From positions 1 to 48,776 of IMG/VR virus record IMGVR_UViG_3300000553_000064: DNA of 48,776 nucleotides; one strand, 5' to 3'. Of the stretch, positions 1 through 48,776 are shown piece after piece (within the stretch, counting starts at the first letter, position 1; every line of letters starts with the position of its first letter). The translations under genes and the position numbers were made by a program. The stretch comes from a virus. The notes under the pieces were generated by a model. The model saw nothing but the letters and a program-made list of their open reading frames with translations. It did not search any database and was not told the DNA's origin.

Positions 1-973
1 CGAGCTTATAATAAACAGTTTTTGGTTTGGTTTTGATTACATCTATTTGTGTTATTTTACTATAATTGTAGTAAGCAGCAAAACCAGAAAGTAAAGTAAT
101 ATCAAATTGTGTTAACTTCTTTAGTCTGCTTAAATTAAGAGTGAAATGCGTTATAGAACTTGTTAAAAATATCTCCATTATATCAGGTTTAGTTAGAAAA
201 TAATAAGATATTTCTTTATGTGCTGTTGTTAATAACTGTAAAGCTTTTCCTTTCGCACCTAAAAATTGCTTATCTGAAATATCAAGTTCTTCTTTCATTT
301 TAACTTGTTTAAACTTTACATATAATAACAGTAAAAACAAATACTGGAGATTAACATATTTTAATTTACTGAGGCGTAGTTTATTAACAATTTTGTTTGT
401 TTGGATTAGGCTTGAAAGGTATTCTAACCCAAACTTATCAAAATAAAATCTAACTTTATTATTTTTAATAACAGTACAAAAACAAATCTTTGATTTTTGA
501 CTACAAATAGACCAAAAACTAACATCATCTGTAAGTATAATATATTTTTGTTTTTCTTGAACGGCTATAGAATATAAAGAAGATACTTTATTTGTTGTTT
601 CTATATAATAACTTATTATACCAGAGAAAACTTTAAACAGCTCTTTTTCAAAAATTGAAAAATCTTTTGTTGGTTTGGTTAGAAGCACCAGATTTTTTAT
701 TTCTACAAGGCGTTTAATGCTCAAAATCGGTTCGAAGATATCATCAACTGCTTGTAGCGCACGAAGCCTGTCGCTCGAGCCAACCAGGTCGGACCATTTT
801 TCGCCAAAAGAGCTACTATATTTTAGTTTGTTAGCTATTAGAGAACAGTAGTAAGTAAAATCTATTACCAGTATACTATTAGTAATATCAACCGTTGATA
901 GTAATCTTTTATTGATTTTTTTATTGTTATCTCCTAATAGGAGTTTATTTTTAGGAGAGCTGGTTATTATCAT
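1..973 (-). CDS. Hypothetical protein, 3' end outside the window
   Basis: A minus-strand reading frame is open from base 1060 down to base 1. It gives 324 residues from the first in-frame ATG at 973 and has no stop before the left edge, so the C-terminus is missing. The product is Lys/Ile/Leu/Tyr-rich with strand-like stretches (for example ILVIDFTYYCSLI and QYLFLLLLYVKF) and two near-adjacent cysteines in KICFCTV. I recognise no family. Seventeen protein-like codons upstream of the ATG (including KFKKFGTIIANINNKVY) are also open but hold no ATG/GTG/TTG, and no Shine-Dalgarno site stands before 973, so the true start is uncertain. A patch at about 700-800 (GEKWSDLVGSSDRLRALQAV) is clearly richer in G+C than the rest. 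The gene diverges from the gp32-like gene. That it is coding is well supported; its function is unknown. Confidence 0.7.
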   Translation of the reverse strand, partial: MIITSSPKNKLLLGDNNKKINKRLLSTVDITNSILVIDFTYYCSLIANKLKYSSSFGEKWSDLVGSSDRLRALQAVDDIFEPILSIKRLVEIKNLVLLTKPTKDFSIFEKELFKVFSGIISYYIETTNKVSSLYSIAVQEKQKYIILTDDVSFWSICSQKSKICFCTVIKNNKVRFYFDKFGLEYLSSLIQTNKIVNKLRLSKLKYVNLQYLFLLLLYVKFKQVKMKEELDISDKQFLGAKGKALQLLTTAHKEISYYFLTKPDIMEIFLTSSITHFTLNLSRLKKLTQFDITLLSGFAAYYNYSKITQIDVIKTKPKTVYYKL

Positions 974-1099
974 ATATACTTTATTATTTATATTAGCAAT
1001 AATCGTGCCAAACTTTTTGAACTTTTCATTTCCAGTCTGACCCGCATATCCGATATATATTTACCGAGGCGAATTAAACTTCACACGGAATTATTACTT

Positions 1100-1126
1100 A
1101 CCTGATACCAATATATCGGGTCTTTT
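1100..1126 (+). promoter_or_regulatory. Hairpin in the leader of the gp32-like gene
   Basis: ACCTGATA pairs with TATCGGGT (one G-T pair) around a 6-base loop, followed by TCTTTTG. It lies about 37 bases upstream of the gp32-like start. It could be a weak terminator or a leader structure. T4 gene 32 is autoregulated through a structured leader, but no pseudoknot partner was identified here. Confidence 0.35.
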
Positions 1127-1163
1127 GCTGGAAATCTCCAGCCTTCATATAAAGGAACGCCAA

Positions 1164-2015
1164 ATGGCAGAAATTAAGAAAACGAATTTTAATCTTTTCA
1201 AGGAAATACTCGAAAAGTCAAACCAAAAGTCAGCGAAGACTGGTCCTTATTGGTTTAAACCCTCTCCAGGAGCTACACATACTTTAAGGTTTCTACCTCT
1301 AAAGTCAAAGGATTTTGAGCTTCCTGTTGAGATTTACAATCACCATGCTGTCAATTTTCCAGACGGTAGATTTGAAAGTTTCGCTTGTCCCCAAAAGGCT
1401 GGCGATGGAAGAAAGTGCCCATTCTGTGAGTTAGCTTCCAACTCCTACAGAAAGTTTACGGCCACCGAAGACCCAGCTTATAAGGAAGCTTTTAAGCAGT
1501 TGGTAGTTAAGCAAAATTATTTGTTAGTAGGTTATGAAGTAGATAAGCTCGATACTTCTAACATCACAGAAGAGTCTGTGAAGATCGTTCGTGCCTCGTC
1601 TAAAGCTTCTATGGAAGGTATTGTTTCCATTATGAGCAAGGAAAAGGATTTCGTAGATTTTGATAGCGGTAGAAATTGTGAACTCTTGAAGCCAGCCGGT
1701 AAGGGAACTATAGTTGCTACTACTTGGCAGTTTCAGGACCCAGAACCTGCTTTTACTGGCAAAAAGGGTAAGGACATTTGGGATAAGCTAATTGAAGTAT
1801 CTCCCGATTTAACCGCAATCATTACTCCTCCTTCAGAGGAAAAGATGGCTGAACTTGTAGCTCGTTTTACAAGCCAACCAAAGGTAGATGAACCTGTTGT
1901 AAGCCCAACGGCTTCTTCTAAACCAAAGAAGCTTTCTTCGCAGGAAGCAGATAGTGAAGAGTTTAGTCCTTCTGATTTGGACACTCTTCGCGCTTCATTG
2001 AGAGACGATAACTAA
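1164..2015 (+). CDS. 32: Single-stranded DNA-binding protein, gp32-like
   Basis: This 283-residue protein should coat ssDNA during replication, recombination and repair and recruit UvsX and the replisome. The N-terminal LFKEILEKSN segment resembles the basic cooperativity region. The core carries a zinc set of H60/H61, C75, C85 and C88, with the same C-x9-C-x2-C spacing as T4 gp32 (C77, C87, C90). Aromatic and basic residues around YWFKPSPGATHTLRFLP would line the DNA cleft. The C-terminal 50 or so residues are acidic and flexible (QEADSEEFSPSDLD), as in T4, where this tail contacts other replication proteins. The start at 1164 is chosen because AAAGGA stands 7 bases upstream; an ATG 39 bases earlier has no ribosome site. 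The length (T4: 301) and the neighbouring uvsX support the call. Confidence 0.88.
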   Translation: MAEIKKTNFNLFKEILEKSNQKSAKTGPYWFKPSPGATHTLRFLPLKSKDFELPVEIYNHHAVNFPDGRFESFACPQKAGDGRKCPFCELASNSYRKFTATEDPAYKEAFKQLVVKQNYLLVGYEVDKLDTSNITEESVKIVRASSKASMEGIVSIMSKEKDFVDFDSGRNCELLKPAGKGTIVATTWQFQDPEPAFTGKKGKDIWDKLIEVSPDLTAIITPPSEEKMAELVARFTSQPKVDEPVVSPTASSKPKKLSSQEADSEEFSPSDLDTLRASLRDDN

Positions 2016-2064
2016 TCGGGAAACGGTCTAATTGTGTAAAATAATAGTTGGACCGTGTAATGGA

Positions 2065-2113
2065 GCCAGTGAGTGTGTTTCGCCTCCTTAAACACTCACT
2101 GGCCCATTTTTTT
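2065..2113 (+). terminator. Rho-independent terminator after the gp32-like gene
   Basis: GCCAGTGAGTGT (2065-2076) pairs perfectly with ACACTCACTGGC (2092-2103), extended outward by TGG/CCA across a one-base bulge, and is followed by seven T (2107-2113). It separates the gp32-like gene from uvsX. A weaker hairpin (ACGGTC 2023-2028 with GACCGT 2051-2056) lies just upstream. Confidence 0.88.
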
Positions 2114-2126
2114 AAAAGGATATAAA

Positions 2127-3284
2127 ATGGCGTATAAAAAGAAAAGTTTAACTGGTCTATCTAAAGAAGAAGAGCAATTAGCTGGAGTTTCTGGTTTAGG
2201 TGATTTGGACGGATTTAGAGCAGAACTCCGAAAAGAGTTTGGGGCTGGCACAGCCATTGATGACGATGATAACATTAGTGGTTTTATTAAAACCAATATT
2301 GATGCTCTTGATTATCTTTTAGGTGGTGGTCTACCTCAAGGTAAGATGACAGAAGTAGCAGGACGAGAAGGAACTGGCAAATCGAGTTTCGGTATTCACA
2401 TGCTTGCTAATATTCAAAGACAGGGTGGCTTAGGTGTTATTATTGATACTGAGTCGGGTGGTGTTGGTGATCGTTTTAGGTTGGAGCATTTTGGAGTTGA
2501 TCCCAAAAAGTCTATCATTACCATTGAAGATGTGGCTGAAAAAGTATTTAGTCAGATTGAAAGAGTAGCCAACCATATCGCTAAGAATAATATCAAAGCT
2601 CCATCTATGGTTATTGTCGACTCTGTTGCTGGTTTAATTGCCAAGGCAGAGCTTGAGGCTGATATGGAAACAAATTCATTTGCAACCACAGCCCGTGTAA
2701 TTTCTAAAGGTATTAAAAGAACAAAGTCTATTTGTCATGAAACAAACCTCGCCGCAATGTTTGTAAATCAGAGTCGCATCAAGATTGGTGGAATGACTAA
2801 TTCATTCACTGGCCCTGAATATACAACTCCAGGTGGCGATATGTTGAAGTTCATGGCTATTACTCGTTTGTTCTTCACGCGTGGCAAGACCCTTGGTGAT
2901 ACTAAAATGTCTGAAGGTCACATCGTTAATTGCAAGGTTATTAAATGTAAGACTTCTGGAGCAATGAACCGGGTTCTCCCTCTCAGGTTCTATTATGACC
3001 AACGAGCTTATAGCAACGCTGGTATCGTTTATGATGTTTTAAATGATGCTAAAGCCTTCCCAGGAACCGGAGCATGGAAAACTATTACCCTGCCAGACGG
3101 TACTGAAAAGAAGTTTAACTCTGATAGTACTTTTATTGAGTTATTTAATGCTTCGGAAGAGAATAGACAGCATTTCGTTAATATGATGAAGTCTTGTTTT
3201 ACCAACCTTGCTCTCAACGACAATTCAGAAACAGATACTCAGCTTCTCACAGAAGATATGGACCCAGGTTTAGGTTTGCTTTAA
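2127..3284 (+). CDS. uvsX: UvsX-like RecA-family recombinase
   Basis: A 385-residue RecA/UvsX-type strand-exchange protein (T4 UvsX: 391) that would form filaments on ssDNA with the gp32-like protein and drive recombination-dependent replication and repair. Walker A is GREGTGKS at residues 79-86. Walker B is MVIVD at 161-165, ending in the Mg-binding aspartate. The strand GLGVIIDTESG follows the P-loop helix, and VNQSRIKIGG matches the region around the RecA loop 1/2 segment. A short acidic C-terminus (DNSETDTQLLTEDMD) resembles that of UvsX. The start at 2127 has AAAAGGA 6 bases upstream and lies just after the terminator; an in-frame ATG 54 bases earlier would start inside the terminator stem and is rejected. 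Confidence 0.93.
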   Translation: MAYKKKSLTGLSKEEEQLAGVSGLGDLDGFRAELRKEFGAGTAIDDDDNISGFIKTNIDALDYLLGGGLPQGKMTEVAGREGTGKSSFGIHMLANIQRQGGLGVIIDTESGGVGDRFRLEHFGVDPKKSIITIEDVAEKVFSQIERVANHIAKNNIKAPSMVIVDSVAGLIAKAELEADMETNSFATTARVISKGIKRTKSICHETNLAAMFVNQSRIKIGGMTNSFTGPEYTTPGGDMLKFMAITRLFFTRGKTLGDTKMSEGHIVNCKVIKCKTSGAMNRVLPLRFYYDQRAYSNAGIVYDVLNDAKAFPGTGAWKTITLPDGTEKKFNSDSTFIELFNASEENRQHFVNMMKSCFTNLALNDNSETDTQLLTEDMDPGLGLL

Positions 3285-3292
3285 TTAAGTTT
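3283..3292 (+). promoter_or_regulatory. AATTAAsTT box before the 85-residue ORF
   Basis: AATTAAGTTT overlaps the uvsX stop and directly abuts the ATG at 3293. It matches the box found in front of many late genes in this window (see the finding on AATTAAsTT boxes). With no room for a leader here, it may be a chance match. Confidence 0.3.
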
Positions 3293-3550
3293 ATGCTTTA
3301 TGATCCGCCTTATCCTTTAGAGTACTTAAAAGCACATTATCCTGCTCTATTAAAAGATCCAGTTCATGTGTGGAGAGCTACTACAGGTATAGAGCTAATT
3401 CACGAAGAGCCAACAAAAGCTGAGTTAGAAAGAATTTGGGCTAATTGGAATAGAATGTCTTCTCTTCAAAAGAAATTATCTGATGAGCAATCTAAAAAGT
3501 TATTTGGTATTACTAACCACGAACATTATTTAATATTATCCAGTAATTAG
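3293..3550 (+). CDS. Small hypothetical protein downstream of uvsX
   Basis: An 85-residue acidic/basic mixed protein beginning MLYDPPYPLEYLKAHYPALL and ending HYLILSSN. The middle part (EPTKAELERIWANWNRMSSLQKKL) looks helical and amphipathic. There is no signal peptide, membrane segment or metal motif, and I do not recognise the family. It starts 8 bases after the uvsX stop, so it is probably co-transcribed with uvsX and may serve replication or recombination; that is inference from position only. The frame stays open upstream into uvsX, but the ATG at 3293 is the first start beyond the uvsX coding region. No good Shine-Dalgarno site is visible, so translational coupling to uvsX is likely. 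Transcription stops at the hairpin 20 bases downstream. Confidence 0.65.
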   Translation: MLYDPPYPLEYLKAHYPALLKDPVHVWRATTGIELIHEEPTKAELERIWANWNRMSSLQKKLSDEQSKKLFGITNHEHYLILSSN

Positions 3551-3569
3551 TATCAATATTAATAGACAT

Positions 3570-3605
3570 AAAAAGGCCCACCTTAAAACAGTGGGTCTTT
3601 TTATT
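3570..3605. terminator. Bidirectional terminator between convergent genes
   Basis: AAAAAGGCCCAC and GTGGGTCTTTTT pair around a 9-base loop with one G-T pair. Runs of A on the left and T on the right make it usable in both directions. It lies between the convergent genes ending at 3550 (+) and 3611 (-). Confidence 0.85.
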
Positions 3606-3610
3606 TATAC

Positions 3611-3901
3611 TTAGCTAATCATTGCCCGGTATAGTTTATCCAATTTTGCATAGTAAGCATCTCTTTTACTATTAAATGCATTTATTCCTTCATGACTGTT
3701 AACATCACTAAAAGAGCCGGTATATGGAAATGCGTCTTTAATGTGCTCAAATCTACCACCGCGTTTAATCAATGCGGCCATTTTCTGAATTTCGTCAAGA
3801 GAGAATAATTTTTCTGTTGCATTAATTGTATCTTGAATGGTTTCTTCTGAGACAGTTATCTTACTAGTATATAATCGTTCATCAAATGGGTCGAAGGACA
3901 T
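3611..3901 (-). CDS. Small hypothetical protein, minus strand
   Basis: A 96-residue soluble protein (MSFDPFDERLYTSKITVSEE at the start) with predicted helices through TIQDTINATEKLFSLDEIQKMAALI and a C-terminal YYAKLDKLYRAMIS. It has no cysteine pair, signal peptide or membrane segment, and the family is not recognised. It is one of the few minus-strand genes in the window and sits in its own unit between the bidirectional terminator and a shared AT-rich region with the divergent sigma-factor gene. A GAAAGA sequence about 7 bases before the ATG can serve as ribosome site. Its isolation and opposite strand suggest early or accessory expression, which is inference. Confidence 0.7.
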   Translation of the reverse strand: MSFDPFDERLYTSKITVSEETIQDTINATEKLFSLDEIQKMAALIKRGGRFEHIKDAFPYTGSFSDVNSHEGINAFNSKRDAYYAKLDKLYRAMIS

Positions 3902-3945
3902 AATAAATCTTTCACAATATAATTTAATTTATATATTTAAGCTGC

Positions 3946-3974
3946 TTGTTTTTAAATATCTTTCGATGTATTAT
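3946..3974 (+). promoter_or_regulatory. Sigma70-type promoter candidate before the gp55-like gene
   Basis: TTGTTT (3946-3951), a 17-base spacer, and TATTAT (3969-3974) place a transcription start near 3981, just ahead of the ATG at 3992. A host-type promoter would let the late sigma factor be made before late transcription begins. The region is AT-rich, so a chance match is possible. Confidence 0.45.
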
Positions 3975-3991
3975 TTAGAGACAATAGATAA

Positions 3992-4990
3992 ATGATACTA
4001 TTTGATGAGAATAATTCCGAACATAGAGAATCTGAACTTGATGAAATATTAGAAAGCTTTTCTTTTGAGGACCAACGAACAGAAGTTGAAAAAAGAAAAG
4101 ATAAAAAATATGAGTATCGTGAGATAACTTATAATAAACAAGATGTGTCTGATGTAGAGAAAAAGGCTATGGGTGAGATGATACTTATAGAACCAGATCT
4201 TAATAAGTATTCAGAGGTTTTTATAACAAGAGCTACTGCATATTATCCAGAACTTCTTGAAGGTTTTGAATTAAAAAAGAAACGCGGAAAGAAATCAAAT
4301 ATTTACTTTATTGAAGCTGTTGGAAGGCATTTATGGGAAAAATGGAATGCTAATAAAACTCCAGAAAATCAAAACGATTTTGTGGCATATCTTTACACGA
4401 TTATTGATGGTGTTATATTTAAGTATGGTCGTCATAAGCATGGGATATCTTACGGTGAGATATTTCAAGGTGCTGTTATCAAGCTCATCCAAGCCATGGA
4501 TAAGTTTGACCCTCAAAGAGTAGTCGGCCACGACGAAAAAAATCGTCCTATATATGCCAGGGTATACACATATTTTACAATGATACTTAACTATGGCATA
4601 ACAACTATAACAATGGCCCACGGCTATGATAAGATACATAATATGTCTTATGATGCCATGGGTCGTGCTGTTGAAGGAGATAAACAATTTGTAAGTGATG
4701 CTGCTATGGTATTTCAGGAGTTTTTAATCTTTTTGAATGCTTTTAAGGATTATGAAGACTTAACAGAAATAGATAGAAAGATATTATATAAATTGTATAG
4801 TATTTTAGAAAACGGCGAAGATTTACATAAGATAGCTAATAATTTAATATATACATTACAAACAGAATGTCAAGTAAAATCAAAAGAAGTTTTAGCTACT
4901 ATGATAAAAATGAGAGAGGCTTTTGGGCCTCTCAATATATTTTCATCTAAATTATTATTAACGCAAAATGATTTTGAACAAGATAATTAA
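3992..4990 (+). CDS. 55: gp55-like late-transcription sigma factor
   Basis: A 332-residue protein with a sigma region-2-like core at about residues 150-215. YGEIFQGAVIKLIQAMDKFDP parallels the D-x2-Q-x3-GL-x3-A-x2-FD pattern of sigma region 2.1/2.2, followed by YARVYTYFTMILNYGITT, which parallels the F-x-T-YA-x2-WI-x4 pattern of regions 2.3/2.4. It would direct host RNA polymerase to phage late promoters. T4 gp55 has 185 residues; this protein has an added highly charged N-terminus (about 60 residues with DQRTEVEKRKDKKYEYRE) and a longer C-terminal helical part (DLTEIDRKILYKLYSILENGEDLHKIANN) that could act as a region 3/4 substitute. The position between uvsX and the terminase genes, under its own promoter candidate, fits. 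The family call is from pattern, not from a database match. Confidence 0.68.
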   Translation: MILFDENNSEHRESELDEILESFSFEDQRTEVEKRKDKKYEYREITYNKQDVSDVEKKAMGEMILIEPDLNKYSEVFITRATAYYPELLEGFELKKKRGKKSNIYFIEAVGRHLWEKWNANKTPENQNDFVAYLYTIIDGVIFKYGRHKHGISYGEIFQGAVIKLIQAMDKFDPQRVVGHDEKNRPIYARVYTYFTMILNYGITTITMAHGYDKIHNMSYDAMGRAVEGDKQFVSDAAMVFQEFLIFLNAFKDYEDLTEIDRKILYKLYSILENGEDLHKIANNLIYTLQTECQVKSKEVLATMIKMREAFGPLNIFSSKLLLTQNDFEQDN

Positions 4991-5065
4991 ATGTACAGTA
5001 AGCCTTGTAGTGGTTGTGCTGTTATTAAAAACGTGAGTTTTTCAACTCATAATACATGTATAATA

Positions 5066-5086
5066 GAGGGCTTTCGGGCCCTTTAT
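5066..5086 (+). terminator. Terminator between the gp55-like gene and gp16
   Basis: AGGGC (5067-5071) and GCCCT (5078-5082) pair around a TTTCGG loop, followed by TTATTATTTATT. It ends the sigma-factor unit ahead of the packaging/head operon. Confidence 0.72.
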
Positions 5087-5097
5087 TATTTATTAAG

Positions 5098-5114
5098 AAA
5101 TAAGTTATAATAAG
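5098..5114 (+). promoter_or_regulatory. AATTAAsTT-type box upstream of gp16
   Basis: AAATAAGTTATAATAAG lies directly after the terminator and 10 bases before the gp16 ATG, where a promoter for the packaging operon is expected. It shares TTATAATAA with the box at 14331. Confidence 0.45.
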
Positions 5115-5123
5115 AGCCTTTAC

Positions 5124-5627
5124 ATGAACCAATTAAATAAACGCGAAAATATGAATCCAATAGTCCAAAAAATTGATGGACTTGTAATGGATGAGTCTGA
5201 AAAGCTTATAAAAGAATTAGATGATGTAGCAGAACTTTATTCGGGACTAATAGATATTCAACGAGATAGAATGATACAATCAACAGATGCTTCATTTCCT
5301 ATCAGTTTAGCAAAACTCGGTGAATTACAATTACAAGCATTAAAACAAAAAAATGATATATTAAAGAACTTAACTTCATATAAGACAACAGAAGCTGCTG
5401 GAAACAAAAGAGGTGGAGATTTAAGTATTTCTGACCTTTTAAACTCCGCAGCTCTTGGTGCTGGAGTTGGGGCTAAATTAAACATGTCTGGACAACAACC
5501 AAGCCAGCCAAAACTTCTCACAGAAGATGGTGAAGTAGATATAATAGATGTTCAAGTTGAAAATACAGGTTCTAAAACCGTATCACCAGAAACAGCAGCA
5601 GATATATTAATGAAAGATTTTAAATAA
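5124..5627 (+). CDS. 16: Terminase small subunit, gp16-like
   Basis: A 167-residue mostly helical protein (T4 gp16: 164) that would form the ring which recognises concatemeric DNA and stimulates the gp17 motor. The central part (EKLIKELDDVAELYSGLIDI... FPISLAKLGELQLQALKQKNDILKNL) is heptad-like and matches the coiled-coil oligomerisation core of gp16. The C-terminus is flexible and acidic. The stop overlaps the start of the large terminase by one base (TAATG), and the gene opens the packaging operon after a terminator. The ATG at 5124 has AAGAG upstream; a second in-frame ATG at 5151 is possible. The sequence match is weak, so the call leans on length, helical pattern and the next gene. Confidence 0.78.
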   Translation: MNQLNKRENMNPIVQKIDGLVMDESEKLIKELDDVAELYSGLIDIQRDRMIQSTDASFPISLAKLGELQLQALKQKNDILKNLTSYKTTEAAGNKRGGDLSISDLLNSAALGAGVGAKLNMSGQQPSQPKLLTEDGEVDIIDVQVENTGSKTVSPETAADILMKDFK

Positions 5628-7612
5628 TGGCTAAAACCAAGTCTTTACAAGCCAAAAAGTTTATGAATAAACCGGATGACTTAACTCATAGATATTATGA
5701 GCCAGAAAGACTTGTTGCTAAATTACAAAAAGAAGGAAAGTCATCTGATGAAATACGTGAAACTCTTATTCAGTATGTTAAGGAAGAGCGTCAAAAGTGT
5801 TTTGATGACCCTGTATATTTTGCTAATAATTACGGGTTTATTATCGGCCATGGTGCTGCTGGTATTATTCCTTTCAATACAGCCCCTTATCAGGAGAGTA
5901 TTCTCAAAGGTGTTCGAAATGATAAATACTCAATAGCGGTTAAATCTCGTCAGTTAGGCGTATCTACTATTGTAATGTTTTATTGTCTATGGTATTCTAT
6001 ATTCTCACAAGGTAAGAAAACTCTAATTGTGGCCCACAAAAGAGAGTCCGCAGAAGAGTTTATTGCTAAATTAAAGACTGCGTATGAGTTTTTACCTGAG
6101 TGGCTAAAACCGGCAACAACTCTTTATAGTAAGAGTACAGTAGAGTTTGATACTAAATCTATCATTAAAGCCATAACTTCAAACCCACACGCCGCCAGAT
6201 CGTTTTCTGCTACATTATTTGTTCTTGACGAGGCCGCCTTCATTGAAAACTGCGATGAGGTGGTAAAAGCTATTTTACCAACAGTAGCTGCCGCAGATGC
6301 TAAACTTATAGCTATCTCTTCACCAAACGGCAATTCAGATTTAAACTGGTTTTATAAAACTTATACATACGCTGCCGCAAAAATGAATACGTGGACTGAT
6401 TACAACTTGCCCTATACAGTATCTCCAGTATTCACAAAAGACCCTCATTTCAGGGAACATCAAATCCAAATTGATAACGGTAATATAGATAAGTTTGAAC
6501 AGGAATATGAGTGTAGATTTGATATCAATTTAGCGTCTTTATTTAATAATAATGTATTAAAAGCTTTTAAAGTGAATGAAAACATATTAAATAAACAACT
6601 TGGTGGAATAACATATGAAGATACTTTATTTATATGGAAACTTGCTGAAACTGGTAAGAGATATATAATAGGTGTTGACTGTTCTTCTAATAAATCTTCA
6701 GCAAAGGATTATACAGCATTTCAAGTTATAGATGTTGAAACACAAGAACAAATGGCTGAATATATGGGTAAATTACCAACAGAATTGTTTGTTGATATTT
6801 TATTAAAAACAGCAAAGCATTATAATACTGCTGAGCTTGTTATAGAAGAAAATTCATATTCCCAGTTAGTTATATTCTTACTCGAACAAAAAAACTATAA
6901 AAACTTATGGATGGCTGATAATAAACAAACTCCGGGATTTAATACCAATAGAAGCAGTAGAGTGCTACTACTTGAAAAATTGATTTTATTTTATAATAAT
7001 CTACACGGTATTTCTAAACTCAAAAGCGCAAGATTAAAAGTTCAAATGGAAAACTTCTCTGCTGGACAAGCTTACGCAGATGGTAGTAGAAAAATGGAAG
7101 CATCTACTGGTAATGATGACCTTATATTAGCTCTTGCTTTAGCTGTAGTTACGCTTATTCCAAAAGAATACTTTCATAGACCAGAAATAGACCAAAATGC
7201 TTCTCTCATGGCCAGCACTGAAATGATGACAAGAACTGGAGAATACTCTGACGAATATTTAGAACATTTTTCTATTTTGATGGGCATATCTAAAACTTCA
7301 TTAGAGTCGAGATTAAAGCTTTATCATGAAATAAAATCTGGTGTTTATGAGGGTTCTGGATTAGAAGATATAAACTTTGTTCATCCTGTAGAAGAATGGG
7401 AAAGAACACAAGCAGCTGCCGATTTTCTTGGTATGAAAAATACACAAATACTATCTGATTTGGAGTTTACTAATTTTAAGAATACTACACTGCCTTTCGG
7501 TGAGCAGTATGATTTAGGAGACCCTTTTTCAGATGATTTAGAAGGTATACAAAGAGCACACAGAAACTTTTTATATGGCTCAAAAGCTAAAAGAAACAGT
7601 AGTTTTTGGTAA
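5627..7612 (+). CDS. 17: Terminase large subunit, gp17-like
   Basis: A 661-residue packaging motor and nuclease (T4 gp17: 610) that pumps DNA through the portal and cuts it. The ATPase domain has the T4-type Walker A SRQLGVST at residues 107-114, Walker B LFVLDE at 197-202 with the catalytic Glu at 202, and coupling motif SSPNG at 231-235. The RNase H-like nuclease domain begins at YIIGVD (Asp351), continues with KDYTAFQVID (Asp361), LVIEEN (Glu407/408) and ends with the acidic NDDLILALALA motif (Asp497/498). The C-terminal 100 residues extend beyond T4. It overlaps gp16 by one base, which implies coupled translation, and the portal gene follows. Confidence 0.97.
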   Translation: MAKTKSLQAKKFMNKPDDLTHRYYEPERLVAKLQKEGKSSDEIRETLIQYVKEERQKCFDDPVYFANNYGFIIGHGAAGIIPFNTAPYQESILKGVRNDKYSIAVKSRQLGVSTIVMFYCLWYSIFSQGKKTLIVAHKRESAEEFIAKLKTAYEFLPEWLKPATTLYSKSTVEFDTKSIIKAITSNPHAARSFSATLFVLDEAAFIENCDEVVKAILPTVAAADAKLIAISSPNGNSDLNWFYKTYTYAAAKMNTWTDYNLPYTVSPVFTKDPHFREHQIQIDNGNIDKFEQEYECRFDINLASLFNNNVLKAFKVNENILNKQLGGITYEDTLFIWKLAETGKRYIIGVDCSSNKSSAKDYTAFQVIDVETQEQMAEYMGKLPTELFVDILLKTAKHYNTAELVIEENSYSQLVIFLLEQKNYKNLWMADNKQTPGFNTNRSSRVLLLEKLILFYNNLHGISKLKSARLKVQMENFSAGQAYADGSRKMEASTGNDDLILALALAVVTLIPKEYFHRPEIDQNASLMASTEMMTRTGEYSDEYLEHFSILMGISKTSLESRLKLYHEIKSGVYEGSGLEDINFVHPVEEWERTQAAADFLGMKNTQILSDLEFTNFKNTTLPFGEQYDLGDPFSDDLEGIQRAHRNFLYGSKAKRNSSFW

Positions 7613-7647
7613 TATGATACACGATATGAAAGTATAGGATAATTTAA

Positions 7648-9636
7648 ATGGCAGAAGAAAAACAAAAAAAGAGTATAATGACAGCAATTGCTTCCTTATT
7701 TACAAGAAGCAGGCCAGAAGAGTTCTCTACAAGATTAGGCGTTGAACAGGCTTTACAGGCTATAAATAGTAAAAATGCTACTACTGCCGCTATCGAACCC
7801 ACTGTTATTTCTAAAAAAGGAATGGGAGTTGGCGTATATGTTGATAGAACAGATGGTCCAGTATTTCATAGATATTTAGATAGAGAAAATCTACGGCATG
7901 CGAGATATTCTATATATGATAGAATGGATACGGATTTAGTGGCATCTGCGTTAGATGTATATGCTAACGAAGCTACACAAAAAGGTAGTGGACAAGAAGT
8001 AATTACAGTATCAAGTTCTTCTAAATATATTCAAGATGAATTAATGGATATGTTAGAAACAACCGGATTGAATAATTGGAAATCCTGGTCTGTCATAAGA
8101 GATATGTGTAAATATGGTGATAGGTTTGAATCCATAAAGCTTGATGCTCGTAAAGGTGTGATTGATTTAATGCAATTAGATCCTCGCGGAGTCTATCGTT
8201 TAGATGTTGATGGAGAACTCCAAGGCTATGTTCAGGATATGGAAATTGTTAGACAGAACTCTCTTGATGCCAGTTCACAGTATTCTACACAAAGTCCCTT
8301 CATTGACTTAACTACTCTATCTCTTCCTTATATGACAAGGAAGATGAAAACTTCTACAGAAACAGATAAAGACAATCTTATTCCTTTCCTTAAATATGAA
8401 ATGCTTCATTTTAAGCGCCGTGGAAACGGAATGTTTGAGCCTTATGGTGTATCAAGTTTAGAAGCGGCAGTAGATGTTTGGAAAAAAGTTGACTTACTTT
8501 TAGATAGTATCATTATATATAGGTTAAATCGAGGTCCCGCCAGATTAGTATTTTATGTTGATGTTGGTAATAATCAAGGTGCTGATATAGAAGCTCTTGT
8601 TAAACGTCAGATTAACTCCATCAATAAGAGAGAGTATTATGACCCAACTGGTAAGTTAAATGAACGTTATCAGTTATTAGATATGAATGCTAATATCTTT
8701 ATTCCTGTATCTAAAACAGCACAAAGCTCTAAAGTAGATATGCTTCAACCTGCCCAAAATCTTGGCGATATTGAAGATTTAATGTATCTAAATAATCGAC
8801 TTTTCTCGGCTCTTAAAGTTCCAAAAGCTTTCTTGGGCTTTGAAGGTGATGTAAACTCAAAAGGAACTTTATCTCAACAAAATGTTACGTTTGGAAAAGC
8901 ATTAGCCAATATCCAAGAAGATTTCTTATCTGTTATAAAAGAGCTTTGTGTAATTCATTTAGCTATTAAAGGCATAACAGATGTTTCTGAACTAAAGTCT
9001 TTTAGTCTTGTAATGACAAGACCGTCATATATTGAAGAAAAAGCTCGTATAGAACTTGACACAGCTGCTGTTGGATTAGCACAAGCATATTTAAGTCAAG
9101 GTATTAATCGTGAATGGGTATTAAAGAACGTATTAAAGAAAAACGATGCGGATATTCAAGCTATGTTAAAATTAGACCCAGCCGCAGCCGCAGCAGCTCA
9201 AGCTGGTGGAATGGGTGGAGGAATGCCTATGGGTGGCGGTATGCCAGGATTAGATACTATTTCTCCTGGTATGGAAGGTATGCCAGGAGAAGGCGTAGAA
9301 GCTCCACTACCAACATTAAATCCTGCTAATATACCAGCAGGAACTCCGCAAGGTCCAGGAGCACAGGTTCCAGCAGCACAGCCCTCTCCTTTAGTACAAC
9401 AATATGAGTATAACAGTGAAAACACTCCTCTATATGAAGGTGCTTCTATTGAAACAAGAGTTAAAGTACGTTCACCAAGAGTTCTTGTAACTGAAATTCG
9501 TGATTTAATCAAAAAGCAAGAAGAGGAAGAAAAGAAGAAAAATGAAATCCTTACAGAGACAATAAAAGAGGATGAGGTATTAGACCCTCTTTTAAGTGAT
9601 GAATTTCAAGCTAACATTAACCGCTTAATTGATTAA
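7648..9636 (+). CDS. 20: Portal protein, gp20-like
   Basis: A 662-residue portal subunit (T4 gp20: 524) that would form the dodecameric ring at the head vertex through which gp17 pumps DNA and to which the neck attaches. Typical T4-portal sequence is seen around residues 235-310 (HFKRRGNGMFEPYGVSSLEA, then LLDSIIIYRLNRGPARLVFYVDVGN) and around 380-420 (DIEDLMYLNNRLFSALKVPKAFLGFEG). A Gly/Met/Ala/Pro-rich region at about 510-590 (MGGGMPMGGGMPG) interrupts the C-terminus and ends in a charged helix rich in KKQEEEEKKKNE. That insert accounts for the extra length and is likely flexible. AGGA stands 10 bases upstream of the ATG. Confidence 0.95.
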   Translation: MAEEKQKKSIMTAIASLFTRSRPEEFSTRLGVEQALQAINSKNATTAAIEPTVISKKGMGVGVYVDRTDGPVFHRYLDRENLRHARYSIYDRMDTDLVASALDVYANEATQKGSGQEVITVSSSSKYIQDELMDMLETTGLNNWKSWSVIRDMCKYGDRFESIKLDARKGVIDLMQLDPRGVYRLDVDGELQGYVQDMEIVRQNSLDASSQYSTQSPFIDLTTLSLPYMTRKMKTSTETDKDNLIPFLKYEMLHFKRRGNGMFEPYGVSSLEAAVDVWKKVDLLLDSIIIYRLNRGPARLVFYVDVGNNQGADIEALVKRQINSINKREYYDPTGKLNERYQLLDMNANIFIPVSKTAQSSKVDMLQPAQNLGDIEDLMYLNNRLFSALKVPKAFLGFEGDVNSKGTLSQQNVTFGKALANIQEDFLSVIKELCVIHLAIKGITDVSELKSFSLVMTRPSYIEEKARIELDTAAVGLAQAYLSQGINREWVLKNVLKKNDADIQAMLKLDPAAAAAAQAGGMGGGMPMGGGMPGLDTISPGMEGMPGEGVEAPLPTLNPANIPAGTPQGPGAQVPAAQPSPLVQQYEYNSENTPLYEGASIETRVKVRSPRVLVTEIRDLIKKQEEEEKKKNEILTETIKEDEVLDPLLSDEFQANINRLID

Positions 9637-9676
9637 ACTCTTTAACAATTAAATTATTGAACAGTCTTTTATAAAA

Positions 9677-9689
9677 CATTAACTTAGGG
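9677..9689 (+). promoter_or_regulatory. AATTAAsTT-type box upstream of the 427-residue gene
   Basis: CATTAACTTAGGG lies 7 bases before the ATG at 9697. The AGGG at its 3' end also serves as the ribosome site. Confidence 0.35.
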
Positions 9690-9696
9690 TTAAAAA

Positions 9697-10980
9697 ATGA
9701 AACTACAAACTTTTATAGACATACTTCGTGGTGGTAATTTAGCTTTGGGGAGTAAATTATCTAATTTACTAACCGAAGACTGCACGATTTTAGAATACAC
9801 TAATGACTCCGTTCTCTTTACAAAAGGGCACAGGCTGGTTTTAGCCAAGTTTAAAAACCCTCTTACAGAGTCAAGAATGACTTCATCTCATGTTTTAAAT
9901 AATGAAGTTATAGAGATTTCAAAGAATGACTTAACAGAATCTATGAAAAATATGCTTAACAAAGTAGTTGAGTGTGTTATTTCAGAAAATCTTGTAGATG
10001 CTCAAGAAAATCTTGACGAGTTCTGTGAAACTTTTTATCAAATGTCTATTTTAAAAAATAGATATCCTGATATGTTTACAGAAGAGTTAATAAAGAAATC
10101 AGAAGGCAGAGCAATTAGAATGGAAGCCAGAAAGCATATTCCTGCTTTTAAAGCTGAAATCTTTAATGCTACTGTAATTTCTGAAGGTACTGAAGAAGAT
10201 AAAGAATTAGCCACTACTAATTTAATGGCTATTGTTGAGTCTGATTTAGGTAAAGTATTGAATTTAGGAAAAGAAAAAGTAAAAGCAATCGTTACAGACG
10301 CTCTATTAGGAAATACCTTTTTAGCCGAATCTGTTACTAATAATCTTTATGAGATATTAGAGTGGAATATGGAAGATGGTAGTCATAGAGAAAACAGATA
10401 CGATGCTGGCGCTGGTAAGTTTAGTGATGAAGAACAGTCTGATTTAGACCGTGAAGAAGAGGAAATCCCTTCTGTTCCTACAGAAAAAGAGGACATAAAT
10501 GCTGAAGATGAGAGCAAAGAATTTGCCCCATTTAATCCAGCTATGTTCTCTGAAGAAGATATTAAGCAATTACACAAAACCACATTAAAATCTATTTTAT
10601 TAGCAATGCAAGACTTTATTCATGATAAGGCTGCTGATTCTGCTGATGAACAAGTAGACCCAGATTTAGCTGACCAGATTAATGCTGATTTATTAGCATT
10701 AGAAGATGGCGAAGAGCTTGGTGATGATAGGCTTGCTGAAATAGAAGCTCGTTGGAATCCAATGATTTCTTATTTCCTTGACAGTTCTTATCATACCCCT
10801 GCTGACGAATTAATGGGTGAAGAGGAACAGCCTTTAGAAGACCAATTACCACCAGAAGGTGAACAAAGTTCTACCCCAGTAGAAAATGTTGAACAGGGTT
10901 CAGCAAACGCAAGCGCACCACAAGCTCCTCCAGCTGCTTCGGCTCCTTCACAGGCTCCAGGACAGCTACCAGTAGCATAA
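9697..10980 (+). CDS. Acidic head-cluster protein between portal and protease
   Basis: A 427-residue protein of unknown family. Residues 1-240 look folded and mainly helical (MKLQTFIDILRGGNLALGSK at the start). Residues about 245-375 are strongly acidic (SDLDREEEEIPS, DLADQINADLLALEDGEELGDDRL), and the last 50 are Pro/Ala/Gln-rich. In T4 the portal-protease interval encodes the small core proteins gp67 and gp68, so this gene may supply the acidic internal core or scaffold in their place; this is inferred from position and composition. Several sites of the T4 prohead protease type, (L/I)-x-E before a small residue, are present (ISE-G, LTE-S, LAE-S). It is followed 10 bases later by the protease gene. 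Confidence 0.72.
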   Translation: MKLQTFIDILRGGNLALGSKLSNLLTEDCTILEYTNDSVLFTKGHRLVLAKFKNPLTESRMTSSHVLNNEVIEISKNDLTESMKNMLNKVVECVISENLVDAQENLDEFCETFYQMSILKNRYPDMFTEELIKKSEGRAIRMEARKHIPAFKAEIFNATVISEGTEEDKELATTNLMAIVESDLGKVLNLGKEKVKAIVTDALLGNTFLAESVTNNLYEILEWNMEDGSHRENRYDAGAGKFSDEEQSDLDREEEEIPSVPTEKEDINAEDESKEFAPFNPAMFSEEDIKQLHKTTLKSILLAMQDFIHDKAADSADEQVDPDLADQINADLLALEDGEELGDDRLAEIEARWNPMISYFLDSSYHTPADELMGEEEQPLEDQLPPEGEQSSTPVENVEQGSANASAPQAPPAASAPSQAPGQLPVA

Positions 10981-10989
10981 GGATTAATA

Positions 10990-11637
10990 ATGAGTAATTT
11001 AGAGTTCATGAAAGATGACTGCGGTACAACCCGTGGTTTTGAGGTTCTTGAAGAAGCCCTTACTCCAAACTCTTCTTGGAAAAGTTTAAAAATCCGTGGC
11101 ATTTTTCAAAGAGCTGATGCTAAAAATCATAATGGTAGAGTATATCCTTATGATGTATTAGTTCGTGCTTTAGGGGAAGCTAAAGATAGTTTAGATTCAA
11201 AAAACATGTTTGGTGAATTAGACCACCCAGCTGATGGTAATCCTACAGTATCGTTAAAGAATGTAAGTCACGTTATTACGACATTAAACTTCTCTGGTAA
11301 AGATTTACTCGGAGAAGCAATAGTATTTGATGACCCAGGTCCAGCAGGAACACCTTCTGGTAGATTACTTGGTGCTTTAATTAGAAATAATTGTACGGTT
11401 GGTATTTCAAGCCGTGGGTTAGGTGCTTTATCTAAAGGATATAGTACTGGTGATGTAGTAAATGAATATAAGCTAATAACGTTTGATTGTGTTCACGATC
11501 CAAGCACACAACAAGCTTATGTTCATGCTGTAAATGAAGCAAAGAAATACGGTCGTTCTATACATCAAGCCTTAGAAGATGAAAGAATTACAGAACAATT
11601 TAAAGAACATATTAGAGAAATTTTAAGAAATAAGTAA
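10990..11637 (+). CDS. 21: Prohead core protease, gp21-like
   Basis: A 215-residue serine protease (T4 gp21: 212) that sits in the prohead core and cleaves scaffold, core and capsid proteins during maturation. The family hallmark GIFQRADAKNHNGRVYP is at residues 37-53. The catalytic His is H79 in ELDHP, and the nucleophile is S140 or S141 in VGISSRGLG. The strand-loop GEAIVFDDPGPAGTPSGRLL between them is typical of this herpesvirus-like protease fold. AAGGATTA upstream gives a good ribosome site. The gene lies directly before the scaffold gene, as in T4. Confidence 0.95.
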   Translation: MSNLEFMKDDCGTTRGFEVLEEALTPNSSWKSLKIRGIFQRADAKNHNGRVYPYDVLVRALGEAKDSLDSKNMFGELDHPADGNPTVSLKNVSHVITTLNFSGKDLLGEAIVFDDPGPAGTPSGRLLGALIRNNCTVGISSRGLGALSKGYSTGDVVNEYKLITFDCVHDPSTQQAYVHAVNEAKKYGRSIHQALEDERITEQFKEHIREILRNK

Positions 11638-11640
11638 TAC

Positions 11641-11656
11641 AATTAACTTGTAGGTG
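11641..11656 (+). promoter_or_regulatory. AATTAAsTT box upstream of the scaffold gene
   Basis: AATTAACTTGTAGGTG ends 6 bases before the ATG at 11663. TAGGTG at its end is the ribosome site for the scaffold gene and argues for the ATG rather than the in-frame GTG at 11654. Confidence 0.45.
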
Positions 11657-11662
11657 ATAAAC

Positions 11663-12517
11663 ATGGCAATTAAAATAAAAGAAATTAATGAATTATTAGA
11701 AACCCCTGAAATTAAAGAGGTTTTAGAATCTGCTATTCAAGAGCAGTGCAAGGAGCGTCAAGATGCTCTCGATAAAAAGCTGCAAGAACTTGAAGAAGCT
11801 AAAAAAGCTGGCGAAAAAGAACTATTCATCAAAAAGCAAATGCTTTTAAGCAAGGCTAATTTATACGAAGCTAAATTAAAAGATGTTTATGAAGCCAAGT
11901 TTAAGGAACTTTCAAAGAAAGTTGCTACAGATGTATTCAATTTTATTAACGAGTCTGTTAGTAAGGTTACTAAAGCTGTAACAGAAGATGCTACTCCAGA
12001 CAGCAAGATTGAAAAGATGCAAGAAGCTTTTTCTAATGCTGTTCGTTCACTTTCTCCTTTTTTCAACATTAATGAATTAGTAGAAGCTAATACTGAAAGT
12101 GTTGAAAAGTACAAGAGCTTATTAAACGCTGAAAAGCTTGAAAATGCTAAACTTCGTAGCAAGGTACTTTCTGATGAATTAGAGGCTTTAGTTGTTAAAG
12201 AATGTGCTGGCTATCCATTAGAAAAGAAAACAGTAATTGTTGCTGCTTTAAAAGAAGCAAAACCAAATACGTTAGTAGAAGCAAAAGATGCTATTGAAAG
12301 CATTAAGGCTTCAATTAGAGAAGAAGCTAAACCAGCCGAACCTGTAACAGAAGCTGTTGTAGCTCCTGCTCCAGTTGCTGAAACTCCCACAAAACCAACT
12401 AAAGATATGAAGTCTTCTTTAGTAGCTTTAGCAGAGGATGTAAAAAAGAGAGAAGCCGCAAAAATAGCTTCTACCTCTGCCCCAAAGGGAATGCTCGAAC
12501 CCCTTGATATTTTTTAA
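11663..12517 (+). CDS. 22: Prohead core scaffold protein, gp22-like
   Basis: A 284-residue, almost wholly helical, highly charged protein (T4 gp22: 269) that would form the internal core around which the gp23-like shell assembles before the protease destroys it. Coiled-coil-like stretches cover residues about 1-80 (QERQDALDKKLQELEEAKKAG is typical) and 125-230. A Pro/Ala-rich linker near residues 225-245 (PAPVAETPTKPTK) precedes a short C-terminal segment. Multiple (L/I)-x-E cleavage-type sites are seen (for example LLETPEIKEVLES). It lies between the protease and capsid genes, as in T4. The start was taken at the ATG with TAGGTG 6 bases upstream. Confidence 0.9.
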   Translation: MAIKIKEINELLETPEIKEVLESAIQEQCKERQDALDKKLQELEEAKKAGEKELFIKKQMLLSKANLYEAKLKDVYEAKFKELSKKVATDVFNFINESVSKVTKAVTEDATPDSKIEKMQEAFSNAVRSLSPFFNINELVEANTESVEKYKSLLNAEKLENAKLRSKVLSDELEALVVKECAGYPLEKKTVIVAALKEAKPNTLVEAKDAIESIKASIREEAKPAEPVTEAVVAPAPVAETPTKPTKDMKSSLVALAEDVKKREAAKIASTSAPKGMLEPLDIF

Positions 12518-12617
12518 ATAAACCCAACAAACGACTTAATAAAAACTATAATTAAGTATTAACGTAAGAAACAATTGTAATAAAAAACAAAACCGAATTT
12601 AAGGGAGAAAGACCTAA

Positions 12618-14225
12618 ATGTTAAATCAAGAACCTCTATTAGAATCAAAGGTTAAATCTATTCTCAAGCGAGATGAAGAAGTAGCCAAGTCCCGTGGTCG
12701 TGCCCCATACTGGGCAGGCATCATGGAACACCTTCAGGGCATCAAGGATGAAGATACTCGTAATACAGTATTTATGCACACCGTACAGTCTATGAAGTAT
12801 GCTTTAAGTTTATCTGAAGCCACTACAACCGCTGCAACCACTCCTGGTGGTTACAACAAGGCCATGTTACCAACAATTATTCGTCGTGTTCTACCCCAGG
12901 TAGTTGCTACGAAGTTCGTTGCTACTCGTCAGTTGGATGTTCCTACACAGATAATCCAAACCTTCCGTTTAAACCGCAAAAATGCCAAGGATGGTGTTGG
13001 TGCTGGTACAGAATGGGCTGATCCCAGCCAGCTTCAACGTTACACTCCTGTAACATCTGCTACTGGTCAAGTAATTGGTCAGAACATTTGGCAGGGTAAT
13101 AAGTTTGCATTAGACCCTAACTATTCTGCTCAATCAGTAGTTGGTGAAGTAATGTCTGCTTCTGGTGTAACTGGCTCTAATGGTCAAACACTTGCTTATG
13201 GTCCTTTACTTCCTGGCTCTGCCCAGATTATGTTAGTTCCTGACAACGATCCTCGTTCTGCTGTAGTTTATGCTTACGATAATGGTGCTGGTCTTTTCGT
13301 CAGCTCTTCAACTGGTTTAGTATTATCTGGTGTTACTATTGCTAACTATGGTGTATTAAATGGCACCGCTCCTATGGTCAATTTAGCTGCTCTTCCAGTT
13401 CCTCAGCAATCTGATGTTTCTGGTGAACCTGCTGATACTTTCCACTGGGAAATGAATTACTCCTTCTCTCTTGAGCGTAATAAGACTGCTTTAAGTGAAA
13501 TCAGCTTCGCTATGGATACTATTCAGGTTAACGCCAAAGCTCGTAAGAACTTTGCTCAGATTTCTGCTGAAGCTATCCAGGATTTAGAAGCTTACACTGA
13601 TGGCAAGATTGATGCCCTCAAGGAATTAGTAACTGCTATGACTGAAACAATGGCCCTTGAAATCGACCAGGAATTAACTTTAGCCATGATGCAGACCGCC
13701 TACGCTACTACCACATGGAATGCTTTATATCCAACTGGTCAGTTCCGTGGTACGCAAGCTGAATACAACCAGACATTAGTTCACAAGATGAACTTCGTTT
13801 CTAACGATATGTCTGTAAATTATCTACGTGGTGATGATTTCTTCGCTATCTGCCACCCACACCTCTTCAATATTCTACAAAACACCAATAATTTCCATAT
13901 GAGCGACCTAAATCATCTTCACCAGGGCGACTTTAATGTAAATGCTGAAAAGATGGGTACAATTGACAGTTATACAATTGCCAAGAATGCTTATCATCCT
14001 CAGTCTGATAAGATGTTAATGGGTTATACTTCTAAGGATTTAGCCAAGGCTCCTTATGCTTACTTCCCCTATGTAACTTACTTAACTCCTCCACAAGCTG
14101 ACGTTTTAAGTGGTGACATGTTCTCCACAATCGTTGGTCTACAACAGAGATATGACCACAAGGTCCTACTTGATGGTAAGTATGGTCTTGCTAATCTCCA
14201 AGTACTTAACATGTACCAGAGCTAA
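12618..14225 (+). CDS. 23: Major capsid protein, gp23-like
   Basis: A 535-residue HK97-fold capsid protein (T4 gp23: 521). The N-terminal region ends in SLSE-ATTT, a (L/I)-x-E site at E67/A68 that corresponds to the T4 maturation cut after E65, so the mature chain would begin ATTTAATTPGGYNK. After it come conserved gp23 segments: the LPTIIRRVLPQVVA region (about 84-97), FRLNRKNAKDG (about 116-126), SFAMDTIQVNAKARKNFAQIS (about 297-317) and FAICHPHLF. The ribosome site GGGAG lies 11 bases upstream. The gene uses more C-ending codons than its neighbours, as expected for the most highly expressed protein. A strong terminator follows. Confidence 0.97.
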   Translation: MLNQEPLLESKVKSILKRDEEVAKSRGRAPYWAGIMEHLQGIKDEDTRNTVFMHTVQSMKYALSLSEATTTAATTPGGYNKAMLPTIIRRVLPQVVATKFVATRQLDVPTQIIQTFRLNRKNAKDGVGAGTEWADPSQLQRYTPVTSATGQVIGQNIWQGNKFALDPNYSAQSVVGEVMSASGVTGSNGQTLAYGPLLPGSAQIMLVPDNDPRSAVVYAYDNGAGLFVSSSTGLVLSGVTIANYGVLNGTAPMVNLAALPVPQQSDVSGEPADTFHWEMNYSFSLERNKTALSEISFAMDTIQVNAKARKNFAQISAEAIQDLEAYTDGKIDALKELVTAMTETMALEIDQELTLAMMQTAYATTTWNALYPTGQFRGTQAEYNQTLVHKMNFVSNDMSVNYLRGDDFFAICHPHLFNILQNTNNFHMSDLNHLHQGDFNVNAEKMGTIDSYTIAKNAYHPQSDKMLMGYTSKDLAKAPYAYFPYVTYLTPPQADVLSGDMFSTIVGLQQRYDHKVLLDGKYGLANLQVLNMYQS

Positions 14226-14250
14226 TAATTGGTATAACAATATAAGAAAA

Positions 14251-14277
14251 GAGGGTTCTTTTGAGCCCTCTTTTTTT
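14251..14277 (+). terminator. Terminator after the capsid gene
   Basis: GAGGGTTC (14251-14258), a TTTT loop and GAGCCCTC (14263-14270) are followed by seven T. It closes the head operon. Confidence 0.93.
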
Positions 14278-14290
14278 GTATAAAAATATC

Positions 14291-14345
14291 AATTAACTTG
14301 TGTGTATAAAATGTATTACAGCTGACAGGGAAACTTATAATAAAG
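14291..14345 (+). promoter_or_regulatory. Two box motifs in the leader of the tail tube gene
   Basis: AATTAACTTGTGTGTATAAA (14291-14310) and AAACTTATAATAAAG (14331-14345) both resemble the recurring AATTAAsTT / TTATAATAA box. They sit between the capsid terminator and the tube gene, in a 203-base interval where a new promoter is needed. No gene is seen in this interval. Confidence 0.45.
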
Positions 14346-14428
14346 CAGTAATTAAATAGTAGAGAAATTGAACTCCACAAACGAAACAAGCAAGTAAAAC
14401 ACTTTAAAGTATTGAAAAGGAATGAGTT

Positions 14429-14920
14429 ATGAGTGAGAAGTTGATGGGTTGGACCAACAATTTAGCAGAACCAAAGCGAACTAATAGATTTGAGTTATTA
14501 TTAACTGATTCTCTTCGCCTAACCTGCCATTCTGTTAGTATACCAAATATTGAAGTAGAAAAAGTAGAAGTCCATAGAATGCACGAAAAGTTCTATGTTG
14601 CTGGTTCAAAAGTAACATACGGCGAAGTAAAATTAGAGTTTTATGATTTCGTAGATAATGCTGCTTCAAAATCTCTACAAGCATGGTATACTACAATTTA
14701 TAGTCAAGCTACCTCTCTTATGGGATATCCACAAAATTATAAACAAGATTTACAACTTTTAGTATATGGTCCTGATCATTCTATTGTTGAATCTTGGTTA
14801 TTAGTTGGTTCATGGCCCGTAAGTTTAGCCTTTGGACAGATGGATTGGAAAGACGGTGCTGGCGTAAGAAATGTTTCGGTGGACTTACGCGTTGACCAAG
14901 CTGTATTAACATTAAGCTAA
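14429..14920 (+). CDS. 19: Tail tube protein, gp19-like
   Basis: A 163-residue protein, the same length as T4 gp19. Stacked hexamers would form the inner tube through which DNA passes. Family-typical features are the N-terminal MGWTNNLAEPKRTNRFELLL, the strand LTCHSVSIPNIEVEKVEVHR, the loop FYVAGSKVTYGEVKLEFYDF, and the C-terminal SLAFGQMDWKDGAGVRNVSV ending in a beta strand. AAGGA lies 9 bases upstream of the start. It is the first gene of the tail unit and precedes the sheath gene, whereas in T4 gene 18 precedes gene 19. Confidence 0.93.
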   Translation: MSEKLMGWTNNLAEPKRTNRFELLLTDSLRLTCHSVSIPNIEVEKVEVHRMHEKFYVAGSKVTYGEVKLEFYDFVDNAASKSLQAWYTTIYSQATSLMGYPQNYKQDLQLLVYGPDHSIVESWLLVGSWPVSLAFGQMDWKDGAGVRNVSVDLRVDQAVLTLS

Positions 14921-14946
14921 TAAAATATTTTTAAGGATTAACAGCA

Positions 14947-17613
14947 ATGACAACATTTATTTCCCCTGGCGTATATACACTGGAGCAGGATTTGTCACAG
15001 TATGTTTCCAATCTGTCTTCTACCATTGTAGCTATGGTAGGAACTTCAGATATGGGACCAACTGAAACACCCACTCTTGTAACTTCCGCTTCTCAATATG
15101 TAAGTTTATTTGGACAGCCAAACCCTAATCATTATTTAGGATATGCGGCTCTTTCGTACTTGGAACAAGGAAATCAGTTATATGTAACACGTGTAGCACC
15201 ATCTGATGCTTCTGTTGCCAAACTAACTGTTCCACTACCCGCCAGTTATACACCATACTCTGGTAATTGGACCTTATCTTCAAATACAGCAACAACTGCT
15301 ACTTTTACGGTAAGCAATTCTACGGGCGCTACTGGAGCTAACCAATTAGTAGTATTACCAACAACTCCTCCAGTAACATTATCTGGTTTTGATTTTACGG
15401 ATACCACAAATGTAGCTGCTATAAATGGTAAGGTAGGTTCAGATTTATCAAGCTTTATTTCTTCTGGCCTTGTTAATAGCTATGTTGTAGGTCGTTCTTT
15501 TACAGTAAACACCGGTTATGGTAAGGGAAGCTCTGTTCCAGTAACTAATTTAGCTGTAGATGATTTAGCAGATTTGTATTTAACTGTAGATGCTACTAAA
15601 TTCAATAGCTTCAACTCTCCAATATTAGCAACTGCTACTGGCTCATTCCTCTGTACCACAAAGGCTGTTTCCGGTGCTATCGCTGCTGAAACTGTTGTTA
15701 TTGGTAGTACCTCTAACGGAACTACTACTGGAACACTTTCACTGGTTCTTACTACTACCGGAACTCCTAATGCTACCCCAACTTTAACTAATATAAATAG
15801 TTATGTTAGCGTAGCCAGTCCAAACGTTACTATTACAATCCCAATGTTCTATACCGGAACAGGTGGAACTGGAACTATTACAGCCGCTAATGCCGCAAAT
15901 AATGCACTTTCAATTTCCGCAGTATTAAACGGTATAATTTCTGCCTTTGCTGGTGGTTCAAGTTCTTTAACTGGAAATCTTGCTACTGCTTATCCACTTT
16001 GCGCTGCCACATTTGATGGAGTAACTGGTTTAGGTTATATTAATCCTGTTACTGGAGCTTCTGCTGGCTTATCTTCTGCTACAGTGCAATCTGATGGATT
16101 AACAATTGTATTAGCTGGTATTACATTAGGTGCTTCTTCTACTTTCTCTTATGGAACTAACGCAGGTCCATTTGTATCTACTACAAACATGCAGATTACT
16201 GGAACGTTCTCTTTAAATCTTTCCAGACCTACTTGGGTAATGAATGCTGCTGGCTCTTCTTTTGTCCCAACATTTTTAAAGTTCTCTTCTCTTGGTGAAG
16301 CTGATTTCTCTAATGTAGCTATTACTGTAGATTTAAACTTAAATAATGTAGACGCAAGTGATGAACAACAATATGTTGTTTCTTTATATACCAGAGGTAC
16401 TGGATTATCCATTTCTCCCTCCAGTGTATATCAGAGCGATTTTGTTCTAACAGAACAATATACTGGAACACCAGATGTTTTACAGTCTACTATCAATTCA
16501 AGCTCTGCCTATGTTAGTTTAAAAATAGACTATGCTACTGTAGATACTTTAAATTATACAAGCGGCGTTATTACAAATGGCACACCTTCCGATAATTTAA
16601 CTCCTTCTTTTGGTCTATTTACTGACGCAAGCGGATTAGGTGTTATTACGGGAGCAGTAAATACTACTTCTTCTAACATAGCATATCCTTCTTATGCTGC
16701 TTTCCTTGAAAACGGCTCTACTGGAACTATTGTAGATAATTATACTATTATTGGTGATGCTGCTGATAAGACTGGCATTTATAGCGTTTCTGACCCAGAA
16801 GCAATTGATATTAATTTATTAGTTGTTCCAGGTTGGTCTGCCGACCCTGCTGTTGCTGCTGCTATGATTAGTCTTTGCCAAAATCGTAGTGACTGTATGT
16901 GTATTCTTGATACTCCTTATGGTTTAAGTGTCCAAGAAGCTATTAACTATAGAAATAATGTGTTAGTTTCTGGTAGTAATTATGCTGCTGTATATTACCC
17001 TTGGGTTCAGGTTGTTGATTCTGTAAACAAGGTTAACCTCTTTGTTCCTCCCAGCGGTATGGTATCTGCTCAATACGCATATAACGACTCTGTTGGTGCC
17101 GTATATACTGCTCCAGCTGGCCGTAATCGCGGTAATTTATTAAATGCTACAGCTGTAGAACGTATTTTAAACCAGGGCGATAGAGATGCTCTAACTCTTG
17201 CTCAAATTAACCCAATTTATTCAGAAGCTGGTTATGGTATTTATATTCGCGGTCAAATGACCCTTCAAAGAGCTACAACTGCTCTTAATCGTGTAAATGT
17301 TCGTAGACTTTTACTTTATCTTCGTAAGGTTATTTCTACTGCTTCTAAATATTTCGAATTTGAACCAGGGGATTCCGTTACTGCTCTTCGTTTGAAGCAG
17401 CTTGCCGAATCTACTCTTCAGGCTCAACAGAATTTAGGAGCCATTAGAAACTTTACAGTAGATGTAGGTTCTGATGTTAATACGTCTCAAGTATTAGAAA
17501 ACAATGAACTTGTAATGTCTATCTCTATTGTTCCAACAAAGACAGCAGAAATAATTGTAGAAGTTTTCAATATTCTTCCACAAGGACAGGGTATTACAAT
17601 TAATAATGCTTAA
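14947..17613 (+). CDS. 18: Tail sheath protein, gp18-like, with a large insert
   Basis: An 888-residue contractile sheath subunit (T4 gp18: 659). The N-terminus (FISPGVYTLEQDLS, then VAMVGTSDMGPTETP and LFGQPNPNHYLGYAALSYL) and the C-terminal part from about residue 620 (VVPGWSADPAVAAAM, YYPWVQVVD, PAGRNRG, EAGYGIYIRGQMTLQ, VNVRRLLLYLRKVIS, LVMSISIVPTKTAEIIVEVF) are clearly sheath. Between them, about residues 95-600 are Ser/Thr/Gly-rich and beta-like (GTTTGTLSLVLTTTGTPNAT), presumably outward-facing domains on the tail surface as in the protruding domains of T4 gp18 but larger. AAGGATTA precedes the start. Confidence 0.95.
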   Translation: MTTFISPGVYTLEQDLSQYVSNLSSTIVAMVGTSDMGPTETPTLVTSASQYVSLFGQPNPNHYLGYAALSYLEQGNQLYVTRVAPSDASVAKLTVPLPASYTPYSGNWTLSSNTATTATFTVSNSTGATGANQLVVLPTTPPVTLSGFDFTDTTNVAAINGKVGSDLSSFISSGLVNSYVVGRSFTVNTGYGKGSSVPVTNLAVDDLADLYLTVDATKFNSFNSPILATATGSFLCTTKAVSGAIAAETVVIGSTSNGTTTGTLSLVLTTTGTPNATPTLTNINSYVSVASPNVTITIPMFYTGTGGTGTITAANAANNALSISAVLNGIISAFAGGSSSLTGNLATAYPLCAATFDGVTGLGYINPVTGASAGLSSATVQSDGLTIVLAGITLGASSTFSYGTNAGPFVSTTNMQITGTFSLNLSRPTWVMNAAGSSFVPTFLKFSSLGEADFSNVAITVDLNLNNVDASDEQQYVVSLYTRGTGLSISPSSVYQSDFVLTEQYTGTPDVLQSTINSSSAYVSLKIDYATVDTLNYTSGVITNGTPSDNLTPSFGLFTDASGLGVITGAVNTTSSNIAYPSYAAFLENGSTGTIVDNYTIIGDAADKTGIYSVSDPEAIDINLLVVPGWSADPAVAAAMISLCQNRSDCMCILDTPYGLSVQEAINYRNNVLVSGSNYAAVYYPWVQVVDSVNKVNLFVPPSGMVSAQYAYNDSVGAVYTAPAGRNRGNLLNATAVERILNQGDRDALTLAQINPIYSEAGYGIYIRGQMTLQRATTALNRVNVRRLLLYLRKVISTASKYFEFEPGDSVTALRLKQLAESTLQAQQNLGAIRNFTVDVGSDVNTSQVLENNELVMSISIVPTKTAEIIVEVFNILPQGQGITINNA

Positions 17614-17635
17614 TAATTAATAAATAAATGTAGAG

Positions 17636-17668
17636 CAGCCTCTATTAATTTAGAGGCTGTTTTATTTT
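17636..17668 (+). terminator. Terminator after the sheath gene
   Basis: CAGCCTCTA (17636-17644), loop TTAATT, and TAGAGGCTG (17651-17659) form a perfect 9-bp stem, followed by TTTTATTTT. Confidence 0.93.
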
Positions 17669-17671
17669 CCA

Positions 17672-17687
17672 AATTAAGTTAGACGGG
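17672..17687 (+). promoter_or_regulatory. AATTAAsTT box upstream of the tube-initiator candidate
   Basis: AATTAAGTTAGACGGG lies immediately after the sheath terminator and 7 bases before the ATG at 17695, the place for a new promoter. GACGGGA is also the ribosome site. Confidence 0.5.
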
Positions 17688-17694
17688 AATACTT

Positions 17695-18984
17695 ATGGCA
17701 GATACAAGTACTATGCAGCAAGCTATTATGGGTGCGAATACGCCTGGACAGAGTTCTATTACTCAAACTGGATTTTTACAGTCTCCCAATGTTTTATTCC
17801 AGGCAATGAACCAACAATCATTGACTAATCTTAAATCCCTATCAGCCGGCTCTGTTGGTACGTATTTACAAAGTAAAAATATAGTTAATGGTAATATGGC
17901 ATCAATTATAAATGCTTCTCTTGATTATGTTTTAGGTGGAAATAGTCAAGGATTACCAGCAATATCTGGTAATGTAAAATATAGTAGTTCTAAAAGAACT
18001 TTTATTCCTATCATATTAAAAACAGATTTTTTATTTAATTTAAACCCAAAATCTACAGCAGGAACTAACAACCAGCCTGTCCCATTATATATAGTTTTTG
18101 ATAGTACGCCAGAAGATATAACGCTTCAAAAAACAGCTAATTGGAATGCTGTTAACTTTTTAGGCAGGCCAGAACCGGTTTGGACATATCAAAATAGTAG
18201 TCCTATAACTTTCGCTTTAACTGGAAAGTTTTATGCCGAATCTGTTCAAGCACATGGAAAGCTATTAAAACTTTCTGATTATATAATGTCTTTGGCTACA
18301 CCTTCAGAAAATAATTATATGCCATCTCCAGTTACGGTTTTTATAGGAACTTGGAAAGTATTACATTGTATAGTAAATAATGTTAGTATAAAATATTCTG
18401 GACCATGGTCTTTACAGGTTAATCAAGATGATGTGAATAGAGCTTCAAGCACAGCTGAAAAAAATGTTATTAATAATGCTATAATAGACCAAAACAATTC
18501 TAATATACCAACGCATGCTCCATATTTGTTTGAAGCTACTTTTAACTTTACTGTTGTAAGTCCTGGTAATAATGTTCAATATGCCGAACAAGTTGTGTCT
18601 AATAATGGCGGTGTTAATAATGGACAAGAGCTATCAAAAGATGACATGAATAGTCCAGTACTTCAAAGCATGTTAACTTTTAACTTAAATGAAATTGATA
18701 CTGATGTAAATACAGGATTATATCAAAATACGGCTTTTACAGCATATACATTTGAGGGAGGCCAGTTAAATACATATACAGACTCCTCTTTATCTTATAC
18801 TACTGCTGCCCAAAACTTAAATATATACGATAATGCTAATTCAGTTAAGAGACTATCAGACCAGGGAGTTATAACAAATGCTATAAGCTCTCAAATGTTG
18901 AGCTTGTTTCAAAAAGCTAATCCGTCTTCTACTCAAACTCCACAAACAACTACCTCATTAAATCCATTTAAGAAGTTATTTTAA
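17695..18984 (+). CDS. Putative tail tube initiator / baseplate protein
   Basis: A 429-residue structural protein. Residues about 129-170 (PLYIVFDSTPEDITLQKTAN, then NFLGRPEPVWTYQ) and about 215-290 (SPVTVFIGTWKVLHCIVNNV, PYLFEATFNFTVV) follow the layout of tube-fold adaptor proteins at the top of contractile baseplates: a strand with a [Y/F]-x-P-E-x-I turn, then a G-W strand, then a closing beta strand. The position after sheath and before hub fits a tube initiator in the role of T4 gp48/gp54 or a LysM-type hub adaptor. The N-terminal 60 residues and the Gln/Thr-rich C-terminus are low complexity. The exact T4 counterpart cannot be decided from sequence alone. Confidence 0.5.
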   Translation: MADTSTMQQAIMGANTPGQSSITQTGFLQSPNVLFQAMNQQSLTNLKSLSAGSVGTYLQSKNIVNGNMASIINASLDYVLGGNSQGLPAISGNVKYSSSKRTFIPIILKTDFLFNLNPKSTAGTNNQPVPLYIVFDSTPEDITLQKTANWNAVNFLGRPEPVWTYQNSSPITFALTGKFYAESVQAHGKLLKLSDYIMSLATPSENNYMPSPVTVFIGTWKVLHCIVNNVSIKYSGPWSLQVNQDDVNRASSTAEKNVINNAIIDQNNSNIPTHAPYLFEATFNFTVVSPGNNVQYAEQVVSNNGGVNNGQELSKDDMNSPVLQSMLTFNLNEIDTDVNTGLYQNTAFTAYTFEGGQLNTYTDSSLSYTTAAQNLNIYDNANSVKRLSDQGVITNAISSQMLSLFQKANPSSTQTPQTTTSLNPFKKLF

Positions 18985-18986
18985 TT

Positions 18987-21875
18987 ATGGCAGTAGATAA
19001 TACTAATCTTTTAATAGATATACAAGATATTCAAAAATTAGTAAATAATACTAATTCCTCTACTTCAAGTAAGAGAGATAATACTATAAATGCTGTTATA
19101 AAATTATTAACAGATTTATTAGATGAGGCGTCTGTTAAAACTATAAAAAATCAAATTTCTGATAATGGTTCTTCATCTTTAAATATAAATGGTATAGGAG
19201 ACTCCGGTAAAGGTAATAATAAATACTTTCCTTCTTATAACGCAAGAACCCCTATTGCGGAAATATCATTAAATGGTACGCAGATTTATCCTAAAAAAAT
19301 AGATTTAGACACTGGAAAATATATAAACTCTAAAATGAACTTTCAAAATCTAAATCTAAAGTTTCCATTGGGCGGTGTCGAAAAATCAATTACTGGTTCT
19401 ATTCAATTATTTACAAAAGACCCAAAAGAGATATTAATACCATTAGATATATACGCAAAGCAGGGTGGAACTAAAGAAGCTACAGATAAAGCTGCATTTG
19501 GAACTGGCGGTTTACCAACACTTACATTAAAGTTTGGATGGGCCTTTTCTTCTACTACATCTTCTAATACTGTACAAGCCCTTTCTCCTTCTTTAACTTT
19601 TGTAATTACGCATATAGATATGACTGATCCTGGAACACAGGGAACAACATTTACTTTATCTCTACAAGAAACTGGAACTTTAGTTCTTGAAAACAGTTCT
19701 AATGATATTATTATATTACCAGATTATCCACAAGAACAATTAAGAACATTATTAGAGGGTCTATTACATGTAAGATTGTTTACATTAGATGATTTATTAT
19801 ATTTTGGTATTCCTGGAGGAAATAATCCAAATACTAACAGTAATTCTACAACAGGTGGTTTTTCTTCTAAAAAACAAGTAATACAAAATAGTACGCAATC
19901 TAATCTTAATGTAGGCGGATTAAGCTCTATAAATAATATATCTTCATATGCTGAACAATTAAGAACATTAGCTATACAAAAGTTTGGTATGGCTACAAGT
20001 GGTTATACAAGTTATTATAATACAACTGATTTAGAAAGATATTTAGCAACAAAACCTGGTGGTATGTTAGCTGTATATCAACTAAAACAAAATCTATCTC
20101 TACAGCAACCAACTGCCCCAGGAACTTCTGTATCTGGAACTGAAAATACATCGGCAGCTGGTAATTCTAATAATCAAATAGTTAGTTCAATGTCTTCTGG
20201 CGTTGTTCCAGATACACAACAAGGACAACAATCTGCTGCTATTACGACTGGAACTCTTACAAAAACTTTCTTTGCTACACAACCTTCTGCGGCTGTTGGT
20301 ATAAACGGTAGAAACTTTTTTACTGTTGCTAATGAACTTGCGGCACAGTGTAGATGTAGATGGTATCCACACGAAAACAGTGTATCCGCAAATCAAAGTG
20401 ATAATGATAGTATAACTACAACAAAACTTAATGCTTTAGCATCAGATTTAAAAACTATACAAAATATGCCAGCAAGTATTAGCACTATTTCAGATGATTT
20501 GCTTAAAAGTATTAAAACTAATACTGGTACAAAAGATACCTCTTTAACCAGGGAACAGGCACAAACTTTAATAACTGCTCAATTAAAGCAAGATATAGCT
20601 AAACTATCTACTAAATGTTCTTTACAATGGATACCAAATATACCTGCTGATTGGAAAACTACTGGAAGCGATATAAACTCTACAGGATTAGACCCTAATG
20701 GTAAATCTATACCTTATGATGTAGGTGCCTTCTTCCTATTACCTGATATTTTAAATGATTATACTATTTTCTTATCTGATTTACCTGTTCAATACGGGCC
20801 CGGTGCTTCTTCTATGCCATATTTATATGGGTCTGGCCAAAACGTATTTCAAGTTGCTACACAAGGAAATACTCCACAGATGTTTGGAGAAGTCATAGCA
20901 TTGTCCGTAAGTCATAGCGATTTGATAGCAGCATTAACGCAAGCAGCAAATGAAAAAATGGCTTATGCTGTTCAAGGAAAATGGTTTGGCCAAATAGAAC
21001 CAGCAATTGCTTATCAAAATCAAAATACAAATAGTTTATTTAGACCAGATAGTAGCGAAGATACTACAAAATCTGAAGCTGCGGCTGCTAAACAATTACA
21101 AAAAAGTAGAGCTGTTCAAGGAGATATACGAAGTTCGTTTAAAGGTTCTGTTGGAACAGGTAAAGTAGGAAAACTTGCCATTTTTGACGGCGATGATATG
21201 TCGGGACAAAACAGAAGTTTATCATGTTCTGATATTCCTGTAGATACAACTACAGGACCGGCTCAAAGTGCTTCATATATGATACAATCAAGAGTAGCAA
21301 CTTTTTTAAGATGGCCTACAACAGCAAAAATAACTATTTTAGGGGACCCTAATTTAATAAGATTGGGCCCAGGATGTTTTGAATTATTATCATATTATCC
21401 TGTTGAACATGTAAATCCAATTACTGGTGTAATAACAACTACGCAAGAATTAAACGCCCTAACGTCTGGTTTATATTTTGTTAATCATATTGAGCATTCA
21501 ATAAGCGGAGACAATTTTATTACCGTGTTAGATGGTCAAAAAGTAATTGACCCATCTTTTGTTCCATCATCTTTGACTAATCAAATGACAAACATATTAC
21601 ATGACCAACAAAATACAAAACAAAGTATTTCTAATACAGTTAATGGAGCTATTAATCTTGGTACAGCCTTCTCCGGTTCTTCTCCAATATCTCCGTATGG
21701 TGTAAATCAAGTGTCAGAAATAGATTTAAATAGTTCAGATTTTACTACAGGAACTTTTGCTACTGATTTAAAAATTGTTTTAAACACATATTATTCTACT
21801 GTAATAAAAAATACTCAAAGCGCCACATCTGGATTACCAGCATCTGTTCCAGGACCAATACCAAATCTACCATAA
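18987..21875 (+). CDS. Putative baseplate hub protein (gp27/gpD-like region)
   Basis: A 962-residue protein starting 2 bases after the previous stop. The C-terminal third carries the pattern typical of hub proteins: TILGDPNLIRLGPGCFELLS followed by ALTSGLYFVNHIEHSISGDN and FITVLDGQKVID, that is, a GDP-x-L turn, a G-x-Y-x-V strand and an H-x-I-x-G strand. An N-terminal beta-rich part (IAEISLNGTQIYPKKIDLDT, FPLGGVEKSITGSIQLFT) could be the matching first hub domain. The middle is Asn/Ser/Gln-rich (about 275-430) and probably flexible. This is much larger than T4 gp27 (391), so additional domains are fused. It would bind the central spike and the tube. Neighbours are the tube initiator and tape measure. 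Confidence 0.6.
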   Translation: MAVDNTNLLIDIQDIQKLVNNTNSSTSSKRDNTINAVIKLLTDLLDEASVKTIKNQISDNGSSSLNINGIGDSGKGNNKYFPSYNARTPIAEISLNGTQIYPKKIDLDTGKYINSKMNFQNLNLKFPLGGVEKSITGSIQLFTKDPKEILIPLDIYAKQGGTKEATDKAAFGTGGLPTLTLKFGWAFSSTTSSNTVQALSPSLTFVITHIDMTDPGTQGTTFTLSLQETGTLVLENSSNDIIILPDYPQEQLRTLLEGLLHVRLFTLDDLLYFGIPGGNNPNTNSNSTTGGFSSKKQVIQNSTQSNLNVGGLSSINNISSYAEQLRTLAIQKFGMATSGYTSYYNTTDLERYLATKPGGMLAVYQLKQNLSLQQPTAPGTSVSGTENTSAAGNSNNQIVSSMSSGVVPDTQQGQQSAAITTGTLTKTFFATQPSAAVGINGRNFFTVANELAAQCRCRWYPHENSVSANQSDNDSITTTKLNALASDLKTIQNMPASISTISDDLLKSIKTNTGTKDTSLTREQAQTLITAQLKQDIAKLSTKCSLQWIPNIPADWKTTGSDINSTGLDPNGKSIPYDVGAFFLLPDILNDYTIFLSDLPVQYGPGASSMPYLYGSGQNVFQVATQGNTPQMFGEVIALSVSHSDLIAALTQAANEKMAYAVQGKWFGQIEPAIAYQNQNTNSLFRPDSSEDTTKSEAAAAKQLQKSRAVQGDIRSSFKGSVGTGKVGKLAIFDGDDMSGQNRSLSCSDIPVDTTTGPAQSASYMIQSRVATFLRWPTTAKITILGDPNLIRLGPGCFELLSYYPVEHVNPITGVITTTQELNALTSGLYFVNHIEHSISGDNFITVLDGQKVIDPSFVPSSLTNQMTNILHDQQNTKQSISNTVNGAINLGTAFSGSSPISPYGVNQVSEIDLNSSDFTTGTFATDLKIVLNTYYSTVIKNTQSATSGLPASVPGPIPNLP

Positions 21876-21880
21876 ACATT

Positions 21881-21895
21881 AATTAAGTTTAGGAA
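21881..21895 (+). promoter_or_regulatory. AATTAAsTT box upstream of the tape measure gene
   Basis: AATTAAGTTTAGGAA ends 6 bases before the ATG at 21902; TAGGA is also the ribosome site. Confidence 0.45.
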
Positions 21896-21901
21896 ATATA
21901 A

Positions 21902-24265
21902 ATGGCTGAACAAGATAATGAAACTACTGATAAAGTCTTAATGAAAAGACTTGCCGCTATTGGTATTAAAATAGAAGTAGACCAGGATTATATTAACAGA
22001 CAGTTAAGTCCTGCTATGGCAGCTATATCTAAAAAGCTTAATCAGTTATCCAAAGAAAGTAAAATGGATAAAGATGGTATCTTCGGAGCAAAGTTTTTTC
22101 AAGATAAAATTAAAAACATTACTGGTTTTGATTATGCTTTAATAAAATCTACTAAAACAATGCTTGGTTATGGTTTAGCTTCTAAAAATATGAACCTCGA
22201 TAATCAAGAATTTTATAAGAGTTTAGGCTTTATAAGTAAACGTTTAGTAGATGTAGCTTCTGGCATTACAAGCTGGAGAAAAGCCGGAAAAGATGCCTCT
22301 GACCAGTCAAAAGAAAATACTTCAAGTTTAGCTTCAGCATTAGCATCCGCAGATAAAAATAGTGCTACTTTAGCCGCTGGTCTTGATAGTGTTGCCACAT
22401 CAGCAGAAGTAGGAGCTGTTGAAATGGGAGCATTTGCTACAATCGCTACTGGTGGATTAGCATTATTAGCTGTAGCTATTGTTGGTATAGGCGCAGCATT
22501 CTATAAAATGTTTACTTCTGCGATGTCTGCGAGAGATGAGGTTAAAAAGTTTGACCAGCTTGTTGTGGGTATGGGACAACAAGGTGTCACGGAATTCGCT
22601 GGTAAATTACAGCATTTAAATAAAGCTGTTTGGGGATTAGGGTTTTCATTAGAACAAGTAAATGGTGTAGCTCTTGATTTTGCTAAAGCTGGTGTTAGTC
22701 TTGGTAGGTCTCTTGATACTAATTTAGTAAGTAGTGTATTAACTCTATCTGGAGCCACAGGAGTAGCTTCAAGTGAAATTAGTGGTTTATACGGCGAATT
22801 ATTAAAGTCTACAAAGATAAGTGTCGACTCCTTAACAGCAATGGGAGATACGTTTACAAGATTTAATCAAATAGTTTTTAACGGAACAAATCTTGGTCAA
22901 GTATCTTTTGCTACATTTAGAGAAGCTATATCGTCTTCTGCCAATGCTTTAGCTATTGCTACTGCGCGTGGAGAAGAGTTTACAAATAAAATGACAAGAG
23001 ATTTAATGTCATTGTCTGGATTAGCTACAACATTAAGTTTAAGTGTATCAGAACTTAACGGGCTATTCGAATCTGCTGGTAGTCTAATTTCTGACCAAAA
23101 CTCGCCATTTAGAGCTTTCTTGGCTATTTCTGGTGGTGCTAATATAAATCAAATGTTAACTAACCAATTTGATAAAACTGATGCTATGTTAAGAGGAATA
23201 ACCTTTTTACAAAACTTAAATAAGAGTTTTGGAGAAAATATCCAAATAACAGCACAAGTCGGTGCTCAATTATCTGGTTTATCAAAAGAAACTGTTATTA
23301 AAATGATAAATACAAGACAGGAAACTATTGCTGATATGTTAAAAGCTCAACAACAGTTAGCTACTATTCAAACAGATGCTACAAAAGATGCTTATGAGAA
23401 GGTTAATAGTGATTTAACTTCTGTATGGAATAGAATTAAAACAATGTTCGTAACGATGTTCCAAAACATTATAGGCGGTTCAAGTGGAATGAATAATTTA
23501 TTAAGAAGTGTTGAAAATTTCTTAATGGATTTCAAAAGAACTATGGAACATAGTGGTTTAATAGATACTCTTGGAAAAATAGTAGACAAAGTAGCTAATT
23601 GGTTAGGTAATAACCTTGTTCCAATGATTGAGTTTGTTAATAAAATGTTATCAGATTTTGCTAATCCAGATAAAAGTATCTGGAAAAGTCTTATAGATTT
23701 AATAGTAGATGGGTTAAAATTACCTTTTTTCCTATTAGGCCAATTAGCAGGAGAAGGGTTTAGAGCAGCAATGGCAAATGTCTCTATTTTAGGTATGAAA
23801 CCTTTTGCTGGAGCAAAAACAAGAGAACAAATAGAAAAAGAATTATCAGAAAAGCGCGGTGTTTTAGGTAGTTTTGGAAACAATAGAAATATGCCAGAAT
23901 TAGACTATTTAAATAATAGGTTATCTGCTATAGATAAACAAGAAGGGCAATTATCTAAATATAGTCCAGATACGGTGACGTATGGTAAAACAGCTGGCGG
24001 TAAAGTTGGTTTTATGACTGTTGGACAAAAAGAGTATGCTTTAGAAGAAGAAAAGAAAAGAGTTCAAGCTGAAATAGCTAAAAATACTAAATCTGCCGCA
24101 GAAGATATACATGAAGTAAGATTAGCGGTTTGTCATACTTCTGCTGATACTGAAAAGATAATAGGAACGCCTGCTAAACCAGTTAGTCCATTAGCTAAAC
24201 TTACTGTTAATAGCGCTGGAATGCCAAGTATGCCTGTATTGCATAGTATGGCTAATGGCGGTTAA
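21902..24265 (+). CDS. Tail tape measure protein
   Basis: A 787-residue, largely helical protein with a hydrophobic glycine-rich segment at about residues 175-203 (TIATGGLALLAVAIVGIGAA), characteristic of tape measure proteins, which fill the tube lumen, set tail length and help DNA cross the inner membrane. Heptad-rich regions flank it: QDYINRQLSPAMAAISKKLN near the start and AYEKVNSDLTSVWNRIKTMF at about 495-520. A second hydrophobic part occurs near 585-630 (LIDLIVDGLKLPFFLLGQLA). Length exceeds T4 gp29 (590). It lies after the hub gene and upstream of the gp26-like gene. No lysozyme or peptidase motif is seen. Confidence 0.78.
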   Translation: MAEQDNETTDKVLMKRLAAIGIKIEVDQDYINRQLSPAMAAISKKLNQLSKESKMDKDGIFGAKFFQDKIKNITGFDYALIKSTKTMLGYGLASKNMNLDNQEFYKSLGFISKRLVDVASGITSWRKAGKDASDQSKENTSSLASALASADKNSATLAAGLDSVATSAEVGAVEMGAFATIATGGLALLAVAIVGIGAAFYKMFTSAMSARDEVKKFDQLVVGMGQQGVTEFAGKLQHLNKAVWGLGFSLEQVNGVALDFAKAGVSLGRSLDTNLVSSVLTLSGATGVASSEISGLYGELLKSTKISVDSLTAMGDTFTRFNQIVFNGTNLGQVSFATFREAISSSANALAIATARGEEFTNKMTRDLMSLSGLATTLSLSVSELNGLFESAGSLISDQNSPFRAFLAISGGANINQMLTNQFDKTDAMLRGITFLQNLNKSFGENIQITAQVGAQLSGLSKETVIKMINTRQETIADMLKAQQQLATIQTDATKDAYEKVNSDLTSVWNRIKTMFVTMFQNIIGGSSGMNNLLRSVENFLMDFKRTMEHSGLIDTLGKIVDKVANWLGNNLVPMIEFVNKMLSDFANPDKSIWKSLIDLIVDGLKLPFFLLGQLAGEGFRAAMANVSILGMKPFAGAKTREQIEKELSEKRGVLGSFGNNRNMPELDYLNNRLSAIDKQEGQLSKYSPDTVTYGKTAGGKVGFMTVGQKEYALEEEKKRVQAEIAKNTKSAAEDIHEVRLAVCHTSADTEKIIGTPAKPVSPLAKLTVNSAGMPSMPVLHSMANGG

Positions 24266-24276
24266 TCTATAAAGGT

Positions 24277-24292
24277 AATTAACTTATAAGGA
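24277..24292 (+). promoter_or_regulatory. AATTAAsTT box upstream of the 167-residue gene
   Basis: AATTAACTTATAAGGA ends 9 bases before the ATG at 24302; AAGGA serves as the ribosome site. Confidence 0.45.
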
Positions 24293-24301
24293 AACAATGA
24301 A

Positions 24302-24805
24302 ATGAGATATAAAATTAAAAACCTTAGTGGAGATACCACTAATGCTAATCCAGCTTTTTGGCAACCAATTTGTATATATGCTACGTCTGACCACTATCAA
24401 TCTCTTTTACCAATTGGTCCAGGTCAAACTGTTGTAGTAGGTGAAAATGCCTTTGTTGAATTAACAACTAATTCAAATTATGCCCAGTTTATTTCTGTAA
24501 TAGATAGTGGTGAACCAGACCTTAATGTTCCATATAGAATTACACAAACTCTTAATGGCTCTTGGCAATACGTTGATTTACAGAGATTTGCTGGTAAGTT
24601 AGCAATTACTAATCCATCAACAGCAACCCAGCCTATTTACTTCTCATTTAGCTGGTTTAATACTCCAGCTACTACACCACCAGCAGAAACAATTTCTACT
24701 GTATTACCTGGAGAGACAGTTAATATAGATGAACCAATGAGCCCAATTAGATTTATTGCTCTTGAGGGCCCAAATAATGCGACAGCTTACGTTTTATCTA
24801 ATTAA
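24302..24805 (+). CDS. Small beta-rich structural protein with KN-(I/L)-(T/S) domain
   Basis: A 167-residue, beta-rich, soluble protein. It begins MRYKIKNLSGD and shows a strand-PG-strand unit LLPIGPGQTVVVGENAFVEL, repeated in its second half as STVLPGETVNIDEPM, suggesting two copies of a small beta domain. The first unit resembles the N-termini of the products starting at 24813, 37390 and 42315. It is not recognised as a named family. It lies among tail surface genes 7 bases before the next gene, so it is probably a virion surface or tail decoration protein; this is inference. Confidence 0.7.
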   Translation: MRYKIKNLSGDTTNANPAFWQPICIYATSDHYQSLLPIGPGQTVVVGENAFVELTTNSNYAQFISVIDSGEPDLNVPYRITQTLNGSWQYVDLQRFAGKLAITNPSTATQPIYFSFSWFNTPATTPPAETISTVLPGETVNIDEPMSPIRFIALEGPNNATAYVLSN

Positions 24806-24812
24806 GGTATAA

Positions 24813-27383
24813 ATGTCAAATGTATTAACTAATAATACTACTGGTAGTATTATATTAGCACTTAACACTAATTCTCCTGGGTCTACTATTTCAATAGCCC
24901 CAGGAGCAAGTTTGTTATATAGTGATGTAGTTATTACAGACGAGGCTAATCCTAATTATAATGTTCCTCTTATTCAAGAATATATAAACTCTGGAATATT
25001 ATTAAATCAAAATCTTTCTGGTTTAACTGGTTCAGAATTACAATTGTTATCTCCAGCTAATCTTGTTATAAATATGACTACTGGAACACCCCAATTATTA
25101 TCTAAAAGTGTTCCAACTAATATAGATAATCAACAAGTATTAGCTTCTAATGATATGGATGGTAAATTACAATATATTTATTATAAATCTGTTCAAGGCA
25201 TGTCATTATCAATGGATTTTGGTGCGACACAGTTTTTAATAGATAATACTAATTTATTATATCCAGATGAAATAACATCATTTGCCGTTCAAGTATATGA
25301 TAGCATTAATGGTATTTTAAAACAAGTTAATCGTTTATATATTGGAACTTTAAGAGAAGGTGTTAAAACTTATACACCCGGTATAGATACAACATATGTA
25401 GATTTTGACCCTACAAATACAGCATTTGATGCTGTAAGTCCTTTATTTAAAAATGTTTTAACTACTGTTATTGAAACTGTTTCCGGACCTACTTACATAG
25501 GCGGCCCTAATGTTATTACTGTTAATTCTACTGATACCCAATTTACAACTTTCTGCCCTACATATATTTTAGGTATAATAAATACACCATATACTTCTGG
25601 CTGTCCTATTTTTGTAGCTACGAGAACTATACAAACAACTATAACTAATAGTTTTGATACAACTGTTTCTATAACAAATCCACCACTTACCGTAACGACA
25701 AATAACGTATATGAAACTAAAGTAGCATTTAAATATTTACACCAACAAATATATGTAAATAATACATTAACAAACACTATTCCTACAATTAATCAGCCAG
25801 TATATTTTAATACTGCTAATAATTGGATATTATTACAGCAAAGTTCTAATTTTACAGCAGACGTTAATATACCTAATATAATAGATATAGAAAATGTTTT
25901 TCCAACAAATATAGTAGACGTAATTACAGAATACATCCCAACAGGTATGCTTGTTCTTACTAAATACCCAAGTGTCGAAGGCGGCCCATCTAACGCATTA
26001 TATTTTATCACTTGCTTTAATAATATAACTAATATACCAATAATATCAAGTTTAGAATTACCATCAGAACTAAAAAATATAAAACTTAAAAATATGTCAT
26101 ATTTATCAGAAATAGATGGTATTAACTATGATATATTTATAACAACAGATACAGAAGTTTGGCGATATTCTTCGAATACAAGTGTTTGGGAACAATTTTT
26201 ATATTTTGGAAATGCTATAAACTATTTAAATACTGCTGTGTCTAATGGTATTTTGTCGTCAGATGGTATAGTAGGATTACAAGAGCTTTCTAATTTTATA
26301 ATGTTGCCTAAAATTAATACTACAAATGCGTATGTTGGCATTTTAGGTTCTGAATTAGGGTTAACCTTTTTTAACTTAAAATTAGTAAATAATGAGTTTA
26401 TTACAAACGCTAAAAATACAGTAAATAAATCAATAAATGTATCTGGCTCTGCTATAATAACTGATATTAAGTTTAATACACATGGGGAGAATATGTATGT
26501 ATTTACATGTTCATATTCCTCTCAAATACCACGAACTTGGTTTAATAATAGCAGTTGTTTACAACTAATAGATAATAGTTCTAAATTAATATCAAATGTT
26601 TATTATTTAAAACCAGATATAGAAGCTAATGGCGACTCCCCATATTATGTCACGCAAAACTCATTACAGCTAAATTATCAACCTTCTGGAGAACAGGCTT
26701 CTTATACACCTGTTTTAATATATTCTGATTATGAATATAACTTACAGTCTGCTAAATATTCATTTAAACTGTCTAACTTTGTCAATGATACTATTTTATG
26801 TAATGAATTAACATCTACATTAGCTTATAAATATTATGTACCTTATATAACAGAACGTATTATTTCAAGTATAAGTCCAGCAGAATTGAACATATTAGAA
26901 CTTAATGAGTATAAACATGCTTTTAGTATACCCTCTATAAATAGTATTTCTATATTTTCAACTTTAGGAACACAGGTTTCCGTTTCAGAAATACAGTCTG
27001 TTGTTTTACCGGACACTTATACATATAATGGCTCGGATTACATGTATTTTGTATGTACAGATTTAACTAACTCTGTTGTAATACCAACAAGTATAATAAC
27101 GCAAGAAGTTTCTGGACAATTTTCTACAACTATTACCTTTGAAAATAGCTTTTCTGGCAGTATATATTTTAATGCTTGTCAGGCACCTTCCGAAGTCTCT
27201 TTTTCTGGATTATTTGGAATAATCGCGCATAACTTCGGAACTTATCCACAAGTCATTTTAGACAGTAGTTCTGCGGCAGTATTAAACGATATTAAATATA
27301 TAGATATAAATAGGCTTGAACTGTCCTTCAAATCTTCAGTAAATACTACAGTTCTTTTGGCAGGTCAGCCCGTATTAGAATAA
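24813..27383 (+). CDS. Large beta-rich tail protein, possible receptor-facing
   Basis: An 856-residue Asn/Thr/Ser/Ile-rich protein with many short beta strands and no predicted membrane span. The first 65 residues form the shared beta domain (LTNNTTGSIILAL, SISIAPGASLL, NYNVPLIQEYINSGILL), whose last segment closely matches the 74-residue protein at 42315. The middle (about 390-480) has IDGINYDIFITTDTEVWRYS and repeated GLTF/GIIG turns suggestive of a propeller or beta-helix surface domain. The C-terminus reads SGLFGIIAHNFGTYPQVIL, similar in style to fibre tips. It is probably a tail spike, fibre or baseplate periphery protein. The family is not recognised. Confidence 0.65.
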   Translation: MSNVLTNNTTGSIILALNTNSPGSTISIAPGASLLYSDVVITDEANPNYNVPLIQEYINSGILLNQNLSGLTGSELQLLSPANLVINMTTGTPQLLSKSVPTNIDNQQVLASNDMDGKLQYIYYKSVQGMSLSMDFGATQFLIDNTNLLYPDEITSFAVQVYDSINGILKQVNRLYIGTLREGVKTYTPGIDTTYVDFDPTNTAFDAVSPLFKNVLTTVIETVSGPTYIGGPNVITVNSTDTQFTTFCPTYILGIINTPYTSGCPIFVATRTIQTTITNSFDTTVSITNPPLTVTTNNVYETKVAFKYLHQQIYVNNTLTNTIPTINQPVYFNTANNWILLQQSSNFTADVNIPNIIDIENVFPTNIVDVITEYIPTGMLVLTKYPSVEGGPSNALYFITCFNNITNIPIISSLELPSELKNIKLKNMSYLSEIDGINYDIFITTDTEVWRYSSNTSVWEQFLYFGNAINYLNTAVSNGILSSDGIVGLQELSNFIMLPKINTTNAYVGILGSELGLTFFNLKLVNNEFITNAKNTVNKSINVSGSAIITDIKFNTHGENMYVFTCSYSSQIPRTWFNNSSCLQLIDNSSKLISNVYYLKPDIEANGDSPYYVTQNSLQLNYQPSGEQASYTPVLIYSDYEYNLQSAKYSFKLSNFVNDTILCNELTSTLAYKYYVPYITERIISSISPAELNILELNEYKHAFSIPSINSISIFSTLGTQVSVSEIQSVVLPDTYTYNGSDYMYFVCTDLTNSVVIPTSIITQEVSGQFSTTITFENSFSGSIYFNACQAPSEVSFSGLFGIIAHNFGTYPQVILDSSSAAVLNDIKYIDINRLELSFKSSVNTTVLLAGQPVLE

Positions 27384-27395
27384 TTGTTTTGATAG

Positions 27396-27410
27396 AAATA
27401 AGTTTATAGG
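27396..27410 (+). promoter_or_regulatory. AATTAAsTT-type box upstream of the 421-residue gene
   Basis: AAATAAGTTTATAGG ends 7 bases before the ATG at 27418; ATAGG overlaps the ribosome site. Confidence 0.45.
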
Positions 27411-27417
27411 TAAAATA

Positions 27418-28683
27418 ATGACAACTTCCTCATCTTCAGTTCCAGTTTTAGGCCCAGTATTATATTTTACATCAACAGATGGTTATTCTTACGATGTAGA
27501 TAATAGGCCATTATCTAATTTAGATACAAATATTAGACACATAAATACTTCTCTTGTTGGTATAGGATATGGTGAACACGCTTCTTTAGCTGGCGGCCAA
27601 TTAGCTCCTGGAACAGTAGTTTCTTTAGCACCAAATGGAGCTATTTTTTATCCAATTACAGTCCCCTCTGTTAATTTAATGCAGAATATTGTTGGCCTTG
27701 TTATTGGAGCTACAGACTCCGGTTTAAATAGAGTTATTTGGTCTTCAAAGCATTTAGATTTAGATGTTATTGGTTTAACTTCGATAACTGCTGGACAAGC
27801 TTCTGGTAGCTATTTAACTACGCAATCTGGTGGTAATGGAGCTATTGTTGTAAAAACAACACCAAATACAACAACAGACTATATTTTAGGTAGAATTAAA
27901 AACGGACCATATATCGAAGTTAATACAGCAGCAGAACTTATTGCTAATGATGCTTCTATAGCAGTAAATAATGCTGTATTAGATAATCATGCTAATATGT
28001 ATGGTTTTACAAGATTAAGAAACTTATTAATGTATATTGATATGGGAGTCACTCCTATGCAATATATTAAAAGAACTGTTAGACAGTCTGATTATTATGG
28101 AGTAAGCTCTGTTGTAAATCCAATGAACGTTGGGCTATCTTCTGATTTAACTACTATAGCTCCGCTGTCTTCCGACTCTACTGTCTATGGTAGCGCTCTT
28201 GATAATAAAGTAATCAAAGAAAGTTATACAAGTTATATAAATACTGGAGTTTCTCCATCAGATTCCGTATCTGTAAGTGGAGTAGCAAGCACTTGGTCTT
28301 CTATTGTATACGCAACTGCTCTTCCTTATAGTTATAATTCTCAAAACTACGAACTTCAACAAATTGCCTCTACTGGTGGATTTGATTATAGTTCTAACGT
28401 TCAGTTATTTAAAAACTTTCAAATTGATAAATACTATCAATATAATAAAACAATTTCTGCTAACCTTGTTGGTAAAATAGCAGCTACTGCTACAGTATTT
28501 AATCCATTAAATATTTCGGGCCAAGGTGGAGAAACTACCAGAACTATAGTTTGGGACTTCTTCTCTTATAGTATTTCTGGATTAGAAACATATAAATATA
28601 GAGTAATAACAAATGGACAGTCCTCTGAAACTGCTTTGTTATCCAGCACAGGAATATTCCCATCCGTATTAATAACGATTTAA
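27418..28683 (+). CDS. Tail/baseplate structural protein with DVDNRPL motif
   Basis: A 421-residue soluble protein. Near the N-terminus it carries YSYDVDNRPLSNLDTNI, almost the same motif as in the 865-residue protein at 29803 (YDVDVDNRPLLDIQNNI), which suggests a common docking segment on the baseplate. The rest is beta-rich with a helical stretch at about 175-230 (ELIANDASIAVNNAVLDNHA, then FTRLRNLLMYIDMGVTPMQY). No enzymatic motif is seen. It lies between the large beta protein and the gp26-like gene, and is likely a fibre base or baseplate periphery component. Confidence 0.65.
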   Translation: MTTSSSSVPVLGPVLYFTSTDGYSYDVDNRPLSNLDTNIRHINTSLVGIGYGEHASLAGGQLAPGTVVSLAPNGAIFYPITVPSVNLMQNIVGLVIGATDSGLNRVIWSSKHLDLDVIGLTSITAGQASGSYLTTQSGGNGAIVVKTTPNTTTDYILGRIKNGPYIEVNTAAELIANDASIAVNNAVLDNHANMYGFTRLRNLLMYIDMGVTPMQYIKRTVRQSDYYGVSSVVNPMNVGLSSDLTTIAPLSSDSTVYGSALDNKVIKESYTSYINTGVSPSDSVSVSGVASTWSSIVYATALPYSYNSQNYELQQIASTGGFDYSSNVQLFKNFQIDKYYQYNKTISANLVGKIAATATVFNPLNISGQGGETTRTIVWDFFSYSISGLETYKYRVITNGQSSETALLSSTGIFPSVLITI

Positions 28684-28693
28684 CAGAGTTTAC

Positions 28694-29482
28694 ATGTCAA
28701 ACATGATACAACCAGCTTTTGATTTAAAGACATTACTACCACCATTCCATACGCATAAACTACCATCAGCTGGCTTTTTCTCTGAAACTCCCGCAGAAAT
28801 AAATATTCGTGGTCTTACCATCAGAGAATTAAAGCATTTAACAGCTTCTGGAAGATTAGATAAGAAAGTATTTGACCAAACTATTGCTTCTTGCGTTAAA
28901 GAAACTATAGATTTTTCAAACTTATTATTACAAGATTATAATTATATTGTATATTTAACAAGACTTTATACTTCTGGTTCTGAAGCCAGTGGTGCCAAAC
29001 GGTGTGAAAATCCACAATGCGGTACTAAATACAATTTTAAATACGATTTAACAGAACACGCAGAGACAACATTTTTGGAAGAAGTTTTACCAATATCTAA
29101 AACTGTTATTTTACCAAGATTTAAAGAACGTTTTGGATATGAAGTAGTAGCAGAAGTTAAACCACTAACCCGTGGAGATTATCTAAAAATAGATAAAGCT
29201 ATTCAGCAAGCGGCAGACCAAGCAGCCAAGACTGGACAACCTATGTCCAGCTACCCTCTTACCGAGCTTCTAAAGGCCCATATCATGTCGATATCAGGTT
29301 TGCCTGCCCAAGTACCCAAAGAACAGCTTCTGGACTATTTAGACCCATCAGAGGCTAATTTAATAACATCAGCATACCCAGATGATAATTTTGGTTTATC
29401 TGGTAAGGCTATTACTATTTGTCCAGTTTGTAAGACAGAACAGGAGTTCGTGATTCCGTTCACGGACATCTTTTTTCAATAG
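28694..29482 (+). CDS. 26: Baseplate hub assembly protein, gp26-like, with zinc ribbon
   Basis: A 262-residue protein resembling the T4 gp26 baseplate family: the early motif HKLPSAGFFSE, then INIRGLTIRELKHLTASGRL and the helix VFDQTIASCVKETIDFSNLL. Four cysteines, C104-x4-C109 in RCENPQCGTKY and C243-x2-C246 in CPVCKTEQ, form a likely zinc ribbon split across the chain. Such proteins act in baseplate/hub assembly. The 0-frame stops at 29480, just after six T, while a coding-like frame continues in +1 to 29744, so an extended product made by frameshifting is likely (see next entry). The ATG at 28694 is preceded by AGAG; a second ATG three codons later is possible. Confidence 0.68.
   Translation: MSNMIQPAFDLKTLLPPFHTHKLPSAGFFSETPAEINIRGLTIRELKHLTASGRLDKKVFDQTIASCVKETIDFSNLLLQDYNYIVYLTRLYTSGSEASGAKRCENPQCGTKYNFKYDLTEHAETTFLEEVLPISKTVILPRFKERFGYEVVAEVKPLTRGDYLKIDKAIQQAADQAAKTGQPMSSYPLTELLKAHIMSISGLPAQVPKEQLLDYLDPSEANLITSAYPDDNFGLSGKAITICPVCKTEQEFVIPFTDIFFQ
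29471..29477 (+). other. Candidate +1 (or -2) programmed frameshift site
   Basis: The 0-frame reads ATC TTT TTT CAA TAG. Skipping one T, or moving back two bases, on the T6 run (29471-29476) leads into TTC AAT AGT and 89 open codons. The stop TAG follows one codon after the run, as is common at programmed sites. A one-base homopolymer error would give the same picture. Confidence 0.5.
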
Positions 29483-29744
29483 TTTCTTAAACCTTGATAT
29501 TCCTATTACCCAAGAGTACTATAACGTTATCGAATCAATTTTATTAGAGTTTTTTCATAATGGATTAACATATAAAGATATAATACAACTTCAAGTTTTT
29601 TTAAGAGTAGTTTTAAAAATGGAGTTTATGTATACAGATTTTGCTACACCAATAGATTTTATGAATTACTATAGTGTAGCAGAAGAGATTGAAAGAAAAA
29701 AACAAGAAGAAATAGAAAACAGCAAAAGAGAGCAATATAAATAA
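29475..29744 (+). CDS. +1-frame extension of the gp26-like protein
   Basis: Eighty-nine codons open in the +1 frame relative to the gp26-like gene, ending at TAA 29742-29744. The product starts FNSFLNLDIPITQEYYNVIE, continues with helical segments (LTYKDIIQLQVFLRVVLKME, DFMNYYSVAEEIERKKQEEI) and ends in a charged coil. The frame has no ATG, GTG or TTG until an ATG halfway (residue 49), and a TGA closes it upstream at 29448-29450, so independent initiation would lose the best-looking part. A frameshift on the T6 run would give a fusion of about 349 residues. This is the arrangement of tail assembly chaperones (lambda G/GT, Mu 41/42). A sequencing indel or an ancient split gene are the alternatives. 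The 307-base interval has no other gene. Confidence 0.6.
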   Translation, partial: FNSFLNLDIPITQEYYNVIESILLEFFHNGLTYKDIIQLQVFLRVVLKMEFMYTDFATPIDFMNYYSVAEEIERKKQEEIENSKREQYK

Positions 29745-29745
29745 T

Positions 29746-29764
29746 ATGGGCCTGTCTGGCCCAT
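29746..29764 (+). terminator. Hairpin after the frameshifted extension
   Basis: ATGGGCC (29746-29752), loop TGTCT and GGCCCAT (29758-29764) form a perfect 7-bp stem two bases after the TAA. Only a broken T tract (TATTATATA) follows, so termination may be partial. Confidence 0.6.
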
Positions 29765-29778
29765 TATTATATAAGGGT

Positions 29779-29791
29779 AATTAATTTTGAG
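29779..29791 (+). promoter_or_regulatory. AATTAAsTT-type box upstream of the 865-residue gene
   Basis: AATTAATTTTGAG lies after the hairpin and 11 bases before the ATG at 29803. The G/C at position 7 of the box is T here. Confidence 0.3.
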
Positions 29792-29802
29792 TGAGACTTT
29801 TC

Positions 29803-32400
29803 ATGCCAATAAATCTAAAACCTGTTAATGTTTATCAAGAGTTTGAACCATACGATGTTGATGTAGACAATAGACCACTATTAGATATACAAAACAATAT
29901 TCAAGAAATAGTAGGTTTATTAGAAAACTCTGGCTTTTATTCTGAAATAGCGGCAGATCCTTCTCAACTACCGGCTGGCGGATTTTCTACATTTACTTGT
30001 GCTTGTATTGGTACAAATAGCTTATTAATCCCAATAGACATATCTAAATCTATTATTGAAATTGATTATACTACCTTGCCAATTGTATTAATTCTTGGAT
30101 ATAATATAGATACAAACACTTATCAATGTCTATCCTTTTCTGCTGGCATAACTTTAACCAGCAAATTCGCATCCTTTGTTTCTGGTTCTCAAGGAAGATT
30201 ATTAAAAGTTGGCCCTGGCGGTGTTTTAGTTGACCAAATGTACTATGATTTGGCTTATGCTTCGTCTGGTTATCAATCTTTATACGTTGGTAAAATATTA
30301 GGCCCTAATAGTATAGTTTTTGGTGGAAACCAAGTTAGTATTTTAGGAAATAATTTTTATTTAGCTAAAAATAGAGACGACTCGACTTCTGGATTAATAA
30401 CAGTTCAAAGAGCTAATTCTACTTCGAACACAGTATTTAAGTCTGTAAACATTAATGATGTAGGCTCTTCTTATAATTATGCTGAATATGTTAATAGTTA
30501 TGGAGCTATAAGTTCTAATTCTTATTCTGTACCAATATATTTTTCTTCTTCGGAATTAGATTTTGACCAATCTACTGGATTATTTTTAGCTCCGGTATTA
30601 GAAGCTCAACTTAATGAAATACACTTTTTAACCCCTTCCATAACTACTTTCACAGGGGCTTCTCAAACATATTTAACAGCTGGTATAAATGTAAGAAGTT
30701 TATTAGATTTTACTTCTTTAAACTTAATACATACTTCAACATATTCAAATAGCATATCAGAATTAACACAAGATATTAGCACTAAACTTATTTTTCAAGA
30801 TAGAGTTTCCTCTACTCCAGTTCCTATTGGTTTACAATTTAATAATACTCCTATAACTGTAGGAGATAAAATACTTGCTTCAACAAACCAACCAGCTAAT
30901 CTATTACCAATTACTGATACTACCGGTATTACTATTGCTGATTATTTTAACACCGCCGGTGGTTATATTGGCGGTGTCCAGGATAATTCTGCTCTAACTA
31001 CTACAAGGAATACAGTATCACAAGACCAATTAATACAATCAAATGCTAATTTTACTACAAACGGCATAAATGATTATTCTAACAGTTTTACTTTACTAAT
31101 TTCTGCTAAATCAAATACGTCTATACCATCAAATATTGCTCTTTCTTCTGATGGATATATTAATTTAAGTTCTGGTAATGGTATTTTAACAAACCAAAAA
31201 AATCCTGTATTAGATGCTGAACTAACTTCAAAAAAATATGTAGATACTCAGGTATTGAGTATAGCATCTTCTGCTAATACAAAAGTTCCTTTAACTGGAA
31301 CAACTAATAAAGACGCCTCTGGAAATATATCTACTGCTCCAATTACAGGTAAACTTGATTTTGATGTCACTAACAGCCAAATATCAACTTCACAAGTATT
31401 AGTATTTAATAGTATAAATACAGCAGATATTTTATCCGCAAATCCCATTAATGTTTTTCAATCTGATGGGACAGATTATCAAATTGTAAAGGTAGGAAAT
31501 ACTGCTTGGAACACATCAAACAGCGTTTTAACTAATTTACAAGGAATTAGAGAAGCCGTAAGTAAAGATTTTTTATACAGTTATTACGAACAAGTTTCTT
31601 CAACTGGAGCTTTTGTACAAACATCTCCAGCTAATCCAACTATACCACAAAATATAACTGGACAAATAACTATTACAGGCGCTCCTGGAGATACTGGTGT
31701 CCAACTTGAGTTAGAAAATGTGTTGTCTGATAGTGTTAATTTAAGGTTAACTACTACAACAGGCTCCCCAGTTGATTTTACTATGGATAATAGTGCTTTA
31801 ACTATAAGTTCTCCATTAGCTCCAGTATTATTAACAAGAGCTTCTGTAAATACTGATGCCGCATTATCTATCCCAACAAAAGGTTATGTAGATGCCGCAG
31901 TTGCTTCCGTAACAGCCGCTACAGTAACTCCGTTTTATGCTATTTGGAACCAAAAAAATGCTCCTGGTTCTCTTATAACTGTAGGTAGTATTACGTATTC
32001 TTGTGCTTTTGCTACTTCTGGAACAGACGCTGGAGCAGATACGCAAACTAATTTATCTTCGTTATTTACACCAGGAGCTGGTGGTTTACTATATAAAGCA
32101 TCTAATGCTCATCCAATAGTATTACAAATAAACGCTGGAGCTTCTTGGTATCAACAGGTAGGTCCTGGAGGCGGAAACCAGCAGTGGAGAACAAGTTGTA
32201 ATATTTTAGTAAATACTACTATTGTTGCGTCATCCGAGGAACAATTTTCTGGTTCACTTTCCGCAAGACCAACCTCTTCTGTATCATCTATTGTAGTATT
32301 AAATCCTGGAGATACGTTAGTTGTTGGTGCTAAAGTTAATAGCGATTTAACTGGAACAAACGCTATTGACCAATATTTAAGTATGGCAAGAATAGGATAA
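29803..32400 (+). CDS. Tail fibre-like protein with DVDNRPL motif and C-terminal tip domain
   Basis: An 865-residue protein. The N-terminus holds the DVDNRPL docking motif also seen in the product at 27418. The middle has fibre-shaft phrases such as LTSKKYVDTQVLSIASSANT and, near residue 690, AALSIPTKGYVDAAVASVTA, typical of trimeric fibres. The last 150 or so residues (from FYAIWNQKNAPGSLITVGSI to the end) look like a compact beta domain with LLYKASNAHPIVLQINAGAS and VSSIVVLNPGDTLVVGAKVN, in the style of TNF/C1q-like fibre tips. It probably contributes to host contact. The ATG at 29803 is preferred; a GTG 12 bases earlier would place the start inside the GAGTGAG ribosome site. Confidence 0.7.
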   Translation: MPINLKPVNVYQEFEPYDVDVDNRPLLDIQNNIQEIVGLLENSGFYSEIAADPSQLPAGGFSTFTCACIGTNSLLIPIDISKSIIEIDYTTLPIVLILGYNIDTNTYQCLSFSAGITLTSKFASFVSGSQGRLLKVGPGGVLVDQMYYDLAYASSGYQSLYVGKILGPNSIVFGGNQVSILGNNFYLAKNRDDSTSGLITVQRANSTSNTVFKSVNINDVGSSYNYAEYVNSYGAISSNSYSVPIYFSSSELDFDQSTGLFLAPVLEAQLNEIHFLTPSITTFTGASQTYLTAGINVRSLLDFTSLNLIHTSTYSNSISELTQDISTKLIFQDRVSSTPVPIGLQFNNTPITVGDKILASTNQPANLLPITDTTGITIADYFNTAGGYIGGVQDNSALTTTRNTVSQDQLIQSNANFTTNGINDYSNSFTLLISAKSNTSIPSNIALSSDGYINLSSGNGILTNQKNPVLDAELTSKKYVDTQVLSIASSANTKVPLTGTTNKDASGNISTAPITGKLDFDVTNSQISTSQVLVFNSINTADILSANPINVFQSDGTDYQIVKVGNTAWNTSNSVLTNLQGIREAVSKDFLYSYYEQVSSTGAFVQTSPANPTIPQNITGQITITGAPGDTGVQLELENVLSDSVNLRLTTTTGSPVDFTMDNSALTISSPLAPVLLTRASVNTDAALSIPTKGYVDAAVASVTAATVTPFYAIWNQKNAPGSLITVGSITYSCAFATSGTDAGADTQTNLSSLFTPGAGGLLYKASNAHPIVLQINAGASWYQQVGPGGGNQQWRTSCNILVNTTIVASSEEQFSGSLSARPTSSVSSIVVLNPGDTLVVGAKVNSDLTGTNAIDQYLSMARIG

Positions 32401-32406
32401 TTAAAA

Positions 32407-33039
32407 ATGGATAATAAGATTGTACATTATAGCGCTTCTCAAACAATACCAGACGCAGAGTTTTTACCTCTTTTACGAGATGAAGCTCCTTATTATGGTA
32501 ATTTAAATAGACCAGCTCAATCTGCTTTTGATTTAGCCAGTACTGTAGCTGAATTACAATCTTGGGGTGGATTAGTTAGTATTGTAAATCCAGCAAATCA
32601 AACACATGTTTTTCAATTATATGAAATTGGTAGAATACAAGATGGAGAAACTCTGGTAGCTTCGACAATAACAGACCCTCCTTATAGCAGATATGGTATT
32701 GTAGTTGCGGAAGCAGAGTTTAATCCAATTTCTGGGTTATATTCAAATATAGTAGTATGTACTTTCTGCCCAAACTTTGTATATCCTGTAGCGCCTCTTT
32801 GGACTGGTGATGCTAATGGAGAATATTTGTATCTTAATGTCCCTAATTCAGACGCTACATATTTAACAAGCACTCCAGGAATAAGCAGCGGAAATATTTC
32901 AAGAGCACCATTAGCAGTTAAAACGGGAACAAACACTATATTCTTTTCTGGAACAGCAAGATTATTTGGTATAAATACAGGAATAGTTTTATCTGGCCCA
33001 ACTGGTGCTACTGGCCCAACTGGTGCTACTGGTGTATAA
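32407..33039 (+). CDS. Small structural protein with short collagen-like tail
   Basis: A 210-residue beta-rich protein. Its N-terminal part contains YYGNLNRPAQSAFDLASTVA, a looser version of the NRP docking motif seen at 27418 and 29803. The C-terminus ends in GPTGATGPTGATG, a few Gly-x-y triplets of collagen type that often trimerise phage fibres. It overlaps the next gene by one base (TAATG), so translation is coupled to the wedge protein. It is likely a trimeric accessory fibre or plug on the baseplate; the family is not recognised. AGGATAATT upstream serves as ribosome site. Confidence 0.68.
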   Translation: MDNKIVHYSASQTIPDAEFLPLLRDEAPYYGNLNRPAQSAFDLASTVAELQSWGGLVSIVNPANQTHVFQLYEIGRIQDGETLVASTITDPPYSRYGIVVAEAEFNPISGLYSNIVVCTFCPNFVYPVAPLWTGDANGEYLYLNVPNSDATYLTSTPGISSGNISRAPLAVKTGTNTIFFSGTARLFGINTGIVLSGPTGATGPTGATGV

Positions 33040-36000
33040 TGGCTTTAAACTCTGGTAAGTATCAAAAATTGACCTTTGGTGATTTCTATACAATTGTGTG
33101 GAATATGGTTCCCTCTGTATGGAGAGATGCTGATGACCAGTATGGAAAATCCTTACAAATAGTATTATATACTATGGCACAACATATGTATTACTATTTT
33201 TATAATAAAATAGTATATATGGATGAACTTTTTGATCCGGATTTATGCCCAGAAAAATATTTAAGGTTTTTAGCTGGAATGGTTGGTTGGACCTTACAAG
33301 GTTCAGATCCAGCTTTATGGAGAGAGCAAATAAAAGCTGCTCCTCTTTTATATAAAATTCGTGGGACTAAAAGAGGATTATTATTAGCTGAAAAGCTTGT
33401 AGGCTATTCTGTATTTATGAGTGAAATGTATAGGGACCATATTGGAGATATAGTCCCTAAAGAGCGTATTTTTAATAATACACCAACAAATATAACAACA
33501 AAACCATGGTTTAGAAACGTTTTAACAAGTTTAGAAGGCGAATTACTACCAGGTAAGGCCGAAAGCGACCAATTTGATGCTTTTAATTTTACTGGTATGG
33601 TTAAATTAAGCCCTACTGGTAATGTAATAAGACCAAGAATAGTCACGAATACCCGAACATTAGTATTTACTCCCTCAAGTACGACAAGTAGATATAATAA
33701 TTTGACTGGACAATACTCATTAGCCAGATATGCTAAACTGCCGAGAATAAATGTTGTTCTTCAATATAACAATGATTTAGACGCACAAAATCCTGATGGG
33801 ACCGTAAAAGAAAATAATTTTAGTGGGGCATTAGATTTATTGCTTCAATTTAAGCCTTTTCATGTATTTATAGAAAACTTGGAAGTTCGCTATGATGTAT
33901 CTGAGTTTATTTATGACCAGACGGCTATAAATAGTGATATTTTTAATGTCCAGGAAGAATTAGACTCTGCTGTAGTTATGACTATGGATAGAGCTGAAAA
34001 TACTATTACTTATAGTACTACTCCAGCAGTAGATGTAATACCAGAAAATGAAGAAGCGCCAATAAGCCAATTAGATAATCGTGGTGTTATTACAAGTATA
34101 TATAAAACAATAGATTTATCTTCATTAACTCCAAACGAAGAAAGCTCTTTGTATGATATAGCTAAAAAATCTATGCCAGTAAAGACATTTCCTGTTGGAG
34201 ACAATTCAACTTTAATATCTATAGCTTCTATTGGAAATAATATTTATACTTTAGAAGATTTAATTGGGTTTACTCCAGTTATCGGAACAAATAATTACAT
34301 GTTTACTGACATGACTGGAACTATTGAAGCTACTGTTAATAATCCTGGTGTATTTACTATCTATAATCCAGGACATGATGTATTACAATATAATATATCT
34401 AATTTATTATCAGACCCAGTTTTAGACTTTAAATCTATGTTTTCTTCTCAACAAGGTATAACTGATTTTATAAATCAAACTACAACACCTGATAGTAATG
34501 GATATGATAAAATATTAGCCACTAACTATATTCCAGGGTTAACAAGTTCTGTTATTTCAAGTGTTAGTTCTACTACCCAACCTTATAGGTCTATTGTATC
34601 TACCACATATGATACACAGGCTTTGCTCCCACCAACTACTACAAGTACTTTACCTTCCAGACCTTGGGATTTACAGGCACTTTCTATCTTTAATTCATCT
34701 GTATTGAGTTCAAGTATGACTAATACAGCATTATTTAAGAGTTTATATGATAACACTTTTATGGTTGTATTAGAAACAACAATAGAAAGTACTACATATT
34801 CTAATATTTTAACTCATAATATAGATTATTATTTTGATAACACTAATAATATATATCTCAATTCTTCTACAATAGCACCAAAAGTAGGAAATGCTACTGA
34901 TTATACTTTTTTATTAAATAGCAAATTACATATTTTATATTTATCGAGAATAACATATAGTGATGAAACAGAAAATGGTATACCAATAAGAGGCTTTAGA
35001 TATACTACAAGAATAAATCATAAGTTTACAAGACAAACTTTAACAAATACTACTAAAAATCCTACACTTGAAAGTGTTATGCCAACACAAGTAAGTTCTG
35101 TTAACATTTTAAATGGCGGAACACAACAAAAAACTGTAATAGGAACTAAAAAGTTTAGAACACCAACTAATATTTATAACAGAAGCTATTTAAAAAATCA
35201 ACTCGTAGATGGTCATAACGTAGTTTCAAGAAATCCGTTAAATAGATTAGATAAAACTCAATGGGAAGTATATTCACCAGAATATACAGCAGTATATTTG
35301 GGCGATCAAGTAATTACAAACAATTGGTGGGGAAATTATTATAATGTTTCTTCTACAACAGAGTCAGAAATACCATATACATCTATTGATACTTCTGAAG
35401 CCGCTCAATTAAAAGATACTAATTCCGATCAATGGGCAGCGGCATTACAATTATATAATCCCAGTGACCCAAATCAGTTTTTAGTTTCAAGAACAATAAA
35501 CTCTAATAGAGCTAATATATGGAATAGAAGTTCTTGTAAATTAGCCTCTGTTCCATACATACAAAGTAGAAGAGATAATTTACAAGTATTTAGAAATGAA
35601 GTTCCAGCTTTTAATAGATCTGAACAGTCTACTGATTATGCTGTTGATACAAGTACTCCACCAAGAGTAGATAATTATAAATATGTTTTATCTGATGGTA
35701 CAGATGTATCTTTATCTTACTTCTCTCCTGGATTTTCCGACGATTTACAGGTTGTTCCAATATTAGAGTCCGGTATTGGTCAAAAAGCTACTATCAATTC
35801 TACTGGATATGGATTAACTTTCCCATCTTCAGACACTTATTATGATAATGCCTCTTCTGGTACAAATCAATCAACCTATTTTACAGAAGTATCTCCTACA
35901 GAATATAATATAAAAACATCTTTATATGCTGGAAATATGCCAACGAATTTAAATCCTTCAACAATACCTGGCATAAATGAAGGATTAGATGCTTTAAGCT

Positions 36001-36728
36001 TATTAGTAACTGGATTAGTTCCAGTAACTGATACTTTTACTGTTGTTGATAATACTATTACGACATATAACTTATCTCAATCTAATATTTGGGTAGTCTG
36101 GTCAGGAGTAGACTCCGGTCAAAGCGTAGCTTTTGGTTTTTATTCTTCAGCAGCTTACGGAATAAATGTTTTTCCAAATATTAAACTATTCTTAAATGGT
36201 ATTTTATTACAATATGGAACAAGTTGGACATTAGGATATTCTGCTATTAAATCAATAACTGTTTTAGACCCTATTGATATAGGAGATATTATAACAGTTG
36301 AATATGAAGAACTTCCAGGTCAAAGCAGTAATCCATTACCAAGCCCTTTATACGCAAGAACTCTAAATTATACATTAACTTCTGGAGATATAGCTATAAT
36401 CCAAGAAGGAAATAGATATTTGTACGATTTACCACATACTGGAGAAGTTCCTTGTGTTGCTTGGTATAATGGAACTCAAATATTAGCAAATTATATTAAT
36501 TCAAGTTCTAATCCTATTCAATATCAACCTTTTGGTTTGTATGATGTTGCGGCACCAAATGTAGTTGTTATAGTAAATGGAATTACAACAGTTTATAAGA
36601 GAGATTGGACTTTCTTATTTAGAATAGAAGGCTCTAATACAATAGCTTCAATAGCTTTAAATCCAAATATTTCTCTCGGGCTTGTTTCTGGCAATACAAT
36701 AGAAGTAGAATATTTCTCAACATCGTAA
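33039..36728 (+). CDS. 7: Baseplate wedge protein, gp7 / P2 gpI-like
   Basis: A 1229-residue protein (T4 gp7: 1032). Residues about 15-135 follow the P2 gpI/tail protein I pattern: VPSVWRDADDQYGKSLQIVL, MDELFDPDLCPEKYLRFLAG, MVGWTLQGSDPALWREQIKA, then LYKIRGTKRGLLLAEKLVGY with the hallmark K/R-G-T turn. gp7 forms the wedge core with gp6 in T4 and has this gpI-type part. The long remainder is beta-rich and Asn/Ser/Thr-rich, with repeated units near the end (IKLFLNGILLQYGTSWTLGY; VVIVNGITTVYKRDWTFLFR) that look like two copies of a small surface domain. The gp6-like gene lies 9.7 kb downstream. Confidence 0.7.
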   Translation: MALNSGKYQKLTFGDFYTIVWNMVPSVWRDADDQYGKSLQIVLYTMAQHMYYYFYNKIVYMDELFDPDLCPEKYLRFLAGMVGWTLQGSDPALWREQIKAAPLLYKIRGTKRGLLLAEKLVGYSVFMSEMYRDHIGDIVPKERIFNNTPTNITTKPWFRNVLTSLEGELLPGKAESDQFDAFNFTGMVKLSPTGNVIRPRIVTNTRTLVFTPSSTTSRYNNLTGQYSLARYAKLPRINVVLQYNNDLDAQNPDGTVKENNFSGALDLLLQFKPFHVFIENLEVRYDVSEFIYDQTAINSDIFNVQEELDSAVVMTMDRAENTITYSTTPAVDVIPENEEAPISQLDNRGVITSIYKTIDLSSLTPNEESSLYDIAKKSMPVKTFPVGDNSTLISIASIGNNIYTLEDLIGFTPVIGTNNYMFTDMTGTIEATVNNPGVFTIYNPGHDVLQYNISNLLSDPVLDFKSMFSSQQGITDFINQTTTPDSNGYDKILATNYIPGLTSSVISSVSSTTQPYRSIVSTTYDTQALLPPTTTSTLPSRPWDLQALSIFNSSVLSSSMTNTALFKSLYDNTFMVVLETTIESTTYSNILTHNIDYYFDNTNNIYLNSSTIAPKVGNATDYTFLLNSKLHILYLSRITYSDETENGIPIRGFRYTTRINHKFTRQTLTNTTKNPTLESVMPTQVSSVNILNGGTQQKTVIGTKKFRTPTNIYNRSYLKNQLVDGHNVVSRNPLNRLDKTQWEVYSPEYTAVYLGDQVITNNWWGNYYNVSSTTESEIPYTSIDTSEAAQLKDTNSDQWAAALQLYNPSDPNQFLVSRTINSNRANIWNRSSCKLASVPYIQSRRDNLQVFRNEVPAFNRSEQSTDYAVDTSTPPRVDNYKYVLSDGTDVSLSYFSPGFSDDLQVVPILESGIGQKATINSTGYGLTFPSSDTYYDNASSGTNQSTYFTEVSPTEYNIKTSLYAGNMPTNLNPSTIPGINEGLDALSLLVTGLVPVTDTFTVVDNTITTYNLSQSNIWVVWSGVDSGQSVAFGFYSSAAYGINVFPNIKLFLNGILLQYGTSWTLGYSAIKSITVLDPIDIGDIITVEYEELPGQSSNPLPSPLYARTLNYTLTSGDIAIIQEGNRYLYDLPHTGEVPCVAWYNGTQILANYINSSSNPIQYQPFGLYDVAAPNVVVIVNGITTVYKRDWTFLFRIEGSNTIASIALNPNISLGLVSGNTIEVEYFSTS

Positions 36729-36749
36729 ATTAAATAATAGAGATACATT

Positions 36750-37205
36750 ATGACAACGCGCCTATCAATTTTTGAATTTGTTTCTATAAAAAATGTAGAA
36801 GATATTATATCTGAAATCATAAAAGATGCTAATATAATGGAAGCTATGGGAAGAGCCTCTATGTTTTCACCGGCTGTTGCTGAAGCTGAAGCATTTAAAC
36901 TAATTGGAAATATTAGAACTCTTATAAACACTAATCCTCCAGCTGATTGGCAAAATGTTGTTCAACCATTATTTATAAAATTAACAGACCTTTCAATGAA
37001 AGCTCCAAGTATTATACCAAATGTAAATATAATAAAACAAGAGCTTGCTCAAAAATATCCAGATTACTTTCAAGACCCAGAAGAGTTATTAAATCATTTA
37101 AAACAGAATGATGTACATATTAATACTGCTACACAAGCAATACCAATTGACCCAGCTACACCAATAAAAGAAGTACCTCATACATCAAGTTTCGTCAGGA
37201 GATAG
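36750..37205 (+). CDS. Hypothetical helical protein
   Basis: A 151-residue, mostly helical protein: FVSIKNVEDIISEIIKDANI, AVAEAEAFKLIGNIRTLINT and VNIIKQELAQKYPDYFQDPE, with a Pro-rich C-terminus PIDPATPIKEVPHTSS. There is no cysteine and no membrane span, and the family is not recognised. AGAGA lies 10 bases before the start. It ends two bases before the next gene, so the two are translated together. Its position after the gp7-like gene and ahead of the small Cys protein suggests a virion assembly role, without proof. Confidence 0.65.
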   Translation: MTTRLSIFEFVSIKNVEDIISEIIKDANIMEAMGRASMFSPAVAEAEAFKLIGNIRTLINTNPPADWQNVVQPLFIKLTDLSMKAPSIIPNVNIIKQELAQKYPDYFQDPEELLNHLKQNDVHINTATQAIPIDPATPIKEVPHTSSFVRR

Positions 37206-37207
37206 AC

Positions 37208-37390
37208 ATGAAGAGAATATTAGAAGCCACTACAACAGGCTCTGTCACGCCGGGCGGATATAATAAACCAGTTGGAAAAGGTACTACATTAAGAAGAACA
37301 CCAGAAAACACAACAGTTGCTTGTGTTTGTAAAACTTTGCCCGGTAAAGTCACATGCGGGATTTGTAATCCTAATAACAAGAGGAAATAA
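37208..37390 (+). CDS. Sixty-residue protein mimicking the mature capsid N-terminus, with Cys cluster
   Basis: A small protein with a good ribosome site (GGAGA, 7 bases upstream) and one-base overlap with the next gene. Residues 5-20 read LEATTTGSVTPGGYNK, which aligns without gaps to residues 66-81 of the capsid protein (SEATTTAATTPGGYNK), including the (L/I)-x-E site where the capsid chain is expected to be cut. The C-terminal half has C39, C41, C50 and C53 (ACVC and CGIC) in a spacing that could bind one zinc. Cutting after E6 would leave a 54-residue product with the same N-terminus as mature capsid protein. It may be a small capsid or core protein processed by the gp21-like protease. Function is inference; the gene itself is well supported. 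Confidence 0.72.
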   Translation: MKRILEATTTGSVTPGGYNKPVGKGTTLRRTPENTTVACVCKTLPGKVTCGICNPNNKRK

Positions 37391-37935
37391 TGAACTATAT
37401 TTATAAAAATATTACTAATCAAACACAAAACTTAATACTGTCAGCAAAAGACCAAAATAGCGTAAGCATCAAGTCTTTTCAGCCAGGAGCAACATTAACA
37501 TTAGATTATCCAGGATTAACACTTTATGTTCCAAATATTTTAAGTTGTGTTCAAGTAGGAACACCAGAACCTGCTCCTGCCCCATCTCCAGTTCCAGCTG
37601 CTCAAGCACCTATTAAACCTTTTATGGCTTCTCTTGAAAAACCAGCAGAAGTTGCTGTTGTAGTAAATGAAGTAAAAACAGAAGTAGCTGAAGTAAAAAC
37701 AGAAGTAGCTGAAGTAAAAGTTGATGAGCAAAAAGCTGAAACTATTGTAGAAAAAGTAGAAGAAAAGGTTGAAGAAGTAGTTGCTGAAGTTAAAACAGAG
37801 GTAGCTACTGTTGAAACAAAAGTAGAAGAAGTAGTTGCTGAAGTTAAAGCAGACGTTGCTGAAGCTGAAGAAAAAGCTGAAGAAATAGTTGAGAAAGTCA
37901 AAGGCAAGTTAAAGAAATCTGATAAAGAAAATTAA
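37390..37935 (+). CDS. Beta domain plus long amphipathic repeat protein
   Basis: A 181-residue protein in three parts. Residues 1-55 form the shared small beta domain (MNYIYKNITNQTQNLILS, SIKSFQPGATLTL). Residues 58-75 are a Pro/Ala linker (PAPAPSPVPAAQAP). Residues about 85-170 are a highly charged repeat of the type EVKTEVAEVK / VEEVVAEVK with Glu, Lys, Val and Ala at regular spacing, expected to form a long amphipathic helix or coiled coil like LEA or apolipoprotein repeats. The repeat is visible in the DNA as well. A beta head on a long helix would suit a linker or rod on the virion. The family is not recognised. The ribosome site GAGG precedes the ATG. Confidence 0.72.
   Translation: MNYIYKNITNQTQNLILSAKDQNSVSIKSFQPGATLTLDYPGLTLYVPNILSCVQVGTPEPAPAPSPVPAAQAPIKPFMASLEKPAEVAVVVNEVKTEVAEVKTEVAEVKVDEQKAETIVEKVEEKVEEVVAEVKTEVATVETKVEEVVAEVKADVAEAEEKAEEIVEKVKGKLKKSDKEN
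37669..37710 (+). repeat. 21-bp tandem repeat inside the amphipathic protein gene
   Basis: The 21-base unit GAAGTAAAAACAGAAGTAGC-T occurs twice in tandem, exactly, and begins a third time at 37711. It encodes the heptapeptide EVKTEVA. Confidence 0.9.
37771..37848 (+). repeat. Long direct repeat, 54-bp period
   Basis: A 24-base unit encoding EEVVAEVK occurs at 37771-37794 and again, identically, at 37825-37848. It is part of the same coiled-coil repeat. Confidence 0.85.
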
Positions 37936-37939
37936 TAAC

Positions 37940-39307
37940 ATGAAAAATCCTAAGTCTCTATTTAAAATAGCCGCAGATAAATATACTTCTATGTCTTCTG
38001 AATTAAAAGAGACGAGGAAACTTTTTCTTGAGGATATTGCTCCTATATCAGCAGCTGACCTCAACAAATCATATAGTAATAAACAAGTAAAAGCTAATGA
38101 TGTTCAGATACAACAACCTGAGTTTTCTAATCCCCAAAATACTAACACAGCATCAAATCCCGGTGGAAAAGAAAAACCAACTCAAGTAGCTCCAGCTAAT
38201 CCTGCCGCACCTTCTCCTGGACAGCCAGCAACACAAGCAACTCCTCAAATGGATTTAAATAATCCTAATCTTCAAATTACAGAATTACCAGACGGTCGTA
38301 AACTTTATGTTGACCCAAAAAATCCAACACAGGGTTTTATATTATCAAAAGAAGAGGCTGCTGCTTCGGCTGTACCTATTAAAGAAGCTACTACTATTCC
38401 TATCTATACTACAGAAGATATTATGAGCGCGTTATCTGTATTAGGTGGTGGTAGTAATAGTGAAGCTTTAACTGCTCCTGATTTATCAGAAGAAGGTGAT
38501 GTTGCTGTAAAGCCAGCTGGAGATATGTTAGTTGACGAAGAAGATGATACAGCAACTGATGGAATGACAGATGTATCTGATACAGATGGCAATAGTGAAG
38601 TTTCAGAAGATGAGAACCCAGATTCCGTTGATCAAAGTGGCGAAATGAAGGTTAGTGGTAATGAAACTAATCCTTCTAAAGTAGACGGTAAAACAGATTC
38701 CACTTGGTCTGGTATTGGTGGTAAAGTTTCTCCAGAAGTTGAGGGAGAAAAAACAGAAAAAGAAATAATTCCAGATGATAAAACTGGTGTAGATAATTCA
38801 TACACACAAGAAGATGGACAAGAAGCTACAGAAAAAGGTAAAGACTTTACTAAAGGTGCTGGTGATAGTAAGGACCAGCCAAATACTAATTCTGCTGAAC
38901 CACAAATTGGTGAGGGGGAGGGTTGTAGCACTGAAGAAGAGTGTGGAACTATGGAAGCCGAACAAGAAGCTAATCCTTCTGGTAAAGAGTCTGCTTTTTG
39001 GGTTCCAAACGATGATATGCTTGGATTAAAAGATATTGTTGGCACAGTAGCTCAAAATAATGGTGTTCCAAATGCCCAAGAAACTATCGGTAAAGACGCA
39101 GAAGGCAATTTAGTAAAGAAACCTACAACTCCAAAGCACTCTATTCCTAATATGAGACAGTATGTTAGAACCAATGGTGTCCCAGGTGCTCCTTCAGTAA
39201 TACCACAAGGCGGTCAACCAGTTGATATTTCTGATTTAGATAATGTCATGGGTATGGATACAAGTAATGATAAAGCTTTGAATATAAGTTTAAACTTTAA
39301 TTTTTAA
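37940..39307 (+). CDS. Acidic low-complexity structural protein
   Basis: A 455-residue protein. The first 45 residues are helical (FKIAADKYTSMSSELKETRK). Then comes a Pro/Ala/Gln-rich stretch (PANPAAPSPGQPATQATPQM), a small folded-looking part at about 110-180 (LQITELPDGRKLYVDPKNPT), a very acidic region at about 190-340 (EEDDTATDGMTDVSDTDGNS), and a C-terminal segment with two NG turns. One cysteine pair lies in GCSTEEECG. VPIKEATT at about residue 147 matches the (I/L)-x-E-A type of prohead protease site. It is unlike any family I know. The acidic nature recalls internal core proteins. A strong terminator follows. Confidence 0.65.
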   Translation: MKNPKSLFKIAADKYTSMSSELKETRKLFLEDIAPISAADLNKSYSNKQVKANDVQIQQPEFSNPQNTNTASNPGGKEKPTQVAPANPAAPSPGQPATQATPQMDLNNPNLQITELPDGRKLYVDPKNPTQGFILSKEEAAASAVPIKEATTIPIYTTEDIMSALSVLGGGSNSEALTAPDLSEEGDVAVKPAGDMLVDEEDDTATDGMTDVSDTDGNSEVSEDENPDSVDQSGEMKVSGNETNPSKVDGKTDSTWSGIGGKVSPEVEGEKTEKEIIPDDKTGVDNSYTQEDGQEATEKGKDFTKGAGDSKDQPNTNSAEPQIGEGEGCSTEEECGTMEAEQEANPSGKESAFWVPNDDMLGLKDIVGTVAQNNGVPNAQETIGKDAEGNLVKKPTTPKHSIPNMRQYVRTNGVPGAPSVIPQGGQPVDISDLDNVMGMDTSNDKALNISLNFNF

Positions 39308-39328
39308 ATGTGATATGAGTGATAATAT

Positions 39329-39357
39329 AGGCCCCGAACTTATCGGGGCCTTGTGTT
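39329..39357 (+). terminator. Terminator after the acidic protein gene
   Basis: AGGCCCCGA (39329-39337), loop ACTTA and TCGGGGCCT (39343-39351) form a perfect 9-bp stem, followed by TGTGTTT. Confidence 0.88.
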
Positions 39358-39363
39358 TATGGT

Positions 39364-39378
39364 AATTAAGTTTTAGGA
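39364..39378 (+). promoter_or_regulatory. AATTAAsTT box at the start of the neck/wedge operon
   Basis: AATTAAGTTTTAGGA follows the terminator directly and precedes the ATG at 39392, in position to start transcription of the genes from 39392 to 45970. Confidence 0.5.
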
Positions 39379-39391
39379 TTAGAGACTGACT

Positions 39392-39916
39392 ATGAAACTA
39401 AAAGATTTACTACATGTAAAAGGCGAAGTATTAATACAATCTGTTGATAGCAACGGTATTATTTCTACTGTTATGGAAGACAAAAATCTAATTGTCTCTA
39501 ATGGAAGAAACAACATTTGTAATTTTTTAACCAACACCAATGGAAGTTCTTATATTTATGATATAGCTTTTGGTACAGGAGGGACTATAACTGGGAATAC
39601 TAATGTAGCCCTATCTGTATCTCCGTCTGAAGTATCTGTAATAGCTCCAATTACAGGATTAGTAAATGGAACTGATTATTTATTTACAGCTACTCCTGAA
39701 ACTGCTCCGAGCCCAAGAGCTGTATTTTCTATAATTATACCAGCAACCTCATTACCTGGACAAACAGCTATAACCGCTTTAAATGGTCAAGCTTTAAGTG
39801 AATTAGCTTTAATGTTAAATACTGCTACTCCGACAGCTTTTGCTATTAAAAGATTTCCAAGTATTTCAAAATCAAGCACTATTTCATTGATAATTACCTG
39901 GATCATATACGTCTAA
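39392..39916 (+). CDS. Beta-rich tail or fibre-associated protein
   Basis: A 174-residue protein. The start, LHVKGEVLIQSVDSNGIIST and KNLIVSNGRNNICNFLTN, followed by IYDIAFGTGGTITGNTNVAL, follows a layout common in phage tail and receptor-associated proteins: a strand-rich head, an N-L-I-V-x-x-G-R-x turn and an IAFGTG strand. The C-terminal half is Ala/Thr/Ser-rich and ends SLIITWIIYV. There is no signal peptide. It is the first gene of the operon after the strong terminator. Its role in the virion is inferred from the neighbours (gp15 follows). Confidence 0.6.
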   Translation: MKLKDLLHVKGEVLIQSVDSNGIISTVMEDKNLIVSNGRNNICNFLTNTNGSSYIYDIAFGTGGTITGNTNVALSVSPSEVSVIAPITGLVNGTDYLFTATPETAPSPRAVFSIIIPATSLPGQTAITALNGQALSELALMLNTATPTAFAIKRFPSISKSSTISLIITWIIYV

Positions 39917-39937
39917 ATACTTGTGTAAGAAAGCTTT

Positions 39938-40798
39938 ATGACAGAAATTAATCATTCCAATAAAGAAAACAGACCTGGAAACTCTTTACCTACAACAACT
40001 CCTAATGAGAGTTTAGGGTCATTTGCCAGAAACTTCATGCTATACACATATCACAATACAGTAGATACAATCTATATTGGTGATGTTAGACTATATGCTA
40101 TGAAAATTGGAGATTATTTAAGGGATAGTAAATCAAAAGTATATGATGTAAAACAAAATAAATACATTGATATACCTATAAAATATGCTGCTCCTAATTT
40201 AGCCTTTTCTGATAACATGCCTGAAACAAAACAAGGTAAAAGACCAGCATCTGGAGTATTTCCAAATGCTTCAATAACAGATAGAATAGTATTACCAGTA
40301 ATTTCATATTATATGACAGATATGAAATACGATAATAAAAGAGCAGTAGATCCAGTTGTTCGTTGGAGATACAAACCAGTAAAAAGTTGCGATCCCGCTG
40401 TATCACAAGGTAGGGTATTTACAACTCATTTTCCACAACCCATGAACTATTCATATCAAATAGATATTTGGTGTGAATATAGAGAACATTATCATCAATT
40501 ATTAACTGCTTTTCAATCAGATTTTAATCCGTATTCGTATCTTACTGATTTATATGATTATATTGATGAAACACAGCGTTCTTTTTATATGCCATATGCT
40601 AAAATGAATTTAATTTCAAGTACAGATAATAGTAATTTTATACCGGGAACTGATAGACGTATAGTTCGTGGTACTGTTAGAGTAGAGGTTGAAGGTTGGT
40701 TAACCCCAACTATTAATAATACTCCATTAGTAAAACCAGTTTTAGAAATAGGATTAGGTCCTGGCACTCCTGGTATAGAGCTTAATGGAGGATTATAA
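39938..40798 (+). CDS. 15: Tail sheath terminator / stabiliser, gp15-like
   Basis: A 286-residue protein (T4 gp15: 272) that would cap the tail tube and sheath as a hexamer and join the tail to the neck. It follows the gp15 layout: an N-terminal FMLYTYHNTVDTIYIGDVRL, then IDIPIKYAAPNLAFSD, RIVLPVISYYMTDMKYDNKR, MNYSYQIDIWCEYREHYHQL, FNPYSY, and RRIVRGTVRVEVEGWLTP. T4 gp15 has parallel segments (LPRINLHLVDFSYNA, YELSIFTRYEDDMFQIVEQI, RRRIEWSLTFEVNGWMYPP). It overlaps the next gene by one base, with GGAGGA just upstream of that start. Confidence 0.8.
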   Translation: MTEINHSNKENRPGNSLPTTTPNESLGSFARNFMLYTYHNTVDTIYIGDVRLYAMKIGDYLRDSKSKVYDVKQNKYIDIPIKYAAPNLAFSDNMPETKQGKRPASGVFPNASITDRIVLPVISYYMTDMKYDNKRAVDPVVRWRYKPVKSCDPAVSQGRVFTTHFPQPMNYSYQIDIWCEYREHYHQLLTAFQSDFNPYSYLTDLYDYIDETQRSFYMPYAKMNLISSTDNSNFIPGTDRRIVRGTVRVEVEGWLTPTINNTPLVKPVLEIGLGPGTPGIELNGGL

Positions 40799-41745
40799 TG
40801 TCTCCTTCTCTTGGGCCAAGTGTAATAAAACCATTATCAAATAAAATAGCAGTATTTACTGCTCATATAGGAACAATAGTTATTGGTTTAGGAAACGGTG
40901 ATCCGGAAGCTAAAAAACAAGTTCAAGGTTTATGGAAAGATTTATCTAATTTCTATCAAGAATGTGCTTCTGGGTATGCTCAAGTAAACGCTTCATATAA
41001 TGCTTCAGTAGCTACTGCGCAATCAAGTACTAATCCTACTCCACTCATTAAAATTATATCTTATTATATAGGTGAAGTAGCAGCAGCTATACAACTTGTA
41101 AGTAATTTAATAAAATTAATAGCTTCTCTTGTAAGTATAAGCACTATTTTAGAGTATTTTACCTCTGATTTAATAGCCGCTCAAAATTACTTAAATACAA
41201 AAACATTGTGGCTTACAAGGTCTATAGCAAGAGCCAAACAAAAATTATCTAAAAATATAGAGTGGCAAAAAAGAATTATATCTGATAATATGGATATAGA
41301 ACATTATATAGCACAAGAACAGTATTATAATGTGTTATTAAACCAATTACAGGCACAACTTCCTCCTACACAAGCACCACAAGCAGGAGTAAACGGCTAT
41401 TATGGTAATGATGGAACTTTTATATATTATAGCTCATCGTTAAATACTGATGTTGTAAATGCTTTAAATCAATCAACGGCAAGCTCTTCAAATACATCTA
41501 CAAACACACCAACTGTAGCTATTCCAATTTTACCTGATGGACAAACTTTAGCACTACAAAACCAAATAACTACTATTCAAGCATATCTTGCGGAAATAAA
41601 TAATAATTTAGATGCCGCACAATATGATTTATCTACAGGTATACCAAACGAAAAAGAATACTATAACAATTTATGGGCTTCACAACAAAAACAAGATAAT
41701 GAGCAGTTATTACATAATGTTCCTGCGATAAGAACGGAGCCATAA
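40798..41745 (+). CDS. Helical structural protein of unknown family
   Basis: A 315-residue protein that is mostly helical. A hydrophobic stretch at about residues 80-125 (KIISYYIGEVAAAIQLVSNL, then IKLIASLVSISTILEYFTSD) could pack against a tube or membrane. A charged coiled coil follows (ARAKQKLSKNIEWQKRIISD, IAQEQYYNVLLNQLQAQLPP), then a Pro/Gln linker, a Thr/Ser-rich part and a second helix near the end. Its start overlaps the gp15-like stop and its own stop overlaps the next start, so all three are made together. The family is not recognised; assembly or neck functions are possible. Confidence 0.65.
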   Translation: MSPSLGPSVIKPLSNKIAVFTAHIGTIVIGLGNGDPEAKKQVQGLWKDLSNFYQECASGYAQVNASYNASVATAQSSTNPTPLIKIISYYIGEVAAAIQLVSNLIKLIASLVSISTILEYFTSDLIAAQNYLNTKTLWLTRSIARAKQKLSKNIEWQKRIISDNMDIEHYIAQEQYYNVLLNQLQAQLPPTQAPQAGVNGYYGNDGTFIYYSSSLNTDVVNALNQSTASSSNTSTNTPTVAIPILPDGQTLALQNQITTIQAYLAEINNNLDAAQYDLSTGIPNEKEYYNNLWASQQKQDNEQLLHNVPAIRTEP

Positions 41746-42281
41746 TGTCAACAAACTCTCCATCTGTTCAAAATGAATTAGACGCTTACGCGCAACAAAA
41801 AGCTACCTTATTAACTCAACAAGCCGCTCAACAAAGTATAATAACTACATTAAGTTTAAAGCCGCAACCGTTATCTGTTGATGACCAAAAAGTATATTCA
41901 GCTGCGTTATCGGCAAAAGCTGGTATCGCCTTACAAATGCAAAACTTATTATTACAAGAAAGCGCAACAGTAGCTTCTATACAACCAAATGCTATTGCGG
42001 CAGTTCAACAAAAACAGGTTTTAGTAGCTAATCAGATTTCTACAACTCCTTTACCACAACAGGGAAATTTAACTTTAATACATCCAGCAGTAGATTTTAA
42101 TGACATAATTACTTATATGTCATATACTCAACATTTAAATCCATATGGTAGACAAAGACAGTGTGATATAGACTTACAAAACTTAATGGGATTAATTAAT
42201 CAAGATGTAAATGCTGCTGTTGGTGATTATCAAGCTTTAATTTCAAGTTTAACTGTAGGGTCTATAACCGGTAGTGATTAA
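41745..42281 (+). CDS. Gln/Ala-rich structural protein
   Basis: A 178-residue protein, Gln-, Ala- and Leu-rich, with a long helical N-terminal part (QNELDAYAQQKATLLTQQAA; ALSAKAGIALQMQNLLLQES) and a short mixed C-terminal half containing HPAVDFNDIITYMSYTQHLN and NPYGRQRQCDIDLQNLMGLI. It has no enzymatic motif. The start overlaps the preceding gene (TAATG) with GGAG upstream, so it is translated with the gp15-like and 315-residue genes. It probably works with the 315-residue protein; the family is not recognised. Confidence 0.62.
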   Translation: MSTNSPSVQNELDAYAQQKATLLTQQAAQQSIITTLSLKPQPLSVDDQKVYSAALSAKAGIALQMQNLLLQESATVASIQPNAIAAVQQKQVLVANQISTTPLPQQGNLTLIHPAVDFNDIITYMSYTQHLNPYGRQRQCDIDLQNLMGLINQDVNAAVGDYQALISSLTVGSITGSD

Positions 42282-42314
42282 GTATAAAACAATTAAATAA
42301 GTGAGGAATAAACA

Positions 42315-42539
42315 ATGCCAAGATTAAAAAATATAACAGTTGGTTCTGTATCATTAGCCATGTTTGATGTACCATCACCAGTGGTAAACGGTGTTCATCA
42401 GAACGTTGTATTAGTTTTACAACCCGGTGAAGATGTTGACCAGTCTTTATGGTTAGTATCAAACCAGCATGATGTAAACTATAACGCAAATATTATAAAC
42501 GAATATATTCAAAAGAATATTTTAACTTTAGTACCCTAA
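42315..42539 (+). CDS. Stand-alone copy of the shared KNIT beta domain
   Basis: A 74-residue protein that consists of little more than the domain found at the N-terminus of larger virion proteins. It has MPRLKNITVGSVSLAMFDVP, the PG turn in VVLVLQPGEDVD, and a closing segment NYNANIINEYIQKNILTL that matches NYNVPLIQEYINSGILL of the 856-residue protein. GAGGAATAA lies just before the start. It ends two bases before the zinc-ribbon gene. As a free copy it may cap, compete with or assemble beside the larger proteins. Function is not known. Confidence 0.72.
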   Translation: MPRLKNITVGSVSLAMFDVPSPVVNGVHQNVVLVLQPGEDVDQSLWLVSNQHDVNYNANIINEYIQKNILTLVP

Positions 42540-42540
42540 T

Positions 42541-42729
42541 ATGCTTTTTGAATATAAGTGTAGCAAATGCAAACAAACGGTTGAAAAATTGGAGCATTAT
42601 ACTGCTCCACCAACTAAAGATTGCGAAATTTGCGGTGCTGAAAACTCTTCTCATAGAATAATTTCCAGTACTTCTTTTGCTTTTGATAACTCTGGTTGGT
42701 ATAAAGAAGCTTATACATCTAAAAGGTAA
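42541..42729 (+). CDS. FmdB-type zinc ribbon protein
   Basis: A 62-residue protein matching the small FmdB-like zinc ribbon family: MLFEYKCSKCKQTVEKLEHY, then PPTKDCEICGAENSSHRIIS, and FAFDNSGWYKEAY at the end. The four ligands are C7, C10, C28 and C31, and the C-terminal F-x4-S-GWY motif is characteristic. Such proteins occur in many phage genomes, often near structural genes, with unknown function. It sits 1 base after the preceding stop and 2 bases before the gp6-like gene, so it is translated with the wedge protein. Confidence 0.85.
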   Translation: MLFEYKCSKCKQTVEKLEHYTAPPTKDCEICGAENSSHRIISSTSFAFDNSGWYKEAYTSKR

Positions 42730-42731
42730 GA

Positions 42732-45209
42732 ATGACAAATATTTATAACACGCCAACTATTATTACACCTGTTGTTAGCCCAACAGGAAATATAATAGTT
42801 GACCAAAATATTCCTGATTATGTTGTCCCATTAGATGTAGATTTATTAAAGTTTAAACCTAATTTACCACCAATAGATTATAGTAATTTAGATTTCGATG
42901 CTATTAAATTACAACTTATAAACTTTTTAGGTGCTAATGCCAGTAAGTTTGGTTATAGTGTCAGAGACTTTGGAGACTCCAATACTGCTGGTATGATGAT
43001 GAACTTAATGGCTCATATGGGTCAGATGTTAAGTTATCATATGGATAGTATGGTAAATGAGTTATTTTTAGATACTTCTCAATCTTCTTGGTCTACATAT
43101 AGATTACTTAATATGTTTAAATATAAACCATCGAGGCCAAAAGCAGGTATATTATTATTAAATATAGTAAGAAATGCGTCTTCATCTACTAATGCTACAA
43201 CCGCTGCTTATGAAAATAGTTCTGAAATAATTTTATCTTCTTCTCTTTCTCGAAAAACTATAACTCTTGGACAAGAAAGTTTTGAGCTATTTCCAATAAA
43301 AATAAATAGTTTAGGTGTATTTGAACCAGATTATTTAAGCGATTTAATAATTCCTCCTTTTGTTTTTGCTGACCCAAATGACCCTGATGCGAATACAACA
43401 GAAATAGCATTAAATACATATAATTGTTTTGCTCTCACTGGAACAACAAATATAGAAGATTTTTCTTCTAATGGAACTTCTAACCAAATTATATCTTTAT
43501 CAAACTCTCCAGTTCTCGACTCTAATATTATAGTTCAAGTTCAAGATACTAATATAAATATTCCAGGTAAAGTAGCTTATAATACTTGGACTGAAATACC
43601 TTATATAAGTTTAGCAGGATTTTCAAGTCCGGCTACAATACAAACTACAAATACAGATACTCCATACCTAATCGCTCCAATTGTTTTATCTGCGGCTGCT
43701 CAAGCACAAAAGAATAATGGAACTCTATTTCCTGGTATGTTAATGGAAATAGATTATACTAATACAGCAAGTATAGCAAATTATACAGACTTTTTATCAT
43801 TATCTGTTCCATATAGGCTTGGTATTGTTTCTAACTTAACATCGCAAATACAAGCTGGAAATCAATATGTAGATTTACTTATATTTCATCCTTCTTATGT
43901 TTATGGTTCTACCCCACCAAATACTCCAAGCTACGCAACACTTCCAACAACATTTTTAGATCCTTTTGGCAATAATGTGTCTTGGTCAACTGGTGATATT
44001 TTATATTTACTTTCTCGTAAATCTATAAATATTCCAGGTATTGGTAATGTTCAACAACCACAAATAATTTCAGATACACAATTATTAGCAGCAGATGGAA
44101 CTAAATATCCTGACGTAGCTTATTTACAAAATAATCCAAATGCTAAAATAGCTGTTGGCAGAGTAATGGATGCTACTTCGCAAGTTATAGCTCTTGGCAT
44201 ATCAGCTGATATAGAAACTTCATATTATTCTGAACCAGTATATGAAACTACTTGGGATGGCAATTTTGCTGCTAAAGTAAGATTTGGTGATGGTAATTTT
44301 GGAAGAATACCAGATAATACAGCAGATATTAAAATAGTATATAGAACTAATAATACTGGAAATACTGGTTATGTAGTTAGTATAAGTGAAGCTAATCAAA
44401 CTATTACTTATGGTAATGTTAATATAGATTTAAGTAATACTATGTCTTCTGCTCCATCTACTGTCGGTGAAAGTATAGCAACAGCAAAAGAGCTTGTAAC
44501 TCGTTTTTATACATCTCAAGATAGAGCCGTAACAGGAGATGATTATTTATTACTTGCTAAACGGTTTAATAGTAATTACAAAATGGCTGTTGCGTTAACA
44601 AAAGCAGAGGCTGATGCTGCTATTGTTAGAATATATGCTTTATCTATTGCTGCTAACACTACCGCAACTACAAGCGCAAATACAACAACCCCAAGCATTT
44701 CTACATTAACTTTAACTGAAAAATATCAATTACGAAACTATCTTAATCAATATATGCCAATCGGCGCAGCTGTTGAAATAGTAGATGGTATAACAAGAAA
44801 TCTTGATATACGTATAGATGCGAGAGTTAAATCTGGTTATTTAACTGGACAAGTAAACCAAGACCTCACAACAGCAACAATAAATTATTTTAATTTGAAT
44901 AATACAGATTTAGGTATTGGATTACAAGCATCTGATTTTATTAGAACAATAAATACAGTATCCGGAGTTAGTTTTGCTGATGTTTATCTTGGCGGTATTA
45001 CTACAATAACATTAGCTGATGGTACGACTGTAGCAAGTGGTAGTAAAACATACACTCCTATTGTTGATATCCCAGGCTATAAAGATACGAGCGAACAATT
45101 TCCCGCATTATCTACATCATATGATATAGCATCAACTCTGCTTAATCCATTAGCACCATATGAAATACTTGTATTAAATACTCTTGAAATAAATATTATT
45201 TCAGTTTAA
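42732..45209 (+). CDS. 6: Baseplate wedge protein, gp6 / gpJ-like
   Basis: An 825-residue protein (T4 gp6: 660) that would form the inner baseplate ring with the gp7-like product. Residues about 45-140 have the gp6/gpJ layout: DYSNLDFDAIKLQLINFLGA, then RDFGDSNTAGMMMNLMAHMG, QMLSYHMDSMVNELFLDTSQ and WSTYRLLNMFKYKPSRPKAG. The middle has the typical VRFGDGNFGRIPDNTADIKI, VYRTNNTGNTGYV. From about 575 come VTGDDYLLLAKRFNSNYKMA and YQLRNYLNQYMPIGAAVEIV, as in gpJ-type proteins. The last 80 residues (IPGYKDTSEQFPALSTSYDI) extend further. The ribosome site AAAAGG overlaps the preceding gene end. Confidence 0.88.
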   Translation: MTNIYNTPTIITPVVSPTGNIIVDQNIPDYVVPLDVDLLKFKPNLPPIDYSNLDFDAIKLQLINFLGANASKFGYSVRDFGDSNTAGMMMNLMAHMGQMLSYHMDSMVNELFLDTSQSSWSTYRLLNMFKYKPSRPKAGILLLNIVRNASSSTNATTAAYENSSEIILSSSLSRKTITLGQESFELFPIKINSLGVFEPDYLSDLIIPPFVFADPNDPDANTTEIALNTYNCFALTGTTNIEDFSSNGTSNQIISLSNSPVLDSNIIVQVQDTNINIPGKVAYNTWTEIPYISLAGFSSPATIQTTNTDTPYLIAPIVLSAAAQAQKNNGTLFPGMLMEIDYTNTASIANYTDFLSLSVPYRLGIVSNLTSQIQAGNQYVDLLIFHPSYVYGSTPPNTPSYATLPTTFLDPFGNNVSWSTGDILYLLSRKSINIPGIGNVQQPQIISDTQLLAADGTKYPDVAYLQNNPNAKIAVGRVMDATSQVIALGISADIETSYYSEPVYETTWDGNFAAKVRFGDGNFGRIPDNTADIKIVYRTNNTGNTGYVVSISEANQTITYGNVNIDLSNTMSSAPSTVGESIATAKELVTRFYTSQDRAVTGDDYLLLAKRFNSNYKMAVALTKAEADAAIVRIYALSIAANTTATTSANTTTPSISTLTLTEKYQLRNYLNQYMPIGAAVEIVDGITRNLDIRIDARVKSGYLTGQVNQDLTTATINYFNLNNTDLGIGLQASDFIRTINTVSGVSFADVYLGGITTITLADGTTVASGSKTYTPIVDIPGYKDTSEQFPALSTSYDIASTLLNPLAPYEILVLNTLEINIISV

Positions 45210-45220
45210 GGATTAGTTAT

Positions 45221-45970
45221 ATGCCAATGATAAAAAGAGAAGATATAAGTAAATATGTCATGAACATGTTAGGACATCCTACAATCGGTGTAGAACTTGA
45301 ACCAGAAGCTATTGATGAAGCTATTACTGTTGCTTTAACAGAATATTTGGCTACAGGTGCCGTTGAACGCGGCTATTATTCAATAGATGCTATTGCTGGT
45401 GTAAATCAATATCAAGTACCAGAAGAGCTTGGAACTATTACAAACGTTGTATATCCTATGCCTTTTCAAATTATGGCTGGCTCAGCACAAGACATGTTTA
45501 GTTTTGCTGCTTATAATGCTCCGTTTGGCCCAGGAACTGGAAATATGCTTCACGGCGCTGCCAATCTTGGTATTTTTTACGAGTATATTCAAAATAGAGA
45601 TAGATTAATTGGTAATGATATTACTTTTAGGGTAATAGATGGTATATTATTTTTATATCCATATCCTAAAATGTCTCAACCAATAATTGTAGAGTATTCT
45701 AAAAATGTTTATTCAATACAAGACCCAGATAAAAATGCTATATCTACCTCTAACACTTGGGGAAACTATTGGATACAAAAGATGACTTTAGCTATTTGTA
45801 AAAATATGTTAGGTCTTATTAGAGGTAAATATTCAACAATAGCAGGTGCTACTGGTGACCAACAAACGCTTAATCACGCAGAATTATTATCTCAAGCTAA
45901 AGCTGAAATAGAGGCTCTTAAAGAAGAGTTAATAAGTCATCATAGCCACCAACAGTTCTACATTAATTGA
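45221..45970 (+). CDS. 13: Neck / head completion protein, gp13-like
   Basis: A 249-residue protein (T4 gp13: 309) that would join the portal to the tail after packaging. The N-terminus (ISKYVMNMLGHPTIGVELEP, EAIDEAITVALTEYLATGAV) and the C-terminus (WIQKMTLAICKNMLGLIRGK, then NHAELLSQAKAEIEALKEEL) match the layout of phage neck proteins: a helix-turn with I-G-x-E-L-x2-E, a central beta part with DGILFLYPYPK, and a final helix-x-RGK-x-helix. AAGGA lies 8 bases before the first ATG, chosen over the second ATG two codons on. The stop overlaps the end of the convergent endonuclease gene by 8 bases. Confidence 0.75.
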   Translation: MPMIKREDISKYVMNMLGHPTIGVELEPEAIDEAITVALTEYLATGAVERGYYSIDAIAGVNQYQVPEELGTITNVVYPMPFQIMAGSAQDMFSFAAYNAPFGPGTGNMLHGAANLGIFYEYIQNRDRLIGNDITFRVIDGILFLYPYPKMSQPIIVEYSKNVYSIQDPDKNAISTSNTWGNYWIQKMTLAICKNMLGLIRGKYSTIAGATGDQQTLNHAELLSQAKAEIEALKEELISHHSHQQFYIN

Positions 45971-46880
45971 TAAGTGAGTGTTTTTTAATTATTTTAAGCT
46001 TTTTACATATATTAGTTAAAAATAAGTCCAAATTATTTTTTTCTGTATATGGGATTATTATTAATATAATTTTATTATCTTTACACCATTTATATTTATT
46101 TTTATCTCTTTCCTGTAAAGCTAAAAAATCTTGTTCTGTTTTTTGCCAATGAGGTTTTCTAATATAATGTTGCTCTCCATTATATTCAAATCCTATTTTA
46201 TGTTCTTCGTTATATCCATCCAATTCATAATATTTACGATAATTATTTTCGTCATAATGAAATTGTTTTTTATTGAAAATTATATTTAATTTTTGTTCTA
46301 ATAGCTGCTTAACGAACTTTTCTGTTTTTAATGTTGAACAGCTTGGACACCAATTATTTTTATTTTTTATATTATCCCAATTTGATTTCCAAATATGATG
46401 GTTAGAACATTCCCAAGACATTATAGTTTTAGCTTTTATATATTGCGTCGAGAGTAATTTACCTCCTTTTGAACTAGCATAATCTTGTAAATTAGCTAAT
46501 ATGGTTCTTTTTCCAGCGCAGGCTGGACACCAATCACCTCTACTTTTTATTTGTGCCCAAGCAGCTTTCCAAACATGTCCTTTACTACATTGCCATTCCA
46601 TTAATGTACGATTATTTATATATGTAGAAGATATTAATTTTCCACCTTTAGAGATAGCATGAGTTTGTAATTCTTTTACCTCTGGTTTAGCTTTGCCATT
46701 ACATACTGGACATCCTTGGTTTTTATCTTTTATATTATGCCAGATAGCTAGCCACTTATGCTTATTTTCACATTCCCATTCCATATGAGTGTGATTATTT
46801 TTATATGTAGTAGATATTAATATCCACCCTTTTTTAGCTGCGTATTGTTGTAAATCAACTATAGTTGTCTTAATTGACAT
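45963..46880 (-). CDS. Free-standing homing endonuclease, three zinc modules plus Vsr/EDxHD-like nuclease
   Basis: A 305-residue minus-strand protein. Residues 1-180 are three copies of a module of about 60 residues, each with a W-x-C-x3-H-x-W core and a CPxC end: MEWECENKHKW with CPVC, MEWQCSKGHVW with CPAC, and MSWECSNHHIW with CPSC, each able to bind one zinc and read DNA. Residues about 185-290 form a nuclease of the Vsr/EDxHD type: YYELDGYNEEHKIGFEYNGE, QH, then RDKNKYKWCKDNKIILIIIP. Such proteins cut an intron-less or gene-less allele and spread by repair. The start at 46880 follows GAGGAGGGG; a TTG 21 bases earlier is unlikely. It lies in a tail operon against the direction of all neighbours, which marks it as an insertion. 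Confidence 0.8.
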   Translation of the reverse strand: MSIKTTIVDLQQYAAKKGWILISTTYKNNHTHMEWECENKHKWLAIWHNIKDKNQGCPVCNGKAKPEVKELQTHAISKGGKLISSTYINNRTLMEWQCSKGHVWKAAWAQIKSRGDWCPACAGKRTILANLQDYASSKGGKLLSTQYIKAKTIMSWECSNHHIWKSNWDNIKNKNNWCPSCSTLKTEKFVKQLLEQKLNIIFNKKQFHYDENNYRKYYELDGYNEEHKIGFEYNGEQHYIRKPHWQKTEQDFLALQERDKNKYKWCKDNKIILIIIPYTEKNNLDLFLTNICKKLKIIKKHSLIN

Positions 46881-46948
46881 TATAGAACTGCCCCTCCTCA
46901 AATGGTAAATAAACCACCAGTCCCGGCCAGGAGAAGGGCAGTTCTATA
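46881..46948. repeat. 13-bp perfect inverted repeat between endonuclease and fibre gene
   Basis: TATAGAACTGCCC (46881-46893) and GGGCAGTTCTATA (46936-46948) are perfect reverse complements, extended inside by CTCCT/AGGAG. The inner loop contains TGGTAAATAAACCA, itself a small hairpin. The endonuclease ATG directly abuts the left arm, and its ribosome site GAGGAGG lies inside the stem, so the RNA hairpin could hide it. The loop is GC-rich (CCAGTCCCGGCC) against the AT-rich surroundings. Confidence 0.85.
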
Positions 46949-48776
46949 TTTAATTATAAGTTTGAAATTAAGTTAATAGATTTAACTAATGAATTAAGTT
47001 TATATGAATTGAGGTGTGCTATTAGCGGTGAATTAACTCTCTCACAATTTCGTTGGACTACGACAAATTCCGATGATTTTGTCATTGGCAATCCTTCGGA
47101 TACATCAACTAATACTAAATATTTAGTGTTCCAGACTACTACAACACCTGGATATGCTGCTAACCCACATTTATCTTTACAATGGAATAATACTTCTTCT
47201 GCCTGGAACTTCCATCTTAATGATTTATCTGGTTCTGGAGATATAAACTTATCTGGTGCTGTAAATACATATTCTAATAATACTTTCTATGGCACTAATT
47301 TATTTACACAAGCTACAACTACAAGTATTACTTATACTCCAGTATCATTAGCAACTGGTGGAAATACACAATTTGCTACTACAAAGTTTGTAACAGATGA
47401 GATAAATTATCTATTAGTACATCCAAACGGTTTAGCTGGAACAGACAGTTCTGGAAAAATACCATTAAGTTTAATGCCTGCTGGAGTAACTGGTTCTCTT
47501 AATTATCAAGGGACTTGGAATGCTGCTACTAATACACCAGCTTTAGCTTCTGGTGTAGGGACAAAAGGATATTATTATAAAGTATCAACAGCTGGTTCTA
47601 CTAGTTTAGATGGTATTTCTAATTGGCTTGTAGGAGATGATGTTGTTTTTGATGGCACTACTTGGGATAAAATAAATGGTTCTGCTACTGAAGTTACTTC
47701 TGTTAATACCTTTACAGGAGCTGTGACATTAACAACAGCGAGTATACCAGAATCTGGGAGTTTATATTTTCTAAACTCTGATAGGCTTGGTGCTACTGTA
47801 ATCTCATTTTATACTTATCCGTCATCTAATTTAGGCCCATTAGCTAATACAGATACTTTTTCAACTGCTTTAAGTAAAATACAATATCAACTCAATTCTG
47901 GAGTGTCTTCTTATAATAGTTTAACTACTGGATTAGGTGGCCAATCTATAGCTTCATATGTTACTGCCTATACTACATCTATAGCGACTAACTATGCTAC
48001 AGCAAGTGAGTTTACAACATTAAATAGTCAAGTTTCTACTCTAACTGGTTCAGGCTCAATAACTTCTATATCAACTTATGTTTCTGGTGCTATAACAACA
48101 GCTGGTGCTGGATATGCTACAGCAAGTGAGTTTTCTACTTTAAATTCAACAGTTACTACATTAACAGGAACTGGTCCTGGTTCAATTCAATCAATAGCAG
48201 ATGCTAGAATAAGTAATTGGCAAACAACATATGCTGATACTACATATGCTACGGCATCTACTGTTAGTGGATTAAGCTCAACTCTTACAACTTTAACTGG
48301 GAGTGGCGCTGGGTCTATTTCATCTACTGTAAATGCTGGTATTAATTCCGCATTTACTACATATGTTTCTAATAATGTAGCAATAGCTGATACTATTAAT
48401 GCTCTTGGAACTACCCTAGGCATGCAAAACTCGTCTGTTGCTGTATCACAAACTTCTACAAACGGTTCTTCAGCAACATATGGTATAGTATTAGGAGCTG
48501 GTACACATGGTCAGGCAGGATTTGCGTTATCTGTTGGTGATCAATCTGCTGCTAGTGCTACCATTGCTATTGTTCCATACACAGGACAAGCTAATACAGT
48601 AATAATTTCTAATTTACCTGCCAATAGTAAACCAAATCAATCTTATACTGTTTCAGTACCCACTGGACATGCTGCTTATTTCTGGGCTGTTTCTGGTGGA
48701 TACGTTGTAGGAAGCAATACATCTAACACAGTAACTTTTAACTGTGGTCCTGGTGGAACTATAACTATTGCTTGTA
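46946..48776 (+). CDS. Tail fibre gene, 5' part, start unclear, 3' end outside the window
   Basis: The + frame is open from 46913 to the right edge with no stop, about 610 codons from 46946. The protein is fibre-like: KFEIKLIDLTNELSLYELRC and ISGELTLSQFRWTTTNSDDF, then LFTQATTTSITYTPVSLATG, GNTQFATTKFVTDEINYLLV, and, from about residue 340, repeats of the type YATASEF-(T/S)-TLNS with LTGSG. No in-frame ATG precedes recognisable sequence; the only canonical-type starts nearby are TTG at 47009 and, out of frame, ATG at 46902. The coordinate 46946 (ATA, after AGGAGAAGGG) is a placeholder. The upstream end lies in the inverted repeat next to the endonuclease, so the start may have been damaged or moved by the insertion. 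Trimeric fibre or spike function is likely. Confidence 0.7.
   Translation, partial: MFNYKFEIKLIDLTNELSLYELRCAISGELTLSQFRWTTTNSDDFVIGNPSDTSTNTKYLVFQTTTTPGYAANPHLSLQWNNTSSAWNFHLNDLSGSGDINLSGAVNTYSNNTFYGTNLFTQATTTSITYTPVSLATGGNTQFATTKFVTDEINYLLVHPNGLAGTDSSGKIPLSLMPAGVTGSLNYQGTWNAATNTPALASGVGTKGYYYKVSTAGSTSLDGISNWLVGDDVVFDGTTWDKINGSATEVTSVNTFTGAVTLTTASIPESGSLYFLNSDRLGATVISFYTYPSSNLGPLANTDTFSTALSKIQYQLNSGVSSYNSLTTGLGGQSIASYVTAYTTSIATNYATASEFTTLNSQVSTLTGSGSITSISTYVSGAITTAGAGYATASEFSTLNSTVTTLTGTGPGSIQSIADARISNWQTTYADTTYATASTVSGLSSTLTTLTGSGAGSISSTVNAGINSAFTTYVSNNVAIADTINALGTTLGMQNSSVAVSQTSTNGSSATYGIVLGAGTHGQAGFALSVGDQSAASATIAIVPYTGQANTVIISNLPANSKPNQSYTVSVPTGHAAYFWAVSGGYVVGSNTSNTVTFNCGPGGTITIAC
46965..47003 (+). 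promoter_or_regulatory. Two AATTAAsTT-type boxes at the 5' end of the fibre gene
   Basis: AAATTAAGTTAATAG (46965-46979) and GAATTAAGTTTATA (46990-47003) match the recurring box. Both lie inside the open fibre frame, so either they act as promoters for a start near 47009 or the match is accidental in coding DNA. Confidence 0.3.
47993..48310 (+). repeat. Fibre shaft repeats of about 40-44 residues
   Basis: A 21-base unit encoding YATASEF occurs at 47993-48013 and again at 48113-48133 with a 120-base period; a third, diverged copy (YATAST) starts at 48245. Each is followed by a TLTG(S/T)G turn. The protein repeat suggests a periodic trimeric shaft. Confidence 0.75.

What the first reader, a model, noticed from the sequence alone, without database searches (positions are those of the whole stretch)
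29451..29744. Candidate +1/-2 programmed frameshift extends the gp26-like baseplate protein
The gp26-like frame stops at 29480 one codon after six T. The +1 frame is open from 29451 to 29744 and encodes 89 residues that read like protein (helices, charged coil end) without any start codon in its first half. A shift on ATC TTT TTT CAA gives a 349-residue fusion. Established: long-tailed phages often make tail assembly chaperones by frameshifting (lambda G/GT -1, Mu 41/42 -2). A T4-type gp26 homologue doing so would be new to me and would link gp26 to chaperone function. A homopolymer sequencing error must be excluded.
Basis: partly seen in the sequence, partly recalled or inferred. Interest (0 to 1): 0.78.

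Follow-up and report, generated by a model that had tools for sequence, protein, structure and literature searches.

The report
Frameshifted tail assembly chaperone gene
A tail-building helper gene of an uncultured phage probably makes a long second version of its protein when ribosomes slip forward one base on a conserved run of Ts, and relatives of the gene with the same or a backward slip occur throughout distant relatives of phage T4.

Summary
The gp26-like ORF (28694-29482, 262 aa) stops one codon after TTTTTTC. An 88-codon +1 frame follows, with no ATG/GTG/TTG in its first half. The T6 run is identical in three other IMG/VR assemblies. A 49%-identical relative has the same TTTTTTC, a stop one codon later, and a 41%-identical extension in the same +1 frame. 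A homopolymer error is therefore excluded in practice.

The extension is a C-terminal domain shared by a wide gp26 family. In 80/80 cyanophage-type loci it lies in the -1 frame behind a canonical T_TTT_TTC. In 26/26 SP-15-type and 74/75 Microcystis/marine-type loci it lies in +1, mostly behind TTT_TTT_C, TTC_TTT_C or TTT_TTT_TGG. T4 itself keeps short and long forms as two paralogous genes, 26 and 51. Members whose T run is broken argue for +1 against -2.

Best reading: a lambda G/GT-type tail assembly chaperone made by +1 programmed frameshifting. That genes 26/51 are the T4-like chaperones, with poly-T frameshifting in some groups, was already published (Vladimirov 2022). New here: this lineage, and a change of shift direction inside one gene family. 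Frameshifting was not measured; all evidence is comparative.

The parts
28694..29482 (+). Zero-frame ORF, short chaperone form (TAC-N, T4 gp26-like), 262 aa with two Cys pairs
   Evidence: ORF; PHROG_150 E 8e-9; PF12322 E 2e-5; AF2 model pLDDT 88 matching SP-15 and VH7D hub proteins
29471..29477 (+). Proposed slip site TTT TTT C (zero-frame phase), +1 shift UUU to UUC
   Evidence: Identical in L001-L003; same codons in L017; TTT TTT C or TTC TTT C in most SP-15-type homologues
29480..29482 (+). Zero-frame stop codon TAG, one codon after the slip site
   Evidence: TAA at the same place in L017
29478..29744 (+). +1-frame C-terminal domain (TAC-C, gp51-like tail), 88 codons plus TAA
   Evidence: 41% identical in L017 in the same frame; profile match to SP-15-type extension, E 6e-6 single comparison, probability 85
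29446..29467 (+). Predicted 8-bp RNA hairpin just upstream of the T run; possible local stimulator, role uncertain
   Evidence: -11.4 kcal/mol, z -2.8; L017 upstream sequence does not appear able to form it (by eye)

Best explanation
The gene is the tail assembly chaperone (TAC) of a T4-related contractile phage. Most ribosomes stop at 29482 and make the short form (TAC-N, 262 aa). A minority slip +1 at UUU_UUU_C: the peptidyl-tRNA-Phe moves from UUU to the overlapping, better-paired UUC. They then read the downstream frame and make the 349-aa long form (TAC-NC). By analogy with lambda gpG/gpGT, TAC-N coats the tape-measure protein and the C-terminal domain recruits the tail tube. Shown by sequence: the family, the conserved out-of-frame domain, the conserved slip site and the same frame offset in a 49% relative. 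Inferred: that shifting happens, its efficiency, +1 rather than -2, and the chaperone role (from homology to T4 gp26/gp51).
For: Same site and offset in L017. [quoted passage not shown] C-terminal domains related between groups (hhalign probability 85-97). T4 gp26 and gp51 are paralogues (E 2e-6) and the C-terminus of gp51 resembles the cyanophage extension (E 2e-4), so T4 encodes the short and long forms separately. In several homologues the gene lies directly before the tape-measure gene. Third codon positions vary most in the +1 domain.
Against: No measurement of shifting. The window's C-terminal domain is only weakly linked to the other groups (one profile comparison). The next genes in this phage are not a tape-measure gene. 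The downstream RNA shows no unusual structure.
Confidence: 0.85

Rival explanations
1. The shift is -2 (as proposed for Mu), giving a 350-residue product with one extra Phe.
For: Six T in a row would allow re-pairing two bases back in the window, L017 and L012.
Against: Homologues with the same frame offset and TTC TTT CGT, TTT CTT TGG or TTT CTA cannot re-pair after -2.
Confidence: 0.07
2. The second frame is translated on its own by re-initiation after the stop, at a non-standard start such as AUU.
For: T4 gene 26 has an annotated internal product 26', reported from memory to start at AUU; ATT codons occur at positions 7 and 9 of the extension. Many cyanophage-type loci have an ATG near the stop.
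Against: No standard start in the window's extension before codon 47, none conserved with L017; it would not explain the conserved T-rich site.
Confidence: 0.04
3. RNA polymerase slippage on the T run makes mRNAs with one T fewer or two more.
For: A homopolymer at the frame break, with a hairpin just before it.
Against: Six T is short for slippage, and homologues with interrupted runs keep the same offset.
Confidence: 0.03
4. Sequencing or assembly error, or a broken gene.
For: Homopolymer at a frame break.
Against: Identical in four assemblies, and the same break at the same codon in a 49%-identical relative and across the family.
Confidence: 0.01

Closest known systems
T4 gp26 / gp51, identified as tail assembly chaperones (Vladimirov, Gautam, Davidson 2022, Virology 566:9-15; read only through citing papers)
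   Same: Homologous N-terminal protein; short and long forms; long form carries an extra C-terminal domain.
   Different: T4 has two separate genes and no shift; here one gene with an out-of-frame extension.
gp26-gp51 locus of cyanophages and KVP40 (poly-T -1 site in TAC-N genes of T4-like phages, as cited in PMC12846349)
   Same: Same gene family, T-rich site at the end of TAC-N, homologous type of extension.
   Different: -1 frame and T_TTT_TTC phase there; +1 frame and TTT_TTT_C phase here.
Lambda gpG/gpGT (and the Mu 41/42 type)
   Same: Short and frameshift-extended chaperone forms.
   Different: -1 (lambda) or -2 (Mu); no sequence relation was tested; different tail type in lambda.
HF1-group haloviruses, proposed +1 at TTT-CGC before the tape-measure gene (PMC7230728)
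   Same: Contractile-tailed virus, proposed +1 shift at UUU_C in the tail chaperone gene.
   Different: Archaeal virus; homology of the proteins was not tested; in the window the next codon is CAA.

Membership tests
gp26/gp51-type (T4-type) tail assembly chaperones | N-terminal protein homologous to T4-like gp26 | tested here: met
   PHROG_150 8e-9, PF12322 2e-5; structural match to VH7D and SP-15 hub proteins
gp26/gp51-type (T4-type) tail assembly chaperones | Long form with a gp51-like C-terminal domain | tested here: inconclusive
   Window+L017 extension matches the SP-15-type extension at probability 85, but not cyanophage or T4 gp51 directly
gp26/gp51-type (T4-type) tail assembly chaperones | Gene next to the tape-measure gene | tested here: not met
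   Neighbours at 27418 and 29791 are not tape-measure-like; this is common but not required, since T4 gene 26 is not adjacent to gene 29 either
Programmed +1 ribosomal frameshift | Conserved slip site allowing re-pairing one base forward | tested here: met
   UUU to UUC in the window, L017, L012 and most SP-15-type loci
Programmed +1 ribosomal frameshift | Fusion product made in cells | not testable with these tools
   Needs a reporter or mass spectrometry
Programmed -2 frameshift (Mu type) | tRNA re-pairing two bases back is possible in all members with this frame offset | tested here: not met
   Fails in GXN1, L128, L138, L145, immuto and LR756508; met in the window itself

The most novel reading that the evidence does not exclude
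Within one gene family the direction of programmed frameshifting has changed: a U-rich site at the same place in the gene gives a -1 shift in cyanophages and KVP40 (U_UUU_UUC) and a +1 shift in the window's lineage and in SP-15-type and Microcystis/marine-type phages (UUU_UUU_C, UUU_UUU_UGG), while T4 has dispensed with shifting by keeping two paralogous genes.
Probability: 0.7. Interest if true: 0.58.

Novelty: new variant of a known kind. Interest (0 to 1): 0.45.

Why it matters
A standard review lists T4 as the exception to G-T frameshifting among long-tailed phages (PMC5009743). The comparison supports the view that the wider T4 family uses the same trick, here in two directions, and that T4's two 'hub' genes are an alternative, duplicated state. 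It explains the truncated 'gp51' genes and apparent gaps annotated after gp26 in many phages, and gives a natural series for asking how a shift site can change from -1 to +1. It also supports treating these proteins, usually annotated as baseplate hub, as assembly chaperones.

Tried and rejected
The scan of GTDB genome contigs with the gp26 profile found no relatives. Sequence and fold searches against the PDB gave nothing relevant; the only sequence hit is a zinc finger. Downstream RNA structure: none significant at the three sites folded. Rfam was not searched, for want of a structured candidate. The fused protein could not be read for folding with one four-letter codon (TTTC), because a second TTTC lies in the +1 frame; only the zero-frame part was folded. 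L004/L027, a 77% relative, ends before the site. Six of the seven -1 calls concern loci whose two frames are both long; scoring with the domain HMM placed the extension in +1 in all that were scored, leaving only L201 in -1. The Vladimirov 2022 text is not held.

Full report
Observation. The gp26-like ORF runs from 28694 to 29482 and ends GAC ATC TTT TTT CAA TAG. The +1 frame is open from 29454 to 29744, with no ATG, GTG or TTG before codon 47 after the shift. A +1 shift gives 349 residues.

Not an error. Three other IMG/VR contigs from differently numbered datasets carry the identical site; they are 99.99-100% identical to the window over 6.8 kb. A contig only 49% identical in the protein (L017) has GAC GTA TTT TTT CTA TAA at exactly the same codons, followed by a +1 frame 41% identical to the window's extension. 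Between the two, third codon positions of the extension vary most and second positions least (38, 26 and 43 mismatches in 84 codons for positions 1, 2 and 3), as expected of coding sequence.

Family. The N-terminal part matches PHROG_150 'baseplate hub' and, just above its cut-off, Pfam T4_baseplate. The window's neighbours include terminase, capsid, sheath, sheath stabiliser and baseplate wedge proteins. An AlphaFold2 model (pLDDT 88) matches predicted structures of the SP-15 and VH7D hub proteins and nothing in the PDB.

Following the homologues. A profile search found a remote relative (L012, E 4e-13) with GAG TTT TTT CGC and a +1-frame domain directly before a long ORF that looks like a tape-measure gene (by eye). 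Isolated phages show the same architecture: SP-15, LIS04, GXN1, immuto, Mel-JY01 and RM378 with a +1 domain; KVP40, cyanophages, PA5oct and Atu_ph07 with a -1 domain. In the annotated records the extension is mostly missing or appears as a short gene: 'gp51' in cyanophages, of which the literature notes that it is only about 20% of the usual length (PMC3037559), or 'hypothetical protein'.

Census. I collected 80 cyanophage-type loci, an SP-15-type set and a Mel-JY01-type set, and scored each frame with an HMM of the extension. The HMMs were built from the same loci in the assumed frame, so the count checks consistency and is not an independent discovery. The domain lies in -1 in 80/80, in +1 in 26/26, and in +1 in 74/75. 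The site is nnT TTT TTC in 80/80 of the first group, always one codon before the stop and with the preceding codon always ending in T, although Phe codons elsewhere in those ORFs are 692 TTT to 237 TTC. It is mostly TTT TTT CGN or TTC TTT CGN in the second group and TTT TTT TGG in the third (62 of 75). TTTTTT is rare elsewhere in these ORFs (27 starts in about 130 kb). Loci within a group are related, so these counts are not independent events.

Direction. For the window alone +1 and -2 cannot be told apart. In same-offset homologues with TTC TTT CGT (GXN1, L128, L138, L145), TTT CTT TGG (immuto) or TTT CTA (LR756508), two-base backward re-pairing fails, while UUU to UUC or CUU to UUU one base forward works. 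UUU_C is a known kind of +1 site: PMC7230728 cites UCC_UUU_CGU in influenza A virus and proposes TTT-CGC for the HF1 haloviruses' chaperone gene. Hence +1 is the most likely mechanism.

Function. T4 gp26 and gp51 are paralogues (BLASTP E 2e-6), and the end of gp51 resembles the cyanophage extension (E 2e-4 in a single comparison). In T4 the short and long forms are therefore two genes, and elsewhere one gene with an out-of-frame extension. This is the lambda G/GT arrangement, in which both products chaperone the tape-measure protein (PMC5009743). T4 gp26 and gp51 are listed as hub assembly chaperones (PMC3004832). For the window the chaperone role is inferred from homology. One typical feature is absent: the tape-measure gene is not next door.

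Prior art. Vladimirov, Gautam and Davidson (Virology 2022) identified these genes as the tail assembly chaperones of T4-like phages. I could not read it. Papers citing it say that some T4-like phages carry separate short and long genes (PMC10885494) and that poly-T sequences serve as -1 signals in T4-like TAC-N genes (PMC12846349). From memory, its abstract also says that frameshifting is conserved in several T4-like groups. The general finding is thus known. What I did not find described in the papers held is the +1 version in this family and the change of direction; full-text searches combining gp26, gp51, hub assembly or tail assembly chaperone with frameshift gave no such report.

Verdict. 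It is a new lineage and a +1 variant of a known kind of recoded tail chaperone. All evidence is comparative; the shift itself has not been measured.

Noticed in passing
29446-29467: A stable 8-bp hairpin (z -2.8) ends 3 bases before the T6 run; it looks like an intrinsic terminator or an upstream frameshift stimulator. It seems absent from L017.
   Followed up: partly
27418-28683 and 29791-32400: The genes on either side of the chaperone gene both carry a DVDNRPL motif near the N-terminus, as if related to each other.
   Followed up: no
21902-24265; L239 6331-13290: Helix-rich ORFs of 787 and about 2,320 aa without family matches are candidates for the missing tape-measure protein; the second lies on the opposite strand in a 127-kb contig that contains the window region.
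   Followed up: partly
L142-L144, L148, L149, L155: In this subgroup the T run is lost and the end reads TTA TTT AAT CCC AGT or TTC AAT CCC AGT with the extension still in +1, which suggests that the slip site moved, possibly to CCC_A.
   Followed up: no
L201: The only one of 75 Mel-JY01-type loci with the extension in -1 (AAT TTC TTC TGG): either a real change of direction or an indel error.
   Followed up: no
L039, L041, L042 (gp51): Annotated cyanophage gp51 starts about 50-90 bases after the gp26 stop, but the -1 frame is already open at the slip site, so the annotated genes look truncated; this would explain the short gp51 noted in PMC3037559.
   Followed up: yes
L030 5803-6429 and 6480-7229: T4 genes 26 and 51 are divergently oriented paralogues (BLASTP E 2e-6).
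   Followed up: yes
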